Part shown: piece by piece, positions 1-64,000 of the stretch
Layout of the letters: the number at the start of each line of letters is the position of its first letter
Numbering within the stretch: the stretch's first letter is position 1
Assembly (NCBI RefSeq): GCF_024498175.1
Contig: NZ_CP101823.1
Span: 3,168,987 to 3,232,986 of the forward strand
DNA from: Haloplanus salinarum
GTDB taxonomy: Archaea > Halobacteriota > Halobacteria > Halobacteriales > Haloferacaceae
Direction of reading: 5' to 3'
Length of the DNA: 64,000 nt
Position numbers and translations under genes: made by a program
Notes under the pieces: model-generated
What the model was told of the DNA's origin: nothing
The model's input: the letters and a program-made list of their open reading frames with translations, nothing else
The model's database searches: none

Positions 1-71
1 CGTCACCCGCATTCGGCGAGAGGTTGCCGGCCGGGTGCCTTATACTGTCGGCTGTGGGTTCGAGACAGTCG

Positions 72-296
72 TCACCGCTCACGGTTCGGGTTCGTCCGGT
101 AGTCGTGGCTGACGACGAACGCCGCGGCGTTGCCGAGGATCAGGAGGCCGATCCAGGAGAGGGGCGCACCGAGGGCGAGGAGGACGACGGCGACGAACGG
201 AAGGACGACGGCGCTCCAGAAGGCCGCGGCGCGGACGGCCGACCCGGTGCGCGCGGCGGCGGACCGAGCGTGGCTGGTGACGATGGAGGGGACCAT
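72..296 (-). CDS. small haloarchaeal membrane protein, function unknown
   Basis: A 74-residue protein. Two hydrophobic stretches (about residues 24-42 and 46-63) predict a two-helix inner-membrane hairpin, followed by a short charged tail (DYRTNPNRER). I chose the internal ATG at 296 because an upstream extension would be charged, unlike the membrane core, and an ATG preceded by an AT-rich box fits a leaderless haloarchaeal start; the alternative start lies 63 bases upstream. It is downstream of and on the same strand as the copper ATPase, 77 bases after that gene's stop, so it may be the last gene of the copper operon. I do not recognise a family. Confidence 0.6.
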   Translation of the reverse strand: MVPSIVTSHARSAAARTGSAVRAAAFWSAVVLPFVAVVLLALGAPLSWIGLLILGNAAAFVVSHDYRTNPNRER

Positions 297-373
297 ATCC
301 AGGTTATCGATCCCCACGTCAAAAGGTGGTTCGATCGCGCAAACGCGTGTTTGAGTCACGGCCGCCGTCGACC

Positions 374-2803
374 TCAGTCTGCCGGCGACGGCACGAGGTC
401 GGGATCCGAGTCTGGATTCGCCATCCCCTCACCGTCGTTTCCCTCCCCGTCCACTCCCAGTCCTCGCGCCGAGTTCCCCACCACCAACAGGCTACTCACC
501 GCCATCGCGACGGCGGCGACCAGGGGGTTGAGGACGCCCAACGCGGCCGCCGGAACGGCGAGGGCGTTGTAGAGGAACGCCCACGCGAGGTTTCCCCGGA
601 GGCGGCGCTTCGTCGCTGCGGTCAGGGCGAACACCCGTGGCACGGTCGTCAGATCGTCCGTCGTGACGACGGCGTCGGCGGCGTCCGCGGCGAGACGGGT
701 GCCGCTCTCGAGCGAGATACCCAAGTCCGCGGCCGCGAGCGCCGGCGCGTCGTTGCTCCCGTCGCCGACCATCACCGTCGTCCCCTCCGTCCGGAGGCGC
801 TCGATCACCTCGGCCTTCGCTTCGGGGGGCACGCCCGCGAACACGTCGTCTACGTCGGGATGCTCGCGGAAGCGGGCGGCCGCCGACTCGCCGTCGCCGG
901 TAATGACGACCACGCGCGCCACGTCCTCCGCGACGGCCGAGACGACCGACTCCCACTCGGGTCGGGGTTCGTCGCCGGCGACGAGGACGCCCCGGACGCG
1001 GTCGTCCCCCCCGACGTAGGCGGCGACGCGCCCGCCGTCGACGGCGCGGTCGTAGCGCTCGCGGTAGCGGTCCGGGATCGTACAGCCCTCGAACAGGTCG
1101 GCGCGGCCGACGGTCACGCGGTCGCCCTGCACGACGCCACTGACCCCCCGTCCCGGATGACGCTCGAAGTCGTCGACGGCGAGGTCGGGAACGTCGACTG
1201 CGTCGGTCACCGCCCGCCCCATCGGGTGGTCGGCGAACGTCTCGACGGCGGCGGCGCGGACGATGGCGTCGTCGTCACCGACCGCATCGTACAGTCGCAT
1301 CTCGCCCGTCGTCAGCGTCCCCGTCTTGTCGAAGGCGACGATGTCCGCTTCGGTCGCGCGCTCGAACACGTCGCCGTCGGTGACGACGACCCCCGAATCG
1401 AGCGCCTCTCGGACGCCCGCGGCGACGGCGAGCGGCGTCGCCAGTCCCAGCGCACAGGGACAGGAGACGACGAGGACGGTCAGCCCGGTCAGGAAGGCGG
1501 CGGTCGGCCCCGCGCCGAGGGCGAGGTGGACGACGAACGCCGCGAGCGCCAGCAGGACGACGACAGGGACGAACACCGCCGCGATGCGGTCGGCGAGGCG
1601 CTGGACGCCCGAGCGCGAACTCCGGACGCGCCAGAGATGAGAGACGAGGCGGTCGAGCGTGCTCGTCGCCGCCTCGTCGGCCTCGATCACGACGCCGCCC
1701 TCGGTGACGAGGCCCCCGCCGATCACCTCGTCGTCGACCGCCCGACGGACGGGCACGGACTCACCGGTGACGAGCGACTCGTCGACGGCGGCAGTACCCT
1801 CCACCACGGTGCCGTCGACGGGGATGCGCTCCCCCGTGCCGACGACGAGTTCGTCCCCCGCCGTCACGTCCTCGACGGCGACCGTCTCCTCGCCCCCGCT
1901 CGTCCGCCGGCGAGCCTCGGACACCCGGCTCTCGGTGAGTTCGGTCAGCCGTCCCGCCGCGCGCTCCTTCAGGCGCGTCTCGTAGTACCCACCGAGGGTC
2001 ACGACGACGACGACCACGGTCGTGATGTCGAAGTACACCTCGGTGCCACCGAGGAGGAGCGTCGTCGTCGAGTAGACGTAGGCGGTGCCGGCCGCGAGCG
2101 CGACCAACAGGTCCATGTTCGGCCGGCCGGCCCGCAGGCTGACGTATGCCCCGCGGAGGATGGGGTAGCCGGTGTAGCCGAGGACGACGCTCGTCATCAA
2201 CCAGACGTTCCAGAGGAGATACTGGCCCGCGAGCCCTTCCACGTCGAGCAGGCTCACGTCGAGGCCGAGATAGGTGGGGTAGAGAAAGAGGACGTACCAC
2301 GCCATCGTCATCATGGCGAAGAAGCCGCCGATGATGAGGCGCCCGATCGTCTCGGTGGTGTCGTCCTCGCCCTCGGCGTCGACCGGGCGGGCGCGGTAGC
2401 CGGCGCCGTCCAGAATCGCGGGCAGATCGTCCTCGCCGAGGTGGTCCGGGTCGTAGACGAGGCGGACCAGATTGGACGGATACGACGCCTCGGCGTCGAC
2501 GACTCCGGCGGTGTCCGTCGCCCGCGTCTCCAGAAACGCTTCGCAGGTCGCACAGTGCATCCCGTCGACGGCGACGAAGGCGGAGTCGGTGTTGTCGGGG
2601 TCGACATCCGCGTCGGCGTCGTCATCCCCGAGCGCCGCTCGCACGCCCTCGGCGCCGTCCACGTCGGCGGCCGACGTATCCTCCATTCCCGACAGCGTCC
2701 GCGACACCTCCAGACAGCCCCGGCAGCAGAAGGTGCCGTCCACGTCCTCGTCGCGTACCGGCGGATCGGGCGTCGGCAGATCACAGAGCGTACAGGAGCT
2801 CAT
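374..2803 (-). CDS. heavy-metal (copper) translocating P-type ATPase
   Basis: An 809-residue P1B-type ATPase that should move Cu+ across the membrane. An N-terminal Cys cluster (C4, C7, C26, C27, C30) resembles the metal-binding domain found in CcoI/FixI-type ATPases. An HMA domain follows with a CxxC pair at C84/C87. Then come the actuator motif TGES near residue 346, the membrane CPC motif near 448 that marks Cu/Ag transport, and the phosphorylation motif DKTGTLT with D492. The start at 2803 overlaps the stop of the SafE-like gene by four bases (ATGA), implying translational coupling; longer upstream starts would add Arg/Pro-rich shadow sequence. Lying divergent from a ba3 oxidase operon, it more likely supplies copper for oxidase assembly than resistance, but export for detoxification is not excluded. 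Confidence 0.93.
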   Translation of the reverse strand: MSSCTLCDLPTPDPPVRDEDVDGTFCCRGCLEVSRTLSGMEDTSAADVDGAEGVRAALGDDDADADVDPDNTDSAFVAVDGMHCATCEAFLETRATDTAGVVDAEASYPSNLVRLVYDPDHLGEDDLPAILDGAGYRARPVDAEGEDDTTETIGRLIIGGFFAMMTMAWYVLFLYPTYLGLDVSLLDVEGLAGQYLLWNVWLMTSVVLGYTGYPILRGAYVSLRAGRPNMDLLVALAAGTAYVYSTTTLLLGGTEVYFDITTVVVVVVTLGGYYETRLKERAAGRLTELTESRVSEARRRTSGGEETVAVEDVTAGDELVVGTGERIPVDGTVVEGTAAVDESLVTGESVPVRRAVDDEVIGGGLVTEGGVVIEADEAATSTLDRLVSHLWRVRSSRSGVQRLADRIAAVFVPVVVLLALAAFVVHLALGAGPTAAFLTGLTVLVVSCPCALGLATPLAVAAGVREALDSGVVVTDGDVFERATEADIVAFDKTGTLTTGEMRLYDAVGDDDAIVRAAAVETFADHPMGRAVTDAVDVPDLAVDDFERHPGRGVSGVVQGDRVTVGRADLFEGCTIPDRYRERYDRAVDGGRVAAYVGGDDRVRGVLVAGDEPRPEWESVVSAVAEDVARVVVITGDGESAAARFREHPDVDDVFAGVPPEAKAEVIERLRTEGTTVMVGDGSNDAPALAAADLGISLESGTRLAADAADAVVTTDDLTTVPRVFALTAATKRRLRGNLAWAFLYNALAVPAAALGVLNPLVAAVAMAVSSLLVVGNSARGLGVDGEGNDGEGMANPDSDPDLVPSPAD

Positions 2804-3627
2804 CCGAGCGGTTGGTAGACGGGAATCATCGGGTGGGGGATGTGGATACCGACGAGCATCAGGCCGTGGGCCAGCGGCAGGTAGCCGAGGGCGACGAAGG
2901 CGACGCCGAGGACCCGATGGAGTCCCACTCGCGTTCTCGTATCGAGCGACTGGAAGACGGTACCGTACGCGAGCAGCGTCGGCACGGTGCCGAGACCGAG
3001 GACGGCGAGGGACAGCGCCCCGCGAGTCGGTGACCCGACGGCGAAGGCGTAGAGGAAGGCGGGATAGAGCAGCGGACAGGGAAGGAAGCCGTGGAGCGCA
3101 CCGAGGGCGGCGATCCGCGGGCCGCCGACCCACTGGTCGACGCGGGCCGTGACGGCGCCGTAAATCCGCGTGAAGGCGTCACCGACGACGGGCAGCGAGC
3201 CACCGTGGCCGACCGATCCACGGACGACGTAGCCAGCCCCGGTGAAGATGATGAACCCACCGACCAGAATCCCGGTGGCGGCACGCACGTCCGTCGCGAT
3301 GGTGGCGATGGCGGCGGCGTCGAAGAAGACGGCGCCGAGGGCGCCCATCAGGGCCCCGATCAGGGTGTAGCTAGCCGTTCGACCGGCGTTGAAGAGGAGA
3401 TGCTGGCGGACGTCGATGGGTCGCACGCGGTCGGCCTCGGCGCCCATACGGTTGGCGTACAGCGTCACCAGCGGCCCACACATCCCGAGGCAGTGGGCGC
3501 CGCCGAGGACTCCGATGGCGAGGAAGACGAGGAGTCCCGGGTCGCTCGCCACGGCGGAGACCTCAGTGCCGGCACTCGTTCCGCTGGCGGCGATGCCGAC
3601 GCTGGCGAGGTGGGCCAAGGGGAGCAT
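2800..3627 (-). CDS. SafE/TauE-like (DsbD-like) membrane protein, probable copper handling
   Basis: 275 residues with about six predicted membrane helices. It carries the family signature GGAHCLGMCGPLV near residues 41-53, whose paired Cys are thought to bind metal or act in redox. Proteins of this family sit next to CcoI-type copper ATPases in many bacteria and support maturation of copper-heme oxidases. Here its stop overlaps the ATPase start (ATGA), and the small membrane gene upstream ends only a few bases away, so the three form a tight operon divergent from the oxidase genes. A role in copper delivery is inferred from context; the general name sulfite exporter is only a family label. 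Confidence 0.88.
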   Translation of the reverse strand: MLPLAHLASVGIAASGTSAGTEVSAVASDPGLLVFLAIGVLGGAHCLGMCGPLVTLYANRMGAEADRVRPIDVRQHLLFNAGRTASYTLIGALMGALGAVFFDAAAIATIATDVRAATGILVGGFIIFTGAGYVVRGSVGHGGSLPVVGDAFTRIYGAVTARVDQWVGGPRIAALGALHGFLPCPLLYPAFLYAFAVGSPTRGALSLAVLGLGTVPTLLAYGTVFQSLDTRTRVGLHRVLGVAFVALGYLPLAHGLMLVGIHIPHPMIPVYQPLG

Positions 3628-3630
3628 CGT

Positions 3631-3819
3631 CTACCTAGACGCCGATATAGCGGCCTTGGATGCCGATTCGCTCGGGAAGAACATCACGTACACGCTCGCG
3701 GCGATGAGGACGACGTTGACGAGCGACACCGCCGCGATGGACTCGATCGACAGCGTGTACACTGCGACCGGGAGCAACGCAAGCAGCCCGACCAACGGAA
3801 CGGTACGGATGGAAACCAT
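3631..3819 (-). CDS. small two-helix membrane protein of the copper/oxidase region
   Basis: 62 residues, almost all hydrophobic, with two predicted membrane helices (about 5-24 and 30-50) and a short Ser/Ala-rich tail. It is the first gene of the minus-strand operon that continues into the SafE-like protein and the copper ATPase; only three bases separate its stop from the next start. A TATA-like AT-rich box lies about 27 bases before the ATG, so the transcript is probably leaderless. I do not recognise a named family. Its place suggests a small accessory protein for copper loading or oxidase assembly, which is inference only. Confidence 0.7.
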   Translation of the reverse strand: MVSIRTVPLVGLLALLPVAVYTLSIESIAAVSLVNVVLIAASVYVMFFPSESASKAAISASR

Positions 3820-3843
3820 ACTCCTACTCTCGGTCTTTCGAAC

Positions 3844-3851
3844 TAATAATT
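3844..3851 (-). promoter_or_regulatory. TATA-like box of the copper-module operon
   Basis: The AT-rich stretch reads ATTATTAG on the minus strand and is centred about 27 bases before the ATG at 3819. That is the expected distance for a leaderless haloarchaeal transcript. It shares the 243-bp divergent intergenic region with the oxidase promoter, so common regulation is possible. Confidence 0.5.
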
Positions 3852-3888
3852 GCCGCCGCTATTCCCGCGAGTCGAAAACGGGCTCCCG

Positions 3889-3900
3889 ATTTATGTAATA
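3889..3900 (+). promoter_or_regulatory. TATA-like box of the halocyanin/ba3 oxidase operon
   Basis: An AT-rich stretch GATTTATGTAAT stands out in very GC-rich DNA. A start site about 25 bases downstream would fall near 3920, leaving a leader of about 143 bases before the halocyanin ATG at 4063. The leader contains a strong ribosome binding site (GGGAGGA at 4049-4055), unlike most leaderless genes in the window. Confidence 0.5.
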
Positions 3901-3919
3901 GAAGGTCCGTGTGGTCTCT

Positions 3920-4066
3920 ATGGTCGCATTCGACGGCAGCGAGCGGTTCGTCGGCCGCGGGGGTGGACGCGCCCGGCGGGGGCGATGCGGACATCGGCGA
4001 CCGTCGTCCGGCCGGCCGCGTTCGACGGACATGGCGCTCGACGACCACGGGAGGAACGGCATATGA
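3920..4066 (+). CDS. possible 48-residue leader ORF ahead of halocyanin
   Basis: An open frame begins with ATG almost exactly where the transcript predicted from the upstream TATA box would start. Its stop overlaps the halocyanin start (ATGA at 4063-4066). The product is Arg/Gly-rich (MVAFDGSERFVGRGGGRARR...), which is typical of chance frames in GC-rich DNA, so it may not be a real protein. The exact coupling to the next gene and the leaderless-type start are the only support. A plain 5' leader is the main alternative. Confidence 0.22.
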   Translation: MVAFDGSERFVGRGGGRARRGRCGHRRPSSGRPRSTDMALDDHGRNGI

Positions 4067-4977
4067 CCGACTCGACGGATCGCTCCGTGCTGACGCGACG
4101 GACGGCGCTTCGGACCGCCGCCGGGGCGGTGGCGGCCGGCCTCGGCGCCCGTACCGTCACCGCACAGGACGGCGTCGACTACGGCGGCTGGTTCGGCTCC
4201 GGGACCGGCGGCGAGACGGGGAACTTCGACGGCACCGTCGACCGCACCGGGCAGGATTCGGTGACGATCGAGGTCGGCTCCGAGGGCAACGGCGGGCCCT
4301 ACGCCTTCGGCCCCGCCGCCGTCCGGATCGATCCCGGGACTGCGGTGACCTTCGAGTGGGTGTCCGACACCCACAACATCCTGATCGAGGAACAGCCGTC
4401 CGATGCCGACTGGGGCGGCGTCGAAGCCATCGAGAACAGCGGCTACACCCACGAACACACCTTCGAGACCGAGGGCGTCTACAAGTACTACTGTCAGCCA
4501 CACCTCGCGCTCGGGATGAAAGGTGCCGTCGTCGTCGGCGGTAGTGGCGGCGGTGGCGGTGACGGCGGCGGTGGCGGCGGTGGCGGCGACGGCGGCGGTG
4601 GCGAGTCGGGTACCGGCGGCGGCGGTGGCGGCGGTGGCGGTGGCGGCACCTCGCCCACGCTCTCCCTGGCCTTCCGCCTCGTCGGTGCCGGTGTGGCGGC
4701 GGCGCTCGCCGTCGTCCTCGGCATCACCGGCTGGGTGTTCCTCAACTACGACGAGTTCACGACGACCGCCGATACGGGGACGGAACCCTCGCAGGCCGAG
4801 CGGACGTCCACGGAGTCGACCTTCGAGGCGGGGGTCGTCCGCGAACTCGACCACGACGAGTACGACCCCTACGGGACGGCGACACTGATCGTCGTCTACC
4901 TCGGGATCATCAGCCTGCTGTGGGTGTTCATGTACTTCGTCGAGTTCCTCGGCGGCGGACCGACGGTGATCGGCTAA
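4063..4977 (+). CDS. halocyanin (blue copper) domain fused to a membrane domain
   Basis: 304 residues. A Tat signal (TRRTALRTAAGAVAAG, residues 11-26) exports the protein folded. The halocyanin domain (about 36-160) has the type I copper ligands H104, C144, H147 and M152. A Gly-rich linker (about 159-215) joins it to a membrane helix near 218-247, a loop, and a second helix near 275-300. It should carry electrons to the CuA site of the oxidase encoded next. The start at 4063 is chosen because the Tat signal begins there and a strong ribosome binding site (GGGAGGA) lies about eight bases upstream. Separate halocyanins are usual in haloarchaea; tethering to two helices suggests a bound oxidase subunit. 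Confidence 0.9.
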   Translation: MTDSTDRSVLTRRTALRTAAGAVAAGLGARTVTAQDGVDYGGWFGSGTGGETGNFDGTVDRTGQDSVTIEVGSEGNGGPYAFGPAAVRIDPGTAVTFEWVSDTHNILIEEQPSDADWGGVEAIENSGYTHEHTFETEGVYKYYCQPHLALGMKGAVVVGGSGGGGGDGGGGGGGGDGGGGESGTGGGGGGGGGGGTSPTLSLAFRLVGAGVAAALAVVLGITGWVFLNYDEFTTTADTGTEPSQAERTSTESTFEAGVVRELDHDEYDPYGTATLIVVYLGIISLLWVFMYFVEFLGGGPTVIG

Positions 4978-4992
4978 CTGGAGGATTCACAC

Positions 4993-5499
4993 ATGGAAAT
5001 TCATCGATACGAGAAACTCTGGACCGTGGCCGCGCTCCTGTTGATCGTCGGGCTCATCGCGACGGTGACCTACGGAGCGGTCGGCCCTGGTGTAACGATG
5101 GTCAGCGACTCCGGTGGAACGGTCGACGCCGACTCGCTCGGCGACACCGAGTTCGGCGACCCCGGCGTGACGCAGGTCGGCGAGAACGAGTACGAGGTTC
5201 ACGTCGTGGCCCGACAGTTCCTCTTCCAGCCCGGAACCGCCGAGCCGATCCGGGTGCCGGCCAACTCGGAGGTGACGTTCTACATCACCGCCGCCGACGT
5301 GGTTCACGGCTTCGAAGTCGCGGGCACCAACGTCAACGTCATGGCGATTCCGGGGCAGGTCGCCGAGGTGACCGTCCGGTTCGACGACCCCGCGGAGTAC
5401 GGGATCGTCTGTCACGAGTACTGTGGCTCCGGCCACCATACGATGGCGGGGCAACTCGTCGTCGTGCCCGAAGACGAGTACGACACGGAGGGTAGCTAA
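4993..5499 (+). CDS. cbaB: ba3-type cytochrome c oxidase subunit II (CuA)
   Basis: 168 residues. One N-terminal membrane helix (about 9-30) anchors an external cupredoxin domain. The full CuA ligand set is visible: H105, then C140-x-E142-x-C144-x3-H148-x2-M151 (motif CHEYCGSGHHTM). Its short length and single helix match ba3/B-family subunit II rather than the longer aa3 form. A GGAGG site precedes the ATG, and its stop TAA is followed directly by the subunit I ATG. It takes electrons from halocyanin and passes them to subunit I. Confidence 0.95.
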   Translation: MEIHRYEKLWTVAALLLIVGLIATVTYGAVGPGVTMVSDSGGTVDADSLGDTEFGDPGVTQVGENEYEVHVVARQFLFQPGTAEPIRVPANSEVTFYITAADVVHGFEVAGTNVNVMAIPGQVAEVTVRFDDPAEYGIVCHEYCGSGHHTMAGQLVVVPEDEYDTEGS

Positions 5500-7179
5500 A
5501 TGGCATACGTCGACGACTTTCCGACCGACGCACGCATCGTCCGCTGGAACATGGCCGTCGCCTTCCTGGCGCTCGGCGTCGGCGGCCTGTTCGGCATGGT
5601 TCAGGCGCTCCACCGCACGGGTGTCTTCCGTGGCTTCGTGAGTTCCGCGGACTACTACACGGTGCTCACGGGTCACGGCGTCCTACTCGCACTCGTGTTC
5701 ACCATCTTCGCGCTGTGTGGGCTCTTCACTTGGGGCGTCACGCGAAGTCTCGACCGTTCGTTACCGAGCCCGAAGTTGACGTACACCTGGTTCGGCATGA
5801 TGTTCGTGGGTGCCGCCGTGGCCGCCATCACGATTCTCGGTGGGCTGGTTCCCTCCATCCCGTTCAACGCGGACGTACTCTACACGTTCTACGCACCGAT
5901 GAAGGCGCATCCAGCCTTCTACGCAGGTCTCGCGCTCTTCATCGTCGGGACGTGGCTCGCCGGTTTCGACTGGTTCCGCACCTACTGGCACTGGCGCGGT
6001 GACAACCCGGACCAGCGCATCCCACTGCAGACGTTCATGGTGTTGACGACCATGCTGATGTGGTACATCTCCTCGGCCGGCGTCGCGGTGGAGGTGCTCT
6101 TCTTCCTCCTCCCGTGGTCCCTCGGGCTGATCGCCGAGGTCGACCCGCTGCTCACCCGGACGCTCTTCTGGTACTTCGGCCACCCGGTCGTCTACTTCTG
6201 GCTCATGCCGGCGTACTTCATCTGGTACACCGTGTTGCCGAAGCTGTCCGGCGGGCGCCTGTTCAGCGACCCGCTCGCCCGCGTGGTGTTCGTCCTCTTC
6301 CTCCTGCTCTCGACGCCGGTCGGGTTCCACCACCAGTACGTCGATCCCGGCATCCCCGAGGGGTTCAAGTTCATCGCGATGACCAACACCATGTTCCTCC
6401 TCCTGCCCAGCCTGCTCACCGCGTTCACCGTCGTCGCCAGCATGGAACACGGCGCCCGACAGCGTGGCGGTGAGGGTCGTCTCTCCTGGCTGCGGAAACT
6501 CCCGTGGGACGAACCCGCCTTCGCCGGCTGTGCCCTCGCCGGCCTGATGTTCGCCGCCGGCGGCTTCTCCGGCATAATCAACGCCGGGATGAACATCAAC
6601 TACCTCGTCCACAACACCCTGTGGGTGCCCGGCCACTTCCACCTCACCGTCGGGACGGCCTCCGCGCTCACGTTCATGGCCGCGGGCTACTGGCTGTTCC
6701 CACAGATCACCGGCAACCGACTGCGATTCCGGTCGCTCGCGACGGTCCAGCCGTACCTCTGGTTCGTGGGCATGACGCTCATGTCGAACGCGATGCATCG
6801 GGCGGGGCTCGCGGGCATCCCTCGCCGCACCGCCGAACCCCAGTACGGGAGCGTCACGTTCGAGGGCGTCGTCGGCGGCGTGAGCGAGATGCGCATCCAG
6901 ATCGCCATCGGCGGGACGCTGCTGTTCGTCGCCCTTCTCCTCTTCCTGATCGTCGTCTTCGGCACCTGGCTGGGCGGCGACGGCACCGACACCATCCGGG
7001 TCAACGGCTCGATCCCGGCGCCGCTCTCCGGCCCGGAACACAGCCCGAAGATCCTCGACAACCTGAAGCTCTGGACGGCAGTCGCCATCGTCCTGATCGT
7101 GCTCGCCTACGGCCTCCCGCTGTCGGCACTGGTCGCCGACGGCCTGTTCGCCCCGGGAAGCCCGCCGATCCCGGTGTAA
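5500..7179 (+). CDS. cbaA: ba3-type cytochrome c oxidase subunit I
   Basis: 559 residues with about 13 predicted membrane helices. Heme and CuB ligands are recognisable: the first low-spin heme His in TGHGVLLAL, the CuB His in FGHPVVYFW (HPxVY), the CuB His pair in GFHHQYVDPG, and the His pair in VPGHFHLTVG. HPVVY in place of the HPEVY of A-type enzymes points to the B (ba3) family. The start directly abuts the cbaB stop, and GGAGGG lies upstream. This is the catalytic subunit of the terminal oxidase that reduces oxygen to water and pumps protons. Confidence 0.96.
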   Translation: MAYVDDFPTDARIVRWNMAVAFLALGVGGLFGMVQALHRTGVFRGFVSSADYYTVLTGHGVLLALVFTIFALCGLFTWGVTRSLDRSLPSPKLTYTWFGMMFVGAAVAAITILGGLVPSIPFNADVLYTFYAPMKAHPAFYAGLALFIVGTWLAGFDWFRTYWHWRGDNPDQRIPLQTFMVLTTMLMWYISSAGVAVEVLFFLLPWSLGLIAEVDPLLTRTLFWYFGHPVVYFWLMPAYFIWYTVLPKLSGGRLFSDPLARVVFVLFLLLSTPVGFHHQYVDPGIPEGFKFIAMTNTMFLLLPSLLTAFTVVASMEHGARQRGGEGRLSWLRKLPWDEPAFAGCALAGLMFAAGGFSGIINAGMNINYLVHNTLWVPGHFHLTVGTASALTFMAAGYWLFPQITGNRLRFRSLATVQPYLWFVGMTLMSNAMHRAGLAGIPRRTAEPQYGSVTFEGVVGGVSEMRIQIAIGGTLLFVALLLFLIVVFGTWLGGDGTDTIRVNGSIPAPLSGPEHSPKILDNLKLWTAVAIVLIVLAYGLPLSALVADGLFAPGSPPIPV

Positions 7180-7189
7180 CCACCCACTC

Positions 7190-7816
7190 GTGAGCGACGA
7201 TTCCACCACGCCGGACGACGGGACCGACGGAACGGAAAGCGGCCCCGCCGACCCGCCGGACGGGACGCCCGGTGGTCTCTCGAAGCGGACCCTGATCCGC
7301 TTGCTCGTCGGCTTCGGCATCGGCATCCCGCTGCTCGTCGAGGGGCTCACGTTCCTGGGCCTCCTCCGCGATCAGTTCGGCGGAAGCGGCGGTGACGACG
7401 CGGACGGGAGCGGGTCGACCCCGACCGCCGCCGACGACGGCGACGCCGTCGGTGTCGGCGACGACATGCTCCCGGAGACCGACCGCTCCGAGACGCTCTC
7501 CGGCGCCGTCCTCCGGGAGTCCGGTGGGGATCGCTGGCCGCTCTCCCTGACCGTCGACGTGACGAACACCGGATCGACCGACTACGAGTTCCAGTTGCTC
7601 GACGTCCACCTCGAGGACGGACGGAGCGTCGACGGGCGGACGAGCACCGACCGCCTGGCGCCCGAGGAGAACCGGACCGTCACGGCCGAGCGATCGATCC
7701 CCGCGGGGTCGACGCCCGCCGCGGTGTCCGTCGTCGCGCTGATCTACCGCGAGGAGGCGGTCGAGACGGTCGAACGACGCGTCGATCTGGCGAAGATTCC
7801 CGTCCGCGGCGGCTGA
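7190..7816 (+). CDS. TM-anchored protein of the oxidase operon, function unknown
   Basis: 208 residues starting at GTG, ten bases after the cbaA stop. An acidic, disordered N-terminus precedes one membrane helix (about residues 38-60). A second low-complexity acidic stretch then leads to a beta-rich domain (about 105-208; SLTVDVTNTGSTDYEFQLLD) like small extracellular immunoglobulin-like domains. It is likely anchored with the domain outside the cell. The position fits an extra oxidase subunit or assembly factor, but I do not recognise the family. The convergent gene ends at the next base. Confidence 0.75.
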   Translation: MSDDSTTPDDGTDGTESGPADPPDGTPGGLSKRTLIRLLVGFGIGIPLLVEGLTFLGLLRDQFGGSGGDDADGSGSTPTAADDGDAVGVGDDMLPETDRSETLSGAVLRESGGDRWPLSLTVDVTNTGSTDYEFQLLDVHLEDGRSVDGRTSTDRLAPEENRTVTAERSIPAGSTPAAVSVVALIYREEAVETVERRVDLAKIPVRGG

Positions 7817-8449
7817 TCACGCTCCGCGTTCCGCGTCCCCGAAGGCCGTCGGCTTCCAACGCAGCGTCCCACGAACCGCCTCCCACTCGTCGCACTCCCG
7901 GAGCCGATACCGGGCGAACGCGGCGTTCCTGATCAGTTCGAGTTCGGCCAGCCGGAGCCGTACCGCCCACCGGAGTCGTCCCCACTCGCGCCGTTCGCGA
8001 CCCTCCTCGGTCGTTCCGTCTTCCGGCTCGAAGTCGATATACTCGTCGCCCGCCTCGAACCCCGAGACGATGCCGTCCTGGGAGCGATGCCACCGTTCGT
8101 AGGTCCCGACGGGCAGCGTCTCGGTCGGCTCGGGCTCCCGCGAGAGCAGGGACTTGAATCGAACGTCCGGCCCGTCGCCGCCCCATCGGTAGCCCCTGGC
8201 GGTCAGCTTGATCGTCCCTGCCCCGTCGACGGCGCAGTTGAACTGGAGTCGGGCGTATCCCGACGACTCCGCCCCCGGCATCGTCGACGGCGTCAGGAAG
8301 GCGCCGTCGGCGTACTGGATCGGATACCGGGTCGCGTGTGCCCGCTCGACGACGGGCGCGGCCGGCGACGCCGACGGTTCGGGAGCGTCCGCGGCCGCGT
8401 CACCCCACGCTCCGGTGGCCGTCTCCTTCGGATCGACCCAGACCTTCAT
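7817..8449 (-). CDS. haloarchaeal hypothetical protein
   Basis: 210 residues, no signal peptide and no membrane helix. Acidic/Ala-Pro-rich near residues 18-34, then a probable beta-rich part (SSGYARLQFNCAVDGAGTIKLT) and an Arg-rich helical C-terminus (REWGRLRWAVRLRLAELEL). A single Cys is visible in each half. It is convergent with the oxidase operon, stop to stop. I do not recognise it. Coding is supported by the acidic composition and by the lack of a better frame in the interval. Confidence 0.6.
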   Translation of the reverse strand: MKVWVDPKETATGAWGDAAADAPEPSASPAAPVVERAHATRYPIQYADGAFLTPSTMPGAESSGYARLQFNCAVDGAGTIKLTARGYRWGGDGPDVRFKSLLSREPEPTETLPVGTYERWHRSQDGIVSGFEAGDEYIDFEPEDGTTEEGRERREWGRLRWAVRLRLAELELIRNAAFARYRLRECDEWEAVRGTLRWKPTAFGDAERGA

Positions 8450-8504
8450 GATCGATCATACGATACTCCGGCAAAAAACGGTTCCGGCGACGGCCGAGCG
8501 GCGT

Positions 8505-9368
8505 TCAGTACCGCGACGGCATGTACGCCATGCCGAGCAGCAGGATGGCCGTCGCGAAACTCACGATGGAGACGCCCCAGAGGCCGTTGACGTGGTCGTG
8601 ATACGTGTCGATTTCGGTGGTCTGCCGTTGGTACACGCCGTAGTCACTCTCCAGGACGAGCGTACTGTTGTCCGGGAAGTACGCGAAGTACTGCTGGCCG
8701 TTCAGCGTGACGTTGGCCTCGTTGCCGACGTCGACCCTGTTGGTCCGGGGAGCTGTCCAGGCGAGCGTCGCGCCGTCGCTGGATACGCTGGCGACCGTCG
8801 TCGTGTTCCCTTGGAACTGGAGGGTGTCACCCTCGCCGTACTGGGTCGAGGCGGGTTCCGGGAAGTACTCGTTCGCCGGCGTCAGCGATCGGTTGTCGCC
8901 GCTCTCGCGGACGACGTGTTCGGTGCCGTTGACCGTGACGAGTTCGTTCCGCACGGTCGGATCGTCCTGAAGGATCGCGCTCCGGTTGATCCGCTCCTGC
9001 AGTCTGAACGCGGCCGGGTCGTCGGCGTCCTCGACGAGGACCTGGTACTCCTCGCCGTCGTATGTGACGTTGGCTTCGTGTTCCCACGTCTGGGTGTGGC
9101 GTGCCGAATCGTTGGTCCAGGAGACCTGTCCGGACCGCGTGACTTCGGCGCCGCCACCGTGGCCGCCGCCACCGCCCGACATCTCGGCCGAAATCGTCGT
9201 GACGGTGTACGTTCGGTCGTCGACCGAGAACTCGTCACCCTGGGAGAGTCTGTGATCGGGATTGTCGAACTCGACCGTCGGCGCGGTGGCCGTGGCAATC
9301 ACCGAGTACGACGCCGCGCCGAGGATGATAAAGAACGCGACGTAGATGGCCGCAGCGCGTCGTTGCAT
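8505..9368 (-). CDS. predicted secreted/membrane protein with N- and C-terminal helices
   Basis: 287 residues. An N-terminal membrane helix (about 7-28) and a C-terminal one (about 261-281) flank an external beta-rich, Asn/Thr-rich region with several NxT/S sequons. The region includes a Gly/His-rich patch (SGGGGGHGGG near 64-73) that could bind metal. Two related motifs (EYQVLVED and QQYFAYFPDN) hint at an internal duplication. It is not a family I can name. It lies just beyond the oxidase operon and its promoter region holds the large palindrome at 9405-9488. Confidence 0.7.
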   Translation of the reverse strand: MQRRAAAIYVAFFIILGAASYSVIATATAPTVEFDNPDHRLSQGDEFSVDDRTYTVTTISAEMSGGGGGHGGGAEVTRSGQVSWTNDSARHTQTWEHEANVTYDGEEYQVLVEDADDPAAFRLQERINRSAILQDDPTVRNELVTVNGTEHVVRESGDNRSLTPANEYFPEPASTQYGEGDTLQFQGNTTTVASVSSDGATLAWTAPRTNRVDVGNEANVTLNGQQYFAYFPDNSTLVLESDYGVYQRQTTEIDTYHDHVNGLWGVSIVSFATAILLLGMAYMPSRY

Positions 9369-9404
9369 ACGTGGGGCCTAGTCCACCCCGCGTATAACGA
9401 TTAC

Positions 9405-9488
9405 TATAGTAGCCTTTGTAAGTCATTGCACACCTGATCGCAGGACAGCGGGCGATCAGGTGTACAACCAGTTCCAAACGCTACTATA
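9405..9488. repeat. 84-bp imperfect palindrome in a divergent-looking intergenic region
   Basis: Two 37-base arms (9405-9441 and 9452-9488) match at 31 of 37 positions when one is reverse-complemented, around a 10-base centre. The outer arm is AT-rich (TATAGTAGC) and the inner arm is a perfect 12-base match ACACCTGATCGC with GCGATCAGGTGT. It lies between the start of the 287-residue membrane protein and the stop of the 58-residue gene. The structure could be a bidirectional regulatory site, a miniature mobile element or a structured RNA; the sequence does not decide. Confidence 0.8.
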
Positions 9489-9502
9489 ACTGACGACGAC
9501 GG

Positions 9503-9679
9503 TCACCGAGTGGGTGTCTCGTCGGCCTCGACCAACTGTAGCGCCTGCCGGAGGTGGAACCGCGTCTCGTGGCAGTCGGCGGCTTCGAGTGCCGCCCGTA
9601 GCTGTCGCTCGACGGTCGTTCCCGTCGTGGCTTCGGCCGCGCCCATTCCCCCGCTTTCGGCCGTGGATCGGGAGTTCAT
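9503..9679 (-). CDS. 58-residue conserved-looking small protein
   Basis: Translates as MNSRSTAESGGMGAAEAT... with a helical acidic second half (VERQLRAALEAADCHETRFH, LRQALQLVEAD). An AT-rich box (CCTAAAC on the minus strand, about 9703-9709) sits about 27 bases before the ATG, as for a leaderless gene. Heptad-like spacing of Leu and Ala suggests a small helical, maybe dimerising protein. No catalytic motif is visible and I do not recognise a family. Its 3' end lies 15 bases from the large palindrome. Confidence 0.55.
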   Translation of the reverse strand: MNSRSTAESGGMGAAEATTGTTVERQLRAALEAADCHETRFHLRQALQLVEADETPTR

Positions 9680-9782
9680 ACGCGTCCCTTCGTCCCGATC
9701 CGGTTTAGGTATCCGGACCTTACCGGGGTTCTAATGCCTGATGAAGCCCGGCTTCGATCAGCGAAAAACCCGATCGAATCGG

Positions 9783-9802
9783 GGTTTCAACCGGTTCAAA
9801 CC
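9783..9802. promoter_or_regulatory. near-perfect palindrome upstream of hemH
   Basis: GGTTTCAACCGGTTCAAACC is symmetrical except for its two C positions. It lies about 135 bases upstream of hemH, next to an AAACCCGAT/ATCGGGGTTT inverted repeat. It could be an operator or merely structure; there is no supporting second copy in the window. Confidence 0.3.
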
Positions 9803-9900
9803 GGGGAATCCTGTCTTCGGTGGCGCCGACCGGGTCGGCCGGACCGGTTCGACGTCACGATTTAAACGCTCGGGTCGGCAGTCAGCGTCGTGCAACGACC

Positions 9901-9923
9901 GACAGGTTTTGTATCGACCTGTC
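9901..9923. promoter_or_regulatory. inverted repeat enclosing the hemH TATA box
   Basis: GACAGGT (9901-9907) and ACCTGTC (9917-9923) are exact reverse complements separated by nine bases. The TATA-like TTTTGTAT lies between and just inside them, about 27 bases before the hemH ATG at 9938. A protein bound here would block the basal transcription factors, so this is a good candidate operator for heme or iron control. Confidence 0.5.
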
Positions 9924-9937
9924 CCTAGGCGGGGTGT

Positions 9938-10984
9938 ATGACTACCGGGATCGTGTTGCTCAACTTCGGTGAGCCATCGGAGGGGCACAGAGAGGACGTA
10001 CTCGACTACCTGGAACGGATCTTCCTGGCGAACATGTCGATCGAAGGGGAGACGACCGAGGCGGCGGCCCGGGAGCGGGCGGCGGAGCTGGCCAAGCGCC
10101 GGGCACCCGGCCTCATGGAGGAGTACGACGAGATCGGCGGCTCCCCACTGATCGACCACGCCACCACACAGGCGGAGATGCTCGACGAGGAGCTCTCGCG
10201 GCGGGGGTACGACGTCGAGACCTATCACGGGATGCAGTACACGGCACCCTTTATCACCGACGCGGTGGAGGCGGCCCGCGAGGACGGGGTCGACCATCTG
10301 ATCGGGCTCCCGATCTACCCGCTCTGTGGTCCCTCGACGACAGTCCAATCCCTCGACGAACTCGACGAGGCGCTCGACGAGGTGGGGTGGGACGTCCCCG
10401 TCGACGCCCTCACGGGCTGGCACAAACATCCGGCGTACACCCGGGCCCGTATCGACAACATCCGGCGCTATCTGGACGACCACGACCTCTCGCTCGGGGA
10501 CGGCACCCGTCTCGTGTTCTCGGCCCACGGCACCCCCCAGTACTACCTCGACGAGGGGAGCCGGTACGAGGAGTACACCGAGGAGTTCTGTTCGGTGGTG
10601 GCGACGGCGCTCGACGCACCGGACTACGAACTCGGCTACCAGAACCACGAGAACCGCGACGTCGACTGGACCGAACCCGACGTCGAGGCGGTCGTCGAGA
10701 CGGTCGACGCAGACCGCGTCGTCGTCGAGCCGGTGAGCTTCATGCACGAACAGAGCGAGACGCTCTCGGAACTCGACATCGAACTCCGTGAAGAGGCCGA
10801 GGAGCGGGGCCTCGACTTCCACCGGGTCCCCATTCCCTACGACGACGACCGGTTCGTCGGTGCGCTCGCCGACCTCGTCGAGCCGTTCGTCGCGGGGTAC
10901 GATCCGGAGTACGCCGGCCTCCGACAGTGCGAGTGCCGGGACGAACCGGGAACGATGTGCCTGAACGCGCCCCACGAGGCATGA
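9938..10984 (+). CDS. hemH: ferrochelatase (proto- or coproporphyrin type)
   Basis: 348 residues, the normal length for the family. It inserts Fe2+ into a porphyrin ring. The start IVLLNFGEP and the motif VFSAHGTP, with catalytic His197, are typical, as is the C-terminal SFMHEQSETL. The tail has three Cys (C331, C333, C341; CECRDEPGTMC) that could ligate a [2Fe-2S] cluster, as in some ferrochelatases. Its stop overlaps the hemG start (ATGA). The next genes are hemG and hemE. Whether the substrate is protoporphyrin IX or coproporphyrin III cannot be told from the sequence. Confidence 0.94.
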   Translation: MTTGIVLLNFGEPSEGHREDVLDYLERIFLANMSIEGETTEAAARERAAELAKRRAPGLMEEYDEIGGSPLIDHATTQAEMLDEELSRRGYDVETYHGMQYTAPFITDAVEAAREDGVDHLIGLPIYPLCGPSTTVQSLDELDEALDEVGWDVPVDALTGWHKHPAYTRARIDNIRRYLDDHDLSLGDGTRLVFSAHGTPQYYLDEGSRYEEYTEEFCSVVATALDAPDYELGYQNHENRDVDWTEPDVEAVVETVDADRVVVEPVSFMHEQSETLSELDIELREEAEERGLDFHRVPIPYDDDRFVGALADLVEPFVAGYDPEYAGLRQCECRDEPGTMCLNAPHEA

Positions 10985-12273
10985 CGGTCGGTATCGTCGG
11001 CGCCGGCATCACGGGGCTCGCGCTCTCGGAGTTCTGCCGCGAGCGCGGCGTCGACACCGTCGCCTTCGAGGCGTCGTCGGAGCCCGGCGGGGTGATCCGA
11101 TCGACCCGCGTCGACGGACGTGTCCTCGAACACGGCCCTCAGCGCACCCGGTTGACCGACGGGCTGGAGACACTGATCGACGCCTGTGGCCTCCGCTCCG
11201 ACCTGCGGGTCGCCGACGCCGACCTCCCCCTCTACGTCTATGCCGACGGTCGACTCCGGCAGGTTCCACTCTCGATGGGGGCGTTCATGCGGACCGACCT
11301 GCTCTCGGCGACGGGGAAACTCCGGATGCTCGCCGAGCCGTTGACCGAGGGTGCCCGCGACGACGAGACGGCGGCCGACTACTTCACCCGGAAGTTCGGC
11401 GACGAGGCCTACCACAACATGATCGCGCCGCTGTTCGGCGGCATCTACGGCTCCGACCCCGCGGAGATGCCCGGCGAGTACGCCCTGCGGACGGTACGCC
11501 GGATGGAACGCTCCGGCAGCCTCGTCCGCGCCGCGCTCCGCCGGCGACTCCAGGGGAAAGAGCGGGAGGCGCCCATCTCCTTCGCCGACGGCATGGCACA
11601 GCTTCCCCGAGCGCTCTACGAGCGCAACGCCGACCGGGTGCACCTGGAGACGCCGGTGGAGGGTATCGCGACCCAGGGGGCGGGCTACCGCCTCGACACC
11701 GCTGCCGGGGACCGCGTCGTCGACGAGGTGGTCGTTACCGCGCGCGCGGACGTGACCGCCGGCCTCCTCGATACCGTCGATCCGGAGAGCGCCCGCGCGC
11801 TCCGCCGGCTCTACTACAACCCGCTCGCGTACGTCCACCTCGCCTCGGAGGCCGACCCCGCGGGGTTCGGCTACCAGGTCCGCCACGACGAGTCGCTCCG
11901 GACCCTCGGCGTGACCTGGAACGCCAGCCTGTTCGACCGTGACGGCGTCTACACTTGCTTCCTCGGGGGGATGAAACGGCCGGGGCTGGTCGACCGCCCG
12001 GACGACGAGCTCGGGCGGGTCGCCCGCGAGGAGTTCGAGACGGTGATGGGGGCGTCCGCCGAGGTACTGAACGTCACCCGCCATCCCCGCGGGATGCCCG
12101 CCTACGACGGCTCGTGGACGGCCATGGAGTCGGTCGACCCGCCGGAGGGCATCACGCTGGCCACCAACTACACCGGACGGATGGGCGTCCCGGCGCGGGT
12201 CCGGGAGGCCGAACGGCTCGCCGGCCGGTTCGCGGAGTCGGAGACGGCGACGGCCGCCGTCGCCGGGGCGTAG
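10981..12273 (+). CDS. hemG: protoporphyrinogen/coproporphyrinogen oxidase, HemY type FAD enzyme
   Basis: 430 residues. The N-terminal dinucleotide motif GIVGAGITGLALSEF (residues 4-18) followed by an acidic strand end (FEASSEPGG) marks an FAD amine-oxidase-like fold. The C-terminal NYTGRMGVPARVREAERLA is the second FAD-contact region. It should oxidise a porphyrinogen to a porphyrin ahead of hemH. I start it at 10981, overlapping hemH by ATGA, because the FAD motif begins three residues later. It is the HemY/CgoX type, which works on either protoporphyrinogen IX or coproporphyrinogen III in different organisms. Confidence 0.92.
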   Translation: MTVGIVGAGITGLALSEFCRERGVDTVAFEASSEPGGVIRSTRVDGRVLEHGPQRTRLTDGLETLIDACGLRSDLRVADADLPLYVYADGRLRQVPLSMGAFMRTDLLSATGKLRMLAEPLTEGARDDETAADYFTRKFGDEAYHNMIAPLFGGIYGSDPAEMPGEYALRTVRRMERSGSLVRAALRRRLQGKEREAPISFADGMAQLPRALYERNADRVHLETPVEGIATQGAGYRLDTAAGDRVVDEVVVTARADVTAGLLDTVDPESARALRRLYYNPLAYVHLASEADPAGFGYQVRHDESLRTLGVTWNASLFDRDGVYTCFLGGMKRPGLVDRPDDELGRVAREEFETVMGASAEVLNVTRHPRGMPAYDGSWTAMESVDPPEGITLATNYTGRMGVPARVREAERLAGRFAESETATAAVAGA

Positions 12274-12276
12274 CGC

Positions 12277-13284
12277 CTACCGGCTGATCGACTTCGCCGT
12301 CTCGACGAACGCCCGCACGGACTCGACGGGCGTGTCGCGGTCGACGCCGTGGCCGAGGTTGAGGATGTGCCCGCGCGGCCCCGCGGCGTCGATCACCGCC
12401 CGCGTCCGCTCGCGGACGAAGTCGGTCGGGCCGAAGAGATGCTGGGGGTCGAGGTTGCCCTGGACCGGCCGGTCGCCGAGCGTCTCCCGGGCCTCGGCCA
12501 TGTCGACGGTCCAGTCGAGACCGACCACGTCGGCGCCGGTCGCATCGAGGCTGTCGAGGCGGCCGGCCATGTTGCGTACGAAGACGATGGAGGGCACCGA
12601 GAGGTCCGACAGGATCTCGCGGTGGAGCGGCAGGACGAACTCGCGGTAGTCAGCGGGCGAGAGCACGCCCGCGTAGGTGTCGAACAGCTGTACCACGTCG
12701 GCGCCGTGGTCGGCCTGATACTCCAGATACTCCCGGACCACGTCCGCGAACGCCGAGAGGAGGGAGCGGAACGCCTCGGGGTGACGCGCCCGGAAGCGCC
12801 GAACCGGGCCGTGGTTCCGTGAAGCGCCGCCGGCGACGGCGTAGGAGGCGAGGGTGAACGGGCCGCCGGCGAAGCCGATGATGGCCGTCTCCGAGCCTAC
12901 CCGCTCGACGAGGTTGTCGAGCAGCGACCCGACGAAGTCGAGGTCCTCGGCCACCGATCCGCGGGGGCGCTCGGCGTCCGCGGGCCCCTCGACGGGGTTC
13001 TCGACGACGGGGCCGACGCCGCTCTCGAGGTGGTAGTCGAAGCCCAGCGGCTCCAGTACGGTCAGGATGTCGGAGAACATCACCACCCCATCGGGTTCGT
13101 ACAGTTCCCACGGCAGGAGGGTGATCCGCGTGGCCACCTCCGGCGTCTCGATGGCCTCGCGGAACTCGTAGTCGGCGCGGATTTCGCGGTACTCGGGGAT
13201 GTGCCGGCCGGCCTGTCGCATCAACCAGACGGGCGGCCGTTCGGTCCGTTCGCCCCGTGCCGCGCGGACGAGGAGGTGCGTCAT
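12277..13284 (-). CDS. hemE: uroporphyrinogen decarboxylase
   Basis: 335 residues, full length. The diagnostic N-terminal motif LMRQAGRHIPEYREIR (near residues 21-36) holds the substrate-binding Arg residues; GFAGGPFTLASY and the C-terminal GHGVDRDTPVE are also typical. It decarboxylates uroporphyrinogen III to coproporphyrinogen III in the cytoplasm. It converges on hemG, three bases apart. With hemG and hemH it covers a classical heme route instead of the siroheme (Ahb) route usual in archaea. Confidence 0.95.
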   Translation of the reverse strand: MTHLLVRAARGERTERPPVWLMRQAGRHIPEYREIRADYEFREAIETPEVATRITLLPWELYEPDGVVMFSDILTVLEPLGFDYHLESGVGPVVENPVEGPADAERPRGSVAEDLDFVGSLLDNLVERVGSETAIIGFAGGPFTLASYAVAGGASRNHGPVRRFRARHPEAFRSLLSAFADVVREYLEYQADHGADVVQLFDTYAGVLSPADYREFVLPLHREILSDLSVPSIVFVRNMAGRLDSLDATGADVVGLDWTVDMAEARETLGDRPVQGNLDPQHLFGPTDFVRERTRAVIDAAGPRGHILNLGHGVDRDTPVESVRAFVETAKSISR

Positions 13285-13339
13285 GGCGGGTGGTCGAGCC
13301 GAGGGCGGCTAAGTATGTCGCCTCGTCCTCGACCGGGAG

Positions 13340-13348
13340 TATTTGTAT
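13340..13348 (+). promoter_or_regulatory. TATA-like box for the 116-residue membrane protein
   Basis: TATTTGTAT lies about 27 bases ahead of the ATG at 13369, supporting that start and a leaderless transcript. On the other strand, ATACTTAG near 13308-13316 serves the same role for hemE (ATG at 13284). Confidence 0.5.
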
Positions 13349-13368
13349 CGCGGTCCCCTAACGCGCGC

Positions 13369-13719
13369 ATGGACTCGGGAATAATTAATCGTGATCGACC
13401 CTCCGCGCTGGACGTCTCCCTGCTCGGCCTCATCGCCACCATCGTCGGCGGGTACGGTCGATCCATCTCCGTGCCGGCCGACACTGCTCCCAACCTCATC
13501 CGGTTTTTCTCGGTGTCCCCGGATCGGACCTATCCGGCGGTGATGCCCCAGGACAAGGCGTTGCTCCTCCTGAACGACCCGGCGACGGGCGAGGCCACCC
13601 GGCAGGCCGCCGACGCGGGCGGATCGCTCCACGGCGTCTGGACGCTCGTGGCCTTCCTCGGGTTGCTCCTCCTGTTCGCAGGGCCGGCCATCGTGTGGCT
13701 GAACCGCGGGGACGATTGA
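13369..13719 (+). CDS. small membrane protein, function unknown
   Basis: 116 residues. Hydrophobic stretches at about 16-29 and 89-109 flank a soluble loop, so it is probably an integral membrane protein with the loop outside. The start is set by the ATG 27 bases after a TATA box. It is divergent from hemE. The stop codon TGA is the first three bases of an 86-bp palindromic repeat. I do not recognise a family; no metal or heme motif is evident. Confidence 0.6.
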   Translation: MDSGIINRDRPSALDVSLLGLIATIVGGYGRSISVPADTAPNLIRFFSVSPDRTYPAVMPQDKALLLLNDPATGEATRQAADAGGSLHGVWTLVAFLGLLLLFAGPAIVWLNRGDD

Positions 13720-13802
13720 TACTGTTTATTGTAAATCGTTACCGGTGGTTCGCCGGACCGCTCTGGCGAACCACCGGTAAACAGTTACAATAATCCGTAT
13801 GA
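13717..13802. repeat. dispersed 86-bp palindromic repeat, copy 1
   Basis: Two 41-base arms (13717-13757 and 13762-13802) match at 34 positions when folded. They have an AT-rich outer part (TTATTGTAA) and a GC-rich inner part (TACCGGTGGTTCGCC). The left end supplies the stop codon TGA of the upstream gene, and the HxlR gene's stop is 13 bases beyond the right end. It lies between two convergent genes. Copies at 28510, 37354 and 39631 share the sequence. Confidence 0.9.
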
Positions 13803-13815
13803 GACGGTCGGGCGT

Positions 13816-14154
13816 TCAGGCCTCCAGTTCCTCCTCGGCGACCCACTCCCGCGCCCAGTCCCCGATGGCGTCGAACACCGGACAGAGCGACTCCCCCTTC
13901 TCGGTCAGCGAGTAGTACGTCGCCACCGGGGCGTCCTCCTCCAGTCGCCGGTCGACGAAGCCCATCTCCTGTAGGTCGTCGACGACCCGGGAGAGCGTTC
14001 GCGAACTCGCACCGGTGGAGCGTTTGAGTTCGTTGAACCGCTTCTCGCCCTCCTGCAGGTCGTGTAGGACCGCCAGTCGCCACTGCGAGCCGATCTGTTC
14101 GAGCGAGTCGATGACGTAACACGTCTCCGTGTCGCTGCCCGTTCCGATAGCCAT
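13816..14154 (-). CDS. HxlR-family winged-helix transcriptional regulator
   Basis: 112 residues. It has the HxlR layout: CYVIDSLEQIGSQWRLAVLHDL, then GEKRFNELKRSTGASSRTLSRVVDDLQEMG as the recognition region, and a wing ending YYSLTEKG. A Cys in the N-terminal CYVIDSL segment could serve as a redox sensor, as in some family members, but no second conserved Cys is seen. It is divergent from a DoxX-type gene, which it probably controls; direct repeats sit in the region between them. Confidence 0.92.
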   Translation of the reverse strand: MAIGTGSDTETCYVIDSLEQIGSQWRLAVLHDLQEGEKRFNELKRSTGASSRTLSRVVDDLQEMGFVDRRLEEDAPVATYYSLTEKGESLCPVFDAIGDWAREWVAEEELEA

Positions 14155-14228
14155 ACCGGGGACACGCGCTCCCGCCGGTTAGCAGTTCCGGAACGAATCA
14201 GGTGTCGAAATGTTACCGTGATAGCGCC

Positions 14229-14260
14229 ACCCCCGGTGACATCCGCGCCACCCGGTGACA
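14229..14260. promoter_or_regulatory. direct repeats CACC(CC)CGGTGACA between HxlR and DoxX genes
   Basis: The core GGTGACA occurs at 14235-14241 and 14254-14260, spaced 19 bases, each preceded by a C-rich CACCC. A third partial match (AATGTCA) follows. They lie between the divergent starts at 14154 and 14375 and could be the binding site of the HxlR regulator. There is no direct proof in the sequence. Confidence 0.35.
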
Positions 14261-14374
14261 CCAATGTCAGATAACGTATATTTCCGTGGGGGGCGTGGGT
14301 ACGGGTACGATGATTCACTCATCCACCGCCGACGCACCGTTTCGCACGACCACTCCCGCCGGGGTGGTCGCCTG

Positions 14375-14791
14375 ATGGCCTTCGACACCGCCGGTGCGGG
14401 CGTGGCCTTCCTGCTCGCCCGCGTCCTCTTCGGCGTCGTCCTGGCGTTCACCGGGTTGAACCACTTCCTGAACGCCGAGGGGATGATCGGCTACGCGCAG
14501 GCCAAGGGCATCCCCGCGGCGTCCCTCGGCGTCCCCGTCTCCGGTGGCCTGCTGATCGCCGGCGGTCTGGGCATCGTCCTCGGCGTCTACCCGACGCTCG
14601 CGGCCGGCGCCATCGCCGTCTTCCTCGCCGCCGCGACGCCGACGATGCACGACTTCTGGAACGCCCCCGAGGAGGAGTACCAGAACGAGTTCAACAACTT
14701 CCTGAAGAACGTCGCCCTCCTCGGTGGCGCGCTCGCCTTCCTCGTGTTCGCCAGCGAGACGTGGCCGCTCGCGGCCAACGTCGGCATCTGA
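14375..14791 (+). CDS. DoxX-family membrane protein
   Basis: 138 residues with four predicted membrane helices. The pattern LLARVLFGVVLAFTGLNHFL followed by GGLLIAGGLGIVLGVYP is typical of DoxX/DoxD-like proteins, which are linked to quinone redox or oxidative stress in several organisms. The ATG at 14375 is preferred because the hydrophobic core begins soon after; longer starts add an Arg-rich stretch. It is divergent from the HxlR regulator and likely under its control. The precise role is unknown. Confidence 0.85.
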   Translation: MAFDTAGAGVAFLLARVLFGVVLAFTGLNHFLNAEGMIGYAQAKGIPAASLGVPVSGGLLIAGGLGIVLGVYPTLAAGAIAVFLAAATPTMHDFWNAPEEEYQNEFNNFLKNVALLGGALAFLVFASETWPLAANVGI

Positions 14792-14923
14792 GTCGCGTCC
14801 GAACGTCGTCCCACGGCCGCGCTCCGTCGGGCCATCGGGTGCACGACCCGTTTCGAACGCGACGATAGCGCGGGTACTGCACCGAGCCGAGTGTTTATCA
14901 GCGACGGTAGCCTCGGTTGGCGC

Positions 14924-16027
14924 ATGAACAGCGACTGGAACCGCCGCGTCGTGCCGGGACTACTCGTGGCACTGCTCGTCGCCACGCGTCCCGTCAGGGC
15001 ACACGTCGACTACGTCACGGAGGGGGACGACGACGGGCCCACGGTCGTCGAGTTCCTCACTACCGTCCTCTCGGACCCGCTTCACCTCGCGCTCCTCGGC
15101 GGCGGCGGCGTCGGCGTCGTCGTCGCGACGGCGGGGTGGCTCCGGTACGGCGACCACCTGCGGGACGTGACGGTGATCCGGCGGACGCTCCGCTCGTACC
15201 AGCCGTACCTCGGCTGGCTGTTGCGTCTCGCCACCGGCCTCCCGCTCATGGGCGCCGGCTTCGGCGGCTATTTCTTCTCGCCCGTCGTCACCGTCGAGGT
15301 GCGACTCGTCCAGATCACCCTCGCGTTCCTCCTCCTGTTCGGGTTCGCGACGCGGCTGGCGGCCGCCGCCGGCCTCGTCACCTACCTCGTCGGCCTAGCG
15401 ACGCATTTCCCCACGCTCCTGCTCGCCTCCGAGTACGTCGCCGGCTTCCTCGGCATCCTCGTCGTCGGTCCCGGCCAGCCGAGCGCGGACCTCCTCCTGC
15501 GCCGGCTGGTTCTCACCGACGGCACGATAATGAGCCGGTTTCGCGACACACCGACCGTTCCGGACCTCCTCTCCAGGGCCGGTGTCGAGAAGTCCGTCGC
15601 GCCCCTGTTCATCCGGATCTTCCTCGGGTTCAACTTCGCGTACCTCGGCGTGACCGAGAAGTGGCTCGACCCGGGCCGGGCGCTCCAGGTCGTCGAGAAG
15701 TACGACCTCACGGCGGTCCTCCCGGTCGCTCCCGAGATGTGGGTGTTCGGCGCCGGCCTCGGCGAACTCGTCGTCGGCCTCTGTATCCTCACCGGCACCT
15801 TCACCCGGAGCGCCGCCGGCGCCGGCTTCCTCATCCTCACGACCACGCTCTTCGGCCTCCCGGACGACCCGGTGCTCGCCCACGTCACCCTCTTCGGCCT
15901 CACCTCGGCGCTCCTGATCACCGGGAGCGGGCCCGTCGCACTCGACCGCTCGGTGATCCCCGTGCTCCGGACGCGGTTCGGCCGTTCCCCCCCGGACGAC
16001 CCCGAAGTGACGACGCCGGCCGACTGA
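14924..16027 (+). CDS. DoxX-like multi-helix membrane protein
   Basis: 367 residues. An N-terminal signal-like helix (about 9-25) is followed by a short external stretch and about eight more helices. Two DoxX-like halves can be seen: LLRLATGLPLMGAGFGGYFF and, later, LFIRIFLGFNFAYLGVTEKWLDP with GAGLGELVVGLCILTGTFTR. It is therefore probably a duplicated or extended member of the family. It follows the shorter DoxX gene by 132 bases on the same strand. The function is not known; a membrane redox role is inferred from the family. Confidence 0.72.
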   Translation: MNSDWNRRVVPGLLVALLVATRPVRAHVDYVTEGDDDGPTVVEFLTTVLSDPLHLALLGGGGVGVVVATAGWLRYGDHLRDVTVIRRTLRSYQPYLGWLLRLATGLPLMGAGFGGYFFSPVVTVEVRLVQITLAFLLLFGFATRLAAAAGLVTYLVGLATHFPTLLLASEYVAGFLGILVVGPGQPSADLLLRRLVLTDGTIMSRFRDTPTVPDLLSRAGVEKSVAPLFIRIFLGFNFAYLGVTEKWLDPGRALQVVEKYDLTAVLPVAPEMWVFGAGLGELVVGLCILTGTFTRSAAGAGFLILTTTLFGLPDDPVLAHVTLFGLTSALLITGSGPVALDRSVIPVLRTRFGRSPPDDPEVTTPAD

Positions 16028-16102
16028 CCGGGGACGCCCTCCGCCGCCGCGGTGGCCCGATACGTCCACCGATTATCAGATGTTGTACTTGGAGGGGTGC
16101 GG

Positions 16103-16112
16103 TTATTATAAT
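16103..16112 (+). promoter_or_regulatory. TATA-like box of the transducer-rhodopsin operon
   Basis: TTATTATAAT is the most AT-rich stretch in the 108-base interval and is centred about 28 bases upstream of the transducer ATG at 16136. This fits a leaderless transcript carrying the transducer and rhodopsin genes. Confidence 0.6.
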
Positions 16113-16135
16113 CTATTCTCAACGACGTAGCAGGC

Positions 16136-18463
16136 ATGGGCATTCCCCTTCTGAATCGCATACGAGAGCGGTACGGGCTCAAGCTGGTAGCCGCCCTCGT
16201 CGCGGCGCTGCTGTTGACGGTCGCGGTCGGCGGTGTGGTGAGCGCCGATGCGTCGGCACAGTTACGCGACGACGTCCAGCAACACATGACGGAGCGGACG
16301 GAACAGCGGTCGGCACAGCTCGACGCGTGGCTCACCGGGCTGACGACACAGGCGCGGGTGGCCTCGGACCACCCGGCGCTCCGGAGCGACGACCGGGCGG
16401 CCGTCGAGTCGCGGCTCGACGAACTGGCCAGCGAGGATCGGGCGCCGCCGGGGGTCGTGGCGGTCCACTACGTCGACGCCACCTCCGGCACCATCGTGAC
16501 CAGTTCCGACGACGACCTCGTCGGTGTCGACGCCCGCGCCCAGGGCGCGCCCTTCGCGCAGGAGGACGTCGCCTTCGAGGGCGCCGACGACGTGCTGGTC
16601 ACCGACCCCTTCCGCCCCGATGTCGTCGACTTCACGACCGTCGCCGTCGCGACGCCCGTCGACGGACGGTCGGACCGACTGCTGGTCTACATGGTCAACT
16701 TCGAACGGCAGGTGGGGGGGTTCGCCACCGCTGACGACGGAACCGAGACGGTCGTCGTCGGCGAGGACGGCACGATCATCGCCCACCCGGACACGGCGCT
16801 GATCGGTTCGGACGTCGGCGAGACGTCGACGTTCGTCCCCGACGGGGCCTTCGCGGGCGCGACCTTCGCGGAGACCGACGGGCAGGCCGTCGCCGCCGCG
16901 CCGATGGAGACCACCGACTGGTCGGTCGTCGTCTCCCAGCCCGCCGACGCGGCCTTCGCCGTCCAGCGGGGCGTCGTCTCGGGGATCCTCGGCCTCATCC
17001 TCGTGGCCGTCATCTCCCTGTCCCTGATCGGTGTCACCGTCGGGAGTCGGACCTCGCTGTCCCTGCGGCGGCTGGCGGACAAGGCCGAGGCGATGGCGAC
17101 CGGCGACCTCGACGTCGACCTGACGACCGGCCGGACCGACGAGATCGGCCAGCTCTACTGGTCGTTCGACCAGATGCGTGACTCCCTCCGGGAGCGCATC
17201 GCCGAGGTCGAGGAGGCCCTCGACGAGGCGGAGGCGGCCCGCGCCGAGGCCGAAGCGGCCCGCGCCGAGGCGACTCGCACCAGCGAGCGCCTCGAACGCA
17301 CCGCCGAGACCTACGGTGAGGTGATGCAGGACGTGGCCGACGGCGACCTCACCCGCCGGATCGACGTGAACGACTCCAACGAGGCGATGGCCACCATCGG
17401 CGTCGCGTTCAACGATATGGTCTCCTCGATCGAGTCGACGATCCACGAGGTCAAGACCTTCGGCACGGAGGTCGCCAACGCCGCCGAGGCGGTCGACAGC
17501 AACGCCGCCAAAGTCAAGGCCGCGAGCGAGGAGGTCAACGAGTCGGTCGCGGAGATCGCCGACGGGGCGCGCACCCAGACCGAGAGCCTCCAGGACATGA
17601 CCGGCGAGGTGAACGACCTGTCGGCCAGCGCCGAGGAGATCGCCGCCACCGTCGACACGGTCGCGGATACCTCCGAGCACGCGGCCGAGGCGGGCGCGGA
17701 CGGCCGCGCCGCCGCCGAGGCCGCCGTCGAGGAACTCGACGGGATCGAGGAGACGACCGAGGCGACCCAGACGGAGGTCGAGGCGCTCAACGAGGAGATG
17801 GCCGAGATCGGCGAGATCGTCGACGTCATCTCCGACATCGCCGAGCAGACGAACCTGCTCGCCCTCAACGCCTCCATCGAGGCCGCCCACGCCAACGGCG
17901 AGGCGGGCGACGCCGACGGCTTCGCCGTCGTCGCCGACGAGGTGAAGAACCTCGCCGAGGAGACCAAGGAGTCCGCAAGCGAGATCGAAGCCCGGATCGA
18001 GTCGGTCCGCGAGCGGACCGAAGACGTCGTCTCCGGCACCCAGGAGACCGGACAGCGCGTCGCCGAGGGCGTCGAGACCGTCGAGGGCGCCATCGACGCG
18101 CTCGAACAGATCGCCGACTACGTCGAGGAGATCGACACCAGCATCCAGGGCATCGCCGACGCCACCGACGGCCAGGCCGACTCCACCGAGCGGGTCGTCG
18201 AGAGCCTCGACGAGGTGGCGGCGATCAGCAAGCAGACCGCCGAGGAGGCCACCGGCGTGACCGACACCGCCAGCCGGCAGGAGCGGACCCTCGCCGAGGT
18301 CGACGACGCGGCCGACGAGCTGACCCGCCGGGCCGCGCGCCTGCGCGAACAGCTCGCCGACTTCGAGGTCGACGACGCGGGCGCGGACCCCGAGCCGTCG
18401 GCCGCCGGCGGGCGGTCGAACGCGCTCGGTGACGGCGGCTACGAGGAGGGGGGTCGCCGATGA
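16136..18463 (+). CDS. htrII: phototaxis transducer (HtrII-like methyl-accepting protein)
   Basis: 775 residues. TM1 (about 15-37) and TM2 (about 280-303) enclose an external Cache-like domain of about 240 residues. HAMP regions and a long methylatable coiled coil follow, with the hairpin tip VISDIAEQTNLLALNASIEA near 562-585 that contacts CheA and CheW. It should relay the state of the rhodopsin encoded next, with which it overlaps by ATGA. Its length is near the 765-residue Halobacterium HtrII, which keeps the external domain; the Natronomonas protein lacks it. The external domain may sense a chemical as well. Assignment as HtrII rests on gene pairing. Confidence 0.9.
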   Translation: MGIPLLNRIRERYGLKLVAALVAALLLTVAVGGVVSADASAQLRDDVQQHMTERTEQRSAQLDAWLTGLTTQARVASDHPALRSDDRAAVESRLDELASEDRAPPGVVAVHYVDATSGTIVTSSDDDLVGVDARAQGAPFAQEDVAFEGADDVLVTDPFRPDVVDFTTVAVATPVDGRSDRLLVYMVNFERQVGGFATADDGTETVVVGEDGTIIAHPDTALIGSDVGETSTFVPDGAFAGATFAETDGQAVAAAPMETTDWSVVVSQPADAAFAVQRGVVSGILGLILVAVISLSLIGVTVGSRTSLSLRRLADKAEAMATGDLDVDLTTGRTDEIGQLYWSFDQMRDSLRERIAEVEEALDEAEAARAEAEAARAEATRTSERLERTAETYGEVMQDVADGDLTRRIDVNDSNEAMATIGVAFNDMVSSIESTIHEVKTFGTEVANAAEAVDSNAAKVKAASEEVNESVAEIADGARTQTESLQDMTGEVNDLSASAEEIAATVDTVADTSEHAAEAGADGRAAAEAAVEELDGIEETTEATQTEVEALNEEMAEIGEIVDVISDIAEQTNLLALNASIEAAHANGEAGDADGFAVVADEVKNLAEETKESASEIEARIESVRERTEDVVSGTQETGQRVAEGVETVEGAIDALEQIADYVEEIDTSIQGIADATDGQADSTERVVESLDEVAAISKQTAEEATGVTDTASRQERTLAEVDDAADELTRRAARLREQLADFEVDDAGADPEPSAAGGRSNALGDGGYEEGGRR

Positions 18464-19200
18464 TCTCCTCCGTCTCGACTTGGGCGGCCCTCGGCGCCGT
18501 CGGCATGGTCCTCGGCACCTTGGCGCCGCTGTGGGGGCTCCGCAACGACCCCGAACGCCGCGAACATTACCTCGTGCTCGCCGGCGTCACCGGCGTCGCG
18601 GCCGTCGCGTACACCCTGATGTCGCTCGGGATCGGCGACGTCGCCGTCTCCGGACGGATCGTCTCCCTGCCCCGCTACGTCGACTGGCTGATCACGACCC
18701 CCCTTATCCTCCTCTTCCTCGCGATGCTCGGGAACACGGGGCGCGGGTCGCTCGGCCGCCTGATCGTCGCCGACATCACCCTGCTCGTCCTCGGCGCGGT
18801 GGCCGTCGCCATCCCCGGCCGGATCCGCTGGCTGGCCTTCGTCGGCGGCCTCGCCGCCTTCGGCGTGCTGGTGTACGAACTCTACGTGCGCATCCCGCGC
18901 CTGGCGTCGTTCACGAACGAGCGGGCGCGCACCCTCTTCGTCACCCTCCGGAACCTGACCATCGCGCTCTGGACGCTCTACCCGCTCGTCTGGGTACTCG
19001 CACCCTCCGGCGTCGGGCTGCTCACCCGCGACATGACGATGCTGGTGATCGCCTACCTCGATCTGATCAGCAAGGCGGCGTTCGTCGTGCTGGCGGTCGA
19101 CGGCATGGACGCCCTCGCCGACGCCGCCCGCGGGGCGACCGGCGCCGACCCCGTCGCGACCGACGGCGGCGACGCGTCCGACGCCGAAACCGCCGACTGA
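18460..19200 (+). CDS. sop2: sensory rhodopsin II-like retinal photoreceptor
   Basis: 246 residues and seven helices. Helix C reads LPRYVDWLITTPLILLFLAM: R72 and acceptor D75 are present, but the proton-donor Asp of pumps is replaced by Phe86, as expected for a sensor. Helix G reads IAYLDLISKAAF with retinal Lys205 and Tyr199; position 204 is Ser where the well-studied Natronomonas protein has Thr. The numbering matches that protein closely. The start overlaps the transducer stop (ATGA). The role is blue-green light avoidance through the bound transducer. The C-terminal tail is acidic and Ala-rich. Confidence 0.95.
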   Translation: MISSVSTWAALGAVGMVLGTLAPLWGLRNDPERREHYLVLAGVTGVAAVAYTLMSLGIGDVAVSGRIVSLPRYVDWLITTPLILLFLAMLGNTGRGSLGRLIVADITLLVLGAVAVAIPGRIRWLAFVGGLAAFGVLVYELYVRIPRLASFTNERARTLFVTLRNLTIALWTLYPLVWVLAPSGVGLLTRDMTMLVIAYLDLISKAAFVVLAVDGMDALADAARGATGADPVATDGGDASDAETAD

Positions 19201-19240
19201 TCGATCCCTGACCGGCAGGGTTACATCACCCACTCTCACC

Positions 19241-21121
19241 ATGACCGACATAACGACCGAGTCCCGGATTTCGGTTCTCCACGTCGACACCGATCCCTCG
19301 GTCGCCGACCGTCTGGACCGGGCCGATCCCCGGTTGTCGGTCCGGACGGCCACCGCCGCCGCCGACGCGCTCGCCACCCTCGACGACGCGCCCTCCCCGC
19401 CGGTCGACTGCCTGGTGAGCGAGTACGACCTCCCCGGGACGGACGGGCTCGGACTGCTCGACGCCGTCCGGGAGCGCCGTCCCGACCTTCCGGTGGTGCT
19501 CTACACCGACGCGGGCGACGAGGGGATCGCCAGCGACGCCATCGCCGCCGGCGTCACCGACTACGTCCCGAAGCGACGCGGCCCCGACCGACTCGCGGAC
19601 CGCCTCCGTGACGCGGTCGAGGGCGCGGGGCCCGATCGAGCCGCACCCGACCGGGACGCCCAGTACCGGCGACTCTTCGAGGACGCGCCGGTGATGTACG
19701 TGGTCTTCCGGGACGTGAACGGCGAACCCGTCGTCGCGGACTGCAACGACCGCTTTCTCGACCGACTCGGCTACGACCCCGACGCAGTGTTCGGCCGATC
19801 GATCTGGGATCTCTACGCCCAGTCGTCGATGCCCGACGCCGTCGAGGGGTTCGACCGCGGGCGCGAGGGCACCTTCGGTCACCAGGAGCGGACGCTGATC
19901 GCTGCGGACGGCAATCACGTCGAGACGCTGTTTCGCGCCAGCCCGCGGGTGAACGCCGACGGCGAGGTGATCGGGACGCTCGGCCTCTACGTCGACATCA
20001 CGGAGAACAAACGGCGGGAACGGACGCTGGAGCGTCTCCACGACGTGACGCGGTCGCTCGTCCGCGCCGCGGACCGGACCGAGGTGGCGGAGACCGTCGT
20101 CGACGCGGTGCGCGACGTCCTCGGCTACCCGCGGAACCTGGTCCGTCTCGTCGACGACGACGGGGCCGAACTCCCGCCGGTCGCGATCACCGACGAGGCC
20201 GCGGCGACGCTCGGCGAGCGGCCACATTACGCGGTCGGCGAGGGGACCGCCGGGCGCGCCTTCGCCGACGACGAGACGCTCGTCTACGACGACGTGCGGA
20301 CCGTCGACGACGGCTACGACCGGTCCGGCGTCCGCGCGGCGATGTTCGTCCCCATCGGCGATCACGGCGTGTTGAGCGTCGGGAGCACGGAGGCCGGCGC
20401 CTTCGACGCCGCCGACGTCCACCTCGCGGAGGTGTTCGCCGCCAACGCCGGCACGGCGCTGACGCTCCTCGACCGCACCCGTGAGCTCGAACGGCAGAAC
20501 GAGCGGCTGACCGACTTCGCCAGCGTCGTCTCACACGACCTCCGGACGCCACTCTCGGTCGTCGACGGCTCGCTCGAACTCGCCCGCGAGCGGTACGGCG
20601 ACGACGCGGACCTCGCCCGCGCCGCCCGGTCGCTCGACCGCGGGTTCGACCTCATCGAGGAACTGCTGACGCTCGCCCGCGGCGCCGACACGCTCTCCCC
20701 CGAACCCCTCTCCCTGCGGTCGGCGGCCGCGGCGTGCTGGGAGTCCCTCGCGACCGACGACGACGAAACGCTCGTCGCCGACGACGCGACGATCCGCGCC
20801 GACGAGGCCGCGTTCCGCCGCCTGCTGGAGAACCTCCTCGGCAACTGCGTGGCACACGGCGCGACCGACGCCGGCGTGACCGTCACCGTCGGCCTCCTCG
20901 CGGACGACCGGGGGCTCTACGTCGCCGACGACGGGCCGGGAATCGACGACGACGTCGGCGATGACGTCTTCGAGGTGGGGTTCACCACCGACGACGGGGG
21001 GACGGGCCTGGGGCTGGCCATCGTCGAACGGATCGCACAGGAACACGGGTGGACCGTCGGCCTCGGCGAGGCGGACGGCGCTCGGTTCGAGATCGAGGGC
21101 GTCGACGTCGTGTCGGCCTAG
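19241..21121 (+). CDS. hybrid sensor histidine kinase (receiver-PAS-GAF-HisKA-HATPase)
   Basis: 626 residues, no membrane helix. A receiver-like domain (about 10-122) is followed by PAS (about 142-255), GAF (about 265-410), HisKA with phospho-acceptor H432 in VSHDLRTPLS, and an HATPase domain with DDGPGIDDDVGDDVFEVGFT and GTGLGLAIVERI. In the receiver the usual phosphorylated Asp is Glu61 (VSEYDLPGTDG), which cannot be phosphorylated in the normal way, while the Thr and Lys switch residues remain. It starts 40 bases after the rhodopsin gene on the same strand, so co-transcription is plausible; a link to light sensing is inference. Confidence 0.9.
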   Translation: MTDITTESRISVLHVDTDPSVADRLDRADPRLSVRTATAAADALATLDDAPSPPVDCLVSEYDLPGTDGLGLLDAVRERRPDLPVVLYTDAGDEGIASDAIAAGVTDYVPKRRGPDRLADRLRDAVEGAGPDRAAPDRDAQYRRLFEDAPVMYVVFRDVNGEPVVADCNDRFLDRLGYDPDAVFGRSIWDLYAQSSMPDAVEGFDRGREGTFGHQERTLIAADGNHVETLFRASPRVNADGEVIGTLGLYVDITENKRRERTLERLHDVTRSLVRAADRTEVAETVVDAVRDVLGYPRNLVRLVDDDGAELPPVAITDEAAATLGERPHYAVGEGTAGRAFADDETLVYDDVRTVDDGYDRSGVRAAMFVPIGDHGVLSVGSTEAGAFDAADVHLAEVFAANAGTALTLLDRTRELERQNERLTDFASVVSHDLRTPLSVVDGSLELARERYGDDADLARAARSLDRGFDLIEELLTLARGADTLSPEPLSLRSAAAACWESLATDDDETLVADDATIRADEAAFRRLLENLLGNCVAHGATDAGVTVTVGLLADDRGLYVADDGPGIDDDVGDDVFEVGFTTDDGGTGLGLAIVERIAQEHGWTVGLGEADGARFEIEGVDVVSA

Positions 21122-21714
21122 GGCGCCTCGCCGGTCTCGATGGTGAAGTCGTCCTTCGGGTAGGCCACGCAGGTCAGCGTGTAGCCGTCGCCGAGTTCGT
21201 TGTCGTCGAGCATCTGCTGGTCGTCGTGAACGACGTAGTCCTCGGCGTTGCCGCCGGAGGTGATCTGTCCGGCACACGAGACACACTGTCCCTGTCGACA
21301 GGCGTAGGGCATGTCCCAGCCCGCGTCCTCGCCGGCCTCGAGGACGGTCTCGTTTTCGGCCACCTCGATGGTGTCGCCCTCCTTGGTGAACTCGATCTCG
21401 AAGGTCTCGGCCTCGTCGTCGGGCACGTCCCACGGCCCGGACTCCTCGGCCGCCTCGCCGCCTTCGAGTTCGGCCCCTTCCTCCTCGCCCGCGACCGCGC
21501 CCGCCGCGACGGCCCCGCCGCCGCCGGCGCCGATGGCCCGGTTCATGGGCTCGGGGAAGTCGGTCTCGGGCACCGACTCGGCCCGCCGTTCGAGTACCTC
21601 CTGACTGATGTCCGTCGTGGAGGTCCACCCCGTCCCCTTCGAGAGATGGAGGGCAACGGCCGTGAGCGTGAGGGCTGCGCCGATACCCAGCCCCACCAGA
21701 TTTACCTCGACCAT
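21118..21714 (-). CDS. membrane-anchored 2Fe-2S ferredoxin
   Basis: 198 residues. An N-terminal helix (about 4-23) anchors the protein, an acidic Ala/Gly-rich linker follows (about 60-95), and the C-terminal plant-type ferredoxin domain has the cluster ligands in ACRQGQCVSCAGQ (C-x4-C-x2-C) and LTCVAYP. It should carry single electrons at the membrane. The ATG at 21714 is chosen because the hydrophobic anchor starts there. It converges on the kinase gene with stop codons overlapping by four bases. Confidence 0.9.
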   Translation of the reverse strand: MVEVNLVGLGIGAALTLTAVALHLSKGTGWTSTTDISQEVLERRAESVPETDFPEPMNRAIGAGGGGAVAAGAVAGEEEGAELEGGEAAEESGPWDVPDDEAETFEIEFTKEGDTIEVAENETVLEAGEDAGWDMPYACRQGQCVSCAGQITSGGNAEDYVVHDDQQMLDDNELGDGYTLTCVAYPKDDFTIETGEAP

Positions 21715-21772
21715 GGCTGGCGGTATGGATGCGGGGGTTAAGGGAATTGTGATCCCCGTCGCCACCCGGGAG

Positions 21773-22669
21773 TCACTCCTCGCGTCGCGCGACCTCGTGG
21801 CGGCCGAACCCGTAGCGCAGGCGGTTGGCCAGGCGCCGCGAGAACCGGTCCCGGCGCGAGCCGAACCGCTCGGCGAGCGCCCCGTGGATCAGCGGGACCG
21901 GCACCTCCCGCTCCAGTGCCTCCCGGACCGTCCACGTCCCCGTCGATCCGCCGGCGACGTGGTCGGCCACGTCGTCCAAGTCGGTGCCCTCCTCGCGGAA
22001 CGCCTCCTCGCAGAGTTCCAGCAGCCACGAGCGGATCACCGCGCCGTTGTTCCAGGTCCGCGCGACCGCCTCCAGGTCCAGGTCGTACCGGCCCTCGTGG
22101 AGCAGTTCGAACCCCTCGCCGTAGGCCTGCATCAGCGCGTACTCGACGCCGTTGTGGACCATCTTCACGTAGTGACCCGACCCGGCCGGCCCCATCCGGT
22201 CGTGGCCGTCCGGGCCGGTGGCGACGGCGTCGAAGACCGGAACCAGTTCGTCGTAGGCCCACTCGGGGCCGCCGATCATGAGCGAGAACCCCAACTCGGC
22301 GCCGGCGGGCCCGCCGCTCGTCCCGCAGTCGAGGTAGGCGGCGTCGGTCGTCTCCGCTCGCCGGACCGAATCCTCGAAGTGGGAGTTGCCACCGTCGACG
22401 ACCACGTCCGCGTCCGACAGCCGCGGTTCGAGTTCGTCGAGGGCGGCGTCCACCGGATCGCCCGCGGGTACCATCAGCCAGATCCGCTTCCCGTCGCCGA
22501 GGCGGTCCGCGAGGTCGACGATCGAGTCGGCCGGCTCCGCACCGGCCTCGGCGGCCGACGCCACCGCTTCCTCGTCGATGTCGAACGCGACGACCTCGTG
22601 GCCGGCCGCGAGCACTCGATCGACGACGATCCGTCCCATCCGTCCCAGCCCGATGACGCCCAGTTGCAT
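21773..22669 (-). CDS. gnd: 6-phosphogluconate dehydrogenase (decarboxylating)
   Basis: 298 residues, the short form found in archaea and many bacteria. The Rossmann motif GVIGLGRMGR (residues 4-13) binds NAD(P). DCGTSGGPAGAELGFSLMIGG and GHYVKMVHNGVEY hold the substrate and catalytic residues (Ser/Lys/Asn). It converts 6-phosphogluconate to ribulose 5-phosphate and CO2 in the oxidative pentose phosphate pathway, which haloarchaea use for ribose and NADPH. The start at 22669 puts the Rossmann motif at the N-terminus. It is divergent from the peptidase gene. Confidence 0.94.
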   Translation of the reverse strand: MQLGVIGLGRMGRIVVDRVLAAGHEVVAFDIDEEAVASAAEAGAEPADSIVDLADRLGDGKRIWLMVPAGDPVDAALDELEPRLSDADVVVDGGNSHFEDSVRRAETTDAAYLDCGTSGGPAGAELGFSLMIGGPEWAYDELVPVFDAVATGPDGHDRMGPAGSGHYVKMVHNGVEYALMQAYGEGFELLHEGRYDLDLEAVARTWNNGAVIRSWLLELCEEAFREEGTDLDDVADHVAGGSTGTWTVREALEREVPVPLIHGALAERFGSRRDRFSRRLANRLRYGFGRHEVARREE

Positions 22670-22753
22670 ATCCCCCCTTCCCGGACGCCGGGAGGTAGTG
22701 GTTGCGGTCTCCGCCCTCGCCGCCCTTTTGCTCCCCCGCGGCCATCCCTTCCC

Positions 22754-23851
22754 ATGGACGACCGCATCCGCGCTCATGCCGAGACGCTCGTCGACTGGAG
22801 CGCCCGAGTCGACCCCGGCGACGACGTGGTCGTGCGCGTCGAGGAGGGAGCCCACGACCTCGCCGTCGCCGTCGCCGCCGCCCTCGGCGACCGGGGCGCG
22901 AACCTGCTCGCCACCTACGGCTCCGACGAGGTAACTCGCGCCTACCTCCGCGCCCACGACGGCGACTTCGCCCCCGCCGACGCCGAGCGTGCCCTCTACG
23001 AGCGCGCCGACGTCACCCTCTCGCTTCGCGGCGGCCGGAACACCGCGGCGACCGCCGACGTCCCCGGCGACGTGCGGAACGCCCACGCCCGCGCCCGGAG
23101 TGACGTCCGCGAGGCGCGTCTGGCGACCGACTGGGTGTCGACGGTCCACCCCACCCGTTCGCTCGCCCAGGCCGCCGGGATGTCCTACGAGGCCTACCGC
23201 GAGTTCGTCTACGACGCCGTCCTCCGCGACTGGGCGGCTCTCGCCGACGAGATGGGACGGGTGAAAGCACGTCTCGACGACGCCGACGAGGTCCGCATCG
23301 TCGCGGACGGCACGGACGTCACGCTCCCCGTCGCCGGCCGCACCGCCGTCAACAGCGCCGCGAGCGTCGCCTACGACTCCCACAACCTCCCCAGCGGGGA
23401 GGTGTTCACCGCGCCCGCGTCCGCCGAGGGGGAGGTGACCTTCGACGTGCCCGTCACCGTCGAGGGGGCCCGCGTCCGCGACGCCCACCTCGTCTTCGCC
23501 GACGGCGAGGTGGTCGAGTTCTCGGCGGCGACCGGCGAGGCCGCGCTCGCCGACTGCCTCGCCACCGACGCCGGCGCGAAGCGACTGGGGGAGCTCGGGA
23601 TCGGCATGAACCGCGGCATCACGCGCCCCACGGACAACGTCCTCTTCGACGAGAAGATGGCGGGCACCGTCCACCTCGCCCTCGGCCGCGCCTACGACGC
23701 CTGCCTGCCCGACGGGGAGGCGGGGACGGAGAGTGCGATCCACGTCGACCTCATCACCCGGATGGGCGAGGGGTCGCGGCTCCTGGTCGACGGCGAGCCG
23801 ATCCAGCGCGACGGCCGCTTCGTGTGGGAGGAGGGCACTGAGCGCACGTGA
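22754..23851 (+). CDS. M29-family aminopeptidase (AmpS-like)
   Basis: 365 residues. The C-terminal half has the M29 metal-binding pattern: SGEVFTAP with its Glu, LGELGIGMNRGI, KMAGTVHLALGRAY with His, and SAIHVDLIT with His and Asp. It probably removes N-terminal residues from peptides in the cytoplasm using two metal ions. The product starts MDDRIRAHAETLVDWSARV, as in the family. Its stop overlaps the GTG start of the phosphodiesterase gene (GTGA), so the two form an operon. Confidence 0.92.
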   Translation: MDDRIRAHAETLVDWSARVDPGDDVVVRVEEGAHDLAVAVAAALGDRGANLLATYGSDEVTRAYLRAHDGDFAPADAERALYERADVTLSLRGGRNTAATADVPGDVRNAHARARSDVREARLATDWVSTVHPTRSLAQAAGMSYEAYREFVYDAVLRDWAALADEMGRVKARLDDADEVRIVADGTDVTLPVAGRTAVNSAASVAYDSHNLPSGEVFTAPASAEGEVTFDVPVTVEGARVRDAHLVFADGEVVEFSAATGEAALADCLATDAGAKRLGELGIGMNRGITRPTDNVLFDEKMAGTVHLALGRAYDACLPDGEAGTESAIHVDLITRMGEGSRLLVDGEPIQRDGRFVWEEGTERT

Positions 23852-24615
23852 CGCCGACCGTCGTCGCCCACCGCGGGTTCGCCGGCGTCAACCCGGAGAA
23901 CACCGTCGGCGCCGTCCGGGCGGCCGCCGACCGGGCCGCCCTCGTCGAGGTCGACGTCGTCGCCTGCGCCGACGGCACGCCGGTCGTCTTCCACGACGAC
24001 CGACTCGACGACGGCGACGGGAGTCGCGGAATCACCGACGGCGCGGGCGCGGTCCGGAACCTCCACCCGTCGACGGTGACGGCCGCGGGGGTGCTGGCGA
24101 GCGGCGAGACGGTCCCGTCCCTCGACCGCCTGCTCGCCGAGACGGACGCACCGCTCAACGTCGAACTCAAGCGGCCGCGGGCGGCGACGGTCCGTCGGGG
24201 GGCGCTCCCGTTCGCCGAGCGCGCGGCCGCCCGCGAGCGCTGGCAGCCGTTCGTCGATCGGGTGCTTTCGGCGCTCGACGACCGGCACGTCCTCCTCTCC
24301 TCGTTCTCCGAGGGAGCGCTCGCGGCCGTCCGCGAGCGGACGGCGGACGTCGAACTGGCGCCGATCTGTCGGGAGTTCGGGACCGGTCGCGAACTCGCGG
24401 CGCGCCACGACGCCGACGCGATCCACCCCTCGCTCCCGGCGCTCCGGGCGGCCGACCCCGACGCCGTCGCGGCCACCCGCGACGCCGGCCGGACGATCAA
24501 CGCCTGGACGGTGCGGACGTGGGTCGAGGCGCGGGACGCAGTGCGGGCCGGCGCCGACGGGCTGGTCGCCGACTATCCGGGGCTGGAGCGGTGGCTGGAG
24601 GAATCGAGCGGCTGA
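23848..24615 (+). CDS. glycerophosphodiester phosphodiesterase
   Basis: 255 residues from a GTG start that overlaps the peptidase stop. The hallmark VAHRGFAGVNPENTVGAVRAA with the catalytic His, the metal site EVDVVACADGTPVVFHDDRLDD, and the C-terminal TINAWTVRT are all present. It hydrolyses glycerophosphodiesters to glycerol 3-phosphate (or, in archaea, possibly the 1-phosphate) and an alcohol. No signal peptide is seen, so it is cytoplasmic. Its 3' end overlaps the predicted 3' end of the RNase P RNA on the other strand. Confidence 0.93.
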   Translation: MTPTVVAHRGFAGVNPENTVGAVRAAADRAALVEVDVVACADGTPVVFHDDRLDDGDGSRGITDGAGAVRNLHPSTVTAAGVLASGETVPSLDRLLAETDAPLNVELKRPRAATVRRGALPFAERAAARERWQPFVDRVLSALDDRHVLLSSFSEGALAAVRERTADVELAPICREFGTGRELAARHDADAIHPSLPALRAADPDAVAATRDAGRTINAWTVRTWVEARDAVRAGADGLVADYPGLERWLEESSG

Positions 24616-25069
24616 GAGGAGTAAGCCCCCTTCTGTTCGTCCCGGCATTCGGCTGAGCGTCCACCTCCGCGTCCGGACTACCTTGACGAGGCGGACTTGC
24701 ACCGGTGAGGATTCGCCGTTCCATCCGTTCTCGGCCGTCGCGGGACCCGACGGGTCCCGTGGGGCGTCCGGTGGAACCGTACGCCGTCGGCGAGACGCGA
24801 AGCGCCTCGAAGGCGCGCGGCGGACGCCGCTCGCAGCTCCGTGGTCCCTTCGCGATCACGCTACCCTCGGTGGGTCAACTCCCCTCGCTCGCGCTCGGGT
24901 TCGCACACCTCATCGGTCGGGCCGAGTGGTCTCGTTTCTGTTCCAGAGCCAGCCGTCTCCGACTCCGGGCTTGCGCCCGGTCACCCGTCCGGACGGTGGG
25001 GGGACTTTCCTCGTGTTCGCACACGGGGGCCGGGCTCTCTCTGCCACGTTCACCTACTCCCGCCGCTCG
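24605..25069 (-). ncRNA. rnpB: RNase P RNA (archaeal type A)
   Basis: Read on the minus strand, this protein-free interval has the universal RNase P motifs: GAGGAAAGTCC near 25010-25020 at the 5' side, and ACAGAAGGGGGCTTA near 24623-24638 at the 3' side. The ends pair as helix P1: CGAGCGGC with GCCGCTCG, plus GGAGTA with TACTCC. The RNA cleaves the 5' leader from tRNA precursors together with its protein subunits. Ends are placed at P1 and may be off by 10-20 bases. With these bounds the 3' strand of P1 lies inside the last codons of the convergent phosphodiesterase gene. Confidence 0.92.
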
Positions 25070-25233
25070 AATAAGCCGTTCGGTCGGACCGTGACGGCGT
25101 CCGGGGCTCTCGCGCCAGTCTCGGTAACGTCCGCCTACTCCGGACGCCGCCATCGACCCGTCGGTCAAAATTCATCACGGTCGTCCCCGGTGGAAAGGAA
25201 GGGTTCAAGTCGGTTCGGAGCGAGGTGTAGGGT

Positions 25234-25836
25234 ATGTCAGAGGCGCAGATGGTCCGCCTTTCTTACGAGGATGGCGCCCGAGCGGTGGAACTGGCTCGCG
25301 AGGCCGTCGAAGCGTACGTACTCCAGGGCCAGCGAGAGCAGCCCGGGAGCATGCGCGACGCGTTCTACGCGCGCACCGGGGCGTTCGTCCGGATCACCTC
25401 GACTCGCGGCCGGGGACGGCTCCGAGGGTGTGCCGGCGCCTATCGCGGCAACGACCAACTCGGTCACGCCATCGTCGATGCGGCCATCACGGCCGCCTCG
25501 GACGACTCCTGTGGCTCCGAGATCGAACCCCCCGAACTCCAGACCCTCAACATCTCCATCTGTGTCGTCTGTAACCACGTCCTCACGAACGATCCGATCG
25601 CCGACCTCGAACTCGGGACACACGGCATCGCCATCGACATCGACGGCCAACACGCCTGGATGTACCCCACTCTTCCGGTCGAGAACGACTGGAACGAAGA
25701 ACAGTTCCTCACCCACGCCTGCCGGAAAGCCGGCCTCTCGCCGCTCGCCTGGCAGGACGACGACGCCATGATCACGCTCTTCGAGGGCCAGGTCTTCCGC
25801 GAGCGCCCCGAGGGCGGCAGCGTCGAACAGCTCTAG
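25234..25836 (+). CDS. AMMECR1-domain protein
   Basis: 200 residues, the usual size. The conserved core GRGRLRGCAGAYRGNDQLGHAIVDAAITAA (near residues 53-82) contains the LRGCxG signature that names the family. The fold is known from archaeal structures but the biochemical role is not settled. It is preceded by about 160 bases with an AT-rich box (TCAAAATTC) and follows the divergent RNase P RNA. Its stop overlaps the stop of the convergent pncB gene by four bases. Confidence 0.92.
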   Translation: MSEAQMVRLSYEDGARAVELAREAVEAYVLQGQREQPGSMRDAFYARTGAFVRITSTRGRGRLRGCAGAYRGNDQLGHAIVDAAITAASDDSCGSEIEPPELQTLNISICVVCNHVLTNDPIADLELGTHGIAIDIDGQHAWMYPTLPVENDWNEEQFLTHACRKAGLSPLAWQDDDAMITLFEGQVFRERPEGGSVEQL

Positions 25837-26984
25837 GCCGTCCGGAACCCGACACGCTCCGCGTCCGCCAGCGCCCGCTCCGCCGCGGCGTCGAGGTCGA
25901 ACTCCCGGACGACCTCCCCGTCCCGAAGTAGCGGTTCGAGCAACGGCTCCCCCTCCGACGGCCCCGCCCGCTCCGCGAGGGCGACGTGGTGGCCGCCCTC
26001 GGGCGTTCGGTACACCTGTTTCGTCCCCGAGAGCTTCCCCCGCTTCGCCGCCGGTTCCCCGTCGACCTCGACGATGTCGAGCGCGAAGTCCACCGGGTCG
26101 GCGTTGGAGACGTGGCCGCCGACGCCGAACCCGTCGGCGACGTCGCGGAGCTCGCGGAGCGCCGCGGGCCCCAGCCCGCCGCTCACGAACAGGTCCACGT
26201 CCGCGTGACCCCGCGTGTCGAGTTCCCAGCGCACCTCCCGGAGGATGTGCCGGAAGTCGCCCCGGCGCGACCCCGTCGTGTCGAGTCGGACGCTGTCGAG
26301 GTCCTCGCCCAGCGCCTCGACGGCACGCAACACCTCGTCCACTTCGTCGCTGTAGGTGTCACACAGCGCCACGCGCGGCACCTCGGGGCCGACCGCCTCG
26401 TCGAACGTCCGCCACCCGGATTCCTGGTTCCCTCGGCCGAAACAGATCAGCAGGGCGTGGGGCATCGTCCCCCCGGCCTCCCGACCCAGCACCTCGCCGG
26501 CGGCGACGTGGGAGATGCCGTCGAGGCCGCCGAGCAACGCGCTCCGCTCGACGACCGCCGCGATCGAGGGATGGACGTGTCGCGCGCCGAACGAGAGAAC
26601 CGTCGACGCCGGCGCCGCCCGCCGGGCCTCCAGGGCCGCCGTCGCGATGCCGCTCGCGTGCGAGAGCAGGCCGAGCAGCGACGTCTCGAACCGCGCGAAC
26701 GACAGGTATGGCCCCTCGATCCGGAGGACCGGCCCGCCGTCGAACAGGCGCCCCTCGCGCATCGCGTCGACGTCGACGCTCAGTCCCTCCAGCAACGCCG
26801 CCGCGTCCTTCACGCCCGCGAGCAGTTCGAACTCGCCGTCGGGGAACTGATCGGCCGTCACCTCCGCGACGACCGTCGGGTTCCGGTCGGCGTGTCGCAG
26901 CGTCGTCTCCGTCCGCAGGAAGTAGGCGTCGGTCGCCGTCCCGTCGCTGATCGCCTCGGGGCCGACGATGTCGAACGGTTCCAT
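25833..26984 (-). CDS. pncB: nicotinate phosphoribosyltransferase
   Basis: 383 residues. The N-terminal DGTATDAYFLRT and the central RLDTTGSRRGDF and DLFVSGGLGP segments fit the nicotinate/quinolinate phosphoribosyltransferase fold; the ARRAAP and SFGARHVHP motifs bind the phosphates and the active-site His. It joins nicotinate to PRPP to form nicotinate mononucleotide in NAD salvage. The ATG at 26984 is preferred over an upstream one that adds a charged Ser-rich stretch. It converges on the AMMECR1 gene. Confidence 0.9.
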   Translation of the reverse strand: MEPFDIVGPEAISDGTATDAYFLRTETTLRHADRNPTVVAEVTADQFPDGEFELLAGVKDAAALLEGLSVDVDAMREGRLFDGGPVLRIEGPYLSFARFETSLLGLLSHASGIATAALEARRAAPASTVLSFGARHVHPSIAAVVERSALLGGLDGISHVAAGEVLGREAGGTMPHALLICFGRGNQESGWRTFDEAVGPEVPRVALCDTYSDEVDEVLRAVEALGEDLDSVRLDTTGSRRGDFRHILREVRWELDTRGHADVDLFVSGGLGPAALRELRDVADGFGVGGHVSNADPVDFALDIVEVDGEPAAKRGKLSGTKQVYRTPEGGHHVALAERAGPSEGEPLLEPLLRDGEVVREFDLDAAAERALADAERVGFRTA

Positions 26985-27054
26985 ACCCGTCGGCTTCGGT
27001 CCCCCCGGTGAAAAACCCGTTCGTTCGGTCGACCGTATCGAAGAGGATTCCTCT

Positions 27055-28464
27055 TCAGTCTGCGCGGGCGTGGACGGCATCGAGCGTCCCGGCCGTCGGC
27101 GCGTTCACCACCGTGACCGTCCGCCCGTCGCGGGTTACGCGGAACGCGTCGGCGTAGGGTCCCGCCGGCACCACCAGGACGTCCTCGCCGCGACGCTCGG
27201 CGCCCCGGCGCTCCCGCAGGAGGGAGCGGTACGCGGTGGCGAACGCGGCGGCGTCGCCCGCCGTCTCCCACTCCGTCCGGAGGACGTAGCCCGTCCGCCC
27301 GTCCGCGCTCCGGTAGGGGACGAGTCGGTCGCCGACCCACCCCGCGGTCGTGGGATGGGTGTAGTTGTACGTCCGGTGGGGTCGGCTCGGTCGCTGCAGG
27401 TGGAACGTCTCGACGCCCCCGTTCGCCCACACCGTCGCGAAGAGCGACGCCTCGCCGACCGTCGTCCCCGGCGGCGAGCGGTCGAAGCGCGACCAGTTCC
27501 CGGCCGACCGCTCCGGAACCCGCACCGCTCGCGGCGACCAGTCCGGATACCGATCGGGGTGGATCACCGCCGTCGTGCTCGTCGGCGGGGCCGCGTAGGC
27601 GGCGTCTACCGCCGCCCACCCGCCGCGCTCCCGGAGCCGGTGGACCAACGCCGGCCCGTCGCTGTACGGCTGGTAGGAAGCGACGTAGACGCCGGCGTCG
27701 CCGTCGAGGCTCGCCCCCGGCCCACTCGACGGCCGCGGCACGCAGGTCCAGTTCGACGCACACCGCCGCTCGTACAGGTCCGCGACGTAACCCGCGTCGC
27801 CCTCGATCAGCCCCTGACGTGCCAGCCGCGCGTCGCGCGTGGTGCCCTCCGCCCACCCGTTGAGGCCGAAGTGTTGGTCCTGGAGCGCGTGGACGAGTTC
27901 GTGCGCCAGCGTCCGGCGATCGATCGTCGGCCGCGCCGCGTCGCTCACGACCACGATGCGGTCCTCGGACGGGCGGTACGACCCCTGGACCGACGCCCCG
28001 TAGAACGACTCGAAAACCGTCTCGACCGACCGGTCCTCCCCGACGAGGAGGAGCGCCTCCCAGGTCACCTCGTCGAACGCCGTCGCGTTCACGTCCTCCC
28101 GCCCGCGGTAGGTCTCCCGGTCGACCACCGTTACCGGCACGGACGACTCGAACTCCAGTCCCCGGAGGCGTTCGACCCGGGCCATCGTCCGCGCGACGAC
28201 GGCCCGCCGCTCGCTCCGGTTCAGGCCGTTCGAGGCGTTCACCGACAGGGGCTCGTCGTACCAGCGGCCCGCCTCCCACCCCAGACGGTCCGTCTCGGGG
28301 TCGGCGTACCCGTCGTGGGGTGTCGACGCGGTGGTCGCCGTCGGCACCGCTGTCGCCGTCGGTTCGACGGTCGGCTCGGCCGTCGGCGTCGCCGGCCCGT
28401 TCGCCGCTCCGCCACAGCCGGCGAGGACGAGCAGGAACGCGGCCACGAGGGCGGCGGAGCGCAT
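27055..28464 (-). CDS. Hvo_1808-like surface lipoprotein with HExxH metalloprotease motif
   Basis: 469 residues. The signal peptide ends in a lipobox (LVLAGC, Cys near residue 17), then a Thr/Pro-rich spacer follows (about 25-48). The conserved core holds TIDRRTLAHELVHALQDQHF, an HExxH zinc-protease-like motif near 180, and a later Glu-rich GLIEGDAGYVADLYERRC that could supply the third ligand. It resembles the next gene, with which it probably arose by duplication. It differs in being a lipoprotein, without a C-terminal sorting signal. The substrate is unknown. The start gives the lipoprotein signal; a longer start adds repeat-derived sequence. Confidence 0.83.
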   Translation of the reverse strand: MRSAALVAAFLLVLAGCGGAANGPATPTAEPTVEPTATAVPTATTASTPHDGYADPETDRLGWEAGRWYDEPLSVNASNGLNRSERRAVVARTMARVERLRGLEFESSVPVTVVDRETYRGREDVNATAFDEVTWEALLLVGEDRSVETVFESFYGASVQGSYRPSEDRIVVVSDAARPTIDRRTLAHELVHALQDQHFGLNGWAEGTTRDARLARQGLIEGDAGYVADLYERRCASNWTCVPRPSSGPGASLDGDAGVYVASYQPYSDGPALVHRLRERGGWAAVDAAYAAPPTSTTAVIHPDRYPDWSPRAVRVPERSAGNWSRFDRSPPGTTVGEASLFATVWANGGVETFHLQRPSRPHRTYNYTHPTTAGWVGDRLVPYRSADGRTGYVLRTEWETAGDAAAFATAYRSLLRERRGAERRGEDVLVVPAGPYADAFRVTRDGRTVTVVNAPTAGTLDAVHARAD

Positions 28465-28509
28465 CTCGTCGGCCCTCGGCGTCGCCGCGTGAAAAGGGTG
28501 CCGTCGGTC

Positions 28510-28596
28510 TCGGACGGAGTATTGTAACTGTTTCCCGGTGGTTCGCCAGGACAGTCCGGCGAACCACCGGTACGGACTCACATAATCGGGGTATCA
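28510..28596. repeat. dispersed 86-bp palindromic repeat, copy 2 (reverse orientation)
   Basis: The inner palindrome CCGGTGGTTCGCCAGGACAG and its partner CCGGCGAACCACCGG are intact. The outer ATTGTAACTG is kept on the left, while the right outer arm has diverged (CATAATCGGGGTATCA). Read backwards it begins TGATAC like copies 1 and 3, and that TGA is the stop codon of the surface-protein gene at 28594. It lies between the two paralogous protease-like genes. Confidence 0.88.
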
Positions 28597-30216
28597 GTCC
28601 CGTCGCCGGAGGGCCACCAGCGCGGCGGCGAGCACTGCGATCAGGGCCGAGAGCGCCCCGAAGCCGGGCGCTTCGAGCCCGGTCGTGCCGCCCTCGTCGG
28701 TCGGTTCGGCGTCGCTGCCGTCCGCGCCTCCGTCGCCGCCGGCGCTCGCCGTCGTTCCGCTCGACGCGCCGCCGTCGCTCCCGCCGTCGTCGACGCTCGG
28801 GCGGATGTTCTCGACCGCCTCGGGCGTCGGCCCGTTGACTATGGTGACGCGCGTGCCCGACCGGTCGATCCGGAAGGCGTCCTCGAACTCGCCGTCCGGG
28901 ACGACGTACACGCCCTCGCCGTCGACTTCGGAGATGCCCTGGGCTTCGAGGATGGCGCCGTAGGCCTCGACGAACTGCGAGGCGTCCTCGGGGGTGTCCC
29001 ACTCCGTCACCCAGACGTACCCGTGCCGGGCGTCGTCACCGCTCCCCCGGTGGTACGGGAACACCCGGTCGTTCCCCCACCCCGCCGACGGCGCCGCGTC
29101 GTAGTTGTACATATCGAGGGGGTCGGTGGTCCGTGAGACCGACCGGACCGGCACCGTGTCGGCGCGGGCCGTCCGCGCCTGGTACCAGAACATCACGTAC
29201 ATCGACGCCTCGCCGACGGTGTCGGAGCCGTTCTCACCCTGGTTGGGGAACGTCTCCCAGCCGTTCCGGGCGCGGTCCTCGTACTCGATGGGCGTCGGCT
29301 CCTCGTCGGTCAGGTGGATGATCTGCTCGCTGGACTCCGGCGGGTCCTCGAAGGCGGCGTCGACGGCGTCCCACCCGCCCTGCTCGCGGAGCCAGTCGAT
29401 GTACACCGGACCGTCGGAGTAGGGTTGGAGCAGGGTCAGGAGGATGCCGAGGTTCGGCGGCTCTCCCGGCTCCGAGTCGTCGCTCGGCGTGTCGACACAC
29501 TCCCACTCGATCCCGCACCGCTCGGTGTATCGCTTCTCGACGTAGTTGGCCTCGCCCTCGACGACGCCGTCGACCGCCAGGTCGCCGTCCTGGGTCTCGG
29601 TGCTACCGATCCGCTCGCCCAGGTCGCCGCTCTGGTCCTGGAGCGCGTGGACGAGTTCGTGAACCAGCGTCGCGTTGTCGATGGTCGGGCTCCCCGGCGA
29701 GTCGGTGATGATCCGGATGCGGTCGTCGCCCGGCGCGTAGAAGCCCGCGGTCGACTGCCCCGATGCCGTCTGGAGGGCGTCGTTCGCCCCCTGGTCCTCG
29801 CCGATGATGAACAGCGCCTCCCACACCTGATCGTTCCAGGCGTCGAACGAGGCGTTGCTCGTCCGGTTCTCCGAGGAGCGTTGCTGGAACTCCTCACGCG
29901 AGATGACTTCGACGGGGACGTCGGACTCGAACTCCCGCTCGCGGATGTACTCGACGCGGGCCATCGCCCGGTTCACGTACGCGTCTATCTCCTCGTCCGA
30001 GAGCCCGTCGGACTGGTCGACGTCGATGGATTCGTTGTGCCAGTACCCGCCCTCCCAGCCGACGACGTCCTCGTCGGGGTCCGCACGCTGGGGGACCATC
30101 TCGTCACCGTCGGTCCCGGCGTCGACGGCGGCCGGCGGCCCGGCCGCCCCGACTGCCGGAACGACCGACGCCAGCACGATCAGTACCGCGAGACCGACGG
30201 ATACCCGCTTTCGCAT
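28594..30216 (-). CDS. Hvo_1808-like surface protein with PGF-CTERM sorting signal
   Basis: 540 residues. A signal peptide (about 1-25) leads into a domain clearly related to the lipoprotein gene downstream: TIDNATLVHELVHALQDQSG (HExxH) and VVEGEANYVEKRYTERCG. A Thr/Ser/Gly-rich acidic spacer precedes a PGF-CTERM tail (APGFGALSALIAVLAAALVA, then RRRD), the signal for archaeosortase processing and lipid attachment. It is a surface protein, perhaps a zinc protease; activity is not shown. The shared order and motifs make a tandem duplication likely. Confidence 0.88.
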   Translation of the reverse strand: MRKRVSVGLAVLIVLASVVPAVGAAGPPAAVDAGTDGDEMVPQRADPDEDVVGWEGGYWHNESIDVDQSDGLSDEEIDAYVNRAMARVEYIREREFESDVPVEVISREEFQQRSSENRTSNASFDAWNDQVWEALFIIGEDQGANDALQTASGQSTAGFYAPGDDRIRIITDSPGSPTIDNATLVHELVHALQDQSGDLGERIGSTETQDGDLAVDGVVEGEANYVEKRYTERCGIEWECVDTPSDDSEPGEPPNLGILLTLLQPYSDGPVYIDWLREQGGWDAVDAAFEDPPESSEQIIHLTDEEPTPIEYEDRARNGWETFPNQGENGSDTVGEASMYVMFWYQARTARADTVPVRSVSRTTDPLDMYNYDAAPSAGWGNDRVFPYHRGSGDDARHGYVWVTEWDTPEDASQFVEAYGAILEAQGISEVDGEGVYVVPDGEFEDAFRIDRSGTRVTIVNGPTPEAVENIRPSVDDGGSDGGASSGTTASAGGDGGADGSDAEPTDEGGTTGLEAPGFGALSALIAVLAAALVALRRRD

Positions 30217-30306
30217 ACCCCCCGTTAGGAAGCGGTACGGAAGTACCTTGCCCGCCGGTCGAGAGGTGCCACCCGCCCGAGCGCGCCGCCTCCGCGCGGA
30301 ACGGGC

Positions 30307-30504
30307 TTACCGTTCGAGGACGTACCCGCTCCCGCCGACGGCGTACGCACCCTCGACGGTCGTCTTTACGTCGTACAGCGCGACGTCGACCGCCGTCTTC
30401 TCGTCGGTCCACGCCCCGTCCGCGGCGCCCATAGTCGGCACGACCGCCGGCGCAGCGGCCGCTGCGCTACTCCGGAGGAACGTCCGTCGGGTCGTCTCGT
30501 GCAT
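30307..30504 (-). pseudogene. probable N-terminal remnant of a Tat-exported beta-propeller-like protein
   Basis: 65 residues: a Tat signal (TTRRTFLRSSAAAAAPAVVP) and then WTDEKTAVDVALYDVKTTVEGAYAVGGSGYVLER before the stop. The segment LYDVKTT..GAYAVGGSGYVLER looks like the first blade of repeated-blade Tat proteins, yet nothing blade-like follows in any frame before the next gene. I therefore suspect a truncated gene, though a real short secreted protein is possible. The ATG at 30504 puts the twin Arg close to the start; a GTG nine bases upstream is an alternative. Confidence 0.5.
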
Positions 30505-30600
30505 GTCGAACACTCCACCCGGCGCTGTGGACGCTCGGATGTTAATGGGGCGCGGACGTTAACGCCACTTTACCGACGATTAACGGGAATCCAATCGGAT

Positions 30601-30897
30601 TTACGCCGCGTCGTCGGTCGGTTCGTCGTCGACGCCGAACAGGTCGTCGACGGCGGCCCGGGCCGCGCGCGCGGCCTCGTCCGCGACCGCGTCGGGGTCC
30701 GCCTCGGCGTCCGGCGCGTTCAGATACACGTCGACCTCGAGGACGCCCTCCTCGAAGGTCACCGTCACGTCCAGATCGCGGACCGCGGACTGTCGGTAGT
30801 TGGCGAACACGACCCCCTCGGCGGCCTCGGCGGCCGTCCGCACGACCGTCTCGTCGTCCGGCTCGGACGACGACCCGTTCGAATCGGTGTCGACCAC
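30601..30897 (-). CDS. DUF3194 family protein
   Basis: 98 residues from a GTG seven bases after the prefoldin beta stop. Starting further upstream would overlap prefoldin and add Arg-rich sequence. The central part (AAEGVVFANYRQSAVRDLDVTVTFEEG, VLEVDVYLNAP) is the DUF3194 fold, a small soluble protein that regularly follows prefoldin beta in haloarchaea. Its role is unknown; the fixed neighbourhood suggests a link to chaperone or translation functions. Confidence 0.82.
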   Translation of the reverse strand: MVDTDSNGSSSEPDDETVVRTAAEAAEGVVFANYRQSAVRDLDVTVTFEEGVLEVDVYLNAPDAEADPDAVADEAARAARAAVDDLFGVDDEPTDDAA

Positions 30898-30904
30898 GGC
30901 GTCC

Positions 30905-31294
30905 TCAGGCGCCGCCGGCGCCGCCCGGACCCATCGGACCGCCGCCCGCGCCACCCTGCAGCATCTGCTGGAGCTCCTGCTGGAGCGACTCGAACTGATC
31001 GCGGACGCGTTCCTCCTGCTTGCTCAGCTGCTCGACGCGGACCTCGAGGTTCTCGACTTTCTCCTCCAGGTCGTCGCGGGCCGAGCCGTACTCCGTCTCG
31101 ACGAGCAGTTCGCCGACCTCTCGGTACATGACGGTGTCCTCCTCGATGTCGTCGAGGGCGTCGAGCGCCGTCTCGGACTCGTTGAGCTGGGTCTCGGCCT
31201 GCTGTTTCTGAGCTGCGACCTGCTGGGCCGTCTCCTGGAGATCCTGCAGTTCCTCGAGTTTCTCCTGGGCTTCCGGCGGCAGATTTCCTTGCAT
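30905..31294 (-). CDS. pfdB: prefoldin subunit beta
   Basis: 129 residues. Two long coiled-coil helices (about 8-45 and 75-113, rich in Glu, Gln and Leu heptads) frame a beta hairpin region ([22 protein letters not shown]), the standard prefoldin beta layout. A short Gly/Pro-rich tail follows. It assembles with alpha subunits into the hexameric chaperone that hands unfolded proteins to the thermosome. It is in the operon L37Ae-RpoP-Pcc1-PfdB-DUF3194. Confidence 0.93.
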
Positions 31295-31363
31295 GGGCGA
31301 ATCGTCGGGATCCGGAGTGAAAAAGCCCCGTATTCCCGGCCGCGGCGACGTCGGCCCCCCAAC

Positions 31364-31639
31364 CTACCGACGTGGGGCGGTCTCGGCCACCTGCTCCGCC
31401 ACCGACAGCAGTCGCCGCCAGGTGTTCGCCCCCGCCCGGAGGGCGACGAGGTCCGCGGCGCCGATCCGCACCTCGACGGTCCGTCCCGTCCGCCCGACCC
31501 GGGCCGTCGAGCGGGCGTCGTCGATCTCGCCCACCTCGACGCGAACCGCCCGCTCGACGACCCGCGCGCGCCGCTCCGTATCGTAGTCGAACTGCAGGGA
31601 GAGACGGTGTGGCGCGTCGTCCGTGGACTCGGCCGCCAC
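31364..31639 (-). CDS. pcc1: KEOPS complex subunit Pcc1
   Basis: 91 residues from a GTG four bases after the rpoP stop. The pattern LSLQFDYDTERRARVVERAV, then VEVRIGAADLVALRAGANTWRR near residues 54-75, is typical of Pcc1, which dimerises and holds the KEOPS complex together. KEOPS makes the t6A base of tRNAs that read ANN codons. It is part of the compact translation/transcription operon. Confidence 0.9.
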   Translation of the reverse strand: MAAESTDDAPHRLSLQFDYDTERRARVVERAVRVEVGEIDDARSTARVGRTGRTVEVRIGAADLVALRAGANTWRRLLSVAEQVAETAPRR

Positions 31640-31643
31640 GGGG

Positions 31644-31778
31644 TTACTCGACGTCGACTTCCTTGATCGTCGGGGCGCGCTCCTTCAGGAGCACGCGGTG
31701 TCCGCAGTACGGACACCGGACCCCGCCGTACTCGTCGAGTTCGACGTCGCGCTTACACCGGGAACACTTGTAGCTCAT
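31644..31778 (-). CDS. rpoP: DNA-directed RNA polymerase subunit P
   Basis: 44 residues: [20 protein letters not shown], then [20 protein letters not shown]. The four Cys (CxxC...CxxC) form the zinc ribbon of RpoP/Rpb12. It is short but shows a full-length family pattern and completes the RNA polymerase core. Its ATG shares one base with the L37Ae stop (TAATG), and Pcc1 follows four bases later, indicating tight coupling. Confidence 0.95.
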
Positions 31779-32050
31779 TACTCCTCGTCGTCGGTCGCGA
31801 GCGCGGCGCGGATCGATCGCTTCACCGTGCGTCCGCCGGGCGTCTCCGGCCGGTACGCGCCGCCGGTGAACGTCTCGCCCGTCTCCTCGTTCTTCCAGAC
31901 GCCCGTCCCGATCCGGGTGACGCTGTCGCCGTCGAGGGTCGCGTTCTGCATCTCGCCTTCGATCTCCTTGACCCGGCGGCGGGCGACGCGCCCGTAGCGC
32001 GCGCCGAACCGGCCCGCGCTCCCGGTACTGCGTGCCTTGTTTTCGGCCAT
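31778..32050 (-). CDS. rpl37ae: 50S ribosomal protein L37Ae (without zinc-finger cysteines)
   Basis: 90 residues. The N-terminus [27 protein letters not shown] and the C-terminus [24 protein letters not shown] match L37Ae well. The middle, which in most archaea and eukaryotes contains a CxxC...CxxC zinc finger, here reads [24 protein letters not shown] with no Cys at all. The protein binds 23S rRNA near the surface of the large subunit. The ATG at 32050 is supported by its typical start MAENKAR; a longer frame would add Arg-rich sequence. First gene of the operon. Confidence 0.94.
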
Positions 32051-32115
32051 AGTACCGCCCAATACCGGCACGGAAGGGATAAACCCTGCGAGTCGGCGAC
32101 GGCGTCCGGAGCCGA

Positions 32116-32838
32116 TCAATGAACCATATCCAGCAGGAAGATCGAGAGGAACCCGACGAAAAACAGCGTCGTCGACACCGGCGTCTCGGGGACCTTCTGT
32201 GCTTTCACCAGCAACTCCTCGGTGACGAGATACAGCAGCGCCGCGGAGCCGAACGCGAGGACGATCGCGATCGGCGCTCCGGTCACCCCGTCGAGGGCGA
32301 GGACGCCGACGGTCACCCCCACCATCAGCAACGCGCCGAACGCCGCCGGAACGGCGAGTTTGCGGGGGGTCGAGACGCCGGACGGCAACGCGACGACGCC
32401 GGCGACACCCAGGAAGAGGACCTCGATGGCCAGCGCGACGGCGATGAGGACCCCGGTCGCGGCCTCCGTGAGGAACGTCACCCCGATGAGCACCCCGTCG
32501 ATGACCATGTCGATGCCGACGGTGATGAGCAAGCCGGCTGCGCCCGCGAACCCGCCGCCGACCTCCCGTTTCTCGATGATCTTGCTCAGTCGGTGGATGC
32601 CGAGCATCGTCACGACGCCGATGGCGAACCCGACGACCACCACCGTCGGGGCTCGATCGTGGATATCCGGCAGCAGTTCGGCGGCGACCGCGGCGATAAC
32701 CACTCCGGCCGCGAAGTGTTGTACGTTGCTCTCCATCTTCGCTCCCGGCGGTCGGTAGACGGCGATCACACCACCGAGCAGTGCGGCCACGACGGCCAAC
32801 ATCGTATACGACAGCGCCTGAACGAGTGTTCCGGCCAT
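32116..32838 (-). CDS. ZIP-family metal transporter
   Basis: 240 residues with about seven to eight membrane helices. The key ZIP motif in an early helix is [20 protein letters not shown] (near residues 39-58), with metal-binding His and Glu; a second polar motif follows in [17 protein letters not shown]. It probably takes up Zn2+ or another divalent metal. It lies upstream of the L37Ae operon, 65 bases away on the same strand, but the two are probably separately transcribed. Confidence 0.85.
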
Positions 32839-32892
32839 TCGGCCGATCTTCGTGGCCGGATCCTGATTAAACCGGCCGTTCGGCTCGGGGCG

Positions 32893-33615
32893 CTAGTCCT
32901 GTAACCCGGTGGCCGCCAACTCATCGTTCAGGTCGTCGCGCACGCGCTCGCCCGTCTCGCGGTCCATCGCCGTCGTCACGATCCGGTTTTCCTGGACGCT
33001 CGATCCGTCGCGAAGGAGGAGGCGGACGTTGCCGTTGCCGTCCGCCCGCGTCACCTTCGCCCGCAGGCCGGACTGCGATCCCGTCCCGCCGGCGTCGATG
33101 GGCCCCGGAACGATCTTCTTGACGTGCGGGTGTTCGGCCACCGTCGAGATGGCCCGTCGCCCGGTCCGCCCGCCGATCAGCGTCGTGTGTCGCCCGCCGA
33201 GTTTCTCCTTCGGCGCCGTCTCCACCACCTCCAGCGCCCGCTCGCCCCGTCGCTCACGCACCGTCTCCACGGGATCCTCGCCGGCGACGCGGTAGAACTC
33301 GTAGTGGGTCTCGCCTCGCACCGCGCGGATGATCTCCCGGTCGCCCGCCGCGAACACCGTCTCCGGGCGTTTGCGCCGGATCTCGTCGGCGATCAGCCCG
33401 GCGAAGTTGCGCCGCTCGATCACCCGGTTCCGCCCCTCCTCCTCCGGACGGGTGGTGATCGCCGTCTCCCCCAGTACCGACTCGTCGTCGAGCATGGTCA
33501 GGGTGGCACGGTCCGCCTCCACCTCGAGGACGACCGCGTCGCAGTTGCCCGTATGACAGACCAGACAGTAGTCGCCGGGGCGATCCAGCGGGGACCCACA
33601 CCGCCGACACTCCAT
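32893..33615 (-). CDS. DUF2103 protein with N-terminal zinc ribbon
   Basis: 240 residues. A zinc ribbon opens the protein (MECRRCGSPL...YCLVCHTGNCD). The conserved part (KEKLGGRHTTLIGGRTGRRA, then HPHVKKIVPGPI) is the DUF2103 domain, and GLRAKVTRADGNGNVRLLLRDGSSVQEN could bind nucleic acid. The function of the family is unknown; the ribbon and basic patches suggest RNA binding. The start just before the ribbon is preferred over much longer frames. It is divergent from the membrane-protein gene. Confidence 0.85.
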   Translation of the reverse strand: MECRRCGSPLDRPGDYCLVCHTGNCDAVVLEVEADRATLTMLDDESVLGETAITTRPEEEGRNRVIERRNFAGLIADEIRRKRPETVFAAGDREIIRAVRGETHYEFYRVAGEDPVETVRERRGERALEVVETAPKEKLGGRHTTLIGGRTGRRAISTVAEHPHVKKIVPGPIDAGGTGSQSGLRAKVTRADGNGNVRLLLRDGSSVQENRIVTTAMDRETGERVRDDLNDELAATGLQD

Positions 33616-33679
33616 GTCGGAGGCAGGCGGCGCCACCGGATAAGTCCGTCCCTCGCGCCCCGCGGTCGACACAAGATCC

Positions 33680-35059
33680 ATGCGTCTCGCCCCCACACGG
33701 CCGGATATGGTCCCCCATCCCTCCCCCCGTCGAACCCTCCTCGCCGCCCTCCTCGTAGGACTCCTCGTCGTCCCCGCGGGTGCGGCGACCGCGAGTCCCC
33801 GGCCCGTGGCCGTCTGTGAACCCTGCGAACGCGGGTTCGAGTCCGCCGCCCAGACCAACGACGTGGACGTCCGGATCGAACGGAGCACGGCCACGATGCG
33901 CGTCCACCGGAACGGCTCCGCGACGTGGACCGTCGAGAACCGCCTGAACGACACTGCCGCCTTCGAGAACACGTCGCTCCGGCGGTCCGTCGCCGAAGAG
34001 GCCATCCTGATCCACGACGCCCGCCTGCTCTCGACGAGCGTCTCGGGCGATACGCTACGGATGCGCTATCGTACCCCCGACGCCGCGACCGAGGCCGCGG
34101 GCGGTACCCTCCGGGTCGACTACTTCCGTGACGACCCCGGCGCGATGGTCCGGAACGGCCTCGGCGCCGACCGCCTCACCCTCGTCGCGCCCGAGGGGAT
34201 GGTCGTCGAGCGCGGCCTCCCAGGGGCCGACGTGTCCGGCCGTCGGATGACGGTCACGGCTTTCGAGGGGTCGGGCGACGGGCCGTTCGTGATGCTCGCG
34301 CCTGCCGACGACCCGCTCGCCCCGCTGTGGAGCCTCGTCGCCGTTTCCCTCCCGATGCTGCCCGTCGTCGGCCGCAACCTCTTCCTGTTGGTCGCGGTCC
34401 CGGCGGCCGTGTTCGCGGGCGGCCTCGCGGCCCTCGCCTGGGTCACGGACCGCGCCGACCTCGGAACCACCGCCACCCCCGACCGCCGCGCCCTCGTCGT
34501 CGCCGCGCTCGGCGTCCTCGCGCTCGCACACCCGCTCTACGCCGGGGTCGTCCTCGCCGGCGCGTCGCCGCCGCTGTTCGCCGCCGGCGTCGGTACGATC
34601 GTCCTCGGCGGGTCGCTGTCGATCCCTGCCGTCCGCGACGGCCTCTCGACCCGGCGGCTCGCCGCCCTGATCGCCTTCGCGTTCGCCGCCGCCCTCGCCG
34701 CCGGGTTCCTCCTCCGAACGCTCGCCTCTGGCGACCTCTCGATCCACGAGGGTGCGGACGTCGTCGGGATCGTCCTCCCGGCGCTCCCCGTCTACGCGGT
34801 CACGCTCGTCGGCTACGCCGCCGCGGCGGACCGCCTCCGGCACCGGCACGGCCTCGCGGCCGCCGTCGGCGCCCTCGCGCTCGTCCTCGGCGCGACGTTC
34901 CCCATCGCGTCGCGGGGCGGGACGCTCTACTTCTTGAGTGTCGTCCTCGCCGTCCTCGGCGCCGTCGCCGCCGTCGTCGTCGGCGTTCCCTTCTTCCTGC
35001 TCGGGTACGGCTTGGTCGATCCGAGCGGTCGCGGGCCGCGAGGGGCCGCCGACGGCTAG
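33680..35059 (+). CDS. multi-helix membrane protein with secreted N-terminal domain
   Basis: Up to 459 residues. A signal-like helix (about 19-38) is followed by an external beta-rich domain (about 40-210, [20 protein letters not shown]). About eight to nine membrane helices follow. This resembles haloarchaeal proteins of unknown role that have an outside domain and polytopic C-terminus. The ATG at 33680 is used, but the ATG at 33707 just before the signal peptide ([10 protein letters not shown]) is equally good. It converges on truD with overlapping stops. Confidence 0.7.
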
Positions 35060-36390
35060 AGGTCCCGCGGATCGACCTTCAGGAACTCCCGGAGGACGGC
35101 CGTGGCGTACGACCCTCGTGGCAGCGAGAACGAGAGGGTGAGCGGGTCGCGCTCGACCGAGAGGTCGGTGCCGACGAGGACCGCCCGCCGGGTGCCCGAG
35201 GAGTCGAAGTTGCCGGGCAGGTCGAAGTCGGACGGCGACAGGTCGAGGCCGTCGAGCACCTCGCGTTCGACGTCGCCGGGTTCGCCGTCGCCCAGCTCCG
35301 TTTCGGTGCCGACCAGCGGCGCGGTGACGAAGGCCCGTCCCCGCTCGCAGTGCCGGGTCACGACGTCGACGCGCTCCTCGGTCACCCGCTGGAGGCGGTC
35401 GGTGTCGGGGACGGCGAGGTCCGCCGGCGCGTCCGCGTCCGCGAACGCCACCACGTCCCCGGCGACCGGGCGGTCGAAGGGCAGGCCGCGACGCAGGCGC
35501 TCGGAGACGATCCGGTTGAAAGCGAACGACTGGGCGGCGTTGACGAACAGGCGCTGGAGGTTCCAGGGGACGGCCTCCAGCGCGTTCCGGAAGTCCGCCG
35601 GCTCGCGGCCGCCGTTCTCGACCAGCCGGTGGAGCATCGACCGCTCGTACCCCAAGTGGCCGGGCATCGCGTCGAGCGCCGCCGCCCAGTCGGGGTCGTC
35701 GCCGGCGGCGACTTCCTCGACCGTCGCCCGTGCCGTCCGCGTCCGCTCCGGCTCCGTCTCGGCCGGGTTGCCGACGTAGGCCAGGACCGCCGCCCGCCAC
35801 TCCTCCCGGACGACGTGCAGTCCGACCTCGTGGGTGACGGGGCGCCGGCTCCCGAACCGCTGGTGGCCGAAGACGTTCGGCACCGCGGGCCGCCCGCCGC
35901 CGAAGGCCGTCAGCGCGTCGACCACGTCGTCGACCGCCTCCGGGCGCTCCGGTTCGCTCACCCGGATCTCGAAGGCGTTGCCGGCGAGGTCGCCGAACTC
36001 TAGGTTTCGCCCCACCCGCCCCAGCGGCTCCAGGTCGACGCCGTCGAGGGTCGGCAGATCCGCGGCGTCGATCCCTTGGACGGAGAACAGCTGCGTGGTG
36101 ACCGCGCGCTTGTCCTTGGTGCCGGCCCACGACACCCGCTCGCGGCTCACGCCCAACGCATCCGAGAGCGCGCCCGCGAAGTCGTTGGTGTCCCAGTCGA
36201 CGAGCGTCGCCCGCACCAACAGGTGGGGGTAGGCTCCGGCGTCGGCGTCGGGCGGCTCGGGGTCGACGGCTTCGAGCTCCCGGACCCGGAAGTCGGCGGG
36301 GTCGGCCCGGAGTCGGCCGCCGACCCCGGGGCCGTCGCTCACGTAGTAGTCGATGCCGACCTGCCGTTCGAGCGGGTGTGCCTCGCGCAT
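35056..36390 (-). CDS. truD: tRNA pseudouridine(13) synthase TruD
   Basis: 444 residues. The conserved catalytic segment [20 protein letters not shown], with GxKDxxA and the catalytic Asp, is near residues 86-105. [20 protein letters not shown] and the [20 protein letters not shown] segment confirm the TruD fold. It isomerises U13 of tRNAs. Its length fits archaeal members. It faces the membrane protein tail-to-tail, and the NicO gene lies upstream on the same strand. Confidence 0.95.
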
Positions 36391-36446
36391 CGGGTCGGCT
36401 GGCGTTCGCGGCGCCGACGGGTCAGCGTATCGGTTCGGTCGGACTG

Positions 36447-36468
36447 CCGACCGTCTCGAAACGGTCGG
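36447..36468. other. short inverted repeat between the nicO stop and truD start
   Basis: CCGACCGT (36447-36454) and ACGGTCGG (36461-36468) form an exact 8-bp stem with a 6-base loop. It lies ten bases beyond the stop of the NicO gene. There is no T-run after it, so a terminator role is only possible. Confidence 0.35.
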
Positions 36469-36477
36469 CCGACAGTA

Positions 36478-37218
36478 TCAGCCGACGAGACCGGCCCACT
36501 CGACCACCAGCAGGAGGCCGACGACGACGCCGAGGGCGCCCGCGAACGCCCGGAGCGCCCGCTCCATCCCGGTGTCGAGCGTCCGGCCCCACACCGCCGC
36601 GACGGCGGCCATCGTCAGCACCGACGCGAGGCCGAACGCGCCGAGGAAGGACGCGGCCGTCGGGAGGTCCGGCGTCGTCGAGACGAGCGCGATCACGAGG
36701 GCGCCGCTCCCCGCGACGCCGTGGAGCGCGCCCACGAGCGCGGAGTCGCCGTGGACGTGGACGTGTCCCCCGCCCAGCGACAGGGTGCCGACGTCGAAAT
36801 GGCCGTGGAGCGGATGCGTCCCGTGGGCGTGCTCGCGGCGGCCGATCACGCCCGCGAGCATCCGCCCACCGAGGTAGCACAGGACGACGCCGACGACCGC
36901 CTCGAAGAGGCCCGTCACCGACGCCGGGAGGCGGACGCCGAACGCGAGCAGCGTGGCCCCGAGCGCGGTGATGGGGACGGTGTGACCGATCCCCCACGAC
37001 GCACCGACCAGGGCGGGGGACGACGCGGGCGCGCCCAGTCCGTTTTCCGAGGAGCGTGGCTCCTCGCCGTTTTCCGAGGAGCGTGGCTCCTCGCCGTCTC
37101 CCACGGCGTCTCCCTCCCCGCCATCGACCAGCGTCGCGACGGCGGCGAGGTGGTCCGTCTCGAGGGCGTGACGGGCGCCCATCGCCCCGCCCGCCACGGC
37201 CGCAGCGACGAGTGACAT
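36478..37218 (-). CDS. NicO/HupE-like nickel (cobalt) membrane transporter
   Basis: 246 residues and about six helices. The opening GGAMGARHALETDHLAAVAT (near residues 9-28) is the HAxExDH motif of nickel/cobalt permeases. GASWGIGHTVPI and the cytoplasmic His-rich loop (REHAHGTHPLHGHFDV, GGHVHVHGD) support metal handling. A 27-base tandem repeat inserts GEEPRSSEN twice into the first loop. It probably moves Ni2+ or Co2+; metal specificity cannot be read. ATG 37218 is used; a GTG nine bases earlier is less likely. Confidence 0.82.
   Translation of the reverse strand: MSLVAAAVAGGAMGARHALETDHLAAVATLVDGGEGDAVGDGEEPRSSENGEEPRSSENGLGAPASSPALVGASWGIGHTVPITALGATLLAFGVRLPASVTGLFEAVVGVVLCYLGGRMLAGVIGRREHAHGTHPLHGHFDVGTLSLGGGHVHVHGDSALVGALHGVAGSGALVIALVSTTPDLPTAASFLGAFGLASVLTMAAVAAVWGRTLDTGMERALRAFAGALGVVVGLLLVVEWAGLVG
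37041..37094. repeat. exact 27-bp tandem repeat with an internal hairpin, inside the NicO gene
   Basis: Two identical 27-base units (37041-37067 and 37068-37094). Each contains CGAGGAGC-GTG-GCTCCTCG, an 8-bp stem with a 3-base loop. The repeat stays in frame and encodes GEEPRSSEN twice in a loop of the transporter. It looks like a recent duplication or the start of a simple array. Confidence 0.9.
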
Positions 37219-37353
37219 ACCGGCCACTCACCCACGGCACACTTAGCCGTTGCGTGCTCGGTCGACTCCGGCCGGATCGCCCGCATGCGGTCGACCATCC
37301 GGTGAACGGGGACGCGACGGAGCCGGCGCATCGAGAACCGCGATCCGGTCGGC

Positions 37354-37439
37354 TGATACTGTTTATTGTACGTCAGTACCGGTGGTTCGCCGGACTGTCC
37401 TGGCGAACCACCGATGAACAGTTACAATAATCCGTATGA
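37354..37439. repeat. dispersed 86-bp palindromic repeat, copy 3
   Basis: The same length and ends as copy 1: TGATACTGTTTATTGTA on the left, GTTACAATAATCCGTATGA on the right, and the inner ACCGGTGGTTCGCCGGAC palindrome. It differs from copy 1 mainly in the six bases around position 37372, in the centre and near 37413-37415. The pth2 stop codon (37441-37443) begins two bases past its right end. The left end lies in the upstream region of the NicO gene. Confidence 0.9.
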
Positions 37440-37440
37440 G

Positions 37441-37779
37441 TCAGTACAGCGAGAGATCGCCGGTCACCCGGTCCACGTCGTCGTCTTCGCCCGGCCCCAC
37501 CGCCAGCGCCGTCACGGTCCCGGGCTCCAGCTGGGTGTGACCGGCGTCCCGGACGACGGCGTTCGGCAACCCCGCCCGCTCGGCGGCGTCGGCCAACTCG
37601 AACAGTTCGGACTCGCCGCTTCCTTTCAAGACGACTTTCTTTTGCCCCTCGCCCTTCCACGCCCGGCGGGTGCGCTCGTCGGCGTCCTCGTACGCCGACA
37701 GCGCGGCGTGGGCGACCTGTGCGGCGAGTTTTCCCTGTCCCATCCCGAGGTCGGTCCGCGCGACGATGGCCTGTTTCAT
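37441..37779 (-). CDS. pth2: peptidyl-tRNA hydrolase, Pth2 type
   Basis: 112 residues, standard size. The N-terminus [20 protein letters not shown], followed by QVAHAA, is the family signature, and [20 protein letters not shown] plus [14 protein letters not shown] complete the active site (Lys, Asp and Thr). It frees tRNA from stalled peptidyl-tRNA. The ATG at 37779 is used; longer frames add Arg-rich shadow sequence. Its stop abuts the third copy of the palindromic repeat. Confidence 0.95.
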
Positions 37780-37920
37780 GCCCCGTCGTCCGGCCGGCCG
37801 GACCAAAGCGTCGTCGGTCCCCGCGCTCCCGGTCGACCGACTCCGGGGCCCAGAGGACCGGTCTCGGGGGATTGCGGTCCGCAAAGAGACGCGACGGCGA
37901 CGACCGCGGCGCCGTCGGTT

Positions 37921-39000
37921 TCAGTAGGCGTCGGCGTCGACCAGCCGCTGTGCGATGCGCTGGGCGCCGACCGCCGCGGACTCGGCGGGGCTGTCCGGCG
38001 CCACCGCCTCGACCTCCCGCTGGAGTTCCTCGCTCAGGCGCTCCTCGAACTCCTCGACGATGCCCGGGATGCAGGCCATTCCGCCCGTCAACACGACGGG
38101 ACGATCGAGCGCCAACTGGTAGACCTTGATGTTGTCGTTGGCGAGTTCGGGCAGGAAGGCGTTGGCCACCTCCTCGACGGCCTCGTCGACGTACTCGTCG
38201 ACGGCGTCCATGACGCTGCGCTCGATGGTGAACTCGTGGGAGCCGCCGCCGGGCTGCTGGATCACGTCCGTGAACGGCTCGAAGTCGACGAAGTCGGCGT
38301 GCTCCTCCTTGTACTCCCGGGCGGTGGTGGTGTCGATGTTGACCCGGCCCTGGGTCTCCTCCTCGACGTAGTTGGCGATCCGTCGGTCCACCTCGTTGCC
38401 GGTGACCGCACCCGTGGTGAAGGGGACGAGTTGCTCGCCGCGGCGGTACGCCGAGGCTTCGAGGTTCGTCGACCCCAGGTTCACGGTGACGAAGATGTCC
38501 TCGACGGCCTCCAAGTCGTCGCCGAGAGCGGGTACCGACCCGCAGAGCGACTCGGGGTAGCTCCGGATCAGCGCCTCGCCGATGGTGCTCCCCTCGATGA
38601 CCGACTGCAGGTTCGCCAGTCCCGCCTCGTTGTCGATGGTCGGGATGGCGTACACCACCGCGCTGTCGGTGGGGACGTCGTTCGCCTCGATGACCTCCTC
38701 GAAGAACGTCGCCGTCAACTCCGCCCGGGAGTCGTCCTCCGGGAGTCCCGAGCGGAGGGTGTACTGCACGCGGTCGGGGTACTCCGTCGCCGCCTGATCC
38801 CCGTAGAGGACGCGCTCCTCGCCCGTGATGGCGTCCTCGTACGTCGCGAGACAGGTGAGCGTCTTGATCGTCCGCAGTCCGTCGCCGTCGGGGATGGCAA
38901 TGACCGTTCGAGTGCTTCCGAGTTTCACGCCGATGGGCGCGGGCCCGTCGTCCCCGGCCGTCGTCCCGTCCTCGTCGTCCTCGCTCTCGGAGTCGCTCAT
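37921..39000 (-). CDS. actin-like ATPase, probable salactin homologue
   Basis: 359 residues. After an acidic N-terminal tail (about 1-20) the actin/Hsp70 core motifs appear in order: phosphate 1 (PIGVKLGSTRTVIAIP), phosphate 2 (IFVTVNLGSTNLEASAY) and adenosine (PVVLTGGMACIPGIVEEFEE). The usual acidic residue of phosphate 1 is missing (KLGST instead of DLGTT), as in divergent haloarchaeal actin relatives. Halobacterium salactin is a polar, dynamically unstable filament that helps DNA partition. It is 49 bases downstream of an ArlD/E-like gene on the same strand. Naming as salactin is likely but not proved. Confidence 0.8.
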   Translation of the reverse strand: MSDSESEDDEDGTTAGDDGPAPIGVKLGSTRTVIAIPDGDGLRTIKTLTCLATYEDAITGEERVLYGDQAATEYPDRVQYTLRSGLPEDDSRAELTATFFEEVIEANDVPTDSAVVYAIPTIDNEAGLANLQSVIEGSTIGEALIRSYPESLCGSVPALGDDLEAVEDIFVTVNLGSTNLEASAYRRGEQLVPFTTGAVTGNEVDRRIANYVEEETQGRVNIDTTTAREYKEEHADFVDFEPFTDVIQQPGGGSHEFTIERSVMDAVDEYVDEAVEEVANAFLPELANDNIKVYQLALDRPVVLTGGMACIPGIVEEFEERLSEELQREVEAVAPDSPAESAAVGAQRIAQRLVDADAY

Positions 39001-39049
39001 GCGGCCGGCGCTACACGCGGACGTGATAAATAAGCACTCCCCGTCTCGG

Positions 39050-39547
39050 TCACCGACCAGTCAGCGAGGTCAACCGAGCGACGTAGTGGAGGCTGACGCG
39101 ATGGTCGTCGGCGTTCAAGTCGTTGTCGGCGTTCGCCCGCGAGTCGTCGATGCCCGAGAGGTAGGCGTCGAGTGCCTCGGCGGCGTCGCTACCCAGCCAT
39201 CCGACCGCTTCGTAGAAGTCGACGGCGTCGTCCACCGAGTCGCGTCCCGCCTGCAACACGAGGAACTCCAGCCACTCGAAGATCAGCGCCTCGGCGACCA
39301 GCGACGCCGGGAGCGCGGGGAGGTACGGCCGCTCCAGCGCTTCGATCCGGCGATCCATCGTGGCCAAGTCGCGGGTCAGCGACGCCTCGAACGCCGTGTC
39401 GGCCGCCGAGCGGTCGCCCTCGCTCTCGTCGTCGGTCTCGTCCGGCCATTCGGCTCCCGCGTCCGTCTCCTCCACTCGGTCCAGCATCGACGCGTCGCTG
39501 GCCGCCCGGAGTTCGTCCAGGTCGTAGTTCCGCGGGTCGATGGCCAT
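39050..39547 (-). CDS. ArlD/E (FlaD/E)-domain protein
   Basis: 165 residues. A disordered acidic N-terminus (about 22-50), a helical segment (ASLTRDLATMDRRIEALERP), and a C-terminal domain (LPASLVAEALIFEWLEFLVL, QAGRDSVDDAVDFYEAVGWLGSDAAEAL). That domain closely resembles the ArlD/ArlE accessory domain of the archaellum motor, which links it to the chemotaxis adaptor. No archaellum genes surround it, so it is an orphan. Its partner may be the actin-like protein encoded 49 bases downstream. Confidence 0.8.
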   Translation of the reverse strand: MAIDPRNYDLDELRAASDASMLDRVEETDAGAEWPDETDDESEGDRSAADTAFEASLTRDLATMDRRIEALERPYLPALPASLVAEALIFEWLEFLVLQAGRDSVDDAVDFYEAVGWLGSDAAEALDAYLSGIDDSRANADNDLNADDHRVSLHYVARLTSLTGR

Positions 39548-39630
39548 CGAACGCCGGTGAGTAGGGGCGCTCGCGAATTAAAGGCTTCCCAACCGTGTGA
39601 CGCCCGTCCGACGGTCTCGCACCCGCCTCG

Positions 39631-39700
39631 TCATCGTCACCGGTGGTCCGCCAGGACAGTCCGGCGAACCTCCGGTAGACGGTCACGACGATCCGTCTCG
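39631..39700. repeat. dispersed palindromic repeat, copy 4 (degenerate, partly coding)
   Basis: The inner palindrome (CACCGGTGGTCCGCCAGGAC with GTCCGGCGAACCTCCGGT) is kept with three or four changes. The right flank GACGGTCACGACGATCCGT aligns base for base with AACAGTTACAATAATCCGT of copies 1 and 3, with A/T to G/C changes. The left outer arm is hardly recognisable. The MFS gene's stop codon and last residues lie inside the right flank. Confidence 0.82.
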
Positions 39701-40867
39701 GGCGTCGGTCCCCAGGGCGCGGTTGGCGACGAGCAGCGCCACGAGCGCGGTGAGGAGGGCGCCCACGAGGGCGTAGGCCGCGAACCAGCCGACGGCCTCC
39801 GCGACCGTCCCAGTCACGCCGCTGCCGAGCGAACTGACGAGCAACACGACCGTCCGAACGAGGCCGAAGCCCGTCCCGCGCTCGTCGGCCGCGAGGTGGT
39901 CCATGAACCGCGAGTTGAGTGCGCCCGGCCACGAGAGGCCGAGACCGACGAGCCCCGTTCCCGCGACCACCGCGACGGGCCCGCCGGCACCGAACAGGAA
40001 GCAGGCGTAGCCGGCGACTCCGGCGAGAAACGACGCCGCGAGCGCCGGATCGCGCCCGGTCGCGTCCGACACCCACCCCAATCCCGGGGCGGTGACCAGC
40101 GTGAGCGCGAACACCGCGCCGAAGACGAGGCTGGCGCGTCCGGTCGTGAGCCCCACGTAATCGACGAGGAAGGTCGGGAAGAAGGAGGCGAAGGACTGCC
40201 AGGTGAAAAAGCCGACCATGGCAAGCAGGGTCGTGAAGGCGATGCTCGGACGGGTGAGCAGGGCGAACAGTTGGCCGACGTCGACGACGGCCTCTCCTCG
40301 ACCGTCGCCCGCCGCGGTCGCCGGGACCCGCCACGCGAACAGCGCGAGGACGACCGGCGCCACGGCGGCCGGCACGAGCACGCCCGCCCGCCAGTCGAAC
40401 CGTGTCGCCGCCGCCGCGCTCGCGACGGGGGCGATCAGCCCCGCGGCCGACGCCCCGATCTCGTGGACCCCGAGCGCGCGCCCGGTGTTCTCGAAGCGAG
40501 CGGTGAGAAACGAGGTACCGGCGGTGAAGTACAGCCCCGCGGCGGCGCCGAGGGCGACGGCCGCGACGGCGAAGACGCCGAACGTGGGCGCGCTCGCGAG
40601 CGCGAGGCTCGCCACCGTGATACCGGCCATGGCGGCGAGGATCACGCGCCGCTCCCCGATCCGGTCGGCGACGATCCCGCCGGGGAACTGGAAGAGCGCG
40701 TAGGCCGCCCACATCCCCGAGAGCGCGAGGCCGACGGTCCCCGTCGTGACGCCGAAGGCGTCGATGACGTCGGGGACGAGCGGGCTCGGCGCCAGTCGAG
40801 CCACCATCGTCACGAAGAAGGCAGCCGTCGTCACGCCGAGGAGATCCCAGCCGCCGGATCGGGTCAT
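39683..40867 (-). CDS. MFS transporter
   Basis: 394 residues with about 12 membrane helices. The cytoplasmic motif A GGIVADRIGERRVI (near residues 58-71) between helices 2 and 3 is diagnostic, and a weaker copy GWVSDATGRDP appears between helices 8 and 9. The substrate is unknown. Its C-terminal residues (DARDGSS) come from sequence shared with the fourth palindromic repeat. It is divergent from the PhoU/RCK-C gene, with a short promoter region between. Confidence 0.9.
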   Translation of the reverse strand: MTRSGGWDLLGVTTAAFFVTMVARLAPSPLVPDVIDAFGVTTGTVGLALSGMWAAYALFQFPGGIVADRIGERRVILAAMAGITVASLALASAPTFGVFAVAAVALGAAAGLYFTAGTSFLTARFENTGRALGVHEIGASAAGLIAPVASAAAATRFDWRAGVLVPAAVAPVVLALFAWRVPATAAGDGRGEAVVDVGQLFALLTRPSIAFTTLLAMVGFFTWQSFASFFPTFLVDYVGLTTGRASLVFGAVFALTLVTAPGLGWVSDATGRDPALAASFLAGVAGYACFLFGAGGPVAVVAGTGLVGLGLSWPGALNSRFMDHLAADERGTGFGLVRTVVLLVSSLGSGVTGTVAEAVGWFAAYALVGALLTALVALLVANRALGTDARDGSS

Positions 40868-40917
40868 CGTCGGGCGGTCATCCCCGATCCGCTTCGTTCT
40901 TGCGTTCGTCGGGAGGG

Positions 40918-40923
40918 TTTTAT
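40918..40923 (+). promoter_or_regulatory. TATA-like box of the PhoU/RCK-C gene
   Basis: TTTTAT is the only AT-rich stretch here and lies about 27 bases before the ATG at 40948, which favours that start over two earlier ATG codons and suggests a leaderless transcript. Confidence 0.5.
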
Positions 40924-40947
40924 CGCCCCGGCGACATGGGTTCGGGT

Positions 40948-42138
40948 ATGGATCCCGGGGACGTCGAGTACGAGCCGGTCAGCGTGAAGGTCGTCCTCGT
41001 CGAGATGAAGGATACGGCCGAACTCCTCATCGACCTCGCGTACTCGGCGGTCCTCCACGGGAGCGACGAGGTGGCCGCGGAGGTGCTGGAACTCGAAGAG
41101 CGAATGGACGTCTTACAGCTCCAGGCGCGGATGAGCCTGCTGATGGCCGCCCGGAGCACGGAGGACGCAGAGCGGCTGGCGCCCGTCCTCGGCGTCGTCG
41201 GCGCCGCCGAGAAGATCAGCGACGCCGCGGGCGACATCGCCAAGGTGGTGCTCGAGGACATCGGCGTCCCCGAGGCGATGCGGGCGGCCATCCCGGAAGC
41301 GGTCGAGACGGTCGTCCGCGGACGGGTCGCCCCCGACTCCGACTACGCCGGCACCTCGCTCGGCGGCTGCAACCTCGAAACGGACACCGGCGTCCGGGTG
41401 ATCGCCATCCGCCGTGCCGGCGACTGGATCGTCAACCCCGACCGGGACACGGCGCTTTCGGCCGACGACGTGGTTCTCCTCCGGGGCACCGAGCGGGCCA
41501 TCGGCCCGGTGTACGAGACGGTCACCGGCGACGCCTACGATCCCCCGGCTCCCGTCGACTCCACCATCGACGACCTCGACCGCGCCGTCGACTCCATCGT
41601 GTTGATGAAAAACATGAGCGAGTTGGCGGTCGACCTGGCCTACGGCTCCGTCCTCTTCGACAGCCAGGGCGTCGCCGCGGAGGTGGTCGAACTCGAGGCC
41701 GAGGTCGACGCGCTGAAATCCCGGTTCGAGGCGTGGGTGTTGCGCGCCGCCGGCCGCGTCGAGGATCCCATCTCGCTCCGGGGGCTGGTCCACCTGGCGA
41801 GCGCGACGGAGGTGATCAGCGACGCCGCCCTGGAGATCAGCGAGGGGGTGCTCCGCGGCCTCGACACCCACCCGGTCGTCGCCGCCGCCGTCGAGGAGTC
41901 CGACGAGGTGATCGTCCGCGTGGGCGTCGGTGCGGACGGACGACTGGCCGACGCCTCGCTGGGTGACTTGGAGGTGAAGACGGCGACGGGGATGCGCGTC
42001 ATCGCCGTCCGCCGCGGCGGCGGCGACTGGGTCGTCTCGCCCGGCCCGGAGACGGTCGTCCACCCCGGCGACGTGCTGATCGCGAAGGGGACCCGTGCCG
42101 GGGCCGACCGGCTGGCCGACCTGGCCGGCGACGCCTAG
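40948..42138 (+). CDS. duplicated PhoU-like/RCK-C (TrkA-C) regulatory protein
   Basis: 396 residues in two repeats. Each has a helical PhoU-like part (VKVVLVEMKDTAELLIDLAY and, later, VDSIVLMKNMSELAVDLAYG) followed by an RCK-C domain (about 120-195 and 320-390, VRVIAIRRAGDWIVNPDRDT; MRVIAVRRGGGDWVVSPGP). RCK-C domains bind small ligands in potassium and magnesium transport. No membrane part is present, so it probably controls a cation transporter encoded elsewhere. The start at 40948 is set by the TATA spacing. Stops overlap with the convergent gene. Confidence 0.85.
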   Translation: MDPGDVEYEPVSVKVVLVEMKDTAELLIDLAYSAVLHGSDEVAAEVLELEERMDVLQLQARMSLLMAARSTEDAERLAPVLGVVGAAEKISDAAGDIAKVVLEDIGVPEAMRAAIPEAVETVVRGRVAPDSDYAGTSLGGCNLETDTGVRVIAIRRAGDWIVNPDRDTALSADDVVLLRGTERAIGPVYETVTGDAYDPPAPVDSTIDDLDRAVDSIVLMKNMSELAVDLAYGSVLFDSQGVAAEVVELEAEVDALKSRFEAWVLRAAGRVEDPISLRGLVHLASATEVISDAALEISEGVLRGLDTHPVVAAAVEESDEVIVRVGVGADGRLADASLGDLEVKTATGMRVIAVRRGGGDWVVSPGPETVVHPGDVLIAKGTRAGADRLADLAGDA

Positions 42139-42425
42139 AGGCGGCGCGCCAGGCGAACGGCGGTCACCGCCGTCAGCGCCGCCGTCACGAACAGCGCCGT
42201 CGCCGACGCGAGGACGAACGCGAGGCCGAGAAACCAGCCCTCGGGGCCGAGAAGCGGGTACCGCTGTGTGGCGGTGACTGGCCCGAGCAACTCGAAGACA
42301 CGGACGAGATAGACCAGCGCCGCGAGGGCGAGGCCAGCGGCGGCGCCGGCGGTCGCGTTGCGTCGCACCCGCAGCGCGTCGAGCAGCCCGGACACGGGCG
42401 GTCGCTCCGGTCGGTCGTCGCTCAC
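42135..42425 (-). CDS. small two- to three-helix membrane protein
   Basis: 96 residues from a GTG start (MSDDRPERPPVSGLLDAL). Helices are predicted at about 27-46 and 63-88, perhaps with a third. The C-terminus is basic (RLARRL). A family typical of haloarchaea without known function. The GTG fits a short cytoplasmic N-terminus; longer frames add Arg-rich shadow sequence. Its stop overlaps that of the RCK-C gene by four bases. Confidence 0.65.
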   Translation of the reverse strand: MSDDRPERPPVSGLLDALRVRRNATAGAAAGLALAALVYLVRVFELLGPVTATQRYPLLGPEGWFLGLAFVLASATALFVTAALTAVTAVRLARRL

Positions 42426-42533
42426 GGTCGGAGTCCGGACTCCACGATCAAAGCCCCATCGTTGTGCGGCGGGGCCGCGGCCGCTCGGTCCGGGACCGAA
42501 TCGCTCAAAGGGACCGAGTCCGTGAGTCGAACA

Positions 42534-43490
42534 ATGACTTCGGTGGGAAGCGCGGACGCCTCGCCCGGAACGGTCGACACCGGCCGTCTGGAGGTCGGCG
42601 AGACCCGCGACGGCAGTACGTTCGGTCTCCCCGTCGCCGTCGTCGAGGGAGCCCGCGACGGCCCGACCCTCTACGTGCAGGCGGCCAGCGACGGCGACGA
42701 ACTCAACGGTGTCGGCGTGGTCCAGCGCGTCGTTCCACAACTCGACCCCGACGAACTCTCGGGGACGGTGATCGTCGTCGGCATCGTCAACTACCACGCC
42801 TTCCAGGTGGCCGAACACCGCAACCCCATCGACGACACGAAGATGAACCGGGCCTACCCCGGCGACGGGAACGGCACGTCGAGCGAGCGTATCGCCGCCG
42901 CCACCTACGATGTCGCCCGCGAGGCCGACCTCGTCCTCGACCTCCACCAGGGGTCGACCAGCCGGATGATCGACGAGGTGCGGGTCCGGTGTGGCCGCCG
43001 TCACCGCCTCCACTCGCAGTGTCTCGAACTCGCGAAGACCTTCGGCTGTGGCTACGTCCTCGACCAGAAAGGACCGGACGGGCAGTTGGCCCGTGTCGCC
43101 CCCTCCGACGGCGTGCCCGCGGTCGACCCCGAACTCGGCGGCGCCGTCGGCTGGGACGAGGGGAGCATCGCGAAGGGCGTCGAGGGCGTGTTCAACGTGC
43201 TCCGCGGCTACGACTTCCTCGACGGTGACGCCGGTATCGAACCCCAGACGCGGGCCAAGGCCTTCGACCAGTACGGCTCGCCGGTTGGCGGCCTCGTCCG
43301 CTATCAGCACGACCTCGGCGACCGCGTGACCGCCGACGAGACGCTGTTCGAGGTGACCGATCCCTTCGGCGGATTGAAAGCGCGGATCACCGCCGACAAC
43401 GACGGCATCTTCTGGCGGAGTCGCCGCCTTCCGCAGGTCGCCACCGGCGAGTACGTCTGCTCGGTCGGCAAGAACGTCGACACGTACTGA
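42534..43490 (+). CDS. succinylglutamate desuccinylase/aspartoacylase family hydrolase
   Basis: 318 residues. The M14-like zinc deacylase pattern is visible: YVQAASDGDELNGVGVVQRV, then NPIDDTKMNRAYPGDGNGTS and DLVLDLHQGSTS with the second metal His. The first motif usually reads HGDE; here the metal His is Asp (SDGDE). The C-terminal part resembles a lipoyl-like domain (LVRYQHDLGDRVTADETLFE). The substrate is an N-acyl amino acid or similar. One base overlap links it to the next gene (TGATG). Confidence 0.88.
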   Translation: MTSVGSADASPGTVDTGRLEVGETRDGSTFGLPVAVVEGARDGPTLYVQAASDGDELNGVGVVQRVVPQLDPDELSGTVIVVGIVNYHAFQVAEHRNPIDDTKMNRAYPGDGNGTSSERIAAATYDVAREADLVLDLHQGSTSRMIDEVRVRCGRRHRLHSQCLELAKTFGCGYVLDQKGPDGQLARVAPSDGVPAVDPELGGAVGWDEGSIAKGVEGVFNVLRGYDFLDGDAGIEPQTRAKAFDQYGSPVGGLVRYQHDLGDRVTADETLFEVTDPFGGLKARITADNDGIFWRSRRLPQVATGEYVCSVGKNVDTY

Positions 43491-44560
43491 TGGCCGCCCG
43501 CCTCGCCTGCCCGGCCTGCGGCGAGACGTACGCCGATCGCTGGCGCTGTGTCTGTGGCACGCCCCTGGAGTTCGCGTCGGCGCCCCGGCCCGACGGCCCG
43601 GCACCCCCGTTCGCGTCGTTCGACACCCGCCGCGGCCTGTGGGCGTTCGATGCCTTCCTCCCGGTCGAGCCACGCGTCTCCCTCGGCGAGGGGTTCACGC
43701 CCCTCGTCGACGCCCCGGCCTGGGACGCGACGTTCAAACTGGAGTACGTCTCGCCGACGGGGAGTTTCAAGGACCGCGGCGCCGCGACGACCGTCTCGCG
43801 GGCGCTCGAACTCGGCGTCGACCGGGTGATCGAGGACTCCTCTGGCAACGCCGGCACGGCCATCGCGACCTACGCCGCCCGCGCCGGCCTCGATGCCGAC
43901 GTCTACGTCCCCGCCTCGGTCACGGACGCCAAACGGCGGGCCATCGCGGCGACGGGGGCGCGGGTGCGGGAGATCACGGGGGATCGCGAGGCGGTCGCCG
44001 ACGCCTGTCGGGAGGCGGTCACGGATGGCGACGGCTGGTACGCCAGCCACGCCTGGAACCCTGCCTTCTTCGCCGGCACCGCCACCTTCGGGATCGAACT
44101 CGCCGCCCAGCGGGACTGGTCGCCCCCCGACGCGGTCGTCGTCCCCCTCGGCCACGGGACGCTCCTCCTCGGCGCCTACCGCGGCTTCCGCACGCTCGTC
44201 GAGGCGGGGTGGGCCGACGACCTCCCCCGCCTCCTCGCGGTTCAGGCCAGCGGGTACGCGCCCGTGGCCGACGACCGGAACGGCGGGTCCGCCGGGACGA
44301 ACGACCTCGCCGACGGCATCCAGGTGCGCGAACCGGTCCGACGCGCGGCCGTCGACGCCGCCCTCGACGCGACCGGCGGGGACGCCATCGCAGTGTCGAC
44401 GTCGGCCGTCGAGACGGCGCTCTCCGACCTCCGGGATGCGGGGTTCGGCGTCGAACCGACCGCAGCCGTGGCCCCGGCGGGGCTTCGTGCGTACCGCGGC
44501 CGCGGGGTCGTCGATGCCGACGCCGATGTCGTCGTGCCGCTCACCGGCCGCGCGAAGTGA
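43490..44560 (+). CDS. threonine-synthase-like PLP enzyme
   Basis: 356 residues. A zinc-ribbon-like N-terminus (CPACGETYADRWRCVCGTPL) precedes a type II PLP fold. The PLP Lys is in PTGSFKDRGAATTVS (near residue 95), SSGNAGTAIATYAARAG binds the phosphate, and PLGHGTLLLGAYRGF is the glycine loop. The architecture is that of archaeal threonine synthases and paralogues. Whether it makes threonine is uncertain, because no thr genes are nearby. Its start overlaps the deacylase stop by one base. Confidence 0.82.
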   Translation: MAARLACPACGETYADRWRCVCGTPLEFASAPRPDGPAPPFASFDTRRGLWAFDAFLPVEPRVSLGEGFTPLVDAPAWDATFKLEYVSPTGSFKDRGAATTVSRALELGVDRVIEDSSGNAGTAIATYAARAGLDADVYVPASVTDAKRRAIAATGARVREITGDREAVADACREAVTDGDGWYASHAWNPAFFAGTATFGIELAAQRDWSPPDAVVVPLGHGTLLLGAYRGFRTLVEAGWADDLPRLLAVQASGYAPVADDRNGGSAGTNDLADGIQVREPVRRAAVDAALDATGGDAIAVSTSAVETALSDLRDAGFGVEPTAAVAPAGLRAYRGRGVVDADADVVVPLTGRAK

Positions 44561-44608
44561 GGGTCCCGTCGGTCGCCGCCGTCGCGGCCGGTGAGCGGGG
44601 CGACGCAC

Positions 44609-44824
44609 TCACCTGATCTCGTCGATCGCGACGAAGGCGTCGTCGGTCGCCGTGATCCAGGCCGTGAGCCGGCGATCCTCGGGGGCGTTCGAGGGGTACA
44701 CCGTGCACTGACTGCCGTCGCTCCCGACGGCCTCGATGGTGTGGTCCAGGGTGTACGTCGGCCAGCGGTCGAGTGCGGGGCTGTCGACCGTCGCCGGCCG
44801 GTCGTCCTCGTCGACCGAACTCAC
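44609..44824 (-). CDS. small haloarchaeal protein, DUF7511-like
   Basis: 71 residues from a GTG start. The second half reads CTVYPSNAPEDRRLTAWITA then TDDAFVAIDEIR, which resembles a short haloarchaeal domain of unknown function (I think DUF7511). It is acidic and soluble. A small palindrome GTGAATCGTTCAC (44846-44858) sits just upstream of the start and might be an operator. It converges on the threonine-synthase-like gene. Confidence 0.6.
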   Translation of the reverse strand: MSSVDEDDRPATVDSPALDRWPTYTLDHTIEAVGSDGSQCTVYPSNAPEDRRLTAWITATDDAFVAIDEIR

Positions 44825-44952
44825 GGGCCGATCACCCGACGAAGCGTGAATCGTTCACACATCACTCGCTCCCTCGGGCGCTTCCCCCTTGCCTATTGAC
44901 TCCTTACCACGGGTTAACGAGTCGTTGAACCGCGGATATCCGTCGTATACCG

Positions 44953-46215
44953 TCAGCGCTCGGGGTGGGTCGGCGCGTCGAACCCGCCCCGGACCAGCGG
45001 TTTGGCGACGTGTCGGCGCGCGCAGGGCGGCACCTCGTACCAGCCGGGATCGAGCCGCCGGTCGACGTCGCGCCCGACCCGTCCGGGGGCCGTCGTCCCG
45101 CAGTCCCGACACCGGTAGCCCTGCTCCCGGCCGGCGCTCTCCATCGACCGCTCGCAGTCCGGACACGCCGGCACGACCCGTTCGGTCGTCACCGCCTCCC
45201 GGAGCGCGAACTTCTCGAGTTTGAGCGTCCCCTCGCCCACCTCGCCACAGACTGTCACGCGGTCGCCGGGACGGAGCCCGCGCACCCGGTCCCGGAAGCG
45301 TTTGGTCGGCTCGAAGGCCACGCAGGGGAGCCGGTCGTCGCCGTCGCGGAGCGTCAGGTGAACGTGGCCGCCCGCCCGCGTCTCGGGCGCCTCGTCGACG
45401 ACGCCGTCGACTCGGTAGGCGCGGCCGTCCTGCACCGTCCCGACCCGTCCCGGCCGCAGGTGGGCGTCGGTCCCCTGATTGGTCACGAAGGTGGTCTCGC
45501 GGTCGACCGGTTCGCTCTCGATGGCGGCGGCGACGCGCCGCACCGCCTCGGGGTCGTCGCCGCGGATCCCGTAGAGGATCGGGCCGGGCGCCGCGGGCAC
45601 ACAGACGAGTTCGTCCTCGACGCGGTCGACGGTGTCCCAGGCGTCGGGGTAGGCCGCCTGCGCCGCCGCGAACGCCGAGTCGCGGTCGACCGTCCGCGGC
45701 GTCCCGCAGCGATCCAGCGCGCGGTACGCGATGTGTTCGTGGGTCCAGTCGTCGAAGGCGCGGGCGGCGCCGACGGCCGCGAGGGCGCCGATCCGCCCCC
45801 GACCGTCCCCCCACCCACGGTGGCGGTAGTCCGCATCCTCGATCAGCGCCAGCGCGTCCGCGAGGTCGATCCGCTCGCGCACCGCCCGGCGCGCGAACGC
45901 GGCGACCGGATCGGGGACGCCCTCGCCCGCCGCGACGACCACCCCCGGACTCGTCCGCGGGTCGTCGACCGCGGCGAACCGATCCACAAGCCGCTCGGCG
46001 AGGCGACCGGCCCGGCCCGGATCGAGGTCCGTCTCGACACAGAGCGCGGCGTTGCCCCGGGTCTTCCACTCCACGGCGGGGTTCAGGCGGATCAGCCGGC
46101 GCTCGACGATCCGTCCACCCGCCTCGGCGATGGCCTCGGCGAGGCGGGTCGCCACGTACGTCGTACACATCCCCCGTTCCCGGGAATCGGTGTCGTCGAT
46201 GCCGACGAGCGTCAC
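44953..46215 (-). CDS. tiaS: tRNA(Ile2) 2-agmatinylcytidine synthetase TiaS
   Basis: 420 residues. The opening [20 protein letters not shown], with GIDDTD and its metal-binding Asp, is specific. Next come [18 protein letters not shown], an OB-fold stretch ([19 protein letters not shown]) and a C-terminal zinc ribbon (CPDCERSM...YRCRDCG). It attaches agmatine to C34 of tRNA-Ile so that the AUA codon is read. It is archaea-specific. It is divergent from the HTH regulator. Confidence 0.96.
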
Positions 46216-46323
46216 GGGGGCGCTACGCCGGGCGCCGTTGAAAGACGTTTCGCGTCGACGAGCGAGCCCTCACACCCCCGTCAACGCGCCAATCGCCAGA
46301 CAACGGGCAGGTCTTCGACACAA

Positions 46324-46332
46324 CTTATATAT
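46324..46332 (+). promoter_or_regulatory. TATA box of the HTH regulator gene
   Basis: CTTATATAT is a strong TATA box about 28 bases upstream of the ATG at 46357. It marks a leaderless transcript and sets the start codon. Confidence 0.65.
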
Positions 46333-46356
46333 GTCGCGGGGCGCTTACCTTTCGGT

Positions 46357-47328
46357 ATGTCACGGTCAGCACTGGTCGGAAACATCACTGCGATGCTCCA
46401 AGACGCGGGATTCGCGGTGAGCGACCGGTGTTCGATTCGTCCCAAGAGCTTCGACCTGGCGGCCCGCCGCGGCGACGACCTGCTTCTGGTCAAGATCCTC
46501 GCCAACGTCGACGGCCTCGATGCCGAGACGGGCGTCGAGATGCGTCGACTCGGGTCGTATCTCTCCGCGACGCCGCTGGTCATCGGCCTGCGCACCCGCG
46601 ACGAGGAGCTGAAACCGGAGGTGGTGTACTTCCGACACGGCATTCCGGCGATCAACCCGGATACGGCCTTCGACCTGTTCGTCGAGAACGTCTCGCCGCT
46701 CATCTACGCCGCGCCGGGCGGCCTCTATGTCAACATCGACGGCGACCTGCTGGCCGACGAACGCGAGGAGCGCGGGTGGAGCCTCGGCCGGCTGGCGACC
46801 GAACTCGGCGTCTCGCGGCGCACCGTCTCGAAGTACGAGGACGGCATGAACGCCAGCATCGACGTGGCCATCCAGCTCGAGGAGCTCTTCGACCAGCCGT
46901 TCAGCGACCCCGTGGACGTGATGGACGGCGCCGAGGCGGTGCGGGAGGCCGACCCGACCCCCGAGGACCCGGCCCTCGACCCCGACGGGGATCACGTGCT
47001 CGCCGTCCTCGCCCGCGTCGGCTTCACCGTCCACCCGACGGACCGGGCCCCCTTCTCGGCCGTCAGCGAGGACGGCGACCGCGAGATCGAGAACCTGCTT
47101 ACCGGCCACTCCGCGTTCACCCGCAGCGCCGAGAAGCGCGCCCGGATCATGTCCTCGCTCGGCGAGGTGACCCGGACCCGGGCCGTCTACGTCACCGAGG
47201 AACGCGAGAAACGGGACGCCGTCGAGGGGACGGCGCTGGTGAGCGAGGACGAACTCGCCGCGCTCAGGGACGCCGACGACCTCCGCGACCTCATCCTCGA
47301 ACGCGCCCGGGCGCCCGCCGAGAGTTAA
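46357..47328 (+). CDS. archaeal HTH-type transcriptional regulator (UPF0366-like)
   Basis: 323 residues. The N-terminal half ([24 protein letters not shown]-type core) is a nuclease-like or sensory fold. A central Cro/C1-type helix-turn-helix ([20 protein letters not shown], then [12 protein letters not shown]) lies near residues 131-161. The C-terminal part is again related to the N-terminal type. A conserved archaeal regulator whose targets are unknown. It is preceded by a strong TATA box and followed by a cupin gene 25 bases downstream. Confidence 0.88.
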
Positions 47329-47353
47329 GACCCTCGCGGCCGGTCGGTCGACC

Positions 47354-47737
47354 GTGACCGACGGATTCAGCGTCGTCGACCCCGAGGAAGTGTCGACCGA
47401 GCCGTTCCGGACCTGTGAGACGGTCGTCCGGAAGCTGACCGAACCGCTGGGCTGTACCGAACTCCGGGTGAATCAGGTGCTCGTCGACCCCGGCGAGGTG
47501 ACGACGCCACACACCCACGAGGGACAGGAGGAGGTGTTCGTGGCGACGACCGGCGGTCAGATCGCCATCGACGGCGAGGTCCACGAGGTGCCGGCCGGCG
47601 GGGTCGTCCGCGTCGCGCCGGAGACGGTCCGGAACCTGTGTAACCACACCGACGAGCGACACGTCTGGCTCGCCTTCGGCGCACCGCCGGTCGGGAGCGT
47701 CGAGGGGTTCGGGGCCTACGTCGTCGCCGACGAGTGA
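47354..47737 (+). CDS. cupin-domain protein
   Basis: 127 residues from GTG. The two cupin motifs appear: GEVTTPHTHEGQEEVFVATT (metal His, His and Glu) and GGVVRVAPETVRNLCNHTDE with a later His. One metal ion is expected. The role could be an enzyme or ligand sensor; the substrate is unknown. It lies just after the HTH regulator and may share its transcript. Confidence 0.87.
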   Translation: MTDGFSVVDPEEVSTEPFRTCETVVRKLTEPLGCTELRVNQVLVDPGEVTTPHTHEGQEEVFVATTGGQIAIDGEVHEVPAGGVVRVAPETVRNLCNHTDERHVWLAFGAPPVGSVEGFGAYVVADE

Positions 47738-47747
47738 CCGCCGCGGA

Positions 47748-48008
47748 TCAGTTCTCCGCGCGGGCGCCGTAGGTCTCCTCCAGATACTCGACGATATCGT
47801 CGCTCTCGGGCATCCCCTCGACGTCGTTGTCCGGGTCGACGAGAACCGGCACGCCGGTCTGTCCGCTCACGTCCTCGACGTCGGTCCGCTCGGAGTGTGA
47901 TCGGGGCACCTCGTGGGAGACGTACTCCAGGTCGAGTTCGTCGAGTTTGTCGATTACCTTCGCACAGTAGGGGCAGCCGGGCAGTTCGTAGAGTTCGAGG
48001 TTCGACAT
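47748..48008 (-). CDS. glutaredoxin-family protein
   Basis: 86 residues. The active site CPYC is near residues 12-15 (YELPGCPYCAKVIDKLDEL), and QTGVPVLVDPDNDVEGMPES, with cis-Pro, confirms the fold. It reduces disulfides or handles Fe-S clusters using low-molecular thiols. Cytoplasmic. ATG 48008. It converges on the cupin gene. Confidence 0.92.
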   Translation of the reverse strand: MSNLELYELPGCPYCAKVIDKLDELDLEYVSHEVPRSHSERTDVEDVSGQTGVPVLVDPDNDVEGMPESDDIVEYLEETYGARAEN

Positions 48009-48067
48009 CACCCGCACTTGCGGCTCCGTCCTCTTGAGGGCGGCGGGCGTGTGTGCCGCCGTCGCCG

Positions 48068-49468
48068 CTACGCGAGGGTGTTCGTCCGTACGACGTAGTA
48101 CAGGACGAACGCGCCGGCCAGCGCCCAGTGGCCGGGGCGGACGTCGCCCCACTCGCCGCGGGCGGCCTTCACGATCGGATAGGTGACGATGCCGGCCGCG
48201 ATGCCGGTCGCGATGGAGTACGTCAGCGGCATGACGAGGATGGTCATGCCCGCGGGGATCGCATAGGAGAGGTCGTCCCACGCGATGTCGACGACGTTGC
48301 CGAGCATGACGACGCCGATGACGACGAGGGCGATGTGGGAGGCATAGAGGGGGATGGCCGCCGCCAGCGGCACGACCGCGAGCGACGCGAGAAAGAGCAG
48401 GGCGACCACCAGGGCGGTCATGCCCGTCCGGCCGCCCTCCTCGACGCCGGCGGCCGATTCGATATACGTCGTCACCGTCGACGTGCCGAGCATTCCCCCG
48501 ACCGTCGTGCCGACGGCGTCGGCCATCAGCGGCCTGTCGATGTCCGGCAGGTTGCCGTCCTCGTTGAGGAAGCCGGCGATCTGTGAGACGCCGGTGAGCG
48601 TCCCCGCGGTGTCGAAGAAGTCGACGAAGAAGAAGGTGAAGACGACCAGCGCGAAGGTGAACGCCTCGATGTCGGCGAGGCCGTCGAGGAAGGCGCCCGC
48701 GAGCGGCGTGATGTCGTAGGTGGCGCTCGGACCGCCCGCCACGAGTCGGCCGGCGGCCTCGCTCCCGACGACCCCCGCGTTGGCGACCACCCAGCCGAGC
48801 ACGGCGGTGGCGACGATGCCGATGACGATGGAGCCCCTGATCCCGCGGGCGTAGAGCGCGAACGTGAACAGCAGGCCGACGACGGAGACGATGGCGACGG
48901 GGTCGGAGGCGACCGCCCCCAGTTGGACGAGCGTCGCGGGGTCGTCGACGACGATGCCCATCGCCTGCAACCCGATGATGGCGAGAAAGAGGCCGATCCC
49001 GGTACCGACCGCGAACTTCACCGGTTCGGGGAAGGCCCGGATGACGTACTCGCGGGCGCCGACGGCCGTGAGGACGATGAAGACGATCCCCTCGACCACG
49101 ACGGCCGCGAGCGCGGTCTGCCAGGGGATACCCAGCGCCCCGACGACGGTGAACGCGAAGAAGGCGTTCAGCCCCAGTCCCGGCGCCTGCCCGAACGGGC
49201 GGTTCGCGTAGAACGCCATGATCAGCGTCGCCGTCGCCGCCGCGATGATGGTGACGACCGCGAGCATCGACTGTACTTCCGGCAGGCTGTACCCCGGAAC
49301 GGTGATCCCGGGTTTCTCGCCGGGGATGCCGGCGAGGATGCTCGGGTTCACCACGACGATGTACGACATCGTCAGGAACGTGGTGAGCCCCGCGAGCACC
49401 TCCGTGCGGAGATCCGTCCCGTGCTCCTCGAACTCGAAGTAGTTCGCCAGCGAATCACTCAGCGCCAT
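48068..49468 (-). CDS. NCS2-family nucleobase permease (AzgA-like)
   Basis: 466 residues with about 12-14 helices. The N-terminus GTDLRTEVLAGLTTFLTMSY then IVVVNPSILA is typical of hypoxanthine/guanine/adenine permeases. VVFTFFFVDFFDTAGTLTGV and DAVGTTVGGMLGTSTVTTYI hold the substrate and cation motifs. It probably imports a purine with protons or sodium. It lies downstream of pyrE on the same strand, which suggests a nucleotide salvage context. Confidence 0.92.
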   Translation of the reverse strand: MALSDSLANYFEFEEHGTDLRTEVLAGLTTFLTMSYIVVVNPSILAGIPGEKPGITVPGYSLPEVQSMLAVVTIIAAATATLIMAFYANRPFGQAPGLGLNAFFAFTVVGALGIPWQTALAAVVVEGIVFIVLTAVGAREYVIRAFPEPVKFAVGTGIGLFLAIIGLQAMGIVVDDPATLVQLGAVASDPVAIVSVVGLLFTFALYARGIRGSIVIGIVATAVLGWVVANAGVVGSEAAGRLVAGGPSATYDITPLAGAFLDGLADIEAFTFALVVFTFFFVDFFDTAGTLTGVSQIAGFLNEDGNLPDIDRPLMADAVGTTVGGMLGTSTVTTYIESAAGVEEGGRTGMTALVVALLFLASLAVVPLAAAIPLYASHIALVVIGVVMLGNVVDIAWDDLSYAIPAGMTILVMPLTYSIATGIAAGIVTYPIVKAARGEWGDVRPGHWALAGAFVLYYVVRTNTLA

Positions 49469-49550
49469 CTATACCCCAGCGTATCCGTGATGTGGAACTT
49501 AACGGTTGGCATGCGACGCCCGCGAAATACGGACGAACGTCGATGAGGGT

Positions 49551-50072
49551 TCAGTCTCCGGCCAGCAGATCCTCGGCGGTCAGCAGGGCGTCGAGTTCGA
49601 TGCCGTGATCCGCGAGCAGTTCGCTCGCCCCCTCGCCGCGGTCGACGACCACCAGCACGCGGTCGACGACGGCGCCCGCCTCCCGGAGCGCCTCGACGGC
49701 GTCGAGCGCGCTCGTCCCCGTCGTGGCGATGTCCTCGAGGACGACCACGCGCTCGCCCTCGTCGAGTCGCCCCTCGATGCGGTTGCCCGTCCCGTACTCC
49801 TTGGCCTGCTTGCGCGCGATGACGTAGGGGCGGCCGGTCTCGGCGCTCGTCACCGCCACCAGCGGCACCGCACCGAGGGCGACGCCCGCGAGTTTCGGCT
49901 CGTCGATCCGCTCGGCGAAGGCCGCGGCGATCAGCCGCAGACACTCGGGGTCGGTCTCGAAGAGGTACTTGTCGACGTAGTAGTCGCTCGTCCCGCCGTG
50001 GGAGAGTTCGAACTCGCCGAACTCGACGGCGTCCGCGTCCCGGAGCGCCGCGATGAGGTCCTGATCCGCCAT
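49551..50072 (-). CDS. pyrE: orotate phosphoribosyltransferase
   Basis: 173 residues, normal length. PRPP binding motif [20 protein letters not shown] (near residues 108-127), [20 protein letters not shown] and the flexible loop [16 protein letters not shown] are all present. It joins orotate and PRPP to give OMP in pyrimidine synthesis. It lies 46 bases from carS. Confidence 0.95.
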
Positions 50073-50118
50073 TGGCGTGACCGGGGCCGCGAACGGACAT
50101 AAACGGGACGGTCCCCGC

Positions 50119-50661
50119 TCACCAGGGTTCGGACTTCAGGCCGAGGAGGTACGCCCCGACGTTGGTCGTGACGTGGAGCAGGGGCGTGGCGACGAGGATC
50201 ACTGCCAGACGCGCGGGCGAGAACGTCGAGAGCGTCCACGACGGCGCGAGGAGGGCCGCCAGGGCGAGCGCCCCGACCACGAAGTCGAGTTGGTCGAGGC
50301 CCGGGACGGCGGCGCCGCGTTCGCGGTCCAGGCGTCGCTTCACGAACGAGGCGCCGATGTCGCCGAGCATCGCGCCGAGCGCCAGGCCGACCGCCGCCCG
50401 GAGCGGGAACGAGGGGAGGGTGGCCCCGAGCGCCGCGGCGGCGCCCGGTCGGACGGCGTCGAGCCCCATCGCCAGCGCGACGCCCGCGACGGTGCCCGCG
50501 GCCGTGCCGCGCCAGGTCTTGCCGTCGCCGAGGAGCCGACGGCCGTCGACCGTGCGCCCGCCGTCGATGGGACGCCCGCCGCCGGCCAGGACCGCGACGT
50601 TGTTCGGGACGTACGCCGGCAGCATCGCCCAGAGCGCGCCGGCGACGAGCGAAACCACCAT
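50119..50661 (-). CDS. carS: CDP-archaeol synthase
   Basis: 180 residues and about five membrane helices. The archaeal motif [18 protein letters not shown] (near residues 43-60) and the metal-binding [20 protein letters not shown] then PGLDQLDF match CarS. It activates unsaturated archaetidic acid with CTP to CDP-archaeol in archaeal membrane lipid synthesis. The ATG at 50661 is used since longer frames lack membrane character. It is divergent from the DUF502 gene. Confidence 0.95.
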
Positions 50662-50752
50662 ACCTCCCGTAGATGATCGGGGGGTGAAAAGCCCCGGCGG
50701 TTCGCGGCGGGACGTGGACACGCTGAAGACCCCAGCACTCCATCCCCCGGTA

Positions 50753-51388
50753 ATGTCCTCGTGGAGACGCGACGTCGCCAGCGGACTGGTGGTCCTCGTC
50801 CCCATCCTGGTCACCCTGTTCGTCCTCAACTGGCTGTACGCCAGGGTCGCGGAACTACCCGTCGTCCGGACGCTCCCACCCTACTACGGCGTCCCCGTCG
50901 CGCTCGTCGTGTTCGTCATGCTGGTGTTGTCGGTCGGCTACCTGATGCGGACGACCGCCGGTCGCCTGTTCGAGCGCGTCCTCGACAGCGCGATGAACCA
51001 CGTGCCCCTCATTCGGATCCTCTACAACGCCTCGAAACTCGCCGTCGAGACGGCACTCACCGGCACCGAGGACCTCCAGAAGCCGGTCCGACTGGAGACC
51101 TGGCCCGGGATCGACATGACCGCGTTCAAGACCGGGCAGACCACCGCCGACGGCAAGGTCGTCCTGTTCATGCCCACCGCCCCGAACATCACCACCGGGT
51201 TCGTCATCGAGGTGGCCCCCGACCGGATCGAGGAGACCGGCGAGAGCGTCGAGGAGGCGCTGACGCGCATCCTCAGCGCCGGATTCGCGGAGGACGAACA
51301 CGCCCAGCGGATCGACACCGCCGTCGAAGAGGCCGGCGCGGAGGCCGAGCCAGGGACGGCGACCGACGACGGGACCGCCGACCCGTGA
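50753..51388 (+). CDS. DUF502 family membrane protein
   Basis: 211 residues. Two helices (about 9-30 and 44-66) are followed by the conserved DUF502 part: [20 protein letters not shown] and [19 protein letters not shown]. The acidic tail is disordered. The family's function is unknown. It is convergent with ilvE, stop against stop. Confidence 0.87.
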
Positions 51389-52336
51389 CTACACGTCGAC
51401 GTACGTGAACCAGTCCTCGTGGGCGTCGGTGCGGCGCTCGACCAGATCGAAGAAGGCCTTCTGGATGTCCTCGGTCACCGGGCCGCGGCTCCCCTCGCCG
51501 ACGACGACGTTGTCCACCTTGCGGATCGGCGTGACCTCCGCCGCGGTGCCCGAGAAGAACAACTCGTCCGCGGTGTTGAGTTCGCCCCGGCTGATCGTCG
51601 CGTCGTCGTGGACGGTGTACCCCTGCTCGCGCGCGAGCGTGATGACGGTGTTCCGGGTGATGCCGTCGAGGATGCCCTCGGCGAGGCCGGGGGTGTAGAT
51701 TTCGTCGTCGCGGACGAGAAACAGGTTCTCGCCCGGACCCTCGGCGACGTTGCCCTCGCCGTTCAGGAGGAGCGCCTCGGTGTACCCCTCCCGCTTTGCC
51801 TCCAGACTCGCCAGCACGCTGTTGACGTACGGGCCCGTCGTCTTGGCGTTGGTCGGGATCTGTGCCGAGGAGTACTTCTGCCACGACGACACCGTGACCT
51901 CGACGCCCTGCTCCAGCGCGTCCTCGCCGAGGTAGGCTCCCCAGGGCCAGACGGCGATGGCCACCTGTTCCGGACAGGTCTCGGGGCTCAACCCCAGCAT
52001 GTCGTAGCCGTAGTACGCGATCGGTCGGATGTAACAGGAGGGGAGATCCTGCCGGCGGATGAGTTCCTTCGTCGCTTCGGTCAGTTCCTCGCGGTCGAAG
52101 GGGACCTCCAGGTTGTACGGCTTCCCCGACTGGTAGAAGCGATCCAGGTGTTCCTCCCACCGGAAGATGGCCGGGCCATCCTCCGTATCGTAGCAGCGGA
52201 CGCCCTCGAAGACCCCCGTGCCGTAGTGGAGGCCGTGGGTGAGCACGTGGATCTGCGCGTCGTCCCAGTCGACGAACTCGCCGTCCATCCAGACGGTGTC
52301 GACGTCGCCGGCCTCGCGCATCTCTTCGAAGCCCAT
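51389..52336 (-). CDS. ilvE: branched-chain amino acid aminotransferase
   Basis: 315 residues, fold type IV PLP enzyme. HYGTGVFEGVRCYDTEDGPA, NLEVPFDRE, then NAKTTGPYVNSVLASLEAKR with the PLP-binding Lys and the late motif ELNTADELFFSGTAAEVTPI are typical. It transaminates 2-oxo acids to Val, Leu and Ile. The ATG at 52336 is preferred to a GTG nine bases upstream, because of a tight link with a small upstream ORF whose stop is one base away. Confidence 0.95.
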   Translation of the reverse strand: MGFEEMREAGDVDTVWMDGEFVDWDDAQIHVLTHGLHYGTGVFEGVRCYDTEDGPAIFRWEEHLDRFYQSGKPYNLEVPFDREELTEATKELIRRQDLPSCYIRPIAYYGYDMLGLSPETCPEQVAIAVWPWGAYLGEDALEQGVEVTVSSWQKYSSAQIPTNAKTTGPYVNSVLASLEAKREGYTEALLLNGEGNVAEGPGENLFLVRDDEIYTPGLAEGILDGITRNTVITLAREQGYTVHDDATISRGELNTADELFFSGTAAEVTPIRKVDNVVVGEGSRGPVTEDIQKAFFDLVERRTDAHEDWFTYVDV

Positions 52337-52337
52337 C

Positions 52338-52412
52338 TCACGCACCCTCCGTGCGCCGGCCTGGGCTTCCCGTCCGAGTCCCGTCGCGAGAAGTCGTCGT
52401 ATCGAGCAGCAT
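52338..52412 (-). CDS. possible 24-residue leader peptide before ilvE
   Basis: The frame MLLDTTTSRDGTRTGSPGRR (plus TEGA) ends in TGA one base before the ilvE ATG. A TATA-like CTTAAC about 30 bases upstream of its ATG fits a leaderless start. The interval between start and ilvE is 76 bases. It could couple translation to ilvE, yet it holds only two Leu codons and no clear attenuator. An untranslated leader is the main alternative. Confidence 0.3.
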   Translation of the reverse strand: MLLDTTTSRDGTRTGSPGRRTEGA

Positions 52413-52494
52413 GAGTTGGTGTCATTTGTCCCAATCCGCTCTTAACAGTTTCCGTGCGGGTCGTCGGCGCGAATCGCCGTGGGCGACGGACCGC

Positions 52495-53184
52495 TCAGCG
52501 GAGCGCGTCCACGAGCGTCGCGCCCTCGACGAACGGTACGTCGTGTTCCCGGGCGTAGGCCCGCGCGTCCGCCGTCGAGAGCGCCCCGCCCGTCCCGTCG
52601 TCGAGCATCTCACAGCCGGCGACGGCGGGGGAGACGCCGGCCTCGCGGGCCAGCGCCAGTCCGAGTTCCGTGTGGCCGCGGCGCTCGGTCAGGAGGTCCG
52701 GGGCCGCCCGCAGGAGGTGGACGTGCCCGGGCGTGCGGAACTCCTCGGCGAAGGCCTCGACGCCGTAGCCCGCCTCGTCGCTCACCTCGCCCAGCCGGCG
52801 GATGGTCAGCGCTCGGTCGTCGTCGGTGACGCCCGTGAACCCGTCCCGATGGTTGACCGTCAGCGAGAACGAAGGGTGGGCGTCGTAGCCGAGGTCGGTG
52901 TGGTCGTTCGCCGGGTGGTCGAGCACCTCGTGGAGGAACGGAAGGTCGAACCGCTCGGCGACCGCGTCGGGGAGCGCGACGAAGACGAGGCCGCCGCCGT
53001 CGTTGCGGAGCCGGGCGACCGCGGCCGGCGTCACCGCGCTCGCGGGGTAGAGCAGGTCGGTCTCGCCCTCGCGGTCGTCGGCGTCGTGGACGAGCACCGG
53101 TTCGCCGGCGCGGAAGGCGGCGACGGCGCGGTCGAGTGCGTCCCCGTCGGGATCCGTCGACTCCCCGCGGCCCTGAACCGTCAC
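52495..53184 (-). CDS. ribB: 3,4-dihydroxy-2-butanone-4-phosphate synthase
   Basis: 229 residues from a GTG that overlaps the rbkR stop (GTGA). The motif [16 protein letters not shown] (near residues 34-49), [16 protein letters not shown] and [19 protein letters not shown] match the RibB family, including the acidic metal site. It makes the four-carbon precursor of riboflavin from ribulose 5-phosphate. It lies in an operon with the riboflavin kinase/regulator, so control is local. Confidence 0.93.
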
Positions 53185-53897
53185 GTCCCTTCGCCCCCCA
53201 GGTGGACCGTCAGGCCGTCCCCGTCCTCGAGGGCGAGTTCGTCGCGGAGCTTCACCGGGGCGATCAGTTCGAGTTGCGTCTCGTCGTGGTGGGTCCGGTC
53301 CGGAACGATGACGTGTGCGCCGTCGTACGAGCCCGCGTCGGCGTCGATCCGAGCCGCGTAACACGTCGCCGGCCCGAACGTTCGGTCGCCGTCCTCCCAG
53401 CCGTCGATGCGGGTCGTTCCGGTCTCCAGTGCGTCCATCTCCCCGCGGCTACGGACGCTCTCGGCCGTCAAATCGACGTTGAGCGTCCCGGGGAACGGCT
53501 CGTAGCCGAGCCGCTCGCGGAATTGACGCATGTAGCCGGACAGCGAGATGTAGTGGCGCCCCTCGCCCATGCCGCTCGTGACGGTGCCGTCGAGCGACAG
53601 CGTCGCGTCGTCCTCGAACAGCCGCCGGTAGTCGGCGTACTCGCGCCGCAGTGCCGACACCCCCGCGTCGGTGAGTGTCACCAGCTGGCCGTCGGCCAGC
53701 AGCTCCCGGTTCAGGAGTCCGGCTTCGTCGAGCCGCTGGAGGCGGCGGGAGGCGGTCTGTGCCGACGCGTCGAGGCGCTCGGCCAGCCCGGAACACGAGA
53801 CCTTCGTCCGCCCCGAGAGCCCACCGTCGAGGCCGATACGCTTCAGGGCGGCGAGTTCGTCGTGGCTCACCGACGACGCCGCTGCGCTCTCTGCCAT
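53181..53897 (-). CDS. rbkR: bifunctional transcription regulator/CTP-dependent riboflavin kinase RbkR
   Basis: 238 residues. An N-terminal winged helix ([20 protein letters not shown], near residues 36-55) is followed by the CTP-dependent riboflavin kinase domain (about 97-232) with [33 protein letters not shown] and [10 protein letters not shown]. The enzyme forms FMN and the protein represses riboflavin genes in archaea. A leaderless promoter lies 27 bases upstream, overlapped by a perfect palindrome. The stop overlaps the ribB start. Confidence 0.95.
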
Positions 53898-53925
53898 ACT
53901 CCGGATTGTCGCTCGCCGCCTATAA

Positions 53926-53945
53926 GCATACCGAATACGGTATGC
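53926..53945. promoter_or_regulatory. palindromic operator candidate of the rbkR-ribB operon
   Basis: GCATACCGAATACGGTATGC is a perfect 8-4-8 palindrome. It starts inside the promoter's TATA-like box (TATAAG at 53921-53926) and extends upstream. A dimeric winged-helix protein bound here would hide the TATA/BRE region, so autoregulation by RbkR is the likely reading. Confidence 0.65.
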
Positions 53946-54006
53946 GTAACATATTCGTGATGATTCGCGGCCGTCCCGCTCCGATCCACGGCTCGCGCGC
54001 CCGCCG

Positions 54007-54135
54007 TCACACCGGGAGGACGGCCCCGGCGATCAGCGAGCCGCCGATGCTCGACACCGCGAACGCGCCGATGCCGAGTGCGAGCAACAGGAACAACAGT
54101 ACCCACCAGAACGGAACCGCGTTCGACTCTGCCAT
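54007..54135 (-). CDS. 42-residue single-helix membrane protein
   Basis: [20 protein letters not shown] plus [22 protein letters not shown]. One long hydrophobic stretch covers nearly the entire protein. It has a normal ATG and stop and lies between the rbkR promoter and the MinD-like gene. I do not recognise it. It could be a small membrane subunit of an unknown partner, perhaps of the upstream MinD-like ATPase gene on the same strand. Confidence 0.55.
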
Positions 54136-54173
54136 ATCCGCCCGTTGGTCCGGCGTCCCAAATGGTTTCCCGT

Positions 54174-55088
54174 TCACCCGAGGAGCCAGCGGAGGAAGCC
54201 GGTGCGCTCGTCCGCGTCGTCACTGTCGTCCGATTCGTCGGATTCGTCGAGCGTGACCGTCCCCGTCTCGCCGGTGACCTCCTCCCAGTCGGCCGATCCC
54301 TCGTCGTCGCCGGCGACGGCCTCGGCGTCGACGACGACGACGCCCTCGGGGTCGGTCGGTGACGTCGGTTCGTCGGTCGTCACGGTGATCGAGTCGTCGC
54401 CGGTTAGCGCGACGGCGAGCCGGCGGTACGCGGCGGTCGCCGGTGACGACGGGGCGGCGGTGACCAGCGGTTCCCCGTCCGCGGCCGCGGCCGCCACGGC
54501 CGGGTCGTCGGGGATCGATCCCAGCACCGCGACGCCGAGGCGGTCGCCCACCGACGCGGCGTCCGTCTCGGCGCCCGTCCGTGTCACGACGACGCCGGTC
54601 ACGGGCGTCCCGAACCGAGTCGCCACCTCGTGGGTTTTCGCCGTGTCGCCGATCGCCCCCCGCTCGGCCGTCGACACCAGCACCACCTCGTCGGCGACCC
54701 GGAGCGGTTCGACGCTGTCGTGGCTCAGTCCCGCCGAGGTGTCGAGCAGGACGACGTCCGCGTCGAGGGCCTCGAGGACCGCCGGTAGCCCCTCCGGATC
54801 GGCCTTCCCGAAGTCGTCGAGGTCGTCCGAGGCGGGGAGGACCGACAGGCCGACTGGCCCCTCGCGCACGGCGGTCGCGACGTCGGCCGTCCCCGCGAGC
54901 ACGTCGTTGAGGGTCGCCCCCGTGTCGACGTCGATGCCGAGAACGCCCGCCAGATTCCCCATCCCGAGGTCGACGTCCACGACGACCGTCTCGTGTCCCG
55001 CCCGGGCGAGGACGGCCCCGAGGGTGGCCACCGTGGTCGTCTTGCCGACGCCGCCTTTCCCGCTGGCGACCGCGTACACCCGGGTCAT
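54174..55088 (-). CDS. MinD/ParA-family ATPase
   Basis: 304 residues. The deviant Walker A motif ASGKGGVGKTTTVATLG (near residues 8-24) and switch VVDVDLGMGNLAGVLG, then DVVLLDTSAGLS, match MinD. An acidic Asp/Ser-rich stretch (about 260-294) leads to a short hydrophobic/amphipathic end (TGFLRWLLG) that might touch the membrane. Haloarchaea have several MinD paralogues, one of which places archaella and chemoreceptors. The role of this one is unknown. Confidence 0.9.
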   Translation of the reverse strand: MTRVYAVASGKGGVGKTTTVATLGAVLARAGHETVVVDVDLGMGNLAGVLGIDVDTGATLNDVLAGTADVATAVREGPVGLSVLPASDDLDDFGKADPEGLPAVLEALDADVVLLDTSAGLSHDSVEPLRVADEVVLVSTAERGAIGDTAKTHEVATRFGTPVTGVVVTRTGAETDAASVGDRLGVAVLGSIPDDPAVAAAAADGEPLVTAAPSSPATAAYRRLAVALTGDDSITVTTDEPTSPTDPEGVVVVDAEAVAGDDEGSADWEEVTGETGTVTLDESDESDDSDDADERTGFLRWLLG

Positions 55089-55191
55089 CTCGTGGTGAAC
55101 CTCCGCCGACGGCCATATAACTCTACTCCCCGATCACGGCCGACGCCCCCAGTCAAAGGTTACTTAGCCGCGGGCGGGGCTAGGAACACCA

Positions 55192-56436
55192 ATGAGTACC
55201 GACACGCAGGACGCCGACGACGACCGTCGGAAATACGAGTTCCGGAAGGTCATCGAGGACCTGAAGGAGTACGAGGGCTCCGGCACCCAACTCGTCACCA
55301 TCTACATCCCGCCGGACAAGCAGATCTCTTCGGTCGTCGCCCACGTCACCCAGGAACACTCCGAGGCCAGCAACATCAAGTCCAAACAGACCCGGACGAA
55401 CGTCCAGGACGCCCTGACGAGCATCAAGGACCGCCTCCGCTACTACGACACCTACCCCCCCGAGAACGGCATCGTCATCTTCAGCGGCGCCGTCGACGCC
55501 GGCGGCGGCCAGACCGACATGGTGACCAAAGTGCTGGAGAGCCCCCCGGATCCCATCCAGTCCTTTCGCTACCACTGTGACTCCGATTTCCTCACGGAGC
55601 CCCTGGAAGGGATGCTCTCCGACAAGGGGCTGTTCGGCCTCATCGTCCTCGACCGCCGCGAGGCGAACGTGGGCTGGCTGAAGGGCAAGCGCGTCGAACC
55701 CGTCAAGAGCGCCTCCTCGCTCGTCCCCGGCAAGCAGCGGAAGGGTGGCCAGTCCGCCCAGCGGTTCGCCCGCCTTCGTCTCGAAGCCATCGACAACTTC
55801 TACCAGGAGGTCGCGGAGATGGCCAACGACCTGTTCGTCCCGGAGCGACACGACCTGGACGGCATCCTCGTCGGCGGCCCCTCGCCGACGAAAGACGAAT
55901 TTCTAGACGGCGACTACCTCCACCACGAACTCCAGGACCACGTCGTCGGCAAGTTCGACGTGTCCTACACCGACGAATCGGGGCTCTACGACCTGGTCGA
56001 CGCCGCACAGGACGTCCTCGCCGACCAGGAGATCATGAAGGACAAGGTCCAGATGGAGGAGTTCTTCGAGAATCTCCACTCCGGCGACCTCGCCACCTAC
56101 GGGTTCGAGCAGACCCGCCGGAACCTCGTCATGGGGTCCGTCGACCGCCTGCTCATCAGCGAGGATCTCCGCAAGGACGTAGTCGTCTACGATTGCGACG
56201 GCGTCGAGGAGTTCGAGGTGATCGACCGCCGCAACTCGACGCCCGACCACGAGTGCGAGGACGGGAGCGAGGCCGAGGTGCAGGAACGCGAGGACGTGAT
56301 CGAACACCTGATGTCCATCGCCGAACAGCGCGGTACCGAGACGAAGTTCATCAGTACGGACTTCGAGAAGGGCGAACAGCTCTACGACGCCTTCGGCGGC
56401 GTCGCCGGCATCCTGCGGTACTCCACCGGTATCTGA
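55192..56436 (+). CDS. prf1: translation release factor aRF1
   Basis: 414 residues. The stop-codon decoding motif ASNIKSKQTR (near residues 60-69), the FRYHCDSDF segment and the peptidyl-transferase motif RKGGQSAQRFARLR (GGQ near 182-184) are all present, with a C-terminal domain for its GTPase partner. It ends translation at all three stop codons. A TATA-like box (GGTTACTTAG) lies about 27 bases before the ATG. Confidence 0.97.
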   Translation: MSTDTQDADDDRRKYEFRKVIEDLKEYEGSGTQLVTIYIPPDKQISSVVAHVTQEHSEASNIKSKQTRTNVQDALTSIKDRLRYYDTYPPENGIVIFSGAVDAGGGQTDMVTKVLESPPDPIQSFRYHCDSDFLTEPLEGMLSDKGLFGLIVLDRREANVGWLKGKRVEPVKSASSLVPGKQRKGGQSAQRFARLRLEAIDNFYQEVAEMANDLFVPERHDLDGILVGGPSPTKDEFLDGDYLHHELQDHVVGKFDVSYTDESGLYDLVDAAQDVLADQEIMKDKVQMEEFFENLHSGDLATYGFEQTRRNLVMGSVDRLLISEDLRKDVVVYDCDGVEEFEVIDRRNSTPDHECEDGSEAEVQEREDVIEHLMSIAEQRGTETKFISTDFEKGEQLYDAFGGVAGILRYSTGI

Positions 56437-56476
56437 CCGCGTCGCTTTTGACGGTCGCCGTTCCAGCCACGACCCC

Positions 56477-57709
56477 ATGTCCCTCCTCCGCCGACTGCTC
56501 GCCCGGCGCGACGACGCCCCCCTCTTCGTCGCCGTCTCACTCGTCGTCGGTCTCGCGCTGGCGACTTACCCCGCCGTCGACTGGTATCTCCGCGCCATCG
56601 GGGTCGCCCCCCGCTTTGGGTTCTGGGACTTCGGCGCCTACGCCAACGCCGTCGACCGCTGGGTCGCCGGCGAGTCGCTCTACGCCCGCAACGACAACGG
56701 CGGCTACCACGGCAGCTACCTCTACCCCCCGATCGCACTCCTCGCGCTCGCCCCTTTCCGTCTCGCCCTCGACTTCCGTCCCGCCGCGATCCTGTGGACC
56801 GCGTGTGCGGTCCTCCTCCTCTGGATCGCGATCCAGCGACTCGTCGGCGCCCTCGGCGTCCCGCTCCGTCCCCGGGAGCGGGTCGCGATCCTCCCGCTCG
56901 TCGCCGGCTTCCACCCGGTGCTCCTCGCGGTCAAACTCGGACAGACCGCCGCCGGACTGACAGCCCTCCTCACCCTCGCCGCGTCGGCGTCGCTCCGCGG
57001 CCGCTCGCATCTCGCCGGCGCACTCACCGCCTGCTGTGGCGTCGTCAAACTCCCGTACGCCCCCGCCGGCGCCCACCTGCTCGGCGACCGGGACCGCTTC
57101 GCCGGCGCCGTCGTCGGCGGCCTCGCCCTCCTCGCGCTGTCCGTCCTCCTCTTCGGCGTCGAGGCCCACCGGACCTTCCTCGACGTGCTCGCATGGGGGG
57201 TCGAGACGGGGAGCGTCGCCCGGTCTCCACGTATCTGGCTTCCGCCGTACTACCGACCGCTGTACGACGTACCGTACGGCCTGGCGATCCGCGTCCTCGC
57301 CAGCCTCGCCATCGTCGTCGGCGTCCTCCGGGCCTCCACCGACGCCGTCCGCGAGGTGACTGCCCTCGGCTTCGCCGCCGTCCCCCTGCTCGCACCGCTG
57401 ACTTACACCTACTACTTCGCGGCCGCCCTCCCCGCCGTCGTCCTGCTCTTGGCCGCCGAACTGGACCGCCCCGACGGCCGCCCGACCGTCCCCGTCGTCG
57501 GCCTCCTCTTGCTCCACGTCCACTCCTACGGCCTCCGAACGGCCGGTCTGCTGCTCCCCGAGTGGGTGCCCGGACTCCTCATCCAGCCGGGGCTCTGGGG
57601 GAACCTCCTGCTGGTCGGCCTCGCGGCCGCCCGCGTCGCGGCCGCCGGCGGGACCGACCTCGGAGCGGCCCGCTCGCTCGCGTCCGCGGTCGGCCGGCGC
57701 GGGGATTAA
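56477..57709 (+). CDS. GT87/DUF2029-type membrane glycosyltransferase
   Basis: 410 residues with about ten helices. After the first helix comes GFWDFGAYANAVDRWVAGES LY-like sequence and NGGYHGSYLYPPIALLALAP, the DUF2029 signature with a catalytic Asp in the first loop. A lipid-linked sugar donor is usual for the family. The acceptor is unknown; surface polysaccharide or lipid is likely. It starts 40 bases after prf1. Its stop overlaps the convergent DUF6276 gene. Confidence 0.85.
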   Translation: MSLLRRLLARRDDAPLFVAVSLVVGLALATYPAVDWYLRAIGVAPRFGFWDFGAYANAVDRWVAGESLYARNDNGGYHGSYLYPPIALLALAPFRLALDFRPAAILWTACAVLLLWIAIQRLVGALGVPLRPRERVAILPLVAGFHPVLLAVKLGQTAAGLTALLTLAASASLRGRSHLAGALTACCGVVKLPYAPAGAHLLGDRDRFAGAVVGGLALLALSVLLFGVEAHRTFLDVLAWGVETGSVARSPRIWLPPYYRPLYDVPYGLAIRVLASLAIVVGVLRASTDAVREVTALGFAAVPLLAPLTYTYYFAAALPAVVLLLAAELDRPDGRPTVPVVGLLLLHVHSYGLRTAGLLLPEWVPGLLIQPGLWGNLLLVGLAAARVAAAGGTDLGAARSLASAVGRRGD

Positions 57710-58095
57710 CGGAGGAGTTCGGCCAACTGCCGGCGGCGACGGTCGAGGTCGACGTGCGGGTCGACCGCCGCGTCGCCCGCCAGTCGGTCGAGCGCCAACA
57801 GGACGTCAGCCCCCGCCCGCTCGGCGTGGGCACAGCAGGCGTCGACCGCGTCCCGACGGAGGGCCAGCGAGTCGAGGAGGCCGAGCGCGAGCGCCAGTGC
57901 CGCGCCCGCCTCGCCGCTCGGGAACGCGGGGTGGACCGTCGAGAAATCGGGTGACTCGGTGTCGGCGTCGACCGCGTGCGTCCGGAGACAGGTCGGACAG
58001 ATGGCGGCGGCGTCGCCGGCTTCGGGCGCGTGCTCGCGGAGCGCCGGCGGCACGGGAAAGGAGAGCGTGGCGGTGCCGCAGGCGGGACAGGGCAT
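57706..58095 (-). CDS. DUF6276-like zinc-ribbon protein
   Basis: 129 residues. Paired Cys motifs (MPCPACGTATL and AAICPTCLRTH) form a zinc ribbon in the first 45 residues, followed by an Ala-rich helical domain. A small haloarchaeal family whose function is unknown. It starts right after the stop of atpD (same strand), so the two are coupled. It overlaps the stop of the glycosyltransferase gene. Confidence 0.78.
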   Translation of the reverse strand: MPCPACGTATLSFPVPPALREHAPEAGDAAAICPTCLRTHAVDADTESPDFSTVHPAFPSGEAGAALALALGLLDSLALRRDAVDACCAHAERAGADVLLALDRLAGDAAVDPHVDLDRRRRQLAELLR

Positions 58096-58782
58096 CTAGT
58101 CGTCGGCGGTGACGGGTTCGGCGGCCTCCTCCTCCTCCTCGGCTTCGGCCTTCTCCTCGGCTTCCTTCTTGGCTTTGATCTTCTTCAGGCGGAAGATCTC
58201 CTCGCGTTCCTGCTCTTCGAGTTTCTGCTCGATGTACTCCTTGTTCTCGTGGAGGTCGGGCAGGAGTTTGAACTCGAGGGCGTTGACGCGGCGCTTGGTG
58301 GTCTCGATCTCGGTCAGCATCTTCTTCATCGCCGTCTCCACCTCGGCGGCGAGGATGATGGATTCGAGGAGTTCCTCGTAGGCGTCGGCCGCCTCGTCGA
58401 TGCGGGCCGAGGAGCCGAGCAGGCCGTAGCCACGCTGATCGAGGCTCTTTCGCACGCGCGAGGACTCGATCTGGGGCACGACCACGCCCATGATGTTCTT
58501 CGACTGGGTCGTGATCTCCGGGTGTTCCTTGAGCGCGGCGGCGGCGCCGCGAACGGCGACGTCGCCCTCCATCGCCCGCGCCATGTTGATCTTTCGCTGT
58601 GCCGTCTCGTAGTTCGCGTCGAGGTCCTCGCGGATGTCCTGGGCCTGGTCCAGGATGTCCATGAACTCCATGATGAGGCCGTCTCGTTTCTGTTCGAGCG
58701 TGTCGTGCCCCCGCTCGGAGAGTTCGATCCGGTCCTCGATCGCCATGAGGTTCTTGCGAGTGGGTTTGACGTCCTCGGCCAT
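58096..58782 (-). CDS. atpD: A-type (V/A) ATP synthase subunit D
   Basis: 228 residues, mainly a long coiled coil: [20 protein letters not shown] at the start, [20 protein letters not shown] in the middle and an acidic Glu/Ala-rich tail. It is the central stalk that turns inside the A3B3 head. Unlike in most archaeal clusters it does not follow atpB directly: crtY and brp lie between, with brp ending 34 bases upstream. Confidence 0.95.
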
Positions 58783-58816
58783 TGGTGAAGGGTTGTGGTC
58801 CGAACCCCTTATCCTT

Positions 58817-59884
58817 TTATTGTCCGCCGGCTCGCCACCCCAGTCCCCTGCACTCGACGCGGTCCATCCACGCCACCACGACGACGTGTGGCAGCGTCAA
58901 CACGGCGATGAAGACCAGATACAGCGCCGCGAGCGTCTCGGGGGCGGTGTCAACCCCGGCGACGACGCCCACCGCGACGAGGAGGACGACCGACACGGCG
59001 GTCAGCGGGAGGGCGTCCCGCCCCGTCCGCCGGAGCGCCGAGACCGGCCCCCGGGTCGCGAGCGCCTCCCGTGCCCCCTCGTCCACCCCGACCAGCCGGA
59101 CGACGTGTCGCAGCGAGTGCCACACACAGAAGTACACCCCGATGGCCACGAGCGGCGGGACGACGAGGAAGTACGCCCACAGGAGCAGCGTCTCGCCGGC
59201 GTCGCGGCGCCACTCCTGCCCGCCACCGTTCCGGTAGCCCGCCAGGAGCGTCCCGACGGTCAGGACCGCGAACCCGGCCCCGAGCCCGAGGCGCACGTCG
59301 GGGGCGACCAGCCACGCCGCGTCGAGTCCGCGGCCGAACAGCGCCACCCACGCGTCGATCACCGCGCGGTAGCGCTCGGGGAATCGGAGCAGGGGCACCA
59401 GCATCGGCAGGCCGCCGCGAACGAGCAACGTTCCCGCGCGCACGCCCGCGTCGTCCAGATGATCGCCCCCCAGCACGTCGAGCGCGTAGAGGTCGCCCTG
59501 CCCCCAGTGGAGCCACGTCAGGCCGACGAAGAGCGCGGCCGACGCGGCCGGCGCGACCACCCACAGCGCGGCGTAGACCCCGCCGAGCAGGAGGTAGCCG
59601 AGGCCGACCGCCGTCATCGACCGGACCGTCGGCACCCGCCCCGCGACCCGGGCCGGCGCCAGGTGGTCTACGGCCCCGTGTGGCAACCCGAACAGCAGGA
59701 GGCTCGCGGCTAGCGGGAGGTAGCGCACCACCGGCGGGAGCGACGGGCGGGCGCCTGCCGCCGCCGCGACGCCGACGCCGAGGGTCAGCGCCGCGACGAC
59801 GGCCCACGCGGGCCGACAGCCCACGGCGTGCATGAACGCCGCCAGGTCCGGATCCGACGCCCCGTCCGCGTGCGATCCACCCAT
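58817..59884 (-). CDS. brp: Brp/Blh beta-carotene 15,15'-dioxygenase
   Basis: 355 residues and about nine to ten helices. The family's His motifs are visible: [47 protein letters not shown] and [15 protein letters not shown]; these His bind the iron atom. It cleaves beta-carotene into two molecules of retinal, needed by the sensory rhodopsin in this window. The gene follows crtY by three bases on the same strand, so the pair makes and cleaves beta-carotene. Confidence 0.93.
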
Positions 59885-59887
59885 CGG

Positions 59888-60667
59888 TCACCCCGAATCG
59901 CCGGTCGCCGGCGCCGTGTCGTTCGCGTACCGGTCGCTCACCCACCGGTAGAGCACCAGTCCCTGGACGACGAAGCAGTTGGTCACGAGGAAGAAGAGGG
60001 CCTCCTCGACGGGGAGGCCCGCGAGTGTGACGCCGGTCGTGTACCGCTCCGAGAGGACCCAGATCCCGTACTCGATGGCGACCCGGTCGGCGACACAGAG
60101 ATACGTCGTCGGTACGAGGACGCCGAGCGCGACGAGTCGCCGCCGCGCCCACAGCTGTGGCGCGCCCACGACCCACTGGAGCGCCAACACCGGCGCCGCC
60201 CACGCGAGGATCGCCCCGAGGTAGAACGTCGCCGGCGTCCCGAGCGCCGCCCAGCCGCCGACACCGACCGCGACCGCGAGCGCGAGGCCGACCAGCCGGC
60301 CGCGGATCGGTGCCCCGACCGTCGGCCACTCGCTCGGCAGCGACAGGTGCGAGAGCCACAGCGCCGTCAGCCACGGCTGGACGAGGATGAACAGGTACTC
60401 CTCGACCGGCGCGTGTCCGAGCGTCGCGAGCGTGCTCCCCGGCGCGTACGACCAGACCCCGTTCGCGATGAGGTAGTTGTCCCACGGCGTCGTGTACACG
60501 AGCGCGACGACGGTGATGACCGCGACGCCCGACCAGTATCCGCGTCCCCGGAGCGGCCGGACGGCGGCGGCCGCCCGCGGCCGACTCGCGAACGCCGTCG
60601 CGACCAGCAGGCTCATGGCCGGGAGCAGAAAGGCGAGGTGGAACTGGAGGTAGGTCGGTCCGGTCAT
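59888..60667 (-). CDS. crtY: lycopene beta-cyclase (CrtYcd type, membrane-embedded)
   Basis: 259 residues and seven helices in two homologous halves. The first has TTPWDNYLIANGVWSY and HAPVEEYLFI; the second has DRVAIEYGIWVLSERYTTGV and LPVEEALFFLVTN. The PxEE motifs are the family signature. It closes both ends of lycopene to form beta-carotene, the Brp substrate. It is preceded by a 256-base intergenic stretch after atpB with no clear gene, in which a modest AT-rich spot (60727-60740) could be its promoter. Confidence 0.94.
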   Translation of the reverse strand: MTGPTYLQFHLAFLLPAMSLLVATAFASRPRAAAAVRPLRGRGYWSGVAVITVVALVYTTPWDNYLIANGVWSYAPGSTLATLGHAPVEEYLFILVQPWLTALWLSHLSLPSEWPTVGAPIRGRLVGLALAVAVGVGGWAALGTPATFYLGAILAWAAPVLALQWVVGAPQLWARRRLVALGVLVPTTYLCVADRVAIEYGIWVLSERYTTGVTLAGLPVEEALFFLVTNCFVVQGLVLYRWVSDRYANDTAPATGDSG

Positions 60668-60923
60668 CGGTGTTCAATCCCCGTCGCCGTCGCGCGAAAC
60701 GGGTCGGTGGCGGTTGGCTCGGCCCGCGTATAGCTTCTGGGGTCACGCTATCACGAGCGGAAACGCCACCCCGTCCGCCGGCGTGGGACCGCCCGTCTCC
60801 GGGCGTGAGGCACCGTCGTGGCCCATCGGCGTAAGCGGGATACACAGTCAGTTCGGGTCCGGCGGTGCGTGTCGCCGTCGCTGGGCTGCGCCGAGCCGGT
60901 CGGAGAACGTGCGAGTGGCGGGG

Positions 60924-62333
60924 TTAGTCCGCCGTCGCCTCTTCCTCGACGGCCGCGTCGTCGTAGTACTTCTCGATGAGTTCCTCGTCGATCCGGTTGA
61001 GCTCCTCCTTGGGGAACGTCGAGAGGAGGTCCCAGCCGATGTCGAGGGTCTCGTCGATGTCGCGGTTCGTATCGAACCCTTGGTCGACGAAGTCGCTCTC
61101 GAAGTCGTCGGCGAAGTCGAGGTACTTATTGTCGCGGTCCGACAGCGCCTCGCGGCCGACGATGTTCACCAGGTCGCGCAGGTCCTCACCCTCCGCGTAC
61201 GCGGCGTACATCTGGTCCGAGACGTCGGCGTGGTCCTCGCGGGTGAGGCCCTCGCCGATCCCGTCGTCCATCAGGCGCGAGAGCGAGGGGAGCACGTTGA
61301 CCGGGGGCTGAACGCCCTGGCTGTTGAGGTCGCGGTCGACGTAGATCTGCCCCTCGGTGATGTAGCCCGTCAGGTCGGGGATCGGGTGGGTGTCGTCGTC
61401 GCCGGGCATCGTGAGGATCGGGATCTGCGTGACCGACCCGTCACGGCCCTGGATCCGGCCCGCCCGCTCGTAGAGCTGGGCCAGGTCGGTGTACATATAC
61501 CCGGGGTAGCCACGGCGTCCCGGGACCTCCTCGCGGGCGGCACCGATCTCGCGGAGCGCCTCGCAGTAGTTGGTCATGTCCGTCAGGATCACCAGCACGT
61601 GGTAATCCTTGTCGAAGGCGAGGTACTCGGCGGTCGTCAGGGCCATCCGCGGCGTGACCGTCCGCTCGACGGCGGGGTCGTCCGCGAGGTTCATGAAGAC
61701 CACGGAGCGTTCGAGCGCGCCGGTGCGCTCGAAGTCGTCCATGAACTCGTTTGCCTCCTCGGCGGTGATCCCCATCGCGCCGAAGATGACGGCGAACTCG
61801 GAGCCTTCACCGCCCTCCTCTTCCTCGGGGACGCTCGCCTGTCGCGCGATCTGGAGCGCGAGTTCGTTGTGCGGCAGCCCCGATCCGGAGAAGATGGGGA
61901 GCTTCTGGCCGCGCACGAGGGTGTTCATGCCGTCGATGGCGGAGACGCCGGTCTGGATGAACTCCTCGGGATACTCGCGGGCGTAGGGGTTGATCGCCGC
62001 GCCGACGATGTCGCGGCGCTCGTCGGGCTCGATCGGCGGCCCGCCGTCGATCGGTTCGCCCGACCCGGAGAGCACGCGACCGAGGAGGTTCTCGGTCAGC
62101 TTCATCTTCAGCGTCTCGCCCTGGAACCGGACGAACGCGTTCTTGTCGATGCCGGACGTGCCCTCGAACACCTGGATGGCGACGAGTCCGTCCTCGGATT
62201 CGAGCACCTGGCCGCGCCGGATCTCGCCGTCGGCGGTCTCGATTTCGACCATCTCGTCGTAGCCGATGGGCTTGTCGACCTCGGCGAACACCAGCGGGCC
62301 GCTGATCTCGGTGATCGTCTTGTACTCTTTCAT
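60924..62333 (-). CDS. atpB: A-type (V/A) ATP synthase subunit B
   Basis: 469 residues. It starts [20 protein letters not shown], has [20 protein letters not shown] in place of a full Walker A, and continues with [20 protein letters not shown] then LTTAEYLAF and [20 protein letters not shown]. It is the non-catalytic head subunit that alternates with A. Its start is one base past the atpA stop region (CATATTA), so the genes are coupled. The last residues are Glu/Ala-rich. Confidence 0.97.
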
Positions 62334-62334
62334 A

Positions 62335-64000
<1,666 letters not shown>

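Follow-up and report, generated by a model that had tools for sequence, protein, structure and literature searches.

A very short, fully hairpin-shaped mobile element of haloarchaea, probably moved by an IS630-type transposase

The palindrome and its setting

What is a long palindrome doing just upstream of a haloarchaeal gene? The palindrome occupies positions 9405 to 9488 of the window, the 64,000-nucleotide stretch of Haloplanus salinarum DNA analyzed here. An earlier note, made from the letters alone, had counted 31 paired positions in its 37-position arms and proposed three options: a bidirectional control site, a miniature element or a structured RNA. An inverted-repeat search returned exactly this structure, with arms of 37 nt each (9405–9441 and 9452–9488) that are 84% (31/37) complementary around a 10-nt loop and form the terminal inverted repeats of an 84-bp element. 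Folded as DNA, the palindrome has z = −5.1, with 0 of 200 shuffles equally stable; as RNA, it reaches −38.1 kcal/mol (z = −7.5). No Rfam family matched it in a search of the window, in which RNase P was the sole match; an archaeal RNase P RNA gene lies at 24610–25045 on the minus strand.

The unit proper is 80 bp long, and a duplicated TA on either side brings it to 84 bp (Table 1). It sits in an intergenic gap of 134 bp, ~36 bp upstream of the start codon of the gene at 8505–9368. A TATA-like TTATAC, ~25 bp before that start codon on the minus strand, is intact beside the element, and the sequence upstream of it, in minus-strand reading, is altered by the 84 bp. Judged from its sequence and position, TTATAC would be the putative core promoter, with the element just upstream in this lineage only, and we propose that any effect of the element on the gene is incidental.

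Table 1. Coordinates of the 84-bp element, its sister-family copies and the neighboring genes in the window
Feature	Position	Strand	Evidence
Core of the element, almost certainly a MITE; 80 bp, near-complete hairpin, TAGTAGCC...GCTACTA	9407–9486	+	Empty sites in G073 and G070; covariance-model match at 9405–9488, 93 bits
Left copy of target-site TA	9405–9406	.	One TA in empty sites, ATTAC-TA-ACTG
Right copy of target-site TA	9487–9488	.	One TA in empty sites
Left arm, like the right end (RE) of ISNpe3-group IS630	9405–9441	+	Inverted-repeat search, end comparison
Right arm, like the left end (LE) of ISNpe3-group IS630	9452–9488	-	Inverted-repeat search, end comparison
Sister-family MITE, 80-bp core, TGA on both sides	13719–13798	+	Covariance model, flank reading
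Sister-family MITE, 80-bp core, TGA on both sides	37356–37435	+	Covariance model, flank reading
Degenerate sister-family copy, weak match	28520–28584	-	Covariance model, E 9e-4
58-aa ORF flanking the gap	9503–9679	-	
287-aa ORF whose start borders the gap	8505–9368	-	
Start of the ferrochelatase gene	9938		

Empty sites and target duplication

Is the palindrome a fixed part of this promoter region? In two congeners, G073 and G070, the promoter region is the same but lacks the element: the sequences that border it in the window abut at the orthologous site, with a 2-bp overlap, and both genomes read ...CGTATAACGATTACTAACTGACGACG... where the window reads ...GATTAC-TA-[TAGTAGCC...GCTACTA]-TA-ACTGACG.... 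The step is from ATTAC-TA-ACTG (empty, a single TA) to ATTAC-TA-[80 bp]-TA-ACTG (filled). Because the empty sites hold one TA, the 80-bp core was inserted at TA and duplicated it, so that TA insertion with TA duplication, as in the IS630/Tc1-mariner superfamily, is seen at this very locus. Further empty sites were sought at a 17-kb region of the window's genome that carries two copies, and the region was not syntenic in the congeners.

Since the element is absent at two orthologous promoters, we reject a conserved control site for the gene at 8505–9368, and the empty sites in these close relatives mark the palindrome as mobile DNA. Of the three options originally proposed, the miniature element is favored by dispersed copies, exact empty sites and TA duplication, the control site falls with its absence from G073 and G070, and a structured RNA with a function of its own at 9405–9488 is unproven.

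A dispersed family with signs of recent movement

How widespread is the element? We gathered copies by sequence search, starting from the window's own genome (G000), one contig of 3.45 Mb. A 104-bp query found many further copies there; across the taxonomic family, 56 of 170 genomes gave a match (E≤0.1). A covariance model built from 26 copies matched 49 of the 170 genomes, in 13 of 28 genera (E≤1e-5); its counts per genome, up to 26 among the matches listed, are to be read as "at least" and sister-family copies may be among them. End scans and individual loci together give ~18 recognizable copies in G000. Named plasmids also carry the element—those of Haloferax mediterranei (where copies of the 84-bp element are many, with 17 places on pHME505), Haloarcula hispanica, Natrialba magadii, Halobellus, Natrinema, Halorubrum, Haloplanus and others—and span more than one haloarchaeal family; most plasmid records listed have no annotated gene at the matched stretch. 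Matching coordinates between searches identify the surveyed genera g9, g19 and g21 as Haloferax, Halobellus and Halorubrum. Neither phage records nor, for the end pattern, viral contigs gave a match, and a phage search with the ferrochelatase gave no useful result.

The earlier note had staked its claim on copies in relatives and on pairing that persists among orthologous loci, and the outcome is mixed. Copies in relatives are many and pairing is kept between them; at the orthologous locus, the element is absent from the two relatives that could be read.

The copies are uniform in design. In nearly all of 40 aligned copies the length, both TAs included, is exactly 84 bp; a C precedes the left TA in 34 of the 40 and a G follows the right TA in 23. 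An end scan of another congener, G075, found 28 copies, all complete and with ends exactly 84 bp apart. Five G000 copies at unrelated sites are letter-identical over 84 bp, and ~13 G075 copies have equal covariance-model scores, both of which indicate recent movement. One copy (G000, C1:2180317) interrupts an alpha/beta-hydrolase ORF whose downstream part matches Pfam Abhydrolase_1 (E 9e-28).

The hairpin itself persists as copies diverge. In a set of 25 distinct copies, both partners have changed in 12 of the 35 pairs, a count that exceeds every shuffle and slid control, in a test in which related sequences may exceed the shuffle control without structure. Such changes keep the palindrome, and could reflect either selection or palindrome self-correction, which are indistinguishable here; a mobile hairpin might acquire them through cruciform repair or gene conversion.

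A sister family of the same size

The window holds a second palindrome family, the "86-bp family" of the earlier note, said there to share the plan of the 84-bp palindrome in another sequence. That likeness is real. A covariance model built solely from the 84-bp family matches 13718–13801 (E 3e-9) and 37355–37438 (E 3.5e-6), with a weak match to a degenerate copy at 28520–28584; both families have an 80-bp core with the internal motifs TTGnAAGTCaT / TTGnAACTGtTT. Taken together, the window copies and 20 further G000 copies have a core of 80 bp (one is 79 and one 81), and 21 of these 23 carry the same 3-bp repeat on either side, TGA (18) or TCA (3). At G000 C1:1583846–1584012, a sister element is nested in a copy of the 84-bp family (167 bp in total, TGA duplicated), which supplies its own filled/empty comparison: ATTGA-AACTG to ATTGA-[80 bp]-TGA-AACTG. 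The "86-bp family" is a sister MITE with an 80-bp core and a 3-bp TGA/TCA duplication. In place of the sister element, the gap in G070 that is orthologous to 13718–13801 contains a degenerate GATTG-type palindrome of the 84-bp family; two related elements have occupied one intergenic spot.

Resemblance to IS630 elements

Which transposons do these ends resemble? Elements with DDE_3 transposases in G075 sort into classes A–D. Class A is about 1,059 bp long, with an HTH frame and a DDE frame, and close relatives of the class carry ISNpe3 / ISNamo16-type IS630 annotations. Both of its termini read TATAGTA, its flanks are mostly C-TA...TA-G, and its ends differ internally (RE TATAGTAGacgTTAGAAaTAATTgCTCAC, LE TATAGTAacCGTTAGAAcTTTctgCtC; 75 distinct pairs). 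Beyond this common terminus, the left arm of the palindrome (TATAGTAGCgTTTGnAAGTCaTcgCaCAC) fits the class A RE best and the right arm (TATAGTAGCGTTTGcAACTGtTTgCACA) the LE; past the terminal 8–9 bp, the inner-position fit is modest (p 0.012 and 0.03). The 84-bp element and ISNpe3-group IS630 have in common the terminal 8 bp and the arm-specific motifs, and the two IS630 ends differ at the internal positions at which the two arms differ, but no element with the exact ends was found. The conserved mismatches inside the palindrome would be accounted for by the difference between two transposon ends. The group departs from the element in its size and coding frames, in forming no hairpin and in reading TTAGAA where the element reads TTTGnAA.

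The target of IS630 is generally TA. Classes B, C and D in G075, which are IS630-like, have TGA/TCA 3-bp repeats as flanks. The sister arms fit class C best (p about 0.001), and each of the two same-size MITE families seems to have its counterpart in an IS630 subgroup of its own, the two subgroups differing in the target that they duplicate.

The search for an autonomous partner

We looked for the driving transposase by several routes, none of which found an autonomous element with exact TATAGTAGCGTTTG ends. Such ends accompanied no partner found with an ISNpe3-group DDE profile in the genome contigs and 392 genomes of the order, no element found by an end-plus-start-codon pattern in 170 genomes or by end-only scans of G075 and G000, and none of the diverged IS630 loci on plasmids. 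In a DDE_3 search of the genus, G000, a one-contig genome, had no match at all; among 23 copy-rich genomes, several had none.

Stand-alone IS630-type HTH proteins of about 142–148 aa occur in G000 (C1:668430–668849) and in three genomes of genus g10. Their match is to the HTH portion of IS630 transposases (E about 1e-35), no DDE domain lies close by, and their distribution does not track the MITE, being missing from other copy-rich genomes. They are possibly domesticated DNA-binding proteins.

Weighing the explanations

That the palindrome is a MITE seems to us almost beyond doubt, because copies of fixed length are dispersed, empty sites reveal TA duplication, identical copies occupy unrelated sites, and nested and intragenic insertions occur; its short, non-coding, multicopy nature is borne out by the ~18 copies in G000 and the 49 of 170 genomes. 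An IS630-type transposase is its probable mover: class A has the TATAGTA terminus, the C-TA...TA-G flanks and the arm-specific motifs, and the sister family parallels classes B–D. Against this assignment, the searches found no autonomous element with the exact ends, G000 and several copy-rich genomes gave no DDE_3 match, the fit to IS630 ends is modest past the terminal 8–9 bp, and compensatory changes keep the hairpin beyond the apparent need of transposase binding alone. Taken whole, the reading that we consider likely is of an 80-bp, whole-hairpin MITE that inserts at TA and is moved by an IS630/Tc1-mariner transposase supplied in trans. Such a transposase would bind two different arm motifs and then move the 80-bp element by cut and paste, and the hairpin would probably have arisen by fusion of both ends of an IS630-like element.

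Could something else move the same MITE? An orphan or domesticated RAYT/REP-like transposase, or a TA-duplicating transposase of another family, is a lesser possibility, to which the five identical copies in a one-contig genome free of DDE_3 matches, the further copy-rich genomes without DDE_3, and the stand-alone HTH protein in G000 and genus g10 lend some weight. However, IS630 fits the end sequence, the target flanks and the TA duplication; the HTH protein has no catalytic domain and is missing from other copy-rich genomes; and transposases are easily lost, or may be encoded on a plasmid that the assembly lacks. It is more doubtful still that two sister families of 80-bp hairpins, one at TA and one at TGA/TCA and both maintained across haloarchaea, owe their movement to an orphan or domesticated transposase that recognizes the hairpin with its two arms, which would make them a REP/RAYT-like system in archaea; this idea rests on recent movement in genomes without a detectable IS630 catalytic domain. 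We regard as improbable a functional hairpin—a regulatory DNA site, processed RNA or bidirectional terminator—held by selection, with dispersal secondary. The pairs changed on both sides and the position close to a start codon would suit it, whereas its absence from the orthologous promoter in G073 and G070, the copy that disrupts the alpha/beta-hydrolase gene, the lack of a T-rich tail at the palindrome and of an Rfam family, and the capacity of palindromes to self-correct speak otherwise. PATEs, which have near-terminal palindromes, abound in haloarchaea (PMC3119063), so an IS200/IS605-type remnant with terminal palindromes, moving by single-strand transposition, comes to mind. PATEs, however, have neither terminal inverted repeats nor target duplication (PMC3119063) and the element has both; its full inverted repeats and TA duplication contradict a PATE or IS605-type identity, which we hold to be scarcely credible.

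Known systems and implications

How does the family compare with elements already described? Correia elements of Neisseria are a long-known bacterial MITE related to IS630, whose TIRs start with TATAG and whose insertion site is TA. The likeness is one of description: in Neisseria they are about 100–200 bp long, and they are not full-length hairpins. REP elements with RAYT transposases are likewise dispersed palindromes, 20–40 bp long (PMC3733652), whose mover need not flank them. Also haloarchaeal are the MITEs and SMRs of Haloquadratum walsbyi, which like our element are short, non-coding and multicopy and have inverted repeats (PMC3119063). SMRs were reported to lack target duplications and to have no relation to known transposons (PMC3119063), whereas our element has a TA duplication; SMR-B HqIRS41 is also 80 bp long (PMC3119063), a likeness by length when it is set beside the element by description. 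Among the best 15 of 104 chance-type literature matches to the end sequences, no paper was relevant, and none was found on IS630, haloarchaea and MITEs together. No description of this family turned up in the literature covered, mostly openly readable papers. We read the palindrome as a MITE of a new family, very short and hairpin-shaped over its whole length, within a kind of element already known.

An unexplained palindrome has become a defined mobile element with exact ends, a target and empty sites, and the "86-bp family" is explained with it. Copies may be easily misread as operators, terminators or RNAs, because most of the plasmid records listed have no annotated gene at the match. Two sister families keep to one fixed 80-bp design, the missing transposase is a question that is approachable in Haloferax mediterranei, and the presence or absence of copies among relatives is a usable marker of recent insertion.
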